A DNA stretch of 37,933 bases from a virus, in IMG/VR virus record IMGVR_UViG_3300047557_000568, positions 1 to 37,933 of that record; one strand, written 5' to 3'. The notes under the pieces were generated by a model. The model ran no database searches. It saw nothing but the letters and a program-made list of their open reading frames with translations, and was not told the origin of the DNA. Within the stretch, counting starts at the first letter, position 1. Every line of letters starts with the position of its first letter. Position numbers and translations under genes: made by a program. Positions 1 through 37,933 of this stretch are shown one piece after another.

Positions 1-26
1 ATTCCACTTTACACCTCACCAAGAGA
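1..26. repeat. Left copy of 26-bp terminal direct repeat
   Basis: The first 26 bases are identical to the last 26 (37908-37933). The gene that is cut here is restored as one intact reading frame when the ends are joined, so this is best read as the overlap of a circularised contig, giving a unit length of 37,907 bp. It is much shorter than the terminal repeats of T7-type phages, so it should not be taken as the physical end. Confidence 0.85.
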
Positions 27-138
27 GTTAAGTGATGAGGAAATAAAAGCAATAGCCAATAATTTAACTTGCACCCCAGATAAGAATTGGAATGTTTTAT
101 TTGCTAGAGCAATACTAAAGAAAGCGAGTGAAAAGTGA
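1..138 (+). CDS. C-terminal part of KPVAW-type small phage protein (continues from 37824)
   Basis: This is the 3' part of a 73-residue protein whose first 28 codons are at 37824-37907. The joined product begins MKPVAWM and ends KKASEK. I do not know its function. It resembles, almost residue for residue in places, the C-terminal domain of the HNH protein encoded just upstream (residues about 188-274): KPVAW at the start, PRELSDEE in the middle, KKASEK at the end. Its stop overlaps the GTG start of the next gene (GTGA), which suggests translational coupling. Confidence 0.8.
   Translation: MPLYTSPRELSDEEIKAIANNLTCTPDKNWNVLFARAILKKASEK
4..42 (+). repeat. 39-bp near-identical repeat, copy 2 (paralogous domain)
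   Basis: This segment matches 37654-37692 at 37 of 39 positions. Both encode the peptide PLYT(S/A)PRELSDEE, in the 73-residue gene that crosses the junction and in the C-terminal domain of the preceding HNH protein. It marks a partial gene duplication and sits next to the contig ends, where it could confuse assembly. Confidence 0.85.
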
Positions 139-473
139 GCTATAAAGATAAACGCACAGACTTAGTCGAACAGGCACGAAAGTATGCCAAGCATGACGAA
201 TATTCTGTGACACGGAATTACATCAATGCTTTATGCGATGAAGTAGAACGACTGCGTGACTTGAACAAGAATGTGTTAACTAAGATTGTTGACGACTTAG
301 AAACATTCGAAGATGCAGAACGCTACCGTTGGCTAAAGTCAGCAGCATGGGACTTGCCTGAAGAACTGGTAGCACCGACTGTTTTACTCTGTGACGGACG
401 AGGCAATAATTGGTCGTGGATTACAGGCATTCAGCTTGACATTGAAATTGATAAACATAGGAAAGACAAATGA
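135..473 (+). CDS. Hypothetical early protein with ERYRWLK motif
   Basis: A 112-residue protein starting at GTG, coupled to the upstream stop through a GTGA overlap. The N-terminal half is charged and predicted helical (DLVEQARKYAKH, CDEVERLRDLN). The segment DAERYRWLKSAAWDLP is a motif I associate with small accessory proteins of many phages, followed by an Asn/Trp-containing tail. No catalytic motif is visible and I do not assign a function. The next gene overlaps its stop by ATGA. Confidence 0.75.
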   Translation: MSYKDKRTDLVEQARKYAKHDEYSVTRNYINALCDEVERLRDLNKNVLTKIVDDLETFEDAERYRWLKSAAWDLPEELVAPTVLLCDGRGNNWSWITGIQLDIEIDKHRKDK

Positions 474-652
474 TTAACGAACACGACATCGCCGATATGT
501 GCGTATTGAAAGATTTGAAAGTAGCGGATAAGTTTGAACTAGAAGGTAAACAGTATCAAATGCGTAACATTTTTAATGAGTTTGCTTTTGTCTATGATGA
601 ACAAGGCTTTATCCATCGTATGTCAGCTTTTGTAAAGGTTACTAAGAAATGA
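470..652 (+). CDS. Hypothetical early protein, 60 aa
   Basis: A 60-residue acidic-to-neutral protein (MINEHDIADMCVLKD...) with alternating hydrophobic and charged residues compatible with a small beta-rich fold (KFELEGKQYQMRNIF, FAFVYDEQGF). It is packed between neighbours with ATGA overlaps at both ends, which supports real translation in a polycistronic early mRNA. I do not recognise the family. Confidence 0.7.
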   Translation: MINEHDIADMCVLKDLKVADKFELEGKQYQMRNIFNEFAFVYDEQGFIHRMSAFVKVTKK

Positions 653-876
653 TTAAACTAGGAAACAAGATGTTAAACCCTTCGTTGATAACACGAATTG
701 TAGACCGTGAAGTGTTCTATGCTGATGGTTACAGAGAAGTATTAACAGAACCAGAGATACAAGAATTGTTCTCATTCTTATTTAACGAACCAAGGAAAGA
801 AGATGCTAAAGTGGACGGGAACGATACTGTGCCTAATCGGAATCGCACTAACAAGCCTAAACGAGTTTCCAAGTAA
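649..876 (+). CDS. Hypothetical early protein, 75 aa
   Basis: A 75-residue protein coupled to the upstream gene (ATGA). The N-terminal about 50 residues look folded (SLITRIVDREVFYADGYREV, ILxELFSFLF-like helix). The last 25 residues are basic and Asn/Lys-rich. Its 3' 74 bases overlap the next gene in another frame, so the low-complexity tail may simply reflect that overlap. Function unknown. Confidence 0.6.
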   Translation: MIKLGNKMLNPSLITRIVDREVFYADGYREVLTEPEIQELFSFLFNEPRKEDAKVDGNDTVPNRNRTNKPKRVSK

Positions 877-1015
877 CATCTGGTTTGGTTTCATTGGCTC
901 AGCACTATGGGCGTGGTCTGGAATTAGGGACAAAGACTACGCTTTATTTGTTGTTGAATTTGTCGCAGTAATGATGTATCTAGGCGGTATAATAAAGTAT
1001 GCGTATAGTTCTTGA
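803..1015 (+). CDS. Small membrane protein, 70 aa
   Basis: A 70-residue protein with hydrophobic stretches at about 5-20 (TGTILCLIGIALTSL), 25-38 and 50-64 (VVEFVAVMMYLGGIIKYA), consistent with two or three membrane segments. The ATG at 803 has a good ribosome binding site (AAGGAAAG about 7 nt upstream). It overlaps the previous gene by 74 nt and the DNA polymerase start by 17 nt. Function unknown; it probably sits in the host inner membrane. Confidence 0.6.
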   Translation: MLKWTGTILCLIGIALTSLNEFPSNIWFGFIGSALWAWSGIRDKDYALFVVEFVAVMMYLGGIIKYAYSS

Positions 1016-2693
1016 TATTGAAACAAACACAAAACACGACAAGATTTGGATTGCTGTTGCTCGTAACATTGACACAGACCATGTCATAAGATTCACAGGT
1101 AAGGACGCACTACAAGACCATATCAACCGTGCAACAAAGGTAATCATGCATAACGGTATCTTCTTTGACGCACCAGTGTTGAAGAAGGTCTGGGGAGTGA
1201 CGATGAAGAAGTCACAGGTTGTGGACACTTTAGTCATGTCAAGACTTTACAATCCACAACTTGACGGCGGACACAGCCTAGAATCATGGGGTAATCGTCT
1301 TGGTTTCGCTAAAGGTGACTTCAAAGACTTTGATGGCGGTCTTACCGATGAAATGATTAAGTATTGTGAGCAAGACACGCTAGTAACTAAACAGTTGTAT
1401 CACTTCTTAGAAAGGGAAATGAAACATGACTACTCGAAAGAAAGCATCGAACTCGAACACGAGGTCGCAATCATTGTCGCTGAACAAGAGCGTAACGGTT
1501 TCAGACTCGATGAAAGAGCTGCTCAGGGATTATTGGTGGAACTTAAGGCTAAGTTACAGGCTATTGAGTCTGAAATGCAAAGCGTATTTCCTGCCAAAGT
1601 TACCAGTGGCAGAACCCACAAGAAAACAGGTAAGCCGCTCGCAGACATCGTCGAGCCGTTCAATCCAGGCAGCCGTAAACAAATCGCAGAAAGACTCATC
1701 GAAAAAGGTTGGAAGCCAACGAAAACCACGGAAAAAGGTAGCATCATCGTTGACGAAAGCACCCTCGAAGGAGTCGACATCCCAGAAGCGAAGAAAATCG
1801 CAGAGTACCTAATGTTACAAAAGCGTATTGCACAGATTGAATCATGGATTGATGCAGTTGAATCCGATGGTCGTGTGCATGGCAAAGTAATTACCTGCGG
1901 TGCTGTGACTGGACGCATGACTCATCACAGCCCTAACATGGCTCAAGTGCCTAACAGCACAGCCATCTACGGACCTGAATGTCGTGCATTATGGACTGTT
2001 GAGAAAGGAATGAAGTTAGTTGGCATTGACGCAAGTGGTTTAGAATTGCGTATGTTGGCTCACTACATGAATGACAATGCGTATACGAATGATATTGTTG
2101 AAGGCGATATACACTGGACGAACACACAATCCCTTGGACTCATTGCTAAAGAAACCGTCAGAGACAAGACGAGTGAAAGCCATGAGGAAAAGAGAAGTAA
2201 AGCTAAGACTTTTATCTATGCCTTTCTCTACGGTGCAGGAGCTGCCAAAATCGGGACGATTGTTGGAGGTAGTGCGAAGGAAGGACAAAAGCTCATTGAT
2301 AATTTTCTACGCAACACACCGAAGCTCGATGCGTTACGCAAGAAAGTATCTAAAGCATACAACGAAAAGGGCTGGTTACGAGGTTTGGACGGACGCAAGT
2401 TACTCGTACGCTCGGAGCATTCGGCGCTCAACACGCTGTTGCAAGGCGCAGGTGCGATAGTAATGAAGAAGGCTTTGGTTCTGTTGTCAAAAGAACTAAA
2501 GAAGAACAAGATACCGCACAAGTTTGTCGCTAATGTCCATGATGAATGGCAGATTGAAACGACAGAGGAATATGCACAGCTTGTCGGTGAAACAGGCAAG
2601 AAAGCTATCGAACAAGCAGGACTAGAATTAAAGATGCGTTGTCCTCTTGACGGTGATTACAAAGTAGGTCTAAACTGGAAGGAAACTCACTAA
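999..2693 (+). CDS. Family A DNA polymerase with 3'-5' exonuclease (T7 gp5-like)
   Basis: A 564-residue replicative polymerase. The proofreading domain has Exo I (D6-I-E8), Exo II (HNGIFFD, D57) and Exo III (YCEQD, D126). The polymerase domain has motif A (GIDASGLELRML, D344), motif B (KAKTFIYAFLYGAG, about 401-414) and motif C (NVHDEW, H514-D515-E516). It is shorter than T7 DNA polymerase (704 aa), mostly by lacking insertions. Y407 corresponds to T7 Y526 and E. coli F762; the Tyr form is commonly linked to virulent phages. It lies downstream of the primase-helicase across the genome junction. The stop overlaps the next start (TAATG). Confidence 0.96.
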   Translation: MRIVLDIETNTKHDKIWIAVARNIDTDHVIRFTGKDALQDHINRATKVIMHNGIFFDAPVLKKVWGVTMKKSQVVDTLVMSRLYNPQLDGGHSLESWGNRLGFAKGDFKDFDGGLTDEMIKYCEQDTLVTKQLYHFLEREMKHDYSKESIELEHEVAIIVAEQERNGFRLDERAAQGLLVELKAKLQAIESEMQSVFPAKVTSGRTHKKTGKPLADIVEPFNPGSRKQIAERLIEKGWKPTKTTEKGSIIVDESTLEGVDIPEAKKIAEYLMLQKRIAQIESWIDAVESDGRVHGKVITCGAVTGRMTHHSPNMAQVPNSTAIYGPECRALWTVEKGMKLVGIDASGLELRMLAHYMNDNAYTNDIVEGDIHWTNTQSLGLIAKETVRDKTSESHEEKRSKAKTFIYAFLYGAGAAKIGTIVGGSAKEGQKLIDNFLRNTPKLDALRKKVSKAYNEKGWLRGLDGRKLLVRSEHSALNTLLQGAGAIVMKKALVLLSKELKKNKIPHKFVANVHDEWQIETTEEYAQLVGETGKKAIEQAGLELKMRCPLDGDYKVGLNWKETH

Positions 2694-3526
2694 TGCAGTT
2701 ACAACTAGGATTACCAGACATAAAGCATATTGTTTGCTATAGCGGTGGTCATTCGTCAGCAGTTGTGGCATTGAATGTCGCAGCTAAGTATGGAACTAAA
2801 GATTTAATACTACTAAATCACGACATTAATCCTAATGTAGAGCATGATGATATTAAACGATTTAAACAAGAAGTTGCTGATTACATCGGAGTTCCTATTA
2901 CCTATGCTAATCATCCGCAGTGGCACACTATGGACCAGTTTGATGTCAGTGTAAAGACAAAGTCGTTTAAAGGCGCTACAGGTTTAGCTATTTGTACTTC
3001 ATTACTTAAGACTAAGCCATTTAACGACTATCTCAAAGCTAACTTCCCTGAAAAGAATTGCATTATTTATTACGGTTTTGATAAGAATGAGCTACACCGT
3101 GTACAGCGTAGAGCGACAATCTTAGGTGAGCAGGGTTATAAAACAGATTACCCAATAGCCTTGTGGAATAAACTTTATCATACGACCACAAAAGAAGTCG
3201 GTATCAAACCTCCATTAGCCTATGCTAAGTTTAAACACGCTAATTGTACTGGTTGTCTAAAAGCAGGGAAACAGCACTGGTATATTGTCTATTGTGAAAG
3301 ACCTGACATCTTTGAAAAAGCTAAACGCTCTGAAGAAGAGATTGGTTATTCAATCATGAAAAACGACTATCTAGAAGACTTAGAACCTCTATTTGCTAAG
3401 ATGAAATGTTTAGGTATTGAAGCATCAGAACACGAAGATGCTAGGACATTCTTTGCTAGAGTTAAGAAACAGATAGCTGAGTATGAAGATGAAGATGTAG
3501 CAAAACCTTGTGAGTGTACTTTTTAA
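2693..3526 (+). CDS. PAPS reductase-like / adenine nucleotide alpha-hydrolase (PP-loop) protein
   Basis: A 277-residue protein whose start shares the polymerase stop (TAATG). The N-terminus carries the PP-loop signature SGGHSSA at about 17-23, after a beta-strand (HIVCY), which binds the ATP pyrophosphate in the PAPS reductase, DndC and ThiI superfamily. Later come ICTSLLKTKPF (about 99-109) and CTGCLKAGKQHWY (about 185-197), where a CxxC pair could bind metal or act in redox chemistry, and a final CEC. The substrate cannot be told from sequence: sulfate activation, nucleic-acid thiolation or base modification are all possible. Its place in the replication block makes a nucleic-acid role plausible (inference). 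Confidence 0.8.
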   Translation: MQLQLGLPDIKHIVCYSGGHSSAVVALNVAAKYGTKDLILLNHDINPNVEHDDIKRFKQEVADYIGVPITYANHPQWHTMDQFDVSVKTKSFKGATGLAICTSLLKTKPFNDYLKANFPEKNCIIYYGFDKNELHRVQRRATILGEQGYKTDYPIALWNKLYHTTTKEVGIKPPLAYAKFKHANCTGCLKAGKQHWYIVYCERPDIFEKAKRSEEEIGYSIMKNDYLEDLEPLFAKMKCLGIEASEHEDARTFFARVKKQIAEYEDEDVAKPCECTF

Positions 3527-3535
3527 AGGAAAATT

Positions 3536-3733
3536 ATGATTGAAGATGATGAAAACATTGAGAATATCTACGGTATCATAGGTATTACAGCATACAACGA
3601 CGGTACTTATGTAATCCGTACTTCGATGGACTTACAAGAAACACATGAGCTAATCATCAATGCTTTGCAGGATTTAGAAGATGGTGATTTAGAAGGTATG
3701 GAGGACTTTGGTGAGCCTAAGAACTTTCATTAA
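3536..3733 (+). CDS. Small acidic hypothetical protein, 65 aa
   Basis: A 65-residue strongly acidic protein (MIEDDENIENIYG..., EDGDLEGMEDFGE) with a beta-then-helix pattern (IIGITAYNDGTYVIRTS, QETHELIINALQDL). The ribosome binding site AAAGGAAAATT precedes the ATG. It is separated from the SSB gene by a 167-bp structured gap. I do not recognise it; acidic early proteins of this size are sometimes nucleic-acid mimics, but there is no direct evidence here. Confidence 0.7.
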   Translation: MIEDDENIENIYGIIGITAYNDGTYVIRTSMDLQETHELIINALQDLEDGDLEGMEDFGEPKNFH

Positions 3734-3763
3734 GTTTCTCATAATGTGAAATCTAGTAATCAC

Positions 3764-3865
3764 ATAACGATGTTATATTTAGTATCAATAAGACAACGGC
3801 TATGCCACTACAGACATAGTTCCATAAACAGCCTTGCTAGGTGGTTGTTGTCGAATATCCTAGCA
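3764..3865 (+). ncRNA. Structured leader of the SSB gene (candidate pseudoknot)
   Basis: The 167-bp gap before the SSB gene holds three stems: ATAAC (3764-3768) with GTTAT (3772-3776), CTATG (3800-3804) with CATAG (3815-3819), and TGCTAGG (3835-3841) with CCTAGCA (3859-3865). In addition GACAAC (3792-3797) can pair with GTTGTC (3847-3852), which lies in the loop of the last stem, so an H-type pseudoknot is possible. It ends about 35 nt before the SSB start, as expected of an autoregulatory or ligand-binding leader. I do not recognise a known class. Confidence 0.4.
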
Positions 3866-3900
3866 TTTTATCAACGCAGTAGACAAAGGAGAAAAGCAGT

Positions 3901-4317
3901 ATGGAAATTAAACCAGTTAAAATTCAAGCAGAAGTTCAGTGGGCATTCTTTGACAAGCCTAATGAGATGTCTGGCAAGTTTCAGTGTGACTTGACCAACT
4001 TATCTGACAGTGCTGTAAAGGCATTGGAAAGCATGGGTCTAGCACCTCGTAAGCGTGAAGACAAGCCTGAGAAAGGTTGGTTCTTGACAGTGAAGTCTAA
4101 CTACGCTATTCAGCCTTACGACAATAGCGGTAACGAGATTAAGGACATCGTAGGTAACGGTTCTAAAGCTGTTGCTTTGATTAAGCCTTATGAGTGGACC
4201 TGGAAGAACAAGAAAGGTGTTTCAGCATCATTGGCTAAGATTGTAATTACAGACTTAGTTAAGTACGATGCGAATGGCGAAACAGCTTCTGACGATTCTG
4301 ACGACGACATCCTGTGA
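3901..4317 (+). CDS. ssDNA-binding protein (T7 gp2.5-like)
   Basis: A 138-residue protein that I read as the phage single-stranded DNA-binding protein. It shows a beta-rich OB-fold-like body (PVKIQAEVQWAFFDKP, GWFLTVKSNYAIQPYD, PYEWTWKNKKGVSASLAKIVITDLV) and an acidic tail ending SDDSDDDIL, the type of tail that in T7 gp2.5 contacts the polymerase and helicase. The ribosome binding site is AAAGGAGAAAAGCAGT. It sits after a structured leader and is coupled to the 5'-3' exonuclease by a GTGA overlap, as expected for a replication gene. Confidence 0.8.
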   Translation: MEIKPVKIQAEVQWAFFDKPNEMSGKFQCDLTNLSDSAVKALESMGLAPRKREDKPEKGWFLTVKSNYAIQPYDNSGNEIKDIVGNGSKAVALIKPYEWTWKNKKGVSASLAKIVITDLVKYDANGETASDDSDDDIL

Positions 4318-4991
4318 TAACTGCACTCATTGACGCTGATAGCTTGATATACGCTGTTGGCTTTTCTGCCAACGATGTAGAAGCGCCATACGCTATATCT
4401 CGCTTAGAAGCAACAATGATTGAGTTGTGTATGGACATTGAATGTGATGACTATAAGGGCTTCCTAACGGGTAAAGGCAATTATCGTAACGACATCGCAG
4501 TCACTGCCCCATACAAAGGACAGCGAGTAGCAGACAAACCAACACACTTCACAGCCCTGAGAGAGCATTTAATCAATTCTTGGGGCTTTGTCGTTACTGA
4601 AGGTATCGAAGCTGACGATGCAGTGGCTATTGCAGCCTATGCAGAGCCTGAAGATGACACCATCATGGTGCATATCGATAAAGATTTAAATCAGCTTCGT
4701 GGTTGGCACTACAATTACCGTAAGAAAGAAAAATACTATGTTCCTGAGTTTGCAGGACTGGTGTCTTTCTACACACAAATGCTTACTGGTGATAGGATTG
4801 ACAACATCAAAGGTATCAAAGGTATTGGTCCTGTGAAAGCTGCAAAGTTACTCAAGGATTGTACAAACGAAGAAGAGCTATACGAAGCTGTTCTAAAAGC
4901 CTACGATGGCGACACAGCTCGTGTCTTAGAAAATGGACAACTGTTGTGGTTACAAAGAGAGAAAGGACAACTGTGGCAACCACCGAAATAA
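4314..4991 (+). CDS. 5'-3' exonuclease (FEN/PIN-type, T7 gp6-like role)
   Basis: A 225-residue nuclease starting at GTG. Acidic metal-binding residues occur in ALIDADSLIY (about 4-13), GIEADDAVAIAA (about 99-110) and HIDKDLNQLRG (about 119-130). The helix-3-turn-helix DNA-binding part is TGDRIDNIKGIKGIGPVKAAKLL (about 158-180), typical of flap endonucleases and of the exonuclease domain of Pol I. It would remove primers and resect DNA ends during replication and recombination. The C-terminus overlaps the next gene by 19 nt. Confidence 0.9.
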   Translation: MITALIDADSLIYAVGFSANDVEAPYAISRLEATMIELCMDIECDDYKGFLTGKGNYRNDIAVTAPYKGQRVADKPTHFTALREHLINSWGFVVTEGIEADDAVAIAAYAEPEDDTIMVHIDKDLNQLRGWHYNYRKKEKYYVPEFAGLVSFYTQMLTGDRIDNIKGIKGIGPVKAAKLLKDCTNEEELYEAVLKAYDGDTARVLENGQLLWLQREKGQLWQPPK

Positions 4992-5332
4992 CACTAAATT
5001 TAGAGAAGTTACAAGAGTCTGCACCGATTGTGAAGATTACTTGGATTGACGCACAAGCCGATGCAGGTTGGGAGAAACCTAAAGTAGACTTGGCTAAGTG
5101 TGTCACTGTTGGCTTTTTAGTCGCTGAAGATGAAGAAGGTATCTGCGTTGCAGGAACTGTTAGCGACAATATGTGCAACAATGTAATCAGTATTCCAAAG
5201 CGTTGGATTATTCAAGAGGAACTAGAGGAAAAGAATGTTCAAAAACAAACTCACCAGAAAAACAAAAGACCTGGGAAAGTTTCAAATCGCAAACGAAGCG
5301 CAACTAAAAACGGAAGTGGATGCGGAAGGTAG
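4973..5332 (+). CDS. Hypothetical replication-block protein, 119 aa
   Basis: The start is taken at GTG 4973, with AAAGGA about 5 nt upstream; the frame is open further 5' but that part is antisense-like noise over the exonuclease gene. The first about 85 residues look folded (ITLNLEKL, IVKITWIDAQADAGWEKP, CVTVGFLVAEDEEGICVAG, NVISIPKRWII). The last about 35 are Lys/Arg/Asn-rich and lie entirely over the start of the next gene, so the original C-terminus may have been altered by insertion of that HNH gene. Function unknown. Confidence 0.7.
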   Translation: MATTEITLNLEKLQESAPIVKITWIDAQADAGWEKPKVDLAKCVTVGFLVAEDEEGICVAGTVSDNMCNNVISIPKRWIIQEELEEKNVQKQTHQKNKRPGKVSNRKRSATKNGSGCGR

Positions 5333-5888
5333 GGTTTGTACAAAGTGTTTAACATATAAGCCGTGGTCTGAATATGTCAAATCTTCTAAAACTGTTACAG
5401 GACACTCTTCTTGTTGTAAGCAGTGTAAAAACACAGCAAAACGAGCGTTGCCAAGAAAACCATCAACAACCAAATCTAAAGAACGCTCTAAAGCATATCA
5501 AGAACATCTTAAGAAAACAGACCCTCTCAAAAAGAAGTCTCAGAATCTTAGAAGCGGAATGCGTTCACGGAGTCCAAAAGGTATGGTAGTTCCCACATCT
5601 AAGGAAATTGAAGCATGGTTAAAGAGCATACATCCGTTTGTGTGTTACTATACTGGTGTGGAATTAAAGAAAACAGATTTCTCAGTCGACCATAAGCAGC
5701 CTTTAGATAGAGGTGGTGATAACAGTTTTGATAATTTATGTATTTGTACAAAACAAGTTAACACTACTAAAGGTACAATGACTGAAAAAGAGTTTAAAGG
5801 ACTACTAAAATTTTTGGATAAATGGGAAGACAAAGGCGCTCGTTTACTTCGTAGACTGCGTATGGCAGGAAAGGCGTTTGGAAAATGA
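5235..5888 (+). CDS. HNH endonuclease
   Basis: A 217-residue protein with N-terminal zinc-type cysteines (CTKCLTYKPWSEYV at about 36-48, then CCKQCK), a basic middle and a clear HNH core: FSVDHKQPLDRGGDNSFDNLCICT (about 150-173) followed by VNTTKGTMTEKEF. Such free-standing HNH nucleases in phages are often homing or DNA-processing enzymes. The ATG follows GAGGAAAAG. It begins inside the 3' end of the preceding gene (98-nt overlap), a sign of insertion. Nicking versus double-strand cutting cannot be judged. Confidence 0.88.
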   Translation: MFKNKLTRKTKDLGKFQIANEAQLKTEVDAEGRVCTKCLTYKPWSEYVKSSKTVTGHSSCCKQCKNTAKRALPRKPSTTKSKERSKAYQEHLKKTDPLKKKSQNLRSGMRSRSPKGMVVPTSKEIEAWLKSIHPFVCYYTGVELKKTDFSVDHKQPLDRGGDNSFDNLCICTKQVNTTKGTMTEKEFKGLLKFLDKWEDKGARLLRRLRMAGKAFGK

Positions 5889-6064
5889 TTGAAGAGCATC
5901 TTGACCAAATCCGACTAGAAGTACAATATCTACGAGAGTCTTTAAGACTGTGTCGTGATAGATTAGAGTCTATTGAGCAAGAGAACATTTATCTTCGTAA
6001 TCAAGTAGACACATTATTGAGAATTGTTGGAAATGATGACAAACCAGAAGGGAGTAATCACTAA
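5885..6064 (+). CDS. Small coiled-coil protein, 59 aa
   Basis: A 59-residue protein starting in the stop of the HNH gene (ATGA) and ending in the start of the next (TAATG). Nearly all of it is a heptad-like helix (IEEHLDQIRLEVQYLRESLRL, RLESIEQENIYLRNQVDTLLRIV) with a short polar tail, so it should form a coiled-coil dimer or pair with a partner. It is short enough for gene finders to miss. Function unknown. Confidence 0.7.
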   Translation: MIEEHLDQIRLEVQYLRESLRLCRDRLESIEQENIYLRNQVDTLLRIVGNDDKPEGSNH

Positions 6065-6339
6065 TGAAAGAAGTAAACCATTACTACACATTTAGGTTCG
6101 AAACAGACCACACGACAGAGAACGGTCCTTACGCAGCTCGTCGTGAGTTCAATAGCACTGTCGAGTATCCTGACGATATTTCATGGACAAGTCCTTTGCT
6201 TGATTTCGTAGAGTTCTTAAGTAACATTTACGGCTACGACATCAAAGAAAAGATTCGCTTTGTGGACAAATACGGTGTCTGTGACTTTCGTTCACAACCT
6301 TACACACTAACAAACTTAGAAGGCGACGATGAACAGTAA
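6064..6339 (+). CDS. Hypothetical early protein, 91 aa
   Basis: A 91-residue protein with a Tyr/Phe-rich first half (NHYYTFRFETDHTTENGPYAARREFNSTVEYPDD) and a helical, mildly acidic second half (LLDFVEFLSNIYGYDIKEKIRFV). No cysteine cluster or known catalytic motif is seen. It is coupled to the upstream coiled-coil gene (TAATG) and overlaps the next gene by 11 nt. Family not recognised. Confidence 0.65.
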   Translation: MKEVNHYYTFRFETDHTTENGPYAARREFNSTVEYPDDISWTSPLLDFVEFLSNIYGYDIKEKIRFVDKYGVCDFRSQPYTLTNLEGDDEQ

Positions 6340-6730
6340 ACTCTGTCGTTGTTGTAACACAGATAAACCGCTCAGCGAATACTACGCTAACTATACCATT
6401 TGTAAACCTTGTAAAAATGAACAGTCTAAACAATGGAACAAAAATAATGTTGATAAAGTTAAGATTACACGAAGAAAAGTTTCGTTAAAGAAGAAGTATG
6501 GAATCACTGTCGATGAATATAATCTAAAACTAGAAGCACAACAACATAAATGTGCTGTGTGTGGCGGGGTCGATAACAATAAAAGTCTTGCTGTTGACCA
6601 TTGTCACAAAACAGGTAAAATTCGTGATTTATTGTGTATGTCTTGCAATCTTGTTTTAGGTAAAGTTAACGACAGTCCTGAGCTTTTAATTAAACTAGCG
6701 AATTATTTAACTAAACATAAGGAGAGTTAA
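6329..6730 (+). CDS. Endonuclease VII-type HNH nuclease (Holliday junction resolvase family)
   Basis: A 133-residue protein with an N-terminal CRCCNTDKPLSEYYANYTIC-like zinc segment and a recombination endonuclease VII core: YGITVDEYNLKLEAQQHKCAVCGG, then LAVDHCHKTGKIRDLLCMSCN and the C-terminal helix LVLGKVNDSPELLIKLANYL. The DHCHKTGKIR motif contains the metal-binding histidines of the His-Me/HNH fold. In T4 the family member gp49 resolves branched DNA before packaging, the role that gp3 plays in T7. A standalone selfish role is the alternative. Overlaps the upstream gene by 11 nt. Confidence 0.88.
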   Translation: MNSKLCRCCNTDKPLSEYYANYTICKPCKNEQSKQWNKNNVDKVKITRRKVSLKKKYGITVDEYNLKLEAQQHKCAVCGGVDNNKSLAVDHCHKTGKIRDLLCMSCNLVLGKVNDSPELLIKLANYLTKHKES

Positions 6731-6731
6731 A

Positions 6732-7472
6732 ATTAAACTACTTTTACTAGATATTGAGTCGTCGCCTAATTCAGCGTATGTTTGGGGACTATACGACCAA
6801 AATATTTCTATTAATCAAATGATAGACTCATCACGAGTATTGTGTTATGCAGCCAAATGGGTTGGAAATGACCAAATCTTTTTTGATTCTATTAAAAACT
6901 CATCACATAAATCAATGTTGAAAGGAATCCATGCACTCCTCGACATGGCAGACGGTGTTATTAGTTATAATGGTCGCAAGTTTGACCTTCCTGTATTGCA
7001 CAAGGAATTCTTATTACATAATTTTAATCCCCCATCGCCTTATAAACATATTGATTTGCTTAATACTATGCGTCGCCAGTTTAAGTTTACTAGCAATAAA
7101 CTGGACTATGTATGTCAGCAGTTAAAATTAGGTAAAAAATCAGACCATGAAGGATTTGAGTTATGGTTGAAGTGTATGAACAAAGATGCGGAAGCATGGA
7201 AAAAGATGGAGGAGTATAATGTCCAAGATGTTATCTTACTTGAGAAACTGTATCATAAACTTATGCCTTGGATACAATCGCATCCTAATCAGAATGTGTT
7301 TGCGGACGAGCATGTTTGTCCAAGCTGTGCTTCGCCGAAGATACAGAAGCGTGGAACGGCTGTTAGCGGTACAGGCGTGTATCAGCGATACCAATGTAGA
7401 GCGTGTGGCACATGGTCGCAATCTACGAAAGCACTTAGCAAGACAACGGAGATTAAGAGGATACCAACATGA
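6732..7472 (+). CDS. RNase H-fold 3'-5' exonuclease with C-terminal zinc ribbon, probable ATT start
   Basis: A 246-residue protein if started at ATT 6732. Exo motif I (LLLLDIESSPN, D7 and E9) precedes the first in-frame ATG (6819), so an ATG start would delete a catalytic motif. AAGGAG at 6719-6724 lies 7 nt before the ATT, and the only other non-stop candidate after the in-frame stop at 6708 is ATA 6717. Motif II is SYNGRKFDLPVL; motif III is YNVQDVILLEKLY. The C-terminus has a zinc ribbon, CPSC and CRAC about 20 residues apart. It resembles YprB/DnaQ-like nucleases. Coupled to the next gene by ATGA. Confidence 0.85.
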   Translation: MKLLLLDIESSPNSAYVWGLYDQNISINQMIDSSRVLCYAAKWVGNDQIFFDSIKNSSHKSMLKGIHALLDMADGVISYNGRKFDLPVLHKEFLLHNFNPPSPYKHIDLLNTMRRQFKFTSNKLDYVCQQLKLGKKSDHEGFELWLKCMNKDAEAWKKMEEYNVQDVILLEKLYHKLMPWIQSHPNQNVFADEHVCPSCASPKIQKRGTAVSGTGVYQRYQCRACGTWSQSTKALSKTTEIKRIPT

Positions 7473-7807
7473 TAGTAAAGACGCTTAAAGACTTTTATGA
7501 CGAGCAAGGGAATTTATGGTATAATGACAGTCCCGTTGCAATGCCAAACCTAGGCTGTGAAGACCCTGGTGATACATTTTCCGTTAAGAATCAACAAGTT
7601 GGAGGAACGCATTATATGAGAAAAGCCTACCAACCTTGGGATATTATTGAAGAATGGGAGATGTGCTTTTGGTCTGGCAATGTTTTGAAATATCTGTTAA
7701 GATACCGTTATAAAAATGGATTGGAGGACTTAAAGAAAGCTAGACACTACTTAGATTATTTGATTGAAAAGGAAGAGAAGAATGCCACTGCTGTTACACG
7801 AGATTAA
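7469..7807 (+). CDS. DUF3310 family phage protein
   Basis: A 112-residue protein. The second half carries the DUF3310 pattern: VGGTHYMRKAYQPWDIIEEW, then FWSGNVLKYLLRYRYKNGLEDLKKARHYLDYLI. The family is widespread in phages, sometimes annotated as nucleotide kinase, but its biochemical role is not established. The conserved His/Tyr/Trp and the Arg/Lys-rich helix suggest nucleotide or nucleic acid binding (inference). It lies in the replication and nucleotide-metabolism block. Confidence 0.88.
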   Translation: MIVKTLKDFYDEQGNLWYNDSPVAMPNLGCEDPGDTFSVKNQQVGGTHYMRKAYQPWDIIEEWEMCFWSGNVLKYLLRYRYKNGLEDLKKARHYLDYLIEKEEKNATAVTRD

Positions 7808-7937
7808 GGAAAGACTTAAAGAACTTGACGAAGTCACGCTGTTAGAGCTGTTGAACATTACTTCTGAGGACCTTGTCGAGATGTTTGGAGACAAGATTGA
7901 GGACAACGCAGACAAACTAGAAAGAGAAGTAAGATAA
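7782..7937 (+). CDS. Small acidic helical protein, 51 aa
   Basis: A 51-residue protein, ATG 7782, overlapping the DUF3310 gene by 26 nt; GGAAGAGAAG precedes the start. It reads as two or three helices, with LLLHEIKERLKELDEVTLLELL then EDLVEMFGDKIEDNADKLE, and is strongly acidic. Below the usual length cut-offs but with good codon structure and a good ribosome binding site. Function unknown. Confidence 0.65.
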   Translation: MPLLLHEIKERLKELDEVTLLELLNITSEDLVEMFGDKIEDNADKLEREVR

Positions 7938-7939
7938 TC

Positions 7940-8315
7940 TTGAAAAAGAAATTTACTACCGAAGAAGAGCGTATTGCTTATAAAAAAGCATACATGAAAG
8001 AATATCGTCAGCGTAATAAAGAAAAACTATATGCTGCGGATAAAGCAAAAACACAACTTCGGAGGAAAGTAAATAAAGCAAGGGCAGTTGCTTACTTAGG
8101 TGGTTCATGTAATCATTGTGGATTGACAACACCTAATCTTAGTGTGTATGATTTTCATCATTTAAATAAAAAAAGAAAAGGAGGCAGACCCAGGTAGTTT
8201 ATTGCATTATAGTTGGGCAAGGATACAAAAGGAGCTAGATAAGTGCATATTATTATGTGCAAACTGTCATAGAATAGAACACGAAAAGGAAAATAATGTC
8301 GAACATACCATTTAG
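7940..8315 (+). pseudogene. HNH endonuclease gene with a frameshift in an A7 run
   Basis: The first frame (TTG 7940 to TAG 8197) gives a basic N-terminus and the start of an HNH core: CNHCGLTTPNLSVYDFHHL. It then hits a run of seven A (8168-8174). Moving +1 there gives the expected rest of the domain, LLHYSWARIQKELDKCILLCANCHRIEH, ending at TAG 8313-8315. So one base is extra (or two are missing) in the homopolymer. It may be a decayed gene, a sequencing or assembly error, or a real programmed shift. The 3' end overlaps the ribonucleotide reductase start by 20 nt. Confidence 0.75.
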
Positions 8316-10197
8316 TACAGTAGGATACATTACCTACAAAAGAACATACGCCCGTCGCTTGAACGAGGCAGCCGCTGATAGTCCTACAGAAGAATTTGAA
8401 GACACAGTAAACCGTGTAATTGCTTCTGCTAACAATCAACTTAATGTTGGATTCACTAACGATGAACAACTGCGTTTAAAACAATATTTGATGGAATTGA
8501 AAGGAACTGTCGCAGGACGATTCTTGTGGCAGATGGGAACAGCAACAGTAGATAGATTAGGTCTAGCTAGCTTACAGAACTGTGCGTTTACAACAATTAA
8601 CGAGCCTGTAAGACCGTTTACATGGGCGATGGATATGCTGATGCTAGGTTCTGGTGTCGGTTATAATATTCAAAGAGTAAATGTTGATAAACTTCCTATT
8701 GTCAATGCTAACTTCACTGCTCCTACTCGTCTCGATACTACAGATGCTGATTTCATTGTTCCAGATAGTCGTGAAGGATGGGTTAGTCTACTTGGTAAGA
8801 CCCTAAAAGCAGCATTTTTAAGTAATCGTAAAAATACATTTACTTTCTCAACTATTAATATACGTGGAAAAGGCGCACCAATTAAGGGCTTTGGTGGTAC
8901 TGCTTCAGGACCAGAAGATTTATGTTGGGGTATCTCAAAGATTAGTGAAGTGCTTGAAAAAAGAGCAGGTCGTAAGTTGCGTCCTATTGACTGTTTAGAT
9001 ATTATGAACATTATTGGTGCTGTTGTTGTTGCTGGTAATGTGCGTCGCTCCGCTCAGATTGCAATCGGAGACCCTGATGATGTTGAGTATTTATTAGCAA
9101 AGCGTTGGGACATGGGTAATATCCCCAGTTGGAGAGCCATGTCGAATAACTCAGTTGTTTGTAATGACATTAAAGACTTACATGAATTCTTTTGGGACGG
9201 GTATGAAGGCAAAGGCGAGCCGTACGGTTTGATTAACCTCAAATTAAGCCGTAAGATTGGTCGTCTAGGAGAAACCATGTACCCAGACCCTGATGTACAA
9301 GGTTATAATCCGTGTGCAGAGCAGTCTTTAGCGCCTTATGAGACTTGCTGTTTAGCTGAAGTATGGCTTCCTAATGTTAAGACATACGAAGAATTTGTTG
9401 ATATTTGTACATTATTGTACCGTATTAATAAACACAGCCTTGCATTACCGTGTCACTTAGATGAAACAGCTGATATTGTCCACAAGAACATGAGAATGGG
9501 TATCGGCATTACTGGTGTTCTCCAAGCCACAGAAGAACAAAAATCATGGTTGCGTCCTGCTTATACACAGTTGCGTGAGTTTGATAAGAAGTACAGCGAA
9601 GAAAACGGATTCCCTACTTCAATTAAATTGACAACAGTTAAACCGAGCGGAACATTGTCTTTATTACCAGGAGTAACGCCTGGATGCCACCCTGCGTATG
9701 CTCAGTATATGATACGTCGTATTCGCATCTCTGCAGACCATCCATTAGTAACTGTATGTCGTGAACACGGTTATCCAGTTGAGTATCAACAAAACTTTGA
9801 TGGTTCTGAAGACCATAGTACTGTAGTTGTGTCTTTCCCATTTGCATATCCTGAAGGAACAAAGTTAGCGAAGGAAATGACAGCGATTGACCAACTAGAA
9901 ACAGTTAAGTGGTTACAAGAGGTATGGAGTGATAATTCTGTATCGTGCACAGTGTACTATCGTAAGGAAGAGCTTCCTGAAATTCGTAAGTATCTCGCTA
10001 AAAACTATAAGAACAATCATAAGTCTTTGTCATTCTTGTTGCATAGCGACCACGGATTTAAACAAGCACCTTATGAGGAGATAACTAAAGAGCAATATGA
10101 AGATTTAGTTGCTAAGACAAGATTAATCACCAAGATTGACGATGCTCAGTTTGATGGTGGTGATGAATGCGCTTCAGGAGCTTGTCCTGTTAAATAA
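8296..10197 (+). CDS. nrdJ: Class II (adenosylcobalamin-dependent) ribonucleoside-triphosphate reductase
   Basis: A 633-residue monomer-type reductase that makes deoxynucleotides for phage replication. Key cysteines match the Lactobacillus leichmannii RTPR pattern: C96 (SLQNCAFT) and C351 as the redox pair, C340 in NPCAE as the thiyl radical site with E342, and C625/C630 (ECASGAC) as the C-terminal swinging pair. C351 is 11 residues after C340, as C419 is after C408 in RTPR. Other family segments are LGSGVGYNI, GNVRRSAQIAIGD and KPSGTLSLLPGVTPG. Class II needs host B12 but not oxygen. RBS AAAAGGAAAATA. Confidence 0.93.
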   Translation: MSNIPFSTVGYITYKRTYARRLNEAAADSPTEEFEDTVNRVIASANNQLNVGFTNDEQLRLKQYLMELKGTVAGRFLWQMGTATVDRLGLASLQNCAFTTINEPVRPFTWAMDMLMLGSGVGYNIQRVNVDKLPIVNANFTAPTRLDTTDADFIVPDSREGWVSLLGKTLKAAFLSNRKNTFTFSTINIRGKGAPIKGFGGTASGPEDLCWGISKISEVLEKRAGRKLRPIDCLDIMNIIGAVVVAGNVRRSAQIAIGDPDDVEYLLAKRWDMGNIPSWRAMSNNSVVCNDIKDLHEFFWDGYEGKGEPYGLINLKLSRKIGRLGETMYPDPDVQGYNPCAEQSLAPYETCCLAEVWLPNVKTYEEFVDICTLLYRINKHSLALPCHLDETADIVHKNMRMGIGITGVLQATEEQKSWLRPAYTQLREFDKKYSEENGFPTSIKLTTVKPSGTLSLLPGVTPGCHPAYAQYMIRRIRISADHPLVTVCREHGYPVEYQQNFDGSEDHSTVVVSFPFAYPEGTKLAKEMTAIDQLETVKWLQEVWSDNSVSCTVYYRKEELPEIRKYLAKNYKNNHKSLSFLLHSDHGFKQAPYEEITKEQYEDLVAKTRLITKIDDAQFDGGDECASGACPVK

Positions 10198-10229
10198 ATA
10201 ATCCTTCCTTGTGTGTTGTACCTTTATAG

Positions 10230-10252
10230 CCCCTCTTCGGAGGGGTTTTTTT
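10230..10252 (+). terminator. Intrinsic terminator of the rightward arm
   Basis: CCCCTC (10230-10235), loop TTCG, GAGGGG (10240-10245), followed by seven T. It ends the early arm just after the ribonucleotide reductase. It lacks a T-run on the opposite strand, so it should work only rightward. The convergent lysozyme gene ends 28 bp further on. Confidence 0.92.
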
Positions 10253-10279
10253 GTTGCATATATTACACATTTTTACAGT

Positions 10280-10726
10280 TTATGAAACAAATAAGGCTCT
10301 TTCAGCTTCTCTACGTCGCTGTAGACCACGACTAACCCTACCTGCAGCCATATTCCACTTCAGTAGTTCATTAGCGGCTTCTTCCCAGCGTTCTTCGTTG
10401 ATTCTACGACGCAGTGTGCTGTTTCTTAGATTACCAGCACCAAGGTTATAAGCAAAGCTAACAATAGCACCCAACTGATTCGGTCTATTAACCAAAACAG
10501 GGCAGAGACGCAACACAGCAGGAATAAAGACAGTACGAAGCGTGTAATCCAGCAAAGTATTTGCCATGTCAAGATTAATTTCTCTGTCATTAAGTGTTAC
10601 CCTTGTTCCGTCGGTATAAAAAGTAGAGCCGTAGCCTATAGTGGGAACACCCGCACTACAGAGATACGGCTTACTACGGTATCCCTCAAATGCTTTGATT
10701 AACGACAAAGCCTCTGGAGGAATCAT
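10280..10726 (-). CDS. Endolysin, GH24 lysozyme family
   Basis: A 148-residue muramidase that would cleave peptidoglycan at lysis. The catalytic Glu is E14 in IKAFEGYR; then PYLCSAGVPTIGYGS supplies the conserved TIGYG. Cys stands where T4 lysozyme has its catalytic Asp, a variation seen in other phage members of the family. The C-terminal lobe has QLGAIVSFAYNLGAGNL and the helix-rich RRxREAERALF end. No signal peptide or SAR segment is evident, so a holin is needed. Start overlaps the upstream stop (ATGA). Confidence 0.93.
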   Translation of the reverse strand: MIPPEALSLIKAFEGYRSKPYLCSAGVPTIGYGSTFYTDGTRVTLNDREINLDMANTLLDYTLRTVFIPAVLRLCPVLVNRPNQLGAIVSFAYNLGAGNLRNSTLRRRINEERWEEAANELLKWNMAAGRVSRGLQRRREAERALFVS

Positions 10727-11190
10727 TTTTGTAATCGTCTTAGAGTTCTATCAGCGAAGAAGTAACCAGCGATAACAGCCATTAAACCAATGTCAAAGCT
10801 GTCCATAACGAAGCCCTGTTGATATAGCTTTAAACCCCATAGGATAAGAGCTACTTCAGCGTATTGAGGACGTATAGAAGCATTCCAAGCATCAATCCAA
10901 GCTACGCCACTAGGCTTATAGGACTGCTTTATAGCCTCTGTAAATGCTTCTGCCTCGTGGACGGCGACATCAGCGTCTGCTTGTACTTGAATAGCTTTAA
11001 CGCCTAATTCAGCCTGTACACGGAGTGATTCTAGGTTACGAATGTGAGCTTTGTCGTCCAATTCTGCCTGTAAACGCATACGCTCTACTTCTTGAGAGTG
11101 TTCTTGTTTACGGACAAAGAAGGCAGAAACTTCGCCCCAAATCATTCGGAATGCTGAACCGCCTAAGAAGGATAGGACTGCTTCAATCAC
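10723..11190 (-). CDS. Membrane protein of the lysis block, probable holin
   Basis: A 155-residue protein starting at GTG, coupled by GTGA to the upstream gene and by ATGA to the lysozyme. The N-terminus is hydrophobic (VLSFLGGSAFRMIWGEVSAFFV). The middle is a long charged helix (EHSQEVERMRLQAELDDKAHIRN... AELGVKAIQVQADADVAV), and the C-terminus has two hydrophobic segments (AEVALILWGLKLY and IGLMAVIAGYFFADR). Topology and position fit the three-segment phage holin type; a spanin-like or structural membrane role is the alternative. Confidence 0.6.
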   Translation of the reverse strand: MIEAVLSFLGGSAFRMIWGEVSAFFVRKQEHSQEVERMRLQAELDDKAHIRNLESLRVQAELGVKAIQVQADADVAVHEAEAFTEAIKQSYKPSGVAWIDAWNASIRPQYAEVALILWGLKLYQQGFVMDSFDIGLMAVIAGYFFADRTLRRLQK

Positions 11191-13130
11191 TGACCAAGCT
11201 CCTGTTCTAACTTACGAAGTTCTTCCTGTTCTGCAGGTGTTAAACCAACTGGCGCAGGTGTTTTTTCAGGTGATTTTTGCTGTAAAATATCTTCAGCAGT
11301 AATACCCGCTTCTTCAAAAGCTCTAATTGCTTTTAAAAATAATGGACCTGTAATAGCGCCTTGTTCTTGTTGTTTTAACAAAGACACAGCAGCGTTAGTT
11401 GCTTTTGGATTAGTAATAGACTTAGCAATAAATCTAGGACCTAATAACATAGTTCCTGCAGCTAAAGCAGACCAGCCAGGATTATCCGCAGCAATCTTTT
11501 GTGCGTCTGGGTTAAGGAATACTAATGCACCAGCACCTAATGTACCAACAGCCTGTGCTTGTTGCGCTGCAAAGAACAAAGGAGCTTCTGCAGGTGGTTT
11601 CACAGAAGATAGCTCAGCAGCTTTCAATAGTCGCTTAACATTGCCTTGTTGTTCTTTTGTTAATACTGTTTCAAAAGTACGGCGAATAGCTTCATCACTA
11701 TCAATCTTTTGACCAAGACCCGCCAATGAACTTTCAGATTTGAGCAAGTTCTCAACATAGCCACGGCGGACTGCTGCGACAGTGCTGTCAATATCTAATT
11801 CTTTGTTTAACTGTTTTGCACGACCTAAAGATTGTTGCATCTCTTTAAATGCTGTGACATTACCAGATGCAAAGATATTCTTACCGACAAACTCAGGGTC
11901 TTTTGTTAGCAGTTTAGCAGTAGTGTCAGTATACAAATCAGTAATACTGTCACGATATAGCTTAGAATAGAACTTATACTGTTCAGAAAGTGTCTTACTG
12001 GTGTCTTCTGGTAGTCTTCCTTCAAAGTCTATTGCAGAACCTTTTAACTTACTTCCTGCGGTATCCATTTGTTTTTCTAAGTTATTAACAAAAGCCTTAG
12101 TCTGTGCAACTAATGCGCTGTCAGGCTCTGATGCTTTCTGCAAATCTCTGAGTTTTGTCTTAAAGCTAGATAGAATCTCATGAGCTACACCAAAGTCAAC
12201 CTTCTCAGGCGCTTCAGATATTTGTGTCAATAAACTTCTTTCTCCTGAAGAAATAGTTAGCCCACCTGCTTTTTCTGCTCGGTTTAGAATCTGATTAGCT
12301 TGGTTCTGTAAAGGAACTAAATCTACTGGAATAGTGCTATTTTGTGTTAAGTTTTGATAATATGGGCGAACTGTGCTTTTTAAAGCAGCGTCACCCGCAG
12401 CAATACTGTCAGCAAAAGACTGACCTGCAGCAACACTATCATATGCCTGTGTCGAAATATCATCTAATACACGAGTTTTAGCAGTTTGAATGGCTTTATC
12501 TGTTGCTTTTTCAGCAGCCATCATTACAGGCTTCCCTGTAAAAGAACCACGAGCAATAGATTCTGAAATACCAGACATAGTGCCGCCAGTAGACTGGAAT
12601 GGAGTTAAACCAAAACCACCTGATTCTTTCAGTAATCTATCTGCAGCAAGTGTAGCAGCAATATTAGGGTCAGCTGGAATCGCATTTCCAAATAGCCCTG
12701 AAAGTTGATTACGGGCGACATTAATAACTCTACCGCCCACATTAAACACTAAATTACCTAATGCATCATAAGTTGCTTGTTCAACCCCAGATTGCGCTAC
12801 TTTTAAAAAATCTGGTTGATTCAATATTGCTTGTTGAGCAGCTTCTCCAGTAGCACCACCAAGACCTGCACCGATAGTTCCACGAACTGTTGCCTGTCCT
12901 AATATACTTCCTGTACGGGCTGCAGCTGGGTTTTTACCACTTAAAAGACCAACAGTACCACCGACCATTCCGCCTAACTCAGGTAGTGTTTGAATAACAG
13001 CTTGTTTAAATTGTTGCCCTAACGAAGGTTCTTGATAATTAGGAGACAAAACAGAAACATATCCTGTCGAGTCACCTACCTCTTGTTCCAAACGACGAAG
13101 TTCTTCTTGCTCTTGAGTAGTTAGTGCCAT
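11187..13130 (-). CDS. Large internal-virion-type structural protein, 647 aa
   Basis: A 647-residue protein in the position of T7-type internal virion (ejection) proteins. Residues about 45-110 are Gly/Ala-rich and hydrophobic (GGMVGGTVGLLSG, GTIGAGLGGATGEAA), able to insert in membranes; the rest is mostly long helices. The termini carry the same motif: LTTQEQEELRRLEQEVG at the start and LTPAEQEELRKLEQELG at the end. I see no transglycosylase motif. The function is inferred from position and composition only. Confidence 0.6.
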   Translation of the reverse strand: MALTTQEQEELRRLEQEVGDSTGYVSVLSPNYQEPSLGQQFKQAVIQTLPELGGMVGGTVGLLSGKNPAAARTGSILGQATVRGTIGAGLGGATGEAAQQAILNQPDFLKVAQSGVEQATYDALGNLVFNVGGRVINVARNQLSGLFGNAIPADPNIAATLAADRLLKESGGFGLTPFQSTGGTMSGISESIARGSFTGKPVMMAAEKATDKAIQTAKTRVLDDISTQAYDSVAAGQSFADSIAAGDAALKSTVRPYYQNLTQNSTIPVDLVPLQNQANQILNRAEKAGGLTISSGERSLLTQISEAPEKVDFGVAHEILSSFKTKLRDLQKASEPDSALVAQTKAFVNNLEKQMDTAGSKLKGSAIDFEGRLPEDTSKTLSEQYKFYSKLYRDSITDLYTDTTAKLLTKDPEFVGKNIFASGNVTAFKEMQQSLGRAKQLNKELDIDSTVAAVRRGYVENLLKSESSLAGLGQKIDSDEAIRRTFETVLTKEQQGNVKRLLKAAELSSVKPPAEAPLFFAAQQAQAVGTLGAGALVFLNPDAQKIAADNPGWSALAAGTMLLGPRFIAKSITNPKATNAAVSLLKQQEQGAITGPLFLKAIRAFEEAGITAEDILQQKSPEKTPAPVGLTPAEQEELRKLEQELGQ

Positions 13131-13131
13131 A

Positions 13132-14235
13132 TTAAGGTTGTCCTTGTCCTTGTTTACGACGCAATTCGTCCAATCTTTGTCTCTTAGCTATCTTCTCATT
13201 AACATCAGCAATAGATTCTTTCTTTGCTTTGACAAAATCAAAAGATGCTAAATCGCCACCACTGTTTTTAAACTCAGTTGCTTTTTGATATGTCAAATCG
13301 TCAATTTGTGCATCTCTTGCAATTCTATTAGCAACAGCAGATATTGTTTCTTTTGTCAAACCTCTGCTACCAACAGCTTCTTTTAAGAATCTGACATCCT
13401 TATCAGACAAAGCTCCTTTAAGGTTTTTAGCTTGACCAATAGTCAAAGCAGCAAACAACTGGTCTAACTGTTCTGATTCTGAAGTACCTGTTACATTAAT
13501 TCCAAGTGCATTAGCAACTTGTGCTGCGTTTAGTTTTACATTAGAACCAACACCAGTAAATGATTTGTTGATTAATGAGTTCATGTCATTAACAGTTTGT
13601 AGTGTTGTACCTGCTGACAATGCTCTTTCGCCTAAATCCACATATTGTTTAACATTCGCAGTTCTTAACTCTTTACCTTGCTGTTCACCAGGCATTACAA
13701 TCTTAGTACCCTTCTCAGCTAATCCTTTAATTTCAGCGTCAACCTCAGCGATTAATCGTGGGTCTGCCCCTCCTTGAACAAGACGCTCACGGTATAGTTG
13801 TAGATTAGCAATATTAGGCAATTTTTCTTGTCTTGCTTTTTCAGCTTGAGCTATAGTTCTATCAATATCAGCTGCTTTAGCCGAAGCCTGAATAGCAAAT
13901 TCAGTGTATCCTTTACCAGCTAATGCTTGTGAAAAATCACGAAGCCCTTCTGGTGTTGATACATCAAATTGTTTACGCATTTCAGTTACATCACGAACAA
14001 TTTGTAATTGTGGGTCTTCAGTACCGAGCAACCCCTGCACCCCACGACCAATTAGCTGACCCTGTTGTGCTGCTTCAGCATACAAAGGGGCTAATGAAGG
14101 ATTTAACATTGTACCAGGACCAGCTGCCATAGCCCCAGCTGCACGCTGTTGTGCGTCTAATAATTGTTGCTGTTGAACTTGGTATAGTTCTGGTGTTAGT
14201 CCAAATAAATTTCCTACGATAGATTTCTCTGCCAT
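13132..14235 (-). CDS. Helical virion-associated protein, 367 aa
   Basis: A 367-residue protein. The N-terminus is Gln/Ala-rich (ELYQVQQQQLLDAQQRAAGAMAA); the middle and end are mostly helical and charged (DIDRTIAQAEKARQEKL, NIANLQLYRERLVQGG, VNEKIAKRQRLDELRRK). It lies between two other virion-type genes of the same composition, with AAGGAAT before its ATG. An internal virion or tail-assembly role is likely from position; no enzymatic motif is seen. Confidence 0.6.
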   Translation of the reverse strand: MAEKSIVGNLFGLTPELYQVQQQQLLDAQQRAAGAMAAGPGTMLNPSLAPLYAEAAQQGQLIGRGVQGLLGTEDPQLQIVRDVTEMRKQFDVSTPEGLRDFSQALAGKGYTEFAIQASAKAADIDRTIAQAEKARQEKLPNIANLQLYRERLVQGGADPRLIAEVDAEIKGLAEKGTKIVMPGEQQGKELRTANVKQYVDLGERALSAGTTLQTVNDMNSLINKSFTGVGSNVKLNAAQVANALGINVTGTSESEQLDQLFAALTIGQAKNLKGALSDKDVRFLKEAVGSRGLTKETISAVANRIARDAQIDDLTYQKATEFKNSGGDLASFDFVKAKKESIADVNEKIAKRQRLDELRRKQGQGQP

Positions 14236-14244
14236 GTTAATTCC

Positions 14245-15348
14245 TTAATAGTCAAACTCAGTATAGTTTCCTGGTGTATTACTAAACAATGTACCACGGT
14301 CTCCATAAGGTTTTGGGCTTAAAATATTACTAAACCAATTTTGAATCTGTGGATTCTGCGATAATGAAGTTAATTGGTTTGTTAATGTACGGTTTCTAGT
14401 TGATTCTATACCTTGTTGAGCAATTTGTCCAGCTAATCCAGTCTGTGCAGAAGTTTCTGTTCCTAGCTGCAGTAAACGACCCGCTGTAGCGCCTGTAGTA
14501 GCAGCACGACCACCTAAAGCTGAACCTAGTTCTAAACCTTGTTGTCCTAGGTTTTCGATAGAACCAGCTAATCCCAGTTGTGTCTGTAACGGACTGTAAG
14601 CCGCAGAAGTTAATGCAGGTACTTGTGCCAATAATGAAGAACCTGTGCCAAACAAACCTGCGCCAAACTGTGCTTGTTGCTGTGCAGCTTGTTCAGCACC
14701 TGCAGCGAGTTGATTTTGTTGCTGTGCTAAGGCGTTATAGTAAGCAGCTAATTCAGGATTAGTCTGAGCCATGCCCTGTGTCGTACCGCCAGTAGCTAAA
14801 CCAGTTCTGCCTGTCTGGAATAAACGATTACGGATACCTGCTAGAGCTTGTTCTTGCTGTGGGGCTAATAAAGCCTGTTGTTGGCTGATATAACGCTGAC
14901 GAGCTGCTTCAGGAGACTCAGACAAATAACCCTGTCCCATGTTAAACAAAGACTGAGCAGCAGGGGTCAACATTGCTGTTTGCTGAGCAACCTGTGTAGG
15001 GTCGTAAGCACCTGCCTGTGTCAATAGTCTATTCTGAATCGCCTGTAATTCAGGTGCTACAGTGTATCCTGCAGATACTAACTGTCCTGTATTGGGGTCT
15101 ATTTGGAAGTTAGAAGAACCAAATCGTGTAGTGATACCGACTGGTCTAAACTGTGCCATATTAGCAGCTTGTTGTGCTGCAGCGAGTTGCTGTGCAGAAG
15201 CCCCGCCGTAAGCACCAGACACATTAGGACTTCCGCCTAATAGTGAACCAGCAGCGCCTCCAATCTGCGCCCCAAGAGCAGGATTACCCATAGACGCACC
15301 AATCAATGCACCGCCTATAGTACCGATTGAGCTTGCCATCTTACCCAT
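14245..15348 (-). CDS. Gly/Ala/Gln-rich virion-associated protein, 367 aa
   Basis: A 367-residue low-complexity protein. The first 45 residues are a glycine-zipper-like hydrophobic stretch (IGTIGGALIGASMGNPALGAQIGGAAGSLLGG), followed by Gln/Ala-rich helices (QQLAAAQQAANMAQF, ALAQQQNQLAAGAEQAAQQQ). A glycine-zipper N-terminus followed by helices suits a DNA-ejection protein that enters the cell envelope. Its start is coupled to the upstream gene (TAATG) with GGAG upstream. The role is inferred. Confidence 0.6.
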   Translation of the reverse strand: MGKMASSIGTIGGALIGASMGNPALGAQIGGAAGSLLGGSPNVSGAYGGASAQQLAAAQQAANMAQFRPVGITTRFGSSNFQIDPNTGQLVSAGYTVAPELQAIQNRLLTQAGAYDPTQVAQQTAMLTPAAQSLFNMGQGYLSESPEAARQRYISQQQALLAPQQEQALAGIRNRLFQTGRTGLATGGTTQGMAQTNPELAAYYNALAQQQNQLAAGAEQAAQQQAQFGAGLFGTGSSLLAQVPALTSAAYSPLQTQLGLAGSIENLGQQGLELGSALGGRAATTGATAGRLLQLGTETSAQTGLAGQIAQQGIESTRNRTLTNQLTSLSQNPQIQNWFSNILSPKPYGDRGTLFSNTPGNYTEFDY

Positions 15349-15638
15349 TATTTACTCCAACTATAAATTATTCCAAGTTTACCATTGTCTAAAGGCATAG
15401 AGCCTTCAACTTTCCAACCAGTTACCTCTCCAAACTTTGCTAGTTTTGTGTTATCCTCTTCAACAAGGGCAACTAACGGAGTTCCGACAAGATACTGCAA
15501 TAAATTTAAATCTTCTAAAAACTTCTTCTTTACTTCTTTGTTCCACTTAAAGACATCAGTATGAAACCAGTGCATACCGCTAAAGTATTCTAAAAACATC
15601 ACATAATCTTTACGCTGTACGACTGGTGTCTTTATCAT
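15348..15638 (-). CDS. GNAT-like small virion-block protein, 96 aa
   Basis: The ATG at 15638 sits in the stop of the tail fibre gene (TAATG), the coupling used throughout this arm, so I prefer it to an ATG 18 bases upstream. The 96-residue protein (MIKTPVVQRKDYVMFLEYFSGMHWFHTDVFKWN... LVALVEEDNTKLAKFGEVTGW) looks like the compact acetyltransferase-fold proteins found in phage structural operons, some annotated as T7 gp13-like. No acetyl-CoA motif is clear, so enzymatic activity is doubtful. Confidence 0.5.
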   Translation of the reverse strand: MIKTPVVQRKDYVMFLEYFSGMHWFHTDVFKWNKEVKKKFLEDLNLLQYLVGTPLVALVEEDNTKLAKFGEVTGWKVEGSMPLDNGKLGIIYSWSK

Positions 15639-16330
15639 TAAGCTGTACGTTTCCACATATAAACAACAATGTATGGAGGCAAGTTAGCATTAGTGCCGCT
15701 AGAGCCTGTAGAGGCGTTAGTCGTAGCAACAGTAATACCTGTTGTAGTTGTATTAGTAAAAGTGTTCGGACCTAATCCGACACCAGCATCTCGGACAAAC
15801 TCTTGTGCTACAGCACTGCCATCATTGGCTGTAGAATCTGTTGAACCTACAAAATGCCTATGTCCAGGGTCTGTAACAGTAGAAGTAGCTGTATGTGTAT
15901 GCGATACAACAATAGCGTCTTTAGAACCGCCAGTTTCCTCAGCAGTGTCAAATAAAGGGTCTTCTGAGTTAAAACCAACAGGCATACGACCAGCGCCGAA
16001 CGCTGTCCAAGTACCGAATCCTAAAAGAGTTGCTGGGTTGGTATTGTTTGTAGCGTTCATGTAAATAGAACCTACAGGGTATGCAACCTGTAATGCTGTT
16101 GTTACAAAAGCTGTTGTTGCAATCTGTGTAGTGTTTGTACCTGCGACTGCAGTAGGAGCTGCTGGTGTGCCAGTAAATGTAGGACTTGCTGTATCTGCTT
16201 TGGATGATATGGCAGAAGCAATAGCATTAAATTCGTCATCAATCTCAGTTCCTTTGACTGTTTTGCGAGGGTCTCCAGTGGTGTAACCGTCTTTAACTGC
16301 AAAGTTCGTGCCTTTTGTGTAATCACTCAT
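15638..16330 (-). CDS. Tail fibre / tail collar domain protein
   Basis: A 230-residue fibre protein. The N-terminus (GTEIDDEFNAIASAISSKADTASPTFTGTP) is the repeat-type shaft found in many fibres. From about residue 85 a collar-type head domain starts: YPVGSIYMNATNNTNPATLLGFGTWTAFGAGRMPVG. The HTHTATST and GHRH histidine clusters may hold metal ions, as in T4 gp12, and the end NLPPYIVVYMWKRTA is typical. It would bind the host surface. RBS AAGAGG. Confidence 0.88.
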   Translation of the reverse strand: MSDYTKGTNFAVKDGYTTGDPRKTVKGTEIDDEFNAIASAISSKADTASPTFTGTPAAPTAVAGTNTTQIATTAFVTTALQVAYPVGSIYMNATNNTNPATLLGFGTWTAFGAGRMPVGFNSEDPLFDTAEETGGSKDAIVVSHTHTATSTVTDPGHRHFVGSTDSTANDGSAVAQEFVRDAGVGLGPNTFTNTTTTGITVATTNASTGSSGTNANLPPYIVVYMWKRTA

Positions 16331-16339
16331 AATAACCTC

Positions 16340-18142
16340 TTAGATTAAATTCTTACCTGCTTTTAAGCTGAAATCTAGTTTTTGAATAGACACAGGAACG
16401 CCGTTTACGTCTGTTTCAAACCCTAACTGTAATATTTTTCCTGAACCACCTAAGTTTGCTTTTACATTCTCTAAAGAAATACCAGTAGAATATTCTGCAA
16501 TACCATATTCAGCAATACCATATTCGTATACTTCAGAACCGTTCAATATAACTGTTTGTGAATTATAATTAAACGAATAATCAAAACTCCACTTCATTGT
16601 TATTGGCTGTGAAGAACCGCCGATAGCAACCATGTTTATTTTCTTTAGTATCTTGATGATAGCTGGTTGGTCAAAGTCGAAGTAGTTGGTGTAGTAAGAC
16701 ATACGATATGCTTGTTCATTGTCTGTATATCCTGTATACTCACCAATATAGCCTGCTTGACCTACATACAGTTTTCTAGCCTGTGTAACAACAAAAGCAG
16801 TTGGAACTAAACCAGCCCATGTTGTTACTCTTGCTGAGCCATCCTGTAGCGTTCCTCTTGTGTCAAAACAATAAACTATTTTAGAAGCAGGTAACGACAG
16901 TAAATAAAAAGCCTCTGTTGAGAAGTAAACTGCTTTAATATTTTCTACGTCTTCACCGTTTACAGCTTGTACTAATTCGTCACGGACATTCTTTGATACA
17001 TCTCTGAACGGTAATGACTTTTCTTGTACGGTTCGTTGAAACGACAAAACACCCGCAGCAGATAAGAATAGAATATCTGTACCTGCGACAGAAGCTACAG
17101 AATCTCTAGCAATACAACCCGCACCGCTAATGGTGTCAGACAGAGTCATTGCTGACGGGTCTTGTGGATTAGCGTAAATAACAATATGACGCTGACAGAA
17201 TATTACCAAGAAACCATTATGAGCAGCTAAGGCGACAATAGGGTCATTGTTCGGAACTACTTCAGAGATATTCAAGTAGCCTGAAGTCCCTGTTTTCCAT
17301 TCTTTAGGATTCAACAAATCACTAAAGTAAACTGTTTGTCTATCTCCTGCAATGTCAGCAACCCATGTACGTCCAAAAGCAGTCAAGACACAGTTAGGCT
17401 GAAATGTCGATGCTGTGTATGTTCCTGGTAAATTAGTAGCAACATCGCCCAAACGCTGAAAGCCGTAAGGACCATCGTGAGTGTTTCCTGTGCTGCTAAC
17501 TTTATGGTAAACCAGTGCTGGGTGTCCCGATTGAACAACTACAGCGTGTCCTGACGGCGTAGCGCCTGTGTCAAAAGGCATTCCAGCCATCTGCCAGTCA
17601 TCGTCAGTAATGCTATAACTAACAGTATTCCAAGATTCTACATTACCGCTAGTTGTCCCTGTAGGTACAGTGACTGTAAATGTATTTGTAGCAGCACTAG
17701 CGACAGTATAAAAACCATCGACAGCAGTACCGCTAGTGAAATTCAAATAGACAACAGCGCCATTAGAATAACCATGCGACGTAATCGTAATAGTTGCTGT
17801 TGTGCCTGTCTGAGAGTAAGTACCAGTCTTCTTTGTAGTACCAATTACTTTCTGCTCAGTAAGGGTTGTTGTGCCTGTATACAGCTTATTGTTAGCAGCA
17901 GATAACAAGACATTACCGTCATCTAATACTAGCTCAAACAAAGCCTTAAAAGAGCCTGTAGAAGCTGCAGAAGAGTTTACCTTTTCCCAACCTTTACGAG
18001 AACCAATACGACCAAATCTATCAATAACACAGTTCTCAGCCTGTAAAGCAAAACCACTATTCAACTGAATAGAGGAGTCTTGCTTATTTAAGCCAAAGAA
18101 GCCAGGAGCAGCGATAGAGCCGACTAGGAACTGTTCTGCCAT
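16340..18142 (-). CDS. Tail tubular protein B-like / large tail protein
   Basis: A 600-residue beta-rich protein starting at ATG 18142 in a TAATG overlap with the upstream tail tube gene; a TTG 15 bases upstream is less likely. The N-terminus GSIAAPGFFGLNKQDSS... NCVIDRFGRIGSRKGWEKV is typical of nozzle or tail-tube B proteins of podoviruses. An Ig/BIg-like insert with Thr-rich strands (about 100-170) is followed by propeller-like blades. The position right after the gp11-type gene matches T7 gp11-gp12 order. Confidence 0.75.
   Translation of the reverse strand: MAEQFLVGSIAAPGFFGLNKQDSSIQLNSGFALQAENCVIDRFGRIGSRKGWEKVNSSAASTGSFKALFELVLDDGNVLLSAANNKLYTGTTTLTEQKVIGTTKKTGTYSQTGTTATITITSHGYSNGAVVYLNFTSGTAVDGFYTVASAATNTFTVTVPTGTTSGNVESWNTVSYSITDDDWQMAGMPFDTGATPSGHAVVVQSGHPALVYHKVSSTGNTHDGPYGFQRLGDVATNLPGTYTASTFQPNCVLTAFGRTWVADIAGDRQTVYFSDLLNPKEWKTGTSGYLNISEVVPNNDPIVALAAHNGFLVIFCQRHIVIYANPQDPSAMTLSDTISGAGCIARDSVASVAGTDILFLSAAGVLSFQRTVQEKSLPFRDVSKNVRDELVQAVNGEDVENIKAVYFSTEAFYLLSLPASKIVYCFDTRGTLQDGSARVTTWAGLVPTAFVVTQARKLYVGQAGYIGEYTGYTDNEQAYRMSYYTNYFDFDQPAIIKILKKINMVAIGGSSQPITMKWSFDYSFNYNSQTVILNGSEVYEYGIAEYGIAEYSTGISLENVKANLGGSGKILQLGFETDVNGVPVSIQKLDFSLKAGKNLI
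16490..16525 (-). repeat. Short 15-bp tandem repeat inside the tail protein gene
   Basis: ATATTCTGCAATACC is followed by ATATTCAGCAATACC and a third partial copy. It encodes a repeated YGIAE in the C-terminal part of the tail protein (EYGIAEYGIAEYS). The length is a multiple of three, so copy number can change without a frameshift. Confidence 0.85.
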
Positions 18143-18789
18143 TATGGTGCTATCCAAATTTCAAAGTCTTGGTTACGACCTTGTTCGATTGCAATATGGT
18201 CTGCTAAAGACTGACGATACAGTCCATAGGCTTCAGAAGAAGCTAAACCACCGTCTTCACCACGCTCTGCTAATGCTTTAGCGTATGCCAAGAATGTAAC
18301 AGGCTCACTAGGTACTTTAATTACATCAGCATTGTTTGTTAGGACAGCCTGTGGCTTAATGACATGAAATCTAATAGTATAAGAACTATCAGGGACAGGA
18401 AATAGATTTACTTTAGTGTCGCCGTTGCTGTCAGTTCCTCTGAAGTTATAATACGTCGGAGAACCTTTTTGCAAAGGAGTCATTGCATAGAATTGATTTA
18501 ACCACGCTGTCGGAGCGACATTGAGAAAGGTGTCTTTAGTGTCGTTAAGAACATCAACAACTTTAAAGCGAACACCAGCGTCGGTTAGTGTATAGTTGTA
18601 AGTATCAGCAACAGCTGAAACTGTAATAGTGTCGTACAAAGCATTCCATTGCCATGAGTCTTCAACTTCACGCTTTGCATCATTGACAAACTGTGCTATC
18701 ATCTTAGAATAAGCACTATCGTTCACAGAGGAAACTTCTGTTTCTCTGAGTCTGCGTAAGACATTATTTACGAGTTCAAGATATGTCAT
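18142..18789 (-). CDS. Tail tubular protein A-like (T7 gp11 type) head-tail connector
   Basis: A 215-residue protein with the gatekeeper/tail-tube A pattern: MTYLELVNNVLRRLRETEVSSV at the N-terminus, FVNDAKREVEDSWQWNAL (about 33-50), and the helical end SEAYGLYRQSLADHIAIEQ. It joins the portal to the tail nozzle. The gene is preceded directly by a strong promoter; AAGGAAT lies 5 nt before the ATG. It is followed by the tail tube B-like gene with a TAATG overlap. Confidence 0.88.
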   Translation of the reverse strand: MTYLELVNNVLRRLRETEVSSVNDSAYSKMIAQFVNDAKREVEDSWQWNALYDTITVSAVADTYNYTLTDAGVRFKVVDVLNDTKDTFLNVAPTAWLNQFYAMTPLQKGSPTYYNFRGTDSNGDTKVNLFPVPDSSYTIRFHVIKPQAVLTNNADVIKVPSEPVTFLAYAKALAERGEDGGLASSEAYGLYRQSLADHIAIEQGRNQDFEIWIAP

Positions 18790-18799
18790 TATATTCCTT

Positions 18800-18828
18800 A
18801 GTGTAGCACAGTTTTACTGTATTGTCAA
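18800..18828 (-). promoter_or_regulatory. Late promoter P3 (sigma70, extended -10)
   Basis: On the minus strand: TTGACA (18828-18823), a 17-bp spacer, TACACT (18805-18800), with TG preceding the -10 by one base. The spacer contains the perfect palindrome ACAGT-TTT-ACTGT (18808-18820), a possible operator. The predicted start is only about 5 nt before the tail tube A start codon, so the transcript may be nearly leaderless. Confidence 0.85.
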
Positions 18829-18834
18829 GCAATT

Positions 18835-19113
18835 TTACCACTTGACTTTGTCAGCCCAATATGCAGCAGACATCTTTCCTTTAGCGATGTTGTCGGCGTG
18901 TCTTGCCTTAAATGACTTCTGACGGGCTTTTTCAGAGGCTGTTTTAGGAGCTGCGCCAGCGCCTTTGACACCCTGTTGACCAAATCGAATGGTCTTAACT
19001 TTGTCACCCTCTTTAGCAACGACAACATGACTCTTTGTCGGATGACTAGGAGTCTTTTTAGGCTTGTTATACCCTGAGACACCAACCTTGGCTAGTCTTG
19101 AGTCTTTTTTCAT
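18835..19113 (-). CDS. Basic hypothetical protein, 92 aa
   Basis: A 92-residue lysine-rich protein (MKKDSRLAKVGVSGYNKPKK..., KTIRFGQQGVKGAGAAPKT, ARQKSFKARHADNIAKGKMSAAYWADKVKW). The segment FKARHADNIAKGKMSAAYWADKVKW is a motif I associate with a small protein seen in many aquatic and T7-like phage genomes. Function unknown; composition suggests DNA or capsid contact. Coupled to the upstream gene by ATGA. Confidence 0.8.
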   Translation of the reverse strand: MKKDSRLAKVGVSGYNKPKKTPSHPTKSHVVVAKEGDKVKTIRFGQQGVKGAGAAPKTASEKARQKSFKARHADNIAKGKMSAAYWADKVKW

Positions 19114-19256
19114 CGTTTTTTAGCTGTTTTAGCAGCTTCCTTAAAGTCTTTAGCTGTTGGAGCGCCTTTAGAACCTACTTTACGCATCTTCTCACCAGAG
19201 CCAGCCTTAATACGCTTACGCTTGGCTGCGATGTTTGCATAGAGTCCTTGCTTCAT
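19110..19256 (-). CDS. Small basic protein, 48 aa
   Basis: A 48-residue protein, about one third Lys/Arg: [49 protein letters not shown] recall similar MKQGLYANI small proteins in many phages. Start in the TAATG of the upstream gene; stop overlaps the next start. Possible DNA condensing or virion component; unproven. Confidence 0.8.
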   Translation of the reverse strand: MKQGLYANIAAKRKRIKAGSGEKMRKVGSKGAPTAKDFKEAAKTAKKR

Positions 19257-19429
19257 TAACGACCTCTTGCGCTACGGTTTTTCATTGTACGACCGCCACG
19301 CTGTGGAAGAGACTTACCAGCTTTAGATAACGCAATAGCCACTGCTTGTTTCTGTGGTTTACCTTCTTTAACCATCATGCGGATGTTAGAAGATACTGTT
19401 TTGTCTGATTTACCTTTTTTGAGTGGCAT
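19256..19429 (-). CDS. Small basic protein, 57 aa (MPLKKGKS type)
   Basis: A 57-residue basic protein: [39 protein letters not shown], ending [14 protein letters not shown]. The pattern with [17 protein letters not shown] occurs in many phage structural operons (DUF6496-like); its role is not known. Coupled by TAATG at both ends. Confidence 0.8.
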
Positions 19430-19590
19430 TATTTCATTCCTTTCATCATCTTAGCTTTCATCTTTTCTTCAGCCATGTCAGCCTTCTCTTCCATTTTCTT
19501 ATATTTAATCATGTCTTTCAAGAAGCTGATTTCTGATGAAGATAAAGAAGCCTTTGGTGTTGACTTCTTTGCTGGTTTCTTAGTTGCCAT
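19429..19590 (-). CDS. Small lysine/methionine-rich protein, 53 aa
   Basis: A 53-residue protein: a Lys/Ser-rich N-terminus ([20 protein letters not shown]) followed by a helix rich in Lys, Met and Glu ([31 protein letters not shown]). It is the first of four basic proteins translated in a chain. No known family is recognised. Confidence 0.7.
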
Positions 19591-19592
19591 TA

Positions 19593-19937
19593 TTAGCTCC
19601 CGTTCTGATAAGAGGTGTTTTGATGAATCTCTACAGTAAAGATTACTGAGAAAGAACTTGTTGCTTCTGGTGTTACTCGTAATTCGTCATACTCATCCAT
19701 CACCATACGACCTTGGCTAAATTGAATATAATCTCCAGCGCCAATCGACTTTCCACCCATAATGATTGTACTGTCGTTTTCACTAGAGTCGTACCACGAG
19801 GCAGTTATTGACTTTGAACTACCGCCATAGTTAGAGAAAAACAACAATGTAGCAATAGCCTTACATCCTTTAGGGACTGTATAGACTGTATTAGCCACAC
19901 CTGCTGTTAAGTTTTCACCTACTGTAAGTTCTCTCAT
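19593..19937 (-). CDS. Beta-rich structural hypothetical protein, 114 aa
   Basis: A 114-residue protein with regular beta strands (ANTVYTVPKGCKAIATLLFFSNYGG, SITASWYDSSEN, SFSVIFTVEIHQN). This layout resembles small jelly-roll decoration or tail proteins of phages. It begins in the stop of the upstream membrane protein gene (ATGA). The location between capsid and tail tube genes supports a virion role. Confidence 0.6.
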   Translation of the reverse strand: MRELTVGENLTAGVANTVYTVPKGCKAIATLLFFSNYGGSSKSITASWYDSSENDSTIIMGGKSIGAGDYIQFSQGRMVMDEYDELRVTPEATSSFSVIFTVEIHQNTSYQNGS

Positions 19938-20146
19938 TTAATAACCCAGTGTGATGTAATGAACGTGACAATACCGCCAACCATAGACGCAACAGTCATG
20001 CCCATCCAGAAACCGCCTTTAGACTTATTAGCCAAAGCCAGTAACTCTTCCATTCCTGACTCTAACTTATCGATTTTTTTCTCCATTGCTTCTACTTGAG
20101 CAACGAGTTTTCCATACTTATATGGGTCAATTTGTCCGTCGTTCAT
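19934..20146 (-). CDS. Coiled-coil plus one membrane segment, holin-like, 70 aa
   Basis: A 70-residue protein: heptad helix about 13-42 (KLVAQVEAMEKKIDKLESGMEELLALANK), then one hydrophobic segment (FWMGMTVASMVGGIVTFITSHWVI). The arrangement resembles XhlA-type hemolysin/holin accessory proteins. It is far from the lysozyme gene, so a lysis role is uncertain. RBS AGGAAGCTGAA. Confidence 0.6.
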   Translation of the reverse strand: MNDGQIDPYKYGKLVAQVEAMEKKIDKLESGMEELLALANKSKGGFWMGMTVASMVGGIVTFITSHWVIK

Positions 20147-20191
20147 TTCAGCTTCCTATTATCTTACTTAAAGACTCTCGTAAGAATCCTT

Positions 20192-20215
20192 AAGAAAGAA
20201 CCCTCCGAAGAGGGT
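20192..20215 (-). terminator. Intrinsic terminator after the capsid gene
   Basis: Read on the minus strand: ACCCTC, loop TTCG, GAGGGT, then TCTTTCTT. It lies 15 bp after the major capsid stop, the same place as the T7 late terminator. The core CCCTC-TTCG-GAGGG is the same as in the terminator at 10230. No strong promoter follows it, so the next six genes probably depend on read-through. Confidence 0.85.
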
Positions 20216-20229
20216 CTTTCTAGCCAATA

Positions 20230-21192
20230 TTAGGCGTTTACAGCCAATACGAAGCCAGCTTCTGGACGTACTGTCTTAACACCGTAAAGTGTGTCGGCAG
20301 TGTACAGAGTTGACAAGTATTCTTGCTTGTACTGAGTCTGTGAACGAACACCAACTTGCTCAGCGAGAACCATAGTATCAGTATGGAACAAGAGAGCAGC
20401 TTTGATAGCGTCGCCAGCAGTGTTTTCAGCGGCTGTTTCGATAACTGGCATATTGCTTGACACATAGATGTCAATGCCATACAACTTACCGATTTGACCA
20501 TTTTGAACACCACGACCATCAACGAAGTCAGAGCTGTTATAACGGTCGATACCCATGATAGAGTTACGCAATGAAGGAGGAATCGCAAACTTACGACCAT
20601 CCATTGGAACATCAGCGTCGTCCATCAACTGAATCAACTTACGGAAACCAGCATCAGTAAATACGTCAGATGTAGTTACTGTGTCAACAGCATAAGCAGT
20701 CAAACCAGTAGTTGCATCGATGTAGTACGCATTGCTGTGTACCCAGTCAGCACCGTCGCTGTCGCCAAAAGACTTACCCAAAGCGATGAGGTCGTCATCA
20801 ACTTGCTTAGCCAAAGCATAACCAGCGTCTTCTGTGTAGAAAGAACGCAATGAAGCCAATGCTTGAACTTCAGAGATGTCTTCGATGAAACGTGAGTACT
20901 CATAGTGCTTGTCAATCAAAACTTGCACTTCTGACTCAGTGTCAGCTTGGATGTTAACCAATGTAGCTGCAGCTTTAGCAGATGCTTGACCACGAGTTGG
21001 CTTAGGAATATGCAATGTGTCGCCCTTCTTACCACGGAAAGACATCTTGCGAACTAAGTTAGCTAGAATCAAGTTCTTCTTGTATGCAGCGATAACCTCA
21101 TCACTCCAAATCTCAGGAATGAATGTACCAGCGTTTGCTTTTGTTACAACTGATGACGAGTCACCAGGGAAACGTTCTACGGATAATGCCAT
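20230..21192 (-). CDS. Major capsid protein
   Basis: A 320-residue protein in the correct place after the scaffold gene. The N-terminus (GTFIPEIWSDEVIAAYKKNLILANLVRKMSFRGKKGDTLHIPKP) and HYEYSRFIEDISEVQALASLRSFYTEDAGYALAKQVDDDL are typical of capsid proteins of marine and freshwater podoviruses, with an HK97-type fold expected. The ribosome binding site AAAGGAG is the best in the late arm, fitting high expression, and a terminator follows. Confidence 0.93.
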   Translation of the reverse strand: MALSVERFPGDSSSVVTKANAGTFIPEIWSDEVIAAYKKNLILANLVRKMSFRGKKGDTLHIPKPTRGQASAKAAATLVNIQADTESEVQVLIDKHYEYSRFIEDISEVQALASLRSFYTEDAGYALAKQVDDDLIALGKSFGDSDGADWVHSNAYYIDATTGLTAYAVDTVTTSDVFTDAGFRKLIQLMDDADVPMDGRKFAIPPSLRNSIMGIDRYNSSDFVDGRGVQNGQIGKLYGIDIYVSSNMPVIETAAENTAGDAIKAALLFHTDTMVLAEQVGVRSQTQYKQEYLSTLYTADTLYGVKTVRPEAGFVLAVNA

Positions 21193-21224
21193 GTTAAAAC
21201 TCCTTTAAAATATTAATACTAAAA

Positions 21225-22055
21225 TTACTTAACACGACCTTCCTGATATGCCTTCATGATTTCATCAGACATCGCCATATAGCGTTCAGGGTCGGTCATT
21301 CTCAATTTAATAAGGTCAGCACGACGATATACTTTTCTGCTTACTTCGCCAGAACCGCCGACATCAACAGAAGCAGCTTTCATTGCTTGTTCTTGAGCCT
21401 TAGCTTCGACATTCTGCGGAGTTACGTCTACTTTAGGTTGCTGCTGAACACCTTTTAGCGCCTTGTAGGTACTAAGAAGTTCATCAGCGGACTCAAAGTC
21501 GTATTCTGCGTCAGCCTTAGCAAATAACTGTAGTCGAATCGAAGAAGATTTAACCCAATCTTGGAAACCTGCATCTTGTGCAATGCTCACAAAGTCTGGA
21601 TGTTTTGCAGCCAGTTGTTGGGCTGTTTTCATTTTCTTCAACTCTAATGCAGCCATCTTTGCTTCTTGAACAGCAGGGTGCTTCTCTACTGTTTTCAATA
21701 CAGCTTTCTGTGGGTCTGCGAAAAAGTCTTCGTCTTGCGATTCTTCAATCGGCGCTGCTTCAACTTTAGCTTGGGACTCGAGTTGTTGTTTTAGCAGTTT
21801 GTCTGCAAGGCTTCGTACTTCATGCACTTCGTTAGCTTGTCTACCAATTAGCTTCTCAGCCTCCATGTGCATCTTAGCAATCTCTGCTGCTGATTTACCT
21901 TTATACTTCTCTGGTAAGTCTTCAGAAACTGCTTTGTCAACCGCTTCAGTATTTTCCGCTCTAGTGGAGTCTGGGACTGGGGTTGTAACATCTTGTACTA
22001 CTTCTTGCTCATTACCGCCAAACAGTTCTTCCTGTTCAATAAAGTTTGCTGCCAT
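21225..22055 (-). CDS. Capsid assembly scaffold protein
   Basis: A 276-residue acidic, helical protein. The N-terminal 60 residues are Glu/Asp-rich (EQEELFGGNEQEVVQDV), the middle has long helices (AEKLIGRQANEVHEVRSLADKLLKQQLE, KMAALELKKMKTAQQLAAKHPDFV), and the C-terminus is basic (RKVYRRADLIKLRMTDPERYMAMSDEIMKAYQEGRV), which in scaffold proteins binds the coat. It lies directly upstream of the capsid gene. RBS AGGAGAC. Confidence 0.88.
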   Translation of the reverse strand: MAANFIEQEELFGGNEQEVVQDVTTPVPDSTRAENTEAVDKAVSEDLPEKYKGKSAAEIAKMHMEAEKLIGRQANEVHEVRSLADKLLKQQLESQAKVEAAPIEESQDEDFFADPQKAVLKTVEKHPAVQEAKMAALELKKMKTAQQLAAKHPDFVSIAQDAGFQDWVKSSSIRLQLFAKADAEYDFESADELLSTYKALKGVQQQPKVDVTPQNVEAKAQEQAMKAASVDVGGSGEVSRKVYRRADLIKLRMTDPERYMAMSDEIMKAYQEGRVK

Positions 22056-22121
22056 TTAAAGTCTCCTGTCACCGAATCAAGTGATTTTAGGATTAATATA
22101 CTGAGGCTCTTTCGAGGTATC

Positions 22122-22355
22122 TCAGGCTTGGTTTTGTTTACGCTCGAGTTTCGCTTTCTCTTCATGTCTTTTAGCCCACTTATCGTACGCAGAGACATAG
22201 ATTGGGTCTGTGCCGTCTAGTTCGATTCGTGGTGCTGAGATAATCCGATTAGCGTCTTTGTCGCAACAATCACAAGGAACGCACACTGTCTCATAACCAA
22301 TGTACTTCTCTGTAATATGTCCGTCCTCGCACATAAACTCAAACATCCTACGCAT
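22122..22355 (-). CDS. FmdB-like zinc ribbon protein, 77 aa
   Basis: I place the start at ATG 22355, which has GGGAG 9 nt upstream; a GTG at 22361 is too close to it. MRRMFEFMCEDGHITEKYIGYE and then VPCDCCDKDANRIISAP form a CxxxG...CxCC pattern like the FmdB/regulatory zinc ribbon family. The C-terminus is a charged helix. Such proteins are common beside phage portal or scaffold genes; their function is unknown. Overlaps the upstream gene by 8 nt. Confidence 0.75.
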   Translation of the reverse strand: MRRMFEFMCEDGHITEKYIGYETVCVPCDCCDKDANRIISAPRIELDGTDPIYVSAYDKWAKRHEEKAKLERKQNQA

Positions 22356-22596
22356 CGCCACTGTCTCCCGACATGAGCTGTTCGTAGGCTGCTTCAGAAG
22401 CTGGTTTAAGGTTTAGAAGCCAATTCAGCAAATCTAGCTGACCACGCCTTAAATGCAACTCTGATTCCGTCGTGATTGGCATTACTTGGTTTAAGGAGTC
22501 GTACATCTTTTGTACGTCTTCCATTAGGTCTTGCCAACCCTCAGTCGCCATCATAGAAAAGCGACTGTCATAGTATCTTTGTAACTGTTTGTCCAT
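22348..22596 (-). CDS. Conserved phage hypothetical protein, 82 aa
   Basis: An 82-residue helical protein: DKQLQRYYDSRFSMMATEGWQDLMEDVQKMYDSLNQV, then ELHLRRGQLDLLNWLLNLKPA. The WQDLMEDV...LHLRRGQLDLLNWLL pattern is familiar from head-gene blocks of many T7-like and aquatic phages, next to scaffold or portal genes. Function unknown. First gene behind late promoter P2. Confidence 0.75.
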   Translation of the reverse strand: MDKQLQRYYDSRFSMMATEGWQDLMEDVQKMYDSLNQVMPITTESELHLRRGQLDLLNWLLNLKPASEAAYEQLMSGDSGDA

Positions 22597-22632
22597 TATT
22601 CTTTGTCCTTTTCGGAGAATAGGGTTAATTGT

Positions 22633-22648
22633 GTTGTATTTTTACAAC
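22633..22648. repeat. Perfect 6-4-6 inverted repeat at the P2 transcript start
   Basis: GTTGTA-TTTT-TACAAC, at about +4 to +19 of the predicted P2 transcript. It may be an operator or a stem-loop at the 5' end of the capsid mRNA that slows decay. Confidence 0.7.
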
Positions 22649-22658
22649 AGTGTGCCTA

Positions 22659-22687
22659 ATCTTACCACATTTTTATGGTTTTGTCAA
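22659..22687 (-). promoter_or_regulatory. Late promoter P2 (sigma70, extended -10)
   Basis: Minus strand: TTGACA (22687-22682), 17-bp spacer, TAAGAT (22664-22659), with TG one base before the -10. It lies upstream of the scaffold and capsid block in a gap of 97 bp and shares the spacer motif TAAAA-N-T-R-TG with the other two late promoters. Confidence 0.85.
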
Positions 22688-22693
22688 GTGTTT

Positions 22694-24766
22694 TTATGCA
22701 AACATCAAGAAAAAGTTAGAATTAGTGGCTGCTGGAGCGCTTACCTGACCGTTGATATAACTGACAGATAAATAATCAATTCCACCGCCAGCTGTAAAAC
22801 TCAAACCTGTGTTATTTCCACCGTTGGTTGAGTTTGCACCCATTAGCCATGCAGTAGGTTTTACTAAAATAGCTTGGGCTGTCGTTGTAGAACCTAATTG
22901 CAATAAAGTACCAGCTACACCATTAATATTGAATGTTGTCGTAAATTCATTGGTTGTTCCGTTTGTAAACTGAATACGCCCAATAGCTGTATTAGTTAGT
23001 CCAATAAACTTATTAGAACCTGATACGGTTAAAGTTCCTGTTCCACCTTGGTTTAGCGTTGGGTAAGTCTGTATTCCACCACCAATAAATGTTTTTTGAG
23101 TTGTTCCACCAAAACTAATAACACCTGAACCCGTTACAGTTAAATTAGTTGATGTAGAACAATCCCAAAGAGTTTTATTGGATGTATTGCTGGTTTGCGT
23201 AAAAAGCCAAGTACCAGACCCAATATTTACTGTTCTTGCTACTGTTCCGCTTGAGTTAAACCCCCAGTTACCAGTTGCAATTCCTGTATTTGTAAAAGTA
23301 GTATTGTAGTCATTAGCATCAAAAGTACCACTTGTAAGGATTAAAGCTGCGTTACCTGAGTTTACGCTATAAGCATCACTTAACCTAACAGTACCAGTAA
23401 AAGCATTTACTGTAATTGGAAAAGTCATTTGTTTGCCAGCAGAGGTTATATTTTGAATTCCTCTACCATAAAAAATAGCCCTTGAACCACCGTTTATAGT
23501 TATAGCAGAACTGAATATTAAATCACCATAGTGCTGGCTACCGCCTACAAAGTTAAAGTTAGTTGTAAAAGCTACTGTTCTATTTGCAAACGAAACATTA
23601 GGCGTAGGAGATGACCTAAATACAATACTAGAAGCAGTAGTATTGTCATCAAAAATAGCAGTATCTTGTGGAAGTGGGTAATATATTTGATTAGCTGTAC
23701 CACCTGATGTATTAGACCAAGAATTTTCTAAAAATGAAGTTGTACCAGTTCCAACTCTATATACAGTTTTTGGTGCTGGAAAAGTAATATAGCTATTACC
23801 GCCACAATCGCCCAGCCTAGTTCCTGTAATTGTTGTAACAGTTCCAGTTTGGTCTACAGTTATATCTCTAAAATCACAATCAGATACAGAAGAAAGCGCA
23901 GCTATTTTAAAAGATACTTGAGTTCCGATAATGCTTGAAACATACAAAACTCTATTAAATGCTGATGGGGTTCCGCTACTTAATCTAAGAGTTCCATTAA
24001 CTGTTTGATTCCCAGTAATTGTAAACTGACCGTTACCAGTTGGAGTATTAAATTGCAAATTGTTATAGGTGTTAGAACCTGTAACACTTTTTGTTGTTGC
24101 TTGTCCATTTGTCCAAGTAACATTGTAAAAAGTTTGCCCACTTCCTAATAAATTACTACCGTTACCTGTAAAATTTATTTGTGAAGTCCCAGCATTAAAA
24201 GTTAAATTAGTTGATGTTGTAAAATCAAGACTACCGCCAATGGCTACTGTGCTTGAACCAAAATTAATGGTTCTTGTGTTGCTATTACTAGAGTTAATAT
24301 TACTAGTTGTAAAAGCAAAATTATTTGTAGTAAAAGTTCCTTGAGTTATTGTAGTATTTTGATTAGATGCTGTAGTAAGTGCAGCACCTAACTGAACTGT
24401 TATTCCTGACCCATTTACATCAAAAGGAGAAAAGTTTTTACCAGCAGAGTTAATGGTTGCATCAGCATTAAAAGTAACCAAACCAGTATGGCTATAAGTC
24501 ATTCCTGTAGCCAAAGTGATACTTCCTGATATAGTTATAGCTGCTGTGCCAGTTAAAGTACCAGTAAAACCTGTGCAGTTAATTGACTTAGCGCCTGTGT
24601 TGCCAGTAGCAATAGTTACAGTACCTGTTGAATTGGCATCAAAGAACACATCATCAGCGGATGTAGGTACAGAAGCACCCCCAGCACCACCAGACGTGGT
24701 TGCCCACTTAGTACCAGCAGTGCCATCCCATGACGCTGTACCACCTACCCAGTATCTATCAGCCAT
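22694..24766 (-). CDS. Beta-repeat adhesin-like virion protein, 690 aa
   Basis: A 690-residue Thr/Ser/Asn/Gly-rich protein. The N-terminus MADRYWVGGTASWDGTAGTKWATTSGGAGG... SADDVFFD is a module I know from many phage structural proteins, and the rest is built of short beta strands (GTVTIATGNTGAKSINCTGF, TLTGTAAITISGSITLATG) as in beta-helix or G8-like adhesins. It probably decorates the head or tail and binds glycans. RBS GGAG. No catalytic site seen. Confidence 0.75.
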   Translation of the reverse strand: MADRYWVGGTASWDGTAGTKWATTSGGAGGASVPTSADDVFFDANSTGTVTIATGNTGAKSINCTGFTGTLTGTAAITISGSITLATGMTYSHTGLVTFNADATINSAGKNFSPFDVNGSGITVQLGAALTTASNQNTTITQGTFTTNNFAFTTSNINSSNSNTRTINFGSSTVAIGGSLDFTTSTNLTFNAGTSQINFTGNGSNLLGSGQTFYNVTWTNGQATTKSVTGSNTYNNLQFNTPTGNGQFTITGNQTVNGTLRLSSGTPSAFNRVLYVSSIIGTQVSFKIAALSSVSDCDFRDITVDQTGTVTTITGTRLGDCGGNSYITFPAPKTVYRVGTGTTSFLENSWSNTSGGTANQIYYPLPQDTAIFDDNTTASSIVFRSSPTPNVSFANRTVAFTTNFNFVGGSQHYGDLIFSSAITINGGSRAIFYGRGIQNITSAGKQMTFPITVNAFTGTVRLSDAYSVNSGNAALILTSGTFDANDYNTTFTNTGIATGNWGFNSSGTVARTVNIGSGTWLFTQTSNTSNKTLWDCSTSTNLTVTGSGVISFGGTTQKTFIGGGIQTYPTLNQGGTGTLTVSGSNKFIGLTNTAIGRIQFTNGTTNEFTTTFNINGVAGTLLQLGSTTTAQAILVKPTAWLMGANSTNGGNNTGLSFTAGGGIDYLSVSYINGQVSAPAATNSNFFLMFA

Positions 24767-24769
24767 TAA

Positions 24770-25012
24770 TTACTCCGCCTTTTTGTAACGAACTCCGTTA
24801 ATCTCAATGTAGTCGTCTGGGTTATCCTCGACTACTGGAGTTACTTTATCTACAACAGGTGGATTTTCAATAATGTTTAGCCAGTTGTTATAGCGTTCTT
24901 GCTTCATTGCTTCAATGTCAGCTTCGCTATGTGCATGGTCTTCAGGAAAATAGAGTGCATCACGATATACACCGTACTTATCATTTTTGATTTCAAAGTC
25001 AATCTTAATCAT
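24770..25012 (-). CDS. Small acidic virion-block protein, 80 aa
   Basis: An 80-residue protein: IKIDFEIKNDKYGVYRDALYFPEDHAHSEADIEAMKQERYNNWL, then an acidic Pro/Val-rich linker and EINGVRYKK. The pattern YRDALYFPEDH... is a common companion of phage fibre genes. Possible chaperone or fibre adaptor; unproven. RBS AGGAG. Confidence 0.65.
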   Translation of the reverse strand: MIKIDFEIKNDKYGVYRDALYFPEDHAHSEADIEAMKQERYNNWLNIIENPPVVDKVTPVVEDNPDDYIEINGVRYKKAE

Positions 25013-25023
25013 CTATACTCCTA

Positions 25024-26445
25024 TTATGCTTGTGTTGCTACTGCAATTACGTCCCAAAATACATCGGTAGAATTATACACACAACCGACATAAGTTATTT
25101 TACTTGCTGAAGTTGTTGTTGGCAAGGTAATTCCAACAGCTCTGTAAGCACCACTTGTTGTTGTCCAAGTAATACCTCTAGCAGAGCCGTTATCTTCGAA
25201 TCGTAATATTAATCGTTGACCGTCAACAGGTGTGCCACTAGGCGCTAATACTGTAATAGCTCCTGTTAAACCAAAAGCATTGAACACATCGGTTGTATCG
25301 CCATTAGGTGTTAAGTTTCCTGACGTAGAACCTGCTGCAACAGCTCTAGGATTAATTCTTTTATTTGTAAGTGTTTGTGTTCCACTGGTAGTTACATAAC
25401 CAGCAGAAGCGTGGTTTCCCCAACTATAAGCCGTATTCCAGTTTGATATGTCTGTAGTTGTGATACCGCTTGCAGCAGATGCAGTAAATACTGGGTCAGT
25501 CTCTGTAAATGATGTTAAATAACGACCATCTAAATCAACAGTATTCCCACTAGAAATTGTTAGTTCACCAGTAGAGCCATTCCAAGACAATGTCTGACTA
25601 TCTGTTTCGCTAGTTAAATAACGACCGTCTAAGTCTACAGTAACACTACCGCCATCTTGCTGTGTTAGTGTTAAAACACCTGTTAATGTATCAAAAGAAG
25701 CTGAGTTTACTTTGTCGTTATAAGCAGCATCCCAATTAGCTTGAGACGCAGTAGTTGGAATAGAATAACCAGTGGCTAACGAAATAGCGATTGTACCACT
25801 TGTTGTAATAGGGTTACCAGAAACAGTTAATCCTGTTGGGACAGATAAGTCAACAGATGTGACTGTTCCAGAACCACTTGACACAGTAGCCCAAGATAAT
25901 TCAGTTCCGTCAGTTGTTAAATACTTTCCTGCATTGCCTGATTGGTCTGGAAGAGATGTACCACCACCGCCCCCTCTAAAGATTTGAATATTCTGAGCTA
26001 CTTCAGGAGAAAATATTTGACCAGCATCGATTTGGTTACCATCAGACAGTGTAATAACTAAAGAACCGTCAAAGTCGACAGAGGCATCAACGACAGAAAT
26101 ACCGTCTTTGCCATCTACACCGTCTTTACCGTCTTTACCATCAACACCATCACGACCGTTTAAGCCATCTTTGCCGTCTTTTCCGTCTTTACCTGCAGGA
26201 CCTTGAGGACCTTGTTCGCCAACCATTGCTGGAGTGCGTAAAAGTTCCTCATATTTGTCATTTAAACGGTTTTCTATTTGACGAAGAGCTTCGACAACCA
26301 TGTCTGCTTTTTGTCCAACAGCTTCGTCACGCTTTTGTTTAGCAATTTTGATTGTTTCTTCAATTTTGCTAATAGCTAACTGCTGTTCCTCAACAGAAAC
26401 AGTACCGTCCTGTAGTTTTTTAATGTACTCTTTGATGTCAGCCAT
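25024..26445 (-). CDS. Tail fibre protein with a collagen-like segment, 473 aa
   Basis: A 473-residue fibre. Residues 1-70 form a coiled coil (EYIKKLQDGTVSVEEQQLAISKIEETIK), 76-117 are fourteen Gly-X-Y triplets of the collagen type (GPQGPAGKDGKDGKDG), and then come fibre modules with repeated DLDGRYLT and the motif WNTAYSWGNHASAGYVT. The collagen part should trimerise the shaft. It starts inside the end of the portal gene and lies upstream of the adhesin-like gene. Confidence 0.85.
   Translation of the reverse strand: MADIKEYIKKLQDGTVSVEEQQLAISKIEETIKIAKQKRDEAVGQKADMVVEALRQIENRLNDKYEELLRTPAMVGEQGPQGPAGKDGKDGKDGLNGRDGVDGKDGKDGVDGKDGISVVDASVDFDGSLVITLSDGNQIDAGQIFSPEVAQNIQIFRGGGGGTSLPDQSGNAGKYLTTDGTELSWATVSSGSGTVTSVDLSVPTGLTVSGNPITTSGTIAISLATGYSIPTTASQANWDAAYNDKVNSASFDTLTGVLTLTQQDGGSVTVDLDGRYLTSETDSQTLSWNGSTGELTISSGNTVDLDGRYLTSFTETDPVFTASAASGITTTDISNWNTAYSWGNHASAGYVTTSGTQTLTNKRINPRAVAAGSTSGNLTPNGDTTDVFNAFGLTGAITVLAPSGTPVDGQRLILRFEDNGSARGITWTTTSGAYRAVGITLPTTTSASKITYVGCVYNSTDVFWDVIAVATQA
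26095..26220 (-). repeat. Collagen-like Gly-X-Y coding repeat (14 triplets)
   Basis: The codons for GKD, GVD and related triplets recur in near-identical 9-base units. The repeat is in frame with the fibre gene and changes in copy number would alter shaft length without a frameshift. Confidence 0.9.
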
Positions 26446-28498
26446 TGTTTGAGAGCTTCTCTGTCAAGTTATTCAAAAAGTCTTCTTCAACTTTGCCTAT
26501 TGTAGCAGCTTTTTCAGACATTTGCAACTCAACAATCTTAGATTTGTTCTTAATGTCCGCTTCTTTTAACATTAATTCAGCAATCTTGACTCTACGGTCA
26601 AATTCTTTGCTCGCTGCATCGTCTTCAGTAGGTAAATTACGAGAAACAGCAGAAACAACCTTAGCTTCAACCTCTTTCGGGGCTAACTGAGCCTCAACAA
26701 CAGCCTTCTGAGCGTCTGCAACGTCCTTAGCAGCCGATGCTTCCAACTGTTTGATCTGTGCTTGTTGAGCTTGTAAAGCCAACTGAGCTTGGATTTGCTG
26801 TAATTGTTGCTGTTCTGGGTTAGGTTGCATCATTTGGTCTAGTGTCTGAATCAGTTCACCACGGTTAGACAGGCTAGAATTAGCAATAATACCCTTCAAA
26901 AGCACTGGCAATACAGGAGTATCAGGACCGAGAGTCTGTAACAACCCAATCATCTGTGATTGTTCGTATTCACGAGCCATAATACCCAGCGTTGCGGTTG
27001 GTAAGAACTTAAAGTCAACAGAAGGATAACGCTCTGGGTCAAACTGCATATAACGGAACGCAGTCTTACGAACCAAAGGAATCATAAAGTCTTCTTGGAA
27101 GTTTGTCAAAGTACGCTTGTACTTCTTAATGATACCAGCCATAGCCATTGACATACCAGCACCAGAAGCATCTCTAGTAGCGTTTGTCACTAAACCTTGG
27201 CTATCTAGTGTACCTGTTGCTTGTAACAACATTCTTTCAAACTCTTTAGCTGTTTGTAGGTTGTTAGCATCAGTATTACCAAACTTAAACGGCTGAAGAA
27301 TCTCTGCAGGATTACCGTTAGTTAGAATAGCCTTGCCTGGTTTTACTTCAAATCTAGCACCACGAGGCAGTCTAGTTGCGTCCATAGCAATCATTGGCGC
27401 TGTAGTCAAAGCAATGCTGTCTAAATGGCTACGCATCTGTGCGTCGATAGCCTTTTGCATATTGTAAGCCTTCTCAACAGTACCACGACCCCAGAAACGG
27501 TTAGGAACTGTGTCGTCTTGGTAAGCTACAACTGGACGGTCTTGCATCATGTAAGGGTTCTTTTCAGCCTTTAACAAGATACCGTCGTTAGCAATAACAA
27601 TAATTGCTTCGACAAGACCTGAGTATTGGTCTGCTGTTGAATCTTCAGGGAATAAGTCAACGACTTCTTCGCCTTCGTTCTCTAACTGTTCAAGATACTC
27701 ACGAGGAACTAAGCCATAGTATGTCAATAACTTGACTTTGTCGTCTTGGAATTGAACATCTTCTTGAGTAGGCTCTAAGTCGTCATCTACGCCGTAAGGA
27801 CCGACATCAGCCTTGCGGTAGATACCCTTTTCCATGCCCTCAACCACCTTGTGGATAGAGACAAACTTCTCAACAGCAACACCCATTGCATCTTCAATAG
27901 ACGTAGCATTAGGGTCAATAAGGAAGTTCTTAGGGTTTACAGGAACGTATTTAACACAGAAGTACTCTTTTTCTTGTACGCCATAGGCTGCTTGGTCTGA
28001 GCCAGGAATAGGCATCATAGTTGGGATTAGTTCTTTTTCTTGCTTAACAACTAATTCGCAGATACCAGTACCGTAAATCTCAGCCATGAGTTCAACTTGG
28101 TCGATTGCTTTCTTAATCTTACCTTTGTTGTCCATGTCTTCGGTGAGCTGAACTTTCATTTGCTCGACATCGAAAGGATTACCGTTGTAATCAGCAATGT
28201 CGTCAGAGATGTCAAAATACTCACCGTTACCAAAGATAGCTTCGATAATCTCAGCATGGCGTGTTTCAACAGCTTGTTGTGTGGCAGGACTGATAATACG
28301 ACTACGCTCAGATTCTCTTGTTTTGTCTTCAGCAGCCCAGATACCACGGAAGATACGCTCGTACTCTTTCCAGTCTTCTAGGTAGTTCTCGTCTCTGTGT
28401 AGTCTCCAACGGTCACAGTGGTCAACAACGAAGCCTATAAGCTCGTTATCAGACTCTGTAGGCTCGTCCCATTGTGCTGTTGTCATTTTTTCTGCCAT
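26438..28498 (-). CDS. Portal protein
   Basis: The start is ATG 28498 with AAGGAAAATT upstream; a longer frame to 28540 runs into the terminase end without a better site. The 686-residue product begins MAEKMTTAQWDEPTESDNELI and has portal-type features: DRWRLHRDENYLEDWKEYERIFRGIW, PVNPKNFLIDPNATSIEDA and QDRPVVAYQDDTVPNRFWGRGTVEKAYNMQKAID. A long Gln/Ala helix (QQLQQIQAQLALQAQQAQI) lies near the C-terminus. It forms the packaging ring. The stop overlaps the fibre start. Confidence 0.93.
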   Translation of the reverse strand: MAEKMTTAQWDEPTESDNELIGFVVDHCDRWRLHRDENYLEDWKEYERIFRGIWAAEDKTRESERSRIISPATQQAVETRHAEIIEAIFGNGEYFDISDDIADYNGNPFDVEQMKVQLTEDMDNKGKIKKAIDQVELMAEIYGTGICELVVKQEKELIPTMMPIPGSDQAAYGVQEKEYFCVKYVPVNPKNFLIDPNATSIEDAMGVAVEKFVSIHKVVEGMEKGIYRKADVGPYGVDDDLEPTQEDVQFQDDKVKLLTYYGLVPREYLEQLENEGEEVVDLFPEDSTADQYSGLVEAIIVIANDGILLKAEKNPYMMQDRPVVAYQDDTVPNRFWGRGTVEKAYNMQKAIDAQMRSHLDSIALTTAPMIAMDATRLPRGARFEVKPGKAILTNGNPAEILQPFKFGNTDANNLQTAKEFERMLLQATGTLDSQGLVTNATRDASGAGMSMAMAGIIKKYKRTLTNFQEDFMIPLVRKTAFRYMQFDPERYPSVDFKFLPTATLGIMAREYEQSQMIGLLQTLGPDTPVLPVLLKGIIANSSLSNRGELIQTLDQMMQPNPEQQQLQQIQAQLALQAQQAQIKQLEASAAKDVADAQKAVVEAQLAPKEVEAKVVSAVSRNLPTEDDAASKEFDRRVKIAELMLKEADIKNKSKIVELQMSEKAATIGKVEEDFLNNLTEKLSNNG

Positions 28499-28506
28499 AA
28501 TTTTCC

Positions 28507-29766
28507 TTATACTCCAGATATTACATCCAGTGGTTGCCAATCATCTTCTTCGTAATCGCTCATGTAGTTTGTGACTGCTAACTGGTCGATATACGATAAA
28601 GCATCAGGTAAGTCATCGTGTACATTTGCTGTGGGGAACATCAGTAGTTGGTCAACGAACTCATCAAAGTCTTCTTCAGCATTTAAGACAATCCTACCAT
28701 GCTCAAAGCGTCCCTGAAGCGCCCATACAACCCTATCTACTTTCTTCTTATTACCGTGCGTCAAATCAGCAATATGTGCATAACAGTTGTTCTTACGCAT
28801 CAAATCACTGAGATAAGGCAAGACAGCATTCTTAAGCGCACCTCGTTCAATACCAACCGCTAAAGGCTGATACTCACGAATGTTCTTAAGAATATTGACA
28901 GCAGTAGTTTGGATGTCCCAACGACCTGCCTCAATCTTTTTAACATACCAAGTACCGTCATCAGTTACTTTTACTACAGCAATCGCTGATTGGTCTAATC
29001 TCTTCTTAGTGGCATTAGCGTTCTTCGCCACATCTTCAAAGCCAGCTAAGTCTACTGCGATATACCACGAACCAACCGACGGTTCTTCACCGAACTTAAT
29101 CCATTCTTCTTTGAACAGACCCGCACCAGCGTTATCAAAAGATGACAAGTACTCTTGTTTGAACGCAAATGAACTGAGTGTTCGTTTTGCAGCTTCGATT
29201 TCTTTAGGGTCAATCGTCTCATTGTCTGCCGTTGTGAAGTGCCAAGATTTCCATTCTTCGTCACTACCACTTTGTCCTAACTGATACCACTCATAGAAGT
29301 GGTTTCGTCCCGACGGAGTAGAGATAAACATTGCTCTACCTTTTTTATCTGACAAAGCAGCACGAAGTACCTTTTCCCAAATCTCAGGCTTAATAAAGGC
29401 TACCTCGTCCATTACCAAGTATGTCAACGACACACCACGAAGACTATCAGGGTTATCAGCACCTCTGACGAGAATCTTACGACCATTCACCAAAGTAATC
29501 TCAAGGTTGTTCACATGAGCAGATTTGATGATAGGTCTGCCTAAGTCCATCAGCAAGTCCCAGATAATCGTTCTTGCTTGTCCTAACGTCGGTGCTACAT
29601 ACATCACGCTAGAACCTTCAGGACAGTTAATACCCTCAATCAACAGCGTTACTGCCGACAATCTTGACTTACCACATCGACGACCAGCAGCAATAACTTT
29701 AAATCGTGTAGGGTCTTTGAATACTGATTTCTGCCACTTTAGAAGTTCAAAGTTTAACTCTGCCAT
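28507..29766 (-). CDS. Terminase large subunit
   Basis: A 419-residue packaging motor. Walker A is AGRRCGKS (27-34), Walker B is YLVMDEV (D120-E121), and STPSGRNHF is the coupling motif. The nuclease part has AVDLAGFEDV and ends with DLPDALSYIDQLA, supplying metal-binding Asp. It cuts and packages concatemeric DNA with the small subunit. Coupled to the small terminase by TAATG. Confidence 0.96.
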   Translation of the reverse strand: MAELNFELLKWQKSVFKDPTRFKVIAAGRRCGKSRLSAVTLLIEGINCPEGSSVMYVAPTLGQARTIIWDLLMDLGRPIIKSAHVNNLEITLVNGRKILVRGADNPDSLRGVSLTYLVMDEVAFIKPEIWEKVLRAALSDKKGRAMFISTPSGRNHFYEWYQLGQSGSDEEWKSWHFTTADNETIDPKEIEAAKRTLSSFAFKQEYLSSFDNAGAGLFKEEWIKFGEEPSVGSWYIAVDLAGFEDVAKNANATKKRLDQSAIAVVKVTDDGTWYVKKIEAGRWDIQTTAVNILKNIREYQPLAVGIERGALKNAVLPYLSDLMRKNNCYAHIADLTHGNKKKVDRVVWALQGRFEHGRIVLNAEEDFDEFVDQLLMFPTANVHDDLPDALSYIDQLAVTNYMSDYEEDDWQPLDVISGV

Positions 29767-30188
29767 TATTCTTTAAACTCCACGTCGGTTATTCCGACAT
29801 TGTCCACAACATCTGCTTGTTCAATCTTAGGTTCACCCAATGAAGTGATGTTGATGGAAATCTGCGGTGTACCGCTACCGTTCTTACTCTCAAAGCTAGA
29901 CAACGGTAACAACCTTTCACCACAGAACTTCAACATAGCGCCCTGGCTAGGGTGTCCATCAGTGAGTGCAGTTTCAATAATCTTAGTGATTACGCTATCA
30001 CCTGCTGTCGCTAACAACCTAGCTTTGAATTCAGCGATTCTGCCAGCATCTCCGACAGGGCGACCTAAAGTGCCTGGTTTCTTCTTCTTTTGAATGTCAG
30101 CTTTCTTAGGACGACCTTTCTTAGGTTTTCCATCGACAACTTCTCTTCTTTGAATCTTTGGTCTTTGTTTCTTTACTTCTTCACTCAT
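29766..30188 (-). CDS. Terminase small subunit
   Basis: A 140-residue protein: basic N-terminus with AT-hook-like GKPKKGRPKKAD, then LGRPVGDAGRIAEFKARLLATAG and a helix-rich body (SVITKIIETALTDGHPSQGAMLKFCGERLLPLSSF) and an acidic tail. Composition and position before the large subunit fit DNA recognition for packaging. It is the first substantial gene behind late promoter P1, after a leader of about 220 nt. RBS AAGGGTAAAGAC. Confidence 0.85.
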   Translation of the reverse strand: MSEEVKKQRPKIQRREVVDGKPKKGRPKKADIQKKKKPGTLGRPVGDAGRIAEFKARLLATAGDSVITKIIETALTDGHPSQGAMLKFCGERLLPLSSFESKNGSGTPQISINITSLGEPKIEQADVVDNVGITDVEFKE

Positions 30189-30240
30189 GTCTTTACCCTT
30201 ATAGGAGACGACAACAAAAAAGACAAAGCCCTACTATATA

Positions 30241-30315
30241 CTATAGAGTGCTGTCGTTAGACTGTAGTTCGCTATCACCTATGTCGGAGGAGAAGAATTC
30301 TTTTTTATTAATCAT
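30241..30315 (-). CDS. Possible leader peptide, 24 aa
   Basis: ATG at 30315 to TAG at 30241 in the leader of the terminase mRNA: MINKKEFFSSDIGDSELQSNDSTL. Its start codon lies in the 5' arm of a stem-loop (30290-30322). The ribosome binding site is weak (GAGAAG directly before ATG). It could be a regulatory leader peptide or chance. Confidence 0.25.
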   Translation of the reverse strand: MINKKEFFSSDIGDSELQSNDSTL

Positions 30316-30322
30316 TCTTCTC
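30290..30322 (-). promoter_or_regulatory. 9-bp stem-loop in the terminase mRNA leader
   Basis: GAGAAGAAT (plus strand 30290-30298) pairs with ATTCTTCTC (30314-30322), with a 15-nt loop containing A/T only plus one C. It sits about 100 nt after the predicted P1 start. It has no T-run after the stem, so it is not a normal terminator. Confidence 0.6.
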
Positions 30323-30413
30323 AGCCTATCGGCAGTTGTTCTATAGGGGAACTATACAGTGTTCTGCGGGAGCAGGACTCTATCAATTCTGTATTGCTTG
30401 TACTATGAAGGCG

Positions 30414-30442
30414 AGTGTAGCATATTTTTAGAGATTTGTCAA
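30414..30442 (-). promoter_or_regulatory. Late promoter P1 (sigma70, extended -10)
   Basis: Minus strand: TTGACA (30442-30437), 17-bp spacer, TACACT (30419-30414), TG one base before the -10. It drives terminase, portal and fibre genes. The spacer motif TAAAAATATG is shared with the other late promoters. Confidence 0.88.
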
Positions 30443-30697
30443 GTAATATTTACATAATTACATACTTTGTCTAAGTAACATAGGCGACTCCGTCTGAGCA
30501 GTTAAGCAGGGCTACACAGTCTATATTAGGCTCTGCAGACCTCCTTCAGAGTGAGCATTTTCCATCATTGGGAATAACTTTATTATACTTTATTAATATC
30601 AAAGACTTATGAGCATCTCCTATTTTACTCTTTTGTGAACTTAGGAGCATCCCGCAACATTAACACAACAAAGACTACCCCACCCCCCTATGTTGCA

Positions 30698-30717
30698 CTA
30701 TGTTAGTAAGCACTTAC
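30698..30717 (+). repeat. Operator-like repeat, copy 1
   Basis: CTATGTTAGTAAGCACTTAC, ending with the inverted repeat GTAAG-CA-CTTAC. It differs from copy 2 at two positions. The copies start 34 bp apart, a little over three helical turns, so two bound dimers would lie on nearly the same face. Confidence 0.7.
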
Positions 30718-30731
30718 ACACTTGATATAGG

Positions 30732-30751
30732 CTATGTTAGTGAGTACTTAC
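30732..30751 (+). repeat. Operator-like repeat, copy 2
   Basis: CTATGTTAGTGAGTACTTAC, with the imperfect inverted repeat GTGAGTACTTAC at its end. See copy 1. No regulator has been identified in the window that would bind here; the winged-helix protein at 32652 is one candidate. Confidence 0.7.
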
Positions 30752-30779
30752 TTGCCAGGACTGTATAGACCAATGCAAA

Positions 30780-30794
30780 TGATAATGATTCTCA
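30780..30794. promoter_or_regulatory. Fur-box-like palindrome 1
   Basis: TGATAATGATTCTCA, a 7-1-7 inverted repeat with one mismatch against the ideal Fur core TGATAATNATTATCA. Identical to box 2 and 80 bp from it. Confidence 0.65.
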
Positions 30795-30859
30795 ATACAG
30801 GCTGCGTGTATGGCGTTGTTGCACCTATATAGACCTACCTGAGTCACAGACTACACAGA

Positions 30860-30874
30860 TGATAATGATTCTCA
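30860..30874. promoter_or_regulatory. Fur-box-like palindrome 2
   Basis: TGATAATGATTCTCA, followed by ATTTG; the 19-base window matches 14 of 19 positions of the classical Fur box. A TATATAAG sequence begins about 9 bp further, a possible -10 element without a clear -35. Confidence 0.65.
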
Positions 30875-30918
30875 TTTGACTCTTATATAAGACATAAGAC
30901 AGATGATACATGACTAAA

Positions 30919-30933
30919 TGAGAACGATTCTCA
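30919..30933. promoter_or_regulatory. Fur-box-like palindrome 3
   Basis: TGAGAACGATTCTCA, a 7-1-7 inverted repeat with one mismatch between its arms. It lies 59 bp from box 2. Confidence 0.6.
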
Positions 30934-31005
30934 ATAACATCTACACAGATAACCCTACAACACAGTCAGGTATTAGCACAATACTGTCTAAACATACAGT
31001 AGTGT

Positions 31006-31022
31006 CTAAAACGCATTAAAAC
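31006..31022 (+). repeat. 17-bp direct repeat, copy 1 (control region)
   Basis: CTAAAACGCATTAAAAC; matches 33521-33537 with a single change. Both copies lie in non-coding DNA upstream of rightward genes. Confidence 0.6.
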
Positions 31023-31150
31023 ACGCTACAAAGCGTTTGTGTCTTAACTGATACCTAAGCATAGGACAGGTCTTAATCGCAGGTTTTCAAGTAAACAAAG
31101 GGTTTCAAGGCAGGTGTGTTGTATTTACGCAACTCAGGGTAAATCAGTAG

Positions 31151-31179
31151 TTGAGAGAGTTTGCAAACAGCAGTAAAGT
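31151..31179 (+). promoter_or_regulatory. Candidate early rightward promoter
   Basis: TTGAGA (31151-31156), 17-bp spacer, TAAAGT (31174-31179). The -35 matches 5 of 6 and the -10 4 of 6. It would start transcription near 31186, about 43 nt before the first early gene and about 210 nt before the ribozyme. It lacks the spacer motif of the late promoters. Confidence 0.55.
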
Positions 31180-31228
31180 TTAGTTATAGCAACACAGTTC
31201 AACAACACACAAAGAAAGGTAAGTAATC

Positions 31229-31399
31229 ATGAAATACAGAATCGAACTAGACCTAGGTGAATTAGAATTGCTCAACGCAATCATGACAGAACAAGCAAAC
31301 CAATACAAAGACCTTAGAATCCAGATGCTTTATAGAAAGGTTTACGGTAAGACTGCAGTAGCGCACAACACACTACCAAAGCAAACAGAACAAGCCTAA
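31229..31399 (+). CDS. First early gene, hypothetical protein of 56 aa
   Basis: A 56-residue protein, MKYRIELDLGELELLNAIMT then QANQYKDLRIQMLYRKVYG, with a beta-helix pattern. The ribosome binding site GAAAGGTAAGTAATC precedes the ATG. Its last two codons (GCC TAA) form the 5' strand of stem I of the hammerhead ribozyme, so translating ribosomes would disturb the ribozyme. Function unknown; small first early genes often act in host takeover (inference). Confidence 0.7.
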   Translation: MKYRIELDLGELELLNAIMTEQANQYKDLRIQMLYRKVYGKTAVAHNTLPKQTEQA

Positions 31400-31445
31400 C
31401 TGATGAGCCTTTAATAGGCGAAACCCTAGTGATAGGGTCTTAGGC
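31394..31445 (+). ncRNA. Type I hammerhead self-cleaving ribozyme
   Basis: All core elements are present in order. Stem I: GCCTAA (31394-31399) pairs with TTAGGC (31440-31445), 6 bp, open ends, hence type I. Core CTGATGA (31400-31406). Stem II: GCCT (31407-31410) with AGGC (31416-31419), loop TTAAT, with the usual G10.1-C11.1 pair. GAA (31420-31422). Stem III: ACCCTA (31423-31428) with TAGGGT (31433-31438), loop GTGA, including A15.1-U16.1. Cleavage-site base C17 is C31439, so cleavage is between 31439 and 31440. It would leave the next gene with a 28-nt leader and a 5'-OH. Tertiary loop contacts are not evident. Confidence 0.93.
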
Positions 31446-31467
31446 AAACAACACAGAGGTAAACAAC

Positions 31468-31668
31468 ATGAAATCAATTAAACCAATGGTCTATAAAAAC
31501 TACTTAGTGATGCTAGAGCCACAACACAATGGCTCAATCCTAGCAGTCGCATCTGATTTAGATGATGCAAGGGATAGAATCAAAAAAACATACTACGGTT
31601 ATCAGGTGTCATACATCAAAGCCGAGATGAAACTATTGATTAATGATGCACTTGAGCATCAGTCTTAA
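31468..31668 (+). CDS. Hypothetical early protein, 66 aa, behind the ribozyme
   Basis: A 66-residue protein: KPMVYKNYLVMLEPQHNGSILAVASDLDDARDRIKKTYYGYQVSYIKAEMKLL. It looks like a small alpha/beta fold. The ribosome binding site AGAGG is in the 28-nt segment left downstream of the predicted ribozyme cleavage site, so the cleaved mRNA should still be translatable. Function unknown. Confidence 0.7.
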   Translation: MKSIKPMVYKNYLVMLEPQHNGSILAVASDLDDARDRIKKTYYGYQVSYIKAEMKLLINDALEHQS

Positions 31669-31721
31669 CAGTAGTAAACTTAAACACAGCAGTATCTTAA
31701 ACTTTAGACAAGGGGTAAAAC

Positions 31722-31919
31722 ATGACTTACACATACATTGAAGAATCCACAGCATACGAGCAATACGATGAGATGTTAGACGATTGCCACGATGAGATTG
31801 TCATAGGCTATATTAGACTAGCACCTAGCACAGTATTAAAAGAATGCGACCCAATCGCTTACCAATGTGGTTTTAATGATTGGCTTGATTCATGTGAATT
31901 GACTATTGACGAGGAATAA
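31722..31919 (+). CDS. Acidic hypothetical protein, 65 aa
   Basis: A 65-residue acidic protein (MTYTYIEESTAYEQYDEMLDDCHDEIVIGYIRLAPSTVLKECDPIAYQCGFNDWLDSCELTIDEE), net charge strongly negative. RBS AAGGGGTAAAAC. The spacing CDPIAYQCGFNDWLDSC is reminiscent of small phage proteins that bind host factors, but I cannot assign one. Confidence 0.7.
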   Translation: MTYTYIEESTAYEQYDEMLDDCHDEIVIGYIRLAPSTVLKECDPIAYQCGFNDWLDSCELTIDEE

Positions 31920-31924
31920 ACACC

Positions 31925-32053
31925 ATGACTAAAAAAGAATTAAAGCAATATCAGAATGTAAGTATGTTAGAAGTATTAGGGGCTTGTTTATTGGGTGCTA
32001 TCATTGGCTCAGTCTTAGCCTTAACTTATGTTATCAGAACAGGGGGGTTTTAA
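31925..32053 (+). CDS. Small membrane protein, 42 aa
   Basis: MTKKELKQYQNVSMLEVLG, then a hydrophobic segment (ACLLGAIIGSVLALTYVI) and RTGGF. One membrane span with a basic N-terminal side. It starts 6 nt after the previous stop (GAGGAATAAACACC upstream of ATG). Confidence 0.6.
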   Translation: MTKKELKQYQNVSMLEVLGACLLGAIIGSVLALTYVIRTGGF

Positions 32054-32055
32054 TC

Positions 32056-32310
32056 ATGATTACAGGGATATCTACTAAAGACGAAGTATTGAGCTTTTTC
32101 ATTAAGCATGTGGATAACTACTACCAAGATGCTGATGACGAGCTATTGGCTCAGTTAATTATTGCCAAAGCCGAGGAATTGATAGCTGAAGATGTAGATT
32201 ATTGGGCTAATCAATCAGTTAGAGAGCTTAGAAGATACGCTGAAGATGTGCTATCAGCAGGTAATCCTGAATTTTTAAACCAGAGCAATTTTCATAAACC
32301 AAAGGATTAA
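32056..32310 (+). CDS. Acidic helical hypothetical protein, 84 aa
   Basis: I place the start at ATG 32056, just after the previous stop and behind a G-rich stretch; the longer frame back to a TTG at 31984 overlies the previous gene. The product is helical and acidic: TKDEVLSFFIKHVDNYYQDADDELLAQLIIAKAEELIAEDV, then SVRELRRYAEDVLSAGNPEFL. Function unknown. Confidence 0.65.
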   Translation: MITGISTKDEVLSFFIKHVDNYYQDADDELLAQLIIAKAEELIAEDVDYWANQSVRELRRYAEDVLSAGNPEFLNQSNFHKPKD

Positions 32311-32313
32311 ACC

Positions 32314-32424
32314 ATGCTAGAGCTATCCGATGTATTGGTGTCTTTAGGTGTCTTATTTGGTGCTATTGCTTTGTGTGTCTATGTGATAGCAGATTTGATT
32401 CAATTAATTGGAGAGGATTTATGA
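32314..32424 (+). CDS. Small membrane protein, 36 aa
   Basis: MLELSDVLVSLGVLFGAIALCVYVIADLIQ... a single hydrophobic span, then LIGEDL. RBS AAAGGATTAAACC. The stop overlaps the next start (TTATGA). Confidence 0.55.
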   Translation: MLELSDVLVSLGVLFGAIALCVYVIADLIQLIGEDL

Positions 32425-32567
32425 AAAAACAATACACCAACGATTCGCCGCCATGGAAAGATAACAAATGGCAATATGGTCAATACAATCACATTATGCA
32501 ACGCTTTAAAGCGATGGGATTTGTGCCACCAAGTGAGAAAAACACCAACACAGATAAGAGGGGTTAA
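32421..32567 (+). CDS. Hypothetical protein, 48 aa, Trp/Tyr/Gln-rich
   Basis: ATG 32421 with GGAGAGGATTT upstream gives MKKQYTNDSPPWKDNKWQYG, QYNHIMQRFKAMGFVPPS and a polar tail. An upstream TTG in the same frame overlies the preceding gene and is not used here. Function unknown. Confidence 0.6.
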   Translation: MKKQYTNDSPPWKDNKWQYGQYNHIMQRFKAMGFVPPSEKNTNTDKRG

Positions 32568-32569
32568 TT

Positions 32570-32668
32570 ATGACTTTACTACATATACTTGTCGCACTGA
32601 TAGGTTATTTAATAGGGTTTTTAATCGGTTTATACATTATTGAGAAATATTATGACAATCATAACTAA
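32570..32668 (+). CDS. Small membrane protein, 32 aa
   Basis: MTLLHILVALIGYLIGFLIG then LYIIEKYYDNHN: almost entirely one membrane span. RBS AAGAGGGGTTAATT. Its end overlaps the start of the next gene by 17 nt. Confidence 0.55.
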   Translation: MTLLHILVALIGYLIGFLIGLYIIEKYYDNHN

Positions 32669-33098
32669 AAAAGATAAGGTCTTAGCAGTCTTACAGTCGC
32701 AACCATGCACGATAGACCAATTAAGCTCTATTGTCCCTGAATTACCTAAAAACTACGCTAGTCAGTTAATCTTTAGCTTAGTCAGAGCAGGTTATGTTCG
32801 TGTGGTCGCCAAAGATAAGCTATACAATCGTAACGGCGGATACAGGCTTATAAATGTCTATGCCATTAACGAAATGGCATCGCCAAAGGAATATCGACAT
32901 AGGACTAACAAAGAACGCTTAAAGCATATTAACGGGTTTACTAAGTATCAGGTTTGGACTGATGCTAACGGAATCGAGAATGTGCATTATGGGCAAAAGA
33001 ACTTACAAAACCCTAAACTTGACAAAGATAGCAAAAAAGCTTTACTGTTAGAAAAGATGCCACTTATGGCTATGTTCAACACTACAACGGAGGTTTAA
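32652..33098 (+). CDS. Winged-helix DNA-binding protein, probable regulator, 148 aa
   Basis: ATG 32652 is preferred over an in-frame TTG 12 bases upstream. The first about 60 residues read as a winged helix: KDKVLAVLQSQPCTIDQLSSIVPELPKNYASQLIFSLVRAGYVRVV, with the recognition helix near PKNYASQLIFSLVRAG. The remainder is basic and polar (KEYRHRTNKERLKHINGFTKYQVW). It could control the early or late promoters, for example through the repeats at 30698-30751 (inference). Confidence 0.6.
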   Translation: MTIITKKDKVLAVLQSQPCTIDQLSSIVPELPKNYASQLIFSLVRAGYVRVVAKDKLYNRNGGYRLINVYAINEMASPKEYRHRTNKERLKHINGFTKYQVWTDANGIENVHYGQKNLQNPKLDKDSKKALLLEKMPLMAMFNTTTEV

Positions 33099-33099
33099 T

Positions 33100-33327
33100 A
33101 TGATTGATAAGGACTATTTTGTAAAACAACATAATGACTATATGGAAAAACAAAAAGCAGCAGAGATTATGCACCTTGTCCAAGCAATTGAGACAGACGG
33201 AACTCCACAGAGTTTAGGAATATTCAAAGATTTGTCTAAAGCTGAGGCATTCTATGAGGAAATGCTAAAACTAGACCCAGACGACACTTGTCTTATTTAC
33301 ATCGATGATGTCATAGTAAGAGGATAA
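33100..33327 (+). CDS. Hypothetical early protein, 75 aa
   Basis: A 75-residue protein: IDKDYFVKQHNDYMEKQKAAEIMHLVQAIETDGTPQSLGIFKDLSKAEAFYEEMLKLDPDDTCLIYIDDVIVRG. Helix-strand pattern, acidic. Good RBS (CGGAGGTTTAAT). Function unknown. Confidence 0.68.
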   Translation: MIDKDYFVKQHNDYMEKQKAAEIMHLVQAIETDGTPQSLGIFKDLSKAEAFYEEMLKLDPDDTCLIYIDDVIVRG

Positions 33328-33330
33328 TAT

Positions 33331-33513
33331 ATGAAAATAACTAAGTATGAGTTAAGAGATGAATTAGACGACCTTATCAGGGTATTTGATTCCTATGACG
33401 AGGCAGTCAGATACATGACATCAGGTGATAAGCTAGTCAGGAAAGTGTCAGAAGTGCCTAAATTGTCTAATTATGACCTAGCAGTTAAAAAGGTAGGCTA
33501 TGCTGATGTCTAA
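33331..33513 (+). CDS. Hypothetical early protein, 60 aa
   Basis: A 60-residue protein: MKITKYELRDELDDLIRVF, DSYDEAVRYMTSGDKLVRKVSE and a tail. The middle (VFDSYDEAVRYMTSGDKLVRKV) resembles a small alpha/beta unit like that of the previous gene. RBS GAGGATAATAT. A 102-bp gap with the second copy of a 17-bp repeat follows. Confidence 0.65.
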   Translation: MKITKYELRDELDDLIRVFDSYDEAVRYMTSGDKLVRKVSEVPKLSNYDLAVKKVGYADV

Positions 33514-33520
33514 AATACCT

Positions 33521-33537
33521 CTAAAACGCATCAAAAC
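33521..33537 (+). repeat. 17-bp direct repeat, copy 2
   Basis: CTAAAACGCATCAAAAC in the 102-bp gap before the methyltransferase-like gene. One base differs from 31006-31022. I see no convincing promoter in the gap. Confidence 0.6.
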
Positions 33538-33615
33538 GCTCTGTATTGAGTTTTCTATGATGGGTTAAGGGTAAGGTATGTCTAACTATGTTTTTATTGA
33601 ATAGAGAGGTTTTAA

Positions 33616-34176
33616 ATGATTGGTGTATTATTTGCTAGGACGGATAGTCGCTATAAAGACTTTGACATCTATGATGTTTATGACATTAACAGAGATGCTA
33701 GAAACTTTGCAGCAGACTATCCTGTTATTTGCCACCCACCATGTAGAGCTTGGGGTCGATTAAGCCACATGGCTAAACCTAGACCTGATGAAAAGGACTT
33801 AGCCTTGTTTTCTGTTGATATGGTGCGTAAGAATGGCGGTGTTGTCGAACACCCAACAGGCAGTAGATTATGGAAAGCTAAGAATTTACCATTGATGGGT
33901 GAGGGCTATGATGAGTTTGGCGGGTTTACTTTAGAGATAGACCAATATGATTTTGGTCATGTTGCCCATAAAAACACTAAGCTATACATTTGTGGATTGA
34001 CTATTGAGCAACTACCACAACTACCACCTAAGAACCTAGCACCAACAGATAGGTCTATTTGTGGTAATGTCAAAGGAACTAAACGCTGCACTCAATATCA
34101 GCGTGAATACACTCCTGACGGATTGATTGACTTTCTAACTAAGATTTGCTTAACGATAAAGGAAAATAGACAATGA
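33616..34176 (+). CDS. C5-methyltransferase-like phage protein, 186 aa
   Basis: A 186-residue protein. YPVICHPPCRAWGRLSHMA (about 35-53) resembles motif IV (PPC) of cytosine-5 methyltransferases, and GGVVEHPTGSRLW (about 75-87) resembles the following ENV-type motif. The usual SAM-binding FxGxG motif at the N-terminus is absent, and the protein is short, so it may be a catalytically different or inactive relative. The RBS is AGAGAGGTTTTAA. The next gene overlaps by ATGA. Confidence 0.6.
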   Translation: MIGVLFARTDSRYKDFDIYDVYDINRDARNFAADYPVICHPPCRAWGRLSHMAKPRPDEKDLALFSVDMVRKNGGVVEHPTGSRLWKAKNLPLMGEGYDEFGGFTLEIDQYDFGHVAHKNTKLYICGLTIEQLPQLPPKNLAPTDRSICGNVKGTKRCTQYQREYTPDGLIDFLTKICLTIKENRQ

Positions 34177-34430
34177 AGTGTATTGTGTGTAATGCAACAT
34201 TGACAGACTATGAAAGCAGTCTAAGACACGCTGAAACGAGTGCGTATCTTGATACCTGTATGGAATGTGTTAAGGCTATCGGAAATATCCCTGTTAAGGG
34301 TAAGAATGAGTTATTGACAGACATCGACCTAGATAGCGTTGATGCTCTGATTGATGATGATTCTGAGGAATACTTAGACGAACAAGGCTATGACGATGAT
34401 TACTACAAAGACCTATGGGACGAGAGATAA
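34173..34430 (+). CDS. Zinc-finger acidic protein, 85 aa
   Basis: The N-terminus has MKCIVCNATLTDYESSLRHAE and then DTCMECVKAIG, that is CxxC plus CxxC, a likely zinc site at C3, C6, C29, C32. The C-terminal half is extremely acidic (DDDSEEYLDEQGYDDDYYKD). This fits an early inhibitor or adaptor of a host protein, but I do not assign a target. ATGA overlap upstream, TAATG overlap downstream. Confidence 0.75.
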   Translation: MKCIVCNATLTDYESSLRHAETSAYLDTCMECVKAIGNIPVKGKNELLTDIDLDSVDALIDDDSEEYLDEQGYDDDYYKDLWDER

Positions 34431-34609
34431 TGCTCAGATTGGTCGGTATCATAGGTATCTATGTAGTCAATATAGTGTCTATGTTGTTTACTATGATGTT
34501 TAATAATTTAGTATATAACATAGAGAAACAATCTACGATAGAACTATGTTGTAATACAATAAAGACTATGATAGCATACAACGAAGTAATTAGTCAAGAG
34601 AGGATTTAA
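34430..34609 (+). CDS. Membrane-anchored small protein, 59 aa
   Basis: ATG 34430 in the stop of the previous gene (TAATG). MLRLVGIIGIYVVNIVSMLF TMMF is one membrane span, followed by a polar domain (NNLVYNIEKQSTIELCCNTIKTMIAYNEV). Function unknown. Confidence 0.6.
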   Translation: MLRLVGIIGIYVVNIVSMLFTMMFNNLVYNIEKQSTIELCCNTIKTMIAYNEVISQERI

Positions 34610-34610
34610 T

Positions 34611-34778
34611 GTGATTGAATATAACAACTTAACACCTGCTGAAGCCTATGAACAACATACGCACTATGTCATTCATGAATTCGCAGAACTTTGTCTAAAA
34701 TATGGCTATGACAAGATGCAAGAGGAACTGTCTAAAGTATTAGACGCTAAAGTAGATAGGTTAGAACCATGCAACTAA
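34611..34778 (+). CDS. Helical hypothetical protein, 55 aa
   Basis: Starts at GTG 34611 behind AGAGAGGATTTAAT. The product (IEYNNLTPAEAYEQHTHYVIHEFAELC, LKYGYDKMQEELSKVLDAKVDRLEPCN) is helical and acidic. Its end overlaps the next gene by 10 nt. Function unknown. Confidence 0.6.
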   Translation: MIEYNNLTPAEAYEQHTHYVIHEFAELCLKYGYDKMQEELSKVLDAKVDRLEPCN

Positions 34779-35005
34779 TGATTGTTGTCGGTTATTCTCT
34801 GTTTCTGTTAGTATGTGGTTATGCTTTAGGGACTGTGCATACAGACATTGACAAAAGAGTAGAATGTGGTTCTTTTACAAAGCATAACGCTAAGTGGGTA
34901 GGATACTTCGCTATGAATGATGCTAACGAACGCAGATGCTTTTGGTTAGAAAACAGATACCCTTACAGAGTAATGCAGGGTGTCAATGTAAATGGAAAGG
35001 ATTAA
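34769..35005 (+). CDS. Small membrane-anchored protein, 78 aa
   Basis: An N-terminal hydrophobic segment (MQLMIVVGYSLFLLVCGYALGTVHTD) serves as signal anchor; the remaining part holds two Cys (VECGSF, RRCFWLE) and is likely periplasmic. Function unknown, possibly envelope modification or superinfection exclusion (inference only). Confidence 0.6.
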   Translation: MQLMIVVGYSLFLLVCGYALGTVHTDIDKRVECGSFTKHNAKWVGYFAMNDANERRCFWLENRYPYRVMQGVNVNGKD

Positions 35006-35008
35006 ACT

Positions 35009-35146
35009 ATGAAAAAGGTAATTATTGCAGTTATGGTGTTTGTGTCGTTTAATGCGTCAGCACACATTCGATGTGAACCAACACCATCAGGCGGTATGTG
35101 TTGTTGGGACACTACTAAATCAATCTTTAGACCATTGGGGTGTTAA
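35009..35146 (+). CDS. Secreted cysteine-rich peptide, 45 aa
   Basis: MKKVIIAVMVFVSFNASA is a textbook signal peptide with an ASA cleavage site, leaving a 27-residue mature peptide, HIRCEPTPSGGMCCWDTT then KSIFRPLGC, with four cysteines able to form two disulfides. RBS AAAGGATTAAACT. It follows a membrane-anchored protein gene. I know of no family for it. Confidence 0.6.
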   Translation: MKKVIIAVMVFVSFNASAHIRCEPTPSGGMCCWDTTKSIFRPLGC

Positions 35147-35147
35147 T

Positions 35148-35423
35148 ATGAGTTTAGATGACGATATGCGTTTTATTGAGCATCTCAAGCAGACCTCTGG
35201 AAGCTCTAAAGAGATGATTGAGAAGTGGTTAGAACACAAAAACAATGACGAACAATGGAAGGCAACTGTGGCAGAAGTTAAGGCTTATAACAAAGAGATT
35301 GAACGGATTTACAGTAAGATTGAATCCGACTATGAAGAACACAAAGATATGATTAAAGACGCTTTAGACCATTATCTGCGTGATACATTCGACCTCGATA
35401 CTTTAAAGAGAATGTTGAAATGA
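35148..35423 (+). CDS. Coiled-coil acidic protein, 91 aa
   Basis: ATG 35148, directly after the previous stop; a longer frame starting upstream overlies the secreted peptide gene. The product is almost all helix (MRFIEHLKQTSGSSKEMIEKWLEHKNNDEQWKATVAEVKAYNKEIERIYSKIESDYEEHKDMIKDALDHYLRD), probably a coiled coil. Coupled by ATGA to the primase-helicase; may be an accessory subunit (inference). Confidence 0.65.
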   Translation: MSLDDDMRFIEHLKQTSGSSKEMIEKWLEHKNNDEQWKATVAEVKAYNKEIERIYSKIESDYEEHKDMIKDALDHYLRDTFDLDTLKRMLK

Positions 35424-37006
35424 GCGACAGTAAATTTGTTAAACATTTACCATGCGACAACTGTGGCAGTAGCAACGGCAACAGTTTGTATGACGATGGA
35501 CACACATTCTGCTTTGTTTGTAATACACACTCGAACAACGGAACAACCACAATGAAAGAACAACCTAAACCTATGAATAAGGACTTATCATTTTATGACA
35601 ATGCTGCTTCTACTTCTATCCCTGACCGTGGTATTCATTCGGCTTCTTGCCTAGCCTATGGTGTTCGTTTAGCACGAGATAAGCACTATTACCCTTACTA
35701 TGATGCTGATGGCACTATGGTGGCTATCAAGACTCGCTCAGTAGAGGATAAGCAATTCAGTATCGCAGGTGATTTTAAACAAGCGATGCTGTTTGGACAG
35801 AATCTATTCGCTAAAGGTGGTCGTTATTTAACCATCACAGAGGGTGAATTAGACGCTTTAGCGGCTTATCAGATGTCGGGTAGTAAATACCCTGTCGTAT
35901 CACTTCGTAATGGCGCACAAGCGGCTTTAAAGGACTGCCAAGCCCAATATGAATGGATTGATAGCTTTGAGAACATTGTCCTATGTTTTGATGACGATGA
36001 ACCAGGTCGTAAAGCATCACAAGCTGTCGCTGAATTGTTCGGTGGCAAAGTTAAATTAATGAAACACAAGAAAGGATATAAAGATGCCTGTGATTACCTC
36101 TCTAATGGAGATTCTAAAGAATTTATCGACGCTTTCTGGTCTGCTGAAGGATACGTCCCAGACGGAATTATCAACGCAGGTGTCTTACTTGAGGACATTA
36201 AAAAACCGTTAGGAGTTGCACCTGTTTTGTATCCGTGGACAGGTCTTAATAAAATGCTATACGGTATCCGCCATGCTGAGTTAGTCACTCTTGCAGCAGG
36301 TTCTGGATTAGGTAAGTCTACTATCCTTCGTGAGCTTGTTTCACATATTTTAAATAACACAAATGAAAAAGTAGGTCTTGCGTTTTTAGAAGAAACACCA
36401 GAACGAACTATGCGTGGATTAATCGGACTAGAGATTAATAAAAAGATTCATCTTCCAGACGCTATTTATGACCCACAGGATATTGATAGAGTCTATGAAA
36501 AACTAGATTTAAACAATCGTGTATTTTTATGGAATCATTTTGGTTCAAATGCTATTGAAAATGTTCTTTCACGACTTCGTTATTTTGTAAAGGCTTTAAA
36601 CTGCAAATACCTAGTCCTTGACCATCTATCTATTCTTATCTCTGACCAAGCAGGTGGGGATGAGCGTAAGAATATCGATATGGTAATGACTAAACTTCGT
36701 ACATTTGTCCAAGAGATGAATTGCAGCCTTTTACTTGTATCTCACCTAAAGCGTCCTGAAGGCAAGTCTTTGGAAGATGGCGCAGTAACAAGTCTTGGTA
36801 TGCTTCGTGGTTCAGGCGCTATTGCACAGCTATCTGATGCCGTAATCGGTGCGGAAAGGAACAGTCAAGCCGATGACATTATAGAAAGAAACACAACTAA
36901 TGTTCGTGTGTTAAAATCGAGATATACTGGCTATACAGGGTATGCGTGTAGTTTGTATTACGATGATTCCACAGGTCGTCTTAGAGAGGTTATAAACGAG
37001 CTATGA
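35420..37006 (+). CDS. Primase-helicase (T7 gp4-like)
   Basis: A 528-residue bifunctional replication protein. A zinc-binding primase N-terminus (C12, C15, C31, C34) is followed by a TOPRIM fold (TITEGELDALAA with E141; CFDDDEPGRKA with D191-193). The hexameric helicase part has Walker A GSGLGKST (294-301), the AFLEETPERT motif, and Walker B YLVLDHLSIL (D401). It unwinds DNA and lays primers for the polymerase, whose gene lies downstream across the genome junction. ATGA overlaps both sides. Confidence 0.95.
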   Translation: MSDSKFVKHLPCDNCGSSNGNSLYDDGHTFCFVCNTHSNNGTTTMKEQPKPMNKDLSFYDNAASTSIPDRGIHSASCLAYGVRLARDKHYYPYYDADGTMVAIKTRSVEDKQFSIAGDFKQAMLFGQNLFAKGGRYLTITEGELDALAAYQMSGSKYPVVSLRNGAQAALKDCQAQYEWIDSFENIVLCFDDDEPGRKASQAVAELFGGKVKLMKHKKGYKDACDYLSNGDSKEFIDAFWSAEGYVPDGIINAGVLLEDIKKPLGVAPVLYPWTGLNKMLYGIRHAELVTLAAGSGLGKSTILRELVSHILNNTNEKVGLAFLEETPERTMRGLIGLEINKKIHLPDAIYDPQDIDRVYEKLDLNNRVFLWNHFGSNAIENVLSRLRYFVKALNCKYLVLDHLSILISDQAGGDERKNIDMVMTKLRTFVQEMNCSLLLVSHLKRPEGKSLEDGAVTSLGMLRGSGAIAQLSDAVIGAERNSQADDIIERNTTNVRVLKSRYTGYTGYACSLYYDDSTGRLREVINEL

Positions 37007-37827
37007 AACAGTGTTCAATCTGCAAAGAAACTAAAGAGTTGTCTGAGTTCTGGATAAGAACTTGGAAAACTAAAAACGGTGAGAAAAAAGAAGGATTACG
37101 AGCAGATTGTAAGTCCTGCGCTGGTTCAAATCATAAAAAGAACTATACTGCACAACTACAAAATGGAGACCCTTGGAAATTAGCGGGTGAGCTATTGAAC
37201 AGAATGCGGGATAGGACTAAAAAGCACGGATATGCTGAACCAGTTGATTTTACTAAGGAAGAAGTTGTAGAAATTATAACTAGTGGAAAATGCGCTATTA
37301 CTGGATTTCCGTTTAGATTAGGAACAACAGGAACAAACAAAGAAAAGAACCCGTTTAATCCGAGTCCTGATAGAATTGACAACTCTAAAGGATATAGCAA
37401 GGATAATGTTCAATGGGTTGTCTTTATATACAATACTATGAGAAATAGTTTTGATGATAAAGATGTGTTACTATTTATAAACCATTTGAAAGAAAGCTAT
37501 GATATGTCGTCAAAACCACAAAACAACGACACTAAAAAAGAATATGTCGATGTTGATAACATAAAGCCTGTTGCATGGATTACACACGAAGGCAAGATAG
37601 TGAGCAATCGTGAGAAAGAAAAGTATGACATCACTTTTGGTGACTATTGCATCCCACTCTACACCGCACCAAGAGAGTTAAGTGATGAGGAACTCAACAA
37701 AGCCTTTGATTACTATTGCGAAACAGATGAAGGTGTGTTGCGATTCAATTATGAACTGCGTGATGAGTGGAAGAAAGAGCAATTAATCCGTTGGAAAGAA
37801 GCATTTAAGAAAGCGAGTGAAAAATGA
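37003..37827 (+). CDS. HNH endonuclease fused to KPVAW-type domain, 274 aa
   Basis: Two parts. Residues 1-165 are an HNH nuclease: CSICKETK and CKSC zinc pairs, CAITGFPFRLG, and NPSPDRIDNSKGYSKDNVQWV as the HNH core. After a Lys/Asn/Asp linker (about 166-187) comes a domain of about 85 residues (KPVAWITHEGKIVS..., IPLYTAPRELSDEELNKAF, KKASEK) that is a copy of the separate 73-residue protein encoded next. The gene lies between primase-helicase and polymerase blocks. It may be a homing-type nuclease that captured a neighbour. Confidence 0.85.
   Translation: MKQCSICKETKELSEFWIRTWKTKNGEKKEGLRADCKSCAGSNHKKNYTAQLQNGDPWKLAGELLNRMRDRTKKHGYAEPVDFTKEEVVEIITSGKCAITGFPFRLGTTGTNKEKNPFNPSPDRIDNSKGYSKDNVQWVVFIYNTMRNSFDDKDVLLFINHLKESYDMSSKPQNNDTKKEYVDVDNIKPVAWITHEGKIVSNREKEKYDITFGDYCIPLYTAPRELSDEELNKAFDYYCETDEGVLRFNYELRDEWKKEQLIRWKEAFKKASEK
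37654..37692 (+). repeat. 39-bp near-identical repeat, copy 1
   Basis: Matches positions 4-42 of the window at 37 of 39 bases; see that entry. A 17-base identity (AGCCTGTTGCATGGAT with one flanking A) near 37563 and 37827 marks the start of the same duplicated domain, and both copies end in the codons for KKASEK. Confidence 0.85.
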
Positions 37828-37933
37828 AGCCTGTTGCATGGATGATTATAGATGTGGATAACGGAAAATCACTTCAGTCTAAAGAAAGCAAATTTTCGGA
37901 AATAAATATTCCACTTTACACCTCACCAAGAGA
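37824..37933 (+). CDS. N-terminal part of KPVAW-type small phage protein (continues at 1)
   Basis: First 28 codons up to the repeat, then the part that overlaps the window start. The ATG overlaps the previous stop (ATGA). The joined gene encodes 73 residues and stops at position 138. See the entry at 1-138. Confidence 0.8.
   Translation, partial: MKPVAWMIIDVDNGKSLQSKESKFSEINIPLYTSPR
37908..37933. repeat. Right copy of 26-bp terminal direct repeat
   Basis: Identical to positions 1-26. Represents the overlap of the circular contig. Confidence 0.85.

Follow-up and report, generated by a model that had tools for sequence, protein, structure and literature searches.

Hammerheads and their proposed role in RNA processing in phage early operons

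The early operons of phage T7 contain intercistronic RNase III sites, located around the RNA polymerase gene, which split the polycistronic mRNA. The phage hammerheads considered in this work resemble them in being intercistronic, in belonging to early operons and in lying near the RNA polymerase gene, and they would split the mRNA as well. However, the T7 sites depend on a host protein that leaves 5'-phosphate and 3'-OH ends, whereas a hammerhead acts by RNA catalysis and produces 5'-OH and 2',3'-cyclic phosphate ends.

Active tandem hammerheads have been described in polycistronic RNAs of Agrobacterium, Azorhizobium and Clostridium, with cleavage demonstrated both in vitro and in E. coli (PMC3088659). 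The same authors reported HHphage, a hammerhead in the early region of the haloviruses HF1 and HF2 that is placed 13 nt before a helicase gene, and the end of a transcript was mapped no more than 3 nt from its site. The enrichment of hammerheads near genes of Mu-like phages was also documented (PMC10085705), and a review considered the role of hammerheads in bacteria and phages to be open, noting their tie to phages and to small ORFs (PMC6155905). The point that the tandem hammerheads and HHphage share with the case presented here is the occurrence of hammerheads in phage-like polycistronic RNAs. HHphage differs in its atypical core insertion and in belonging to viruses of halophiles, and no stop-codon architecture is described in that paper. 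Hammerheads in phages and in prophage-like operons were already known; we class as new a variant of phage early operons that is locked to a stop codon. A literature search found no paper on this stop-codon architecture, on hammerheads of Pelagibacter phages or on an exchange with hairpins, a result that bears weakly on novelty, as subscription journals fell largely outside the search.

The element at the ORF1/ORF2 boundary

The window analyzed here is the whole of IMG/VR virus record IMGVR_UViG_3300047557_000568 (37,933 nt). Positions 31394-31445 of its plus strand contain all the bases that are invariant in type I hammerheads, together with three stems of 6, 4 and 6 bp, all of them closed. 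The element begins with the 5' strand of stem I, GCCTAA (31394-31399), whose pairs covary in the family described below, followed by the core sequence CTGATGA, from C3 to A9 (31400-31406), which reads CTGANGA in nearly all family copies. Stem II (31407-31419) consists of the four pairs GCCT/AGGC and a UUAAU loop of the family-typical UNANU type, and it is followed by the GAA formed by G12, A13 and A14 (31420-31422), invariant in 146 of 146 copies. Stem III (31423-31438), also subject to covariation, contains the six pairs ACCCTA/TAGGGT, including A15.1-U16.1, and is capped by a GUGA tetraloop of the GNRA type. Next comes C17 (31439), recognized by its position and represented in the 146 copies by C in 140, A in 6 and G in none, so that cleavage is predicted between 31439 and 31440. 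The 3' strand of stem I, TTAGGC (31440-31445), which likewise covaries, would then be the start of the 3' product.

The minimum-energy fold of this 52-mer is exactly that of a hammerhead (-18 kcal/mol, z -2.9, with 1 of 200 shuffles equally good), and it is retained when about 55 nt of flank are added on either side (161-nt context). Both the window copy and the family possess the type I core, namely CUGANGA, GAA, the A15.1-U16.1 pair and a residue 17 that is not G; fold and covariation alike indicate three stems around this core, with stem I open-ended, as is proper of type I.

The element is located between two small genes. ORF1 (31229-31399, plus strand; 56 aa), the first gene of the rightward operon, ends at the TAA in positions 31397-31399, within the 5' strand of stem I. 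The ATG of ORF2 (31468-31668, plus strand; 66 aa, function not assigned) is found 28 nt past the predicted cleavage site, and the intervening sequence (31440-31467) would become its 5'-OH leader, close in length to the family median of 30 nt. This leader carries the ribosome-binding site of ORF2, AGAGG (31455-31459), which is thus outside the ribozyme. No relatives of ORF1 were found by protein search and no promoter stands out; the operon is designated as early on the basis of gene order. The 1-kb gap between the divergent operons, 5' of ORF1, contains three Fur-box-like sequences at 30778-30940 (GATAATGATTCTCA, with the variant GAGAACGATTCTCA), which may be sites for a host regulator in the region of the early promoter. 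A leader element composed of AGTAGTAAACTTAAAC followed by CNGYATTATCCTAACTTTGGAG, or similar, was observed at 31669-31700 of the window and in six related loci (L009, L014, L020, L026, L051 and L064); it stands before several small early genes, sometimes directly 3' of a hammerhead.

An initial annotation of this stretch had placed a complete type I hammerhead at these positions, with the parts in the order given above, the stop codon of the first gene in stem I and a spacing of 28 nt to the next start codon, and all of this agrees with the present analysis. It had further judged a chance origin very unlikely, and this was borne out: a loose descriptor (at least 4, 3 and 4 bp for stems I, II and III) found one match in the real window and none in 1000 dinucleotide shuffles of it, on both strands. 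Its expectation of a strong type I match in Rfam did not hold. A scan of the window reached the gathering cut-off of no family, RF00163 (Hammerhead_1) included, and the best scores of the element were 20.7 bits for RAGATH-1 (cut-off 56.3) and 20.3 bits for HH9 (cut-off 52), although such a cut-off is a recognition threshold and not a structural feature. The interpretation of that annotation is partly supported: it stands as regards a type I hammerhead that overlaps the stop codon of the first gene, and falls as regards its recognition by Rfam, whereas cleavage, early expression and the competition that it expected between translation of the first gene and ribozyme folding are predictions.

The low scores can be set beside the features of each model. 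The element shares with Hammerhead_1 (clan CL00010) the core, the three stems, the open stem I and the cleavage position. However, the window copy and nearly all others of the phage family score under its cut-off, and the geometry of the family is distinctive, with a 6-bp stem I bearing A on both sides, a 4-bp stem II, a UNANU loop and a stop codon at the 5' edge. The copy in the closest relative of the window reaches 33.5 bits (cut-off 34), and some family members exceed the threshold (L160, 37.6 bits; L150, 36.2 bits). With RAGATH-1 (RF03152) the element has the hammerhead core in common, but stem II of that model is a single base pair, and of the four pairs in its 5' hairpin three fail in the window; for this reason, and given the weak score, an assignment to RAGATH-1 was rejected. 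Because nearly all the tested copies fall under the Rfam cut-offs, annotation at present misses them.

That the window copy passes no Rfam cut-off could be taken to mean that it is a chance resemblance, or a hairpin element devoid of self-cleaving capacity. We regard this explanation as very improbable, considering the empty result with the shuffled windows and the fact that the unpaired catalytic bases are conserved (the GAA without exception, residue 17 never being G), a constraint that a plain hairpin would not need. Very strong comparative evidence supports the identification of the element as a hammerhead of type I, situated toward the 5' end of the rightward (replication) operon.

Copies of the ribozyme in related phages

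The primase-helicase encoded in the window (35420-37006) was used to collect 64 related viral loci. When these and the window were searched for the core only (CTGANGA, 7-30 nt, CGAAAC), pairing not being required, 18 sites appeared, that of the window and 17 others, and the three stems are formed at all of them. One of these sites, in L045, had been missed by a strict descriptor on account of one extra U before stem II. A covariance model (R1), whose training set of 12 copies shows 100% pairing and two-sided change in 8 of the 16 pairs, found the identical 18 sites and no others in the same sequences, the window element scoring 86.3 bits. Descriptor matches with long loops inside the primase gene were discarded as chance.

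The closest relative of the window, with a primase 81% identical, was found by whole-record search to carry its own copy, which scores 69.6 bits with R1 and is absent from the training set. Its stems II and III differ from those of the window and the first gene preceding it differs in sequence, and a TAA stop is again present in stem I. Searching for an exact pattern built on the stems of the window copy yielded no match, and neither did a nucleotide search of positions 31150-31750 in named phages. Many relatives lack any copy, which indicates that the ribozyme is dispensable; no decayed copies or remnants were seen in them, and in three such loci (L028, L049 and L055) no other Rfam ribozyme was found in replacement of the hammerhead.

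The search was extended with the CTAA/TTAG pattern of stem I, which occurs in at least 120 stretches of IMG/VR (a lower bound and not a census) versus two matches in 84,980 prokaryote genomes, so the family is essentially viral. Both prokaryote matches, L203 3794-3861 (minus strand) in a Daejeonella MAG and L204 1157-1227 (plus strand) in an Acidiferrales MAG, possibly lie on prophages or on phage contigs binned with the MAGs. R1 gave at least 155 matches over the loci among the matches listed, corresponding to about 150 distinct copies. Other hammerhead types were encountered in two of the viral sequences. L101 contains a type II hammerhead (1587-1663, plus strand; 42.1 bits, over the Rfam cut-off), and a type I copy follows about 350 nt downstream on the same contig. 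L150, a record of 39798 bases with 14 type I model matches, contains a type III hammerhead-like match (8622-8676, minus strand; 47.4 bits, cut-off 48.5), as well as additional overlapping type III-like matches.

Comparison of 146 distinct copies shows both the ribozyme fold and its family: 99.2% of the cells are paired, two-sided change affects 13 of the 16 pairs, and covariation scores 0.696 versus 0.137 in shuffles and at most 0.084 in slid versions. The compensatory stem changes that the initial annotation had proposed to look for in related phages are present, and relatives that keep the position while losing core or pairing, which it had named as a refutation, were not encountered. The A15.1-U16.1 pair is present in all 146 copies, as is the GAA, although most copies were found via the core plus CTAA/TTAG, and the conservation of those letters is in part imposed; the pattern set no constraint on stem II beneath its closing pair, on stem III beyond its first pairs or on the outer pairs of stem I. 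Stem I of the family has 6 bp and is flanked by A on both sides, UNANU prevails in loop II, and GNRA and UUCG are frequent in loop III. Copies with a GNRA-like loop II tend to carry a U after stem I, a pattern that is at most suggestive of a tertiary contact between loop II and stem I.

The position in the operon is equally shown by comparison. The copies stand between cistrons near the start of the early operon (early by gene order) and share the strand of the replication genes; 32 of 38 are followed downstream by primase and 33 of 35 by DNA polymerase. Among the 39 copies for which a terminase gene was identified, that gene lies upstream and on the other strand in 30 cases. It is common for one record to carry several copies in gaps that follow one another (14 copies in one record, 7 and 6 in others), and where a phage RNA polymerase gene is present (L098, L117, L149 and L154) copies are placed just before or after it. 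Three cultivated Pelagivirus isolates infecting Pelagibacter, HTVC142P, HTVC168P and Eistla, contain copies in gaps that precede the RNA polymerase gene; those of HTVC142P and Eistla, read base by base, have a loop II that is UNANU or nearly so and a TAA stop inside stem I. Predicted cleavage sites fall within 658-732 of HTVC142P and within 8782-8851 and 10036-10110 of Eistla. The model also matches HTVC031P and the uncultured S35C6. No match was found in the genomes of T7 itself, of cyanophages, roseophages and Rhizobium phages, or of the Pelagibacter phages HTVC115P, HTVC103P and HTVC025P.

Stop codons, hairpins and the proposed function

An upstream ORF was available at 137 sites, and grouping by similarity of the encoded proteins reduced these to 105 clusters. 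The stop codon of the ORF is located within -16 to +1 of C3 in 94 of the 105 clusters, so that the overlap noted in the window is general in the family. The ORF overlaps the ribozyme in 69 clusters, and in 39 the TAA directly precedes C3 (-3), as in the window. Among ORFs ending inside the element the frame counts are 39, 15 and 5, the -3 frame being preferred (p = 0.0015 for the first two), and the next ATG follows the cleavage site at a median of 30 nt (5-95%: 24-75). The comparison shows that the placement of the stop codon is a real trait of the family.

In certain related phages the same kind of slot is occupied by a long hairpin. A pattern search identified HP-A, of about 22 bp with one bulge (L013 5290, L019 550, L025 2105, L028 4413, L035 1390 and L056 3850), and HP-B, of 16 bp (L020 704, L036 3076, L037 3570 and L064 1972); only recurrent hairpins found in this way were considered, as a scan for low-energy hairpins was too noisy on its own. 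Both are intercistronic, each starting at a stop codon and preceding a leader and an ATG, and they look like RNase III-type processing sites. Ribozyme and hairpin coexist within one operon in L020, L025 and L036, and the slot ahead of orthologous genes contains a ribozyme, a hairpin or nothing, depending on the phage. Three clusters have both ribozyme and hairpin ahead of orthologues, the L011 hairpin in the first of them being weak. We read this swap, seen in few cases, as a functional exchange between self-cleavage and a candidate RNase III-type hairpin. These hairpins, too, have their start at the stop codon, so that a compact packing of genes is a viable alternative explanation for why stop codon and stem I overlap.

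This point affects the notion that the hammerhead is active and that its main job is translational regulation, in which ribosomes on ORF1 would hold stem I open and keep the mRNA whole, while reduced translation would allow folding and cleavage and alter the expression of ORF2 and later genes. In its favor, the stop lies inside stem I or adjoins it in the majority of upstream protein clusters, and the -3 frame is preferred. However, packing can explain the overlap, TAA is a favored stop that stem I supplies in any case, and cleavage would unmask nothing, since the ribosome-binding site of ORF2 is outside the ribozyme; we consider it rather unlikely. Still less probable, in our view, is that the element is a selfish or neutral cassette spreading among the intergenic gaps of phages, its cleavage being of no benefit to them. 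Such a cassette would fit the gain and loss of copies ahead of orthologous genes, the presence of up to 14 copies per record and the mostly unrelated flanking ORFs (105 clusters from 137 sites), but it does not agree with the uniformity of the copies in strand, in place within the operon and in distance from the stop and start codons, or with the maintenance of all stems by compensatory change, which points to selection at the RNA level.

We think it likely, from the evidence as a whole, that the hammerhead cuts the nascent polycistronic early mRNA after C31439, at the ORF1/ORF2 boundary, acting as a built-in processing site like the RNase III sites of T7. The steps that we infer from known hammerhead chemistry and from the ribosome footprint are the following. 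Because the stop codon sits in the 5' strand of stem I, a ribosome terminating at the ORF1 stop is expected to sit over stem I and a portion of the core, and cleavage should await its departure. Cleavage would make the ORF1 mRNA end in two compact hairpins, with a 2',3'-cyclic phosphate at the 3' terminus, and would leave ORF2 and the following genes on a message with a short (28-nt) 5'-OH leader. Both new ends should resist the usual routes of host decay, and for this reason cistrons of one transcript could have separate lifetimes.

A broader and more doubtful proposal, which we put forward tentatively, is that a widespread class of phages swapped protein-dependent processing of early mRNA for serial hammerheads whose stem I holds or abuts the preceding stop codon, each cistron being released only after the last ribosome terminates. 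If true, catalysis by the RNA would in these phages be tied mechanically to the termination of translation. The roughly 150 distinct copies share one layout, consisting of stop codon, ribozyme, leader of about 30 nt and next gene, within early or replication operons, and this points to a single testable function, the self-processing of early mRNA. As the family includes cultivated phages with a named host, Pelagibacter (HTVC142P, HTVC168P and Eistla), the idea can be tested in infected cells.
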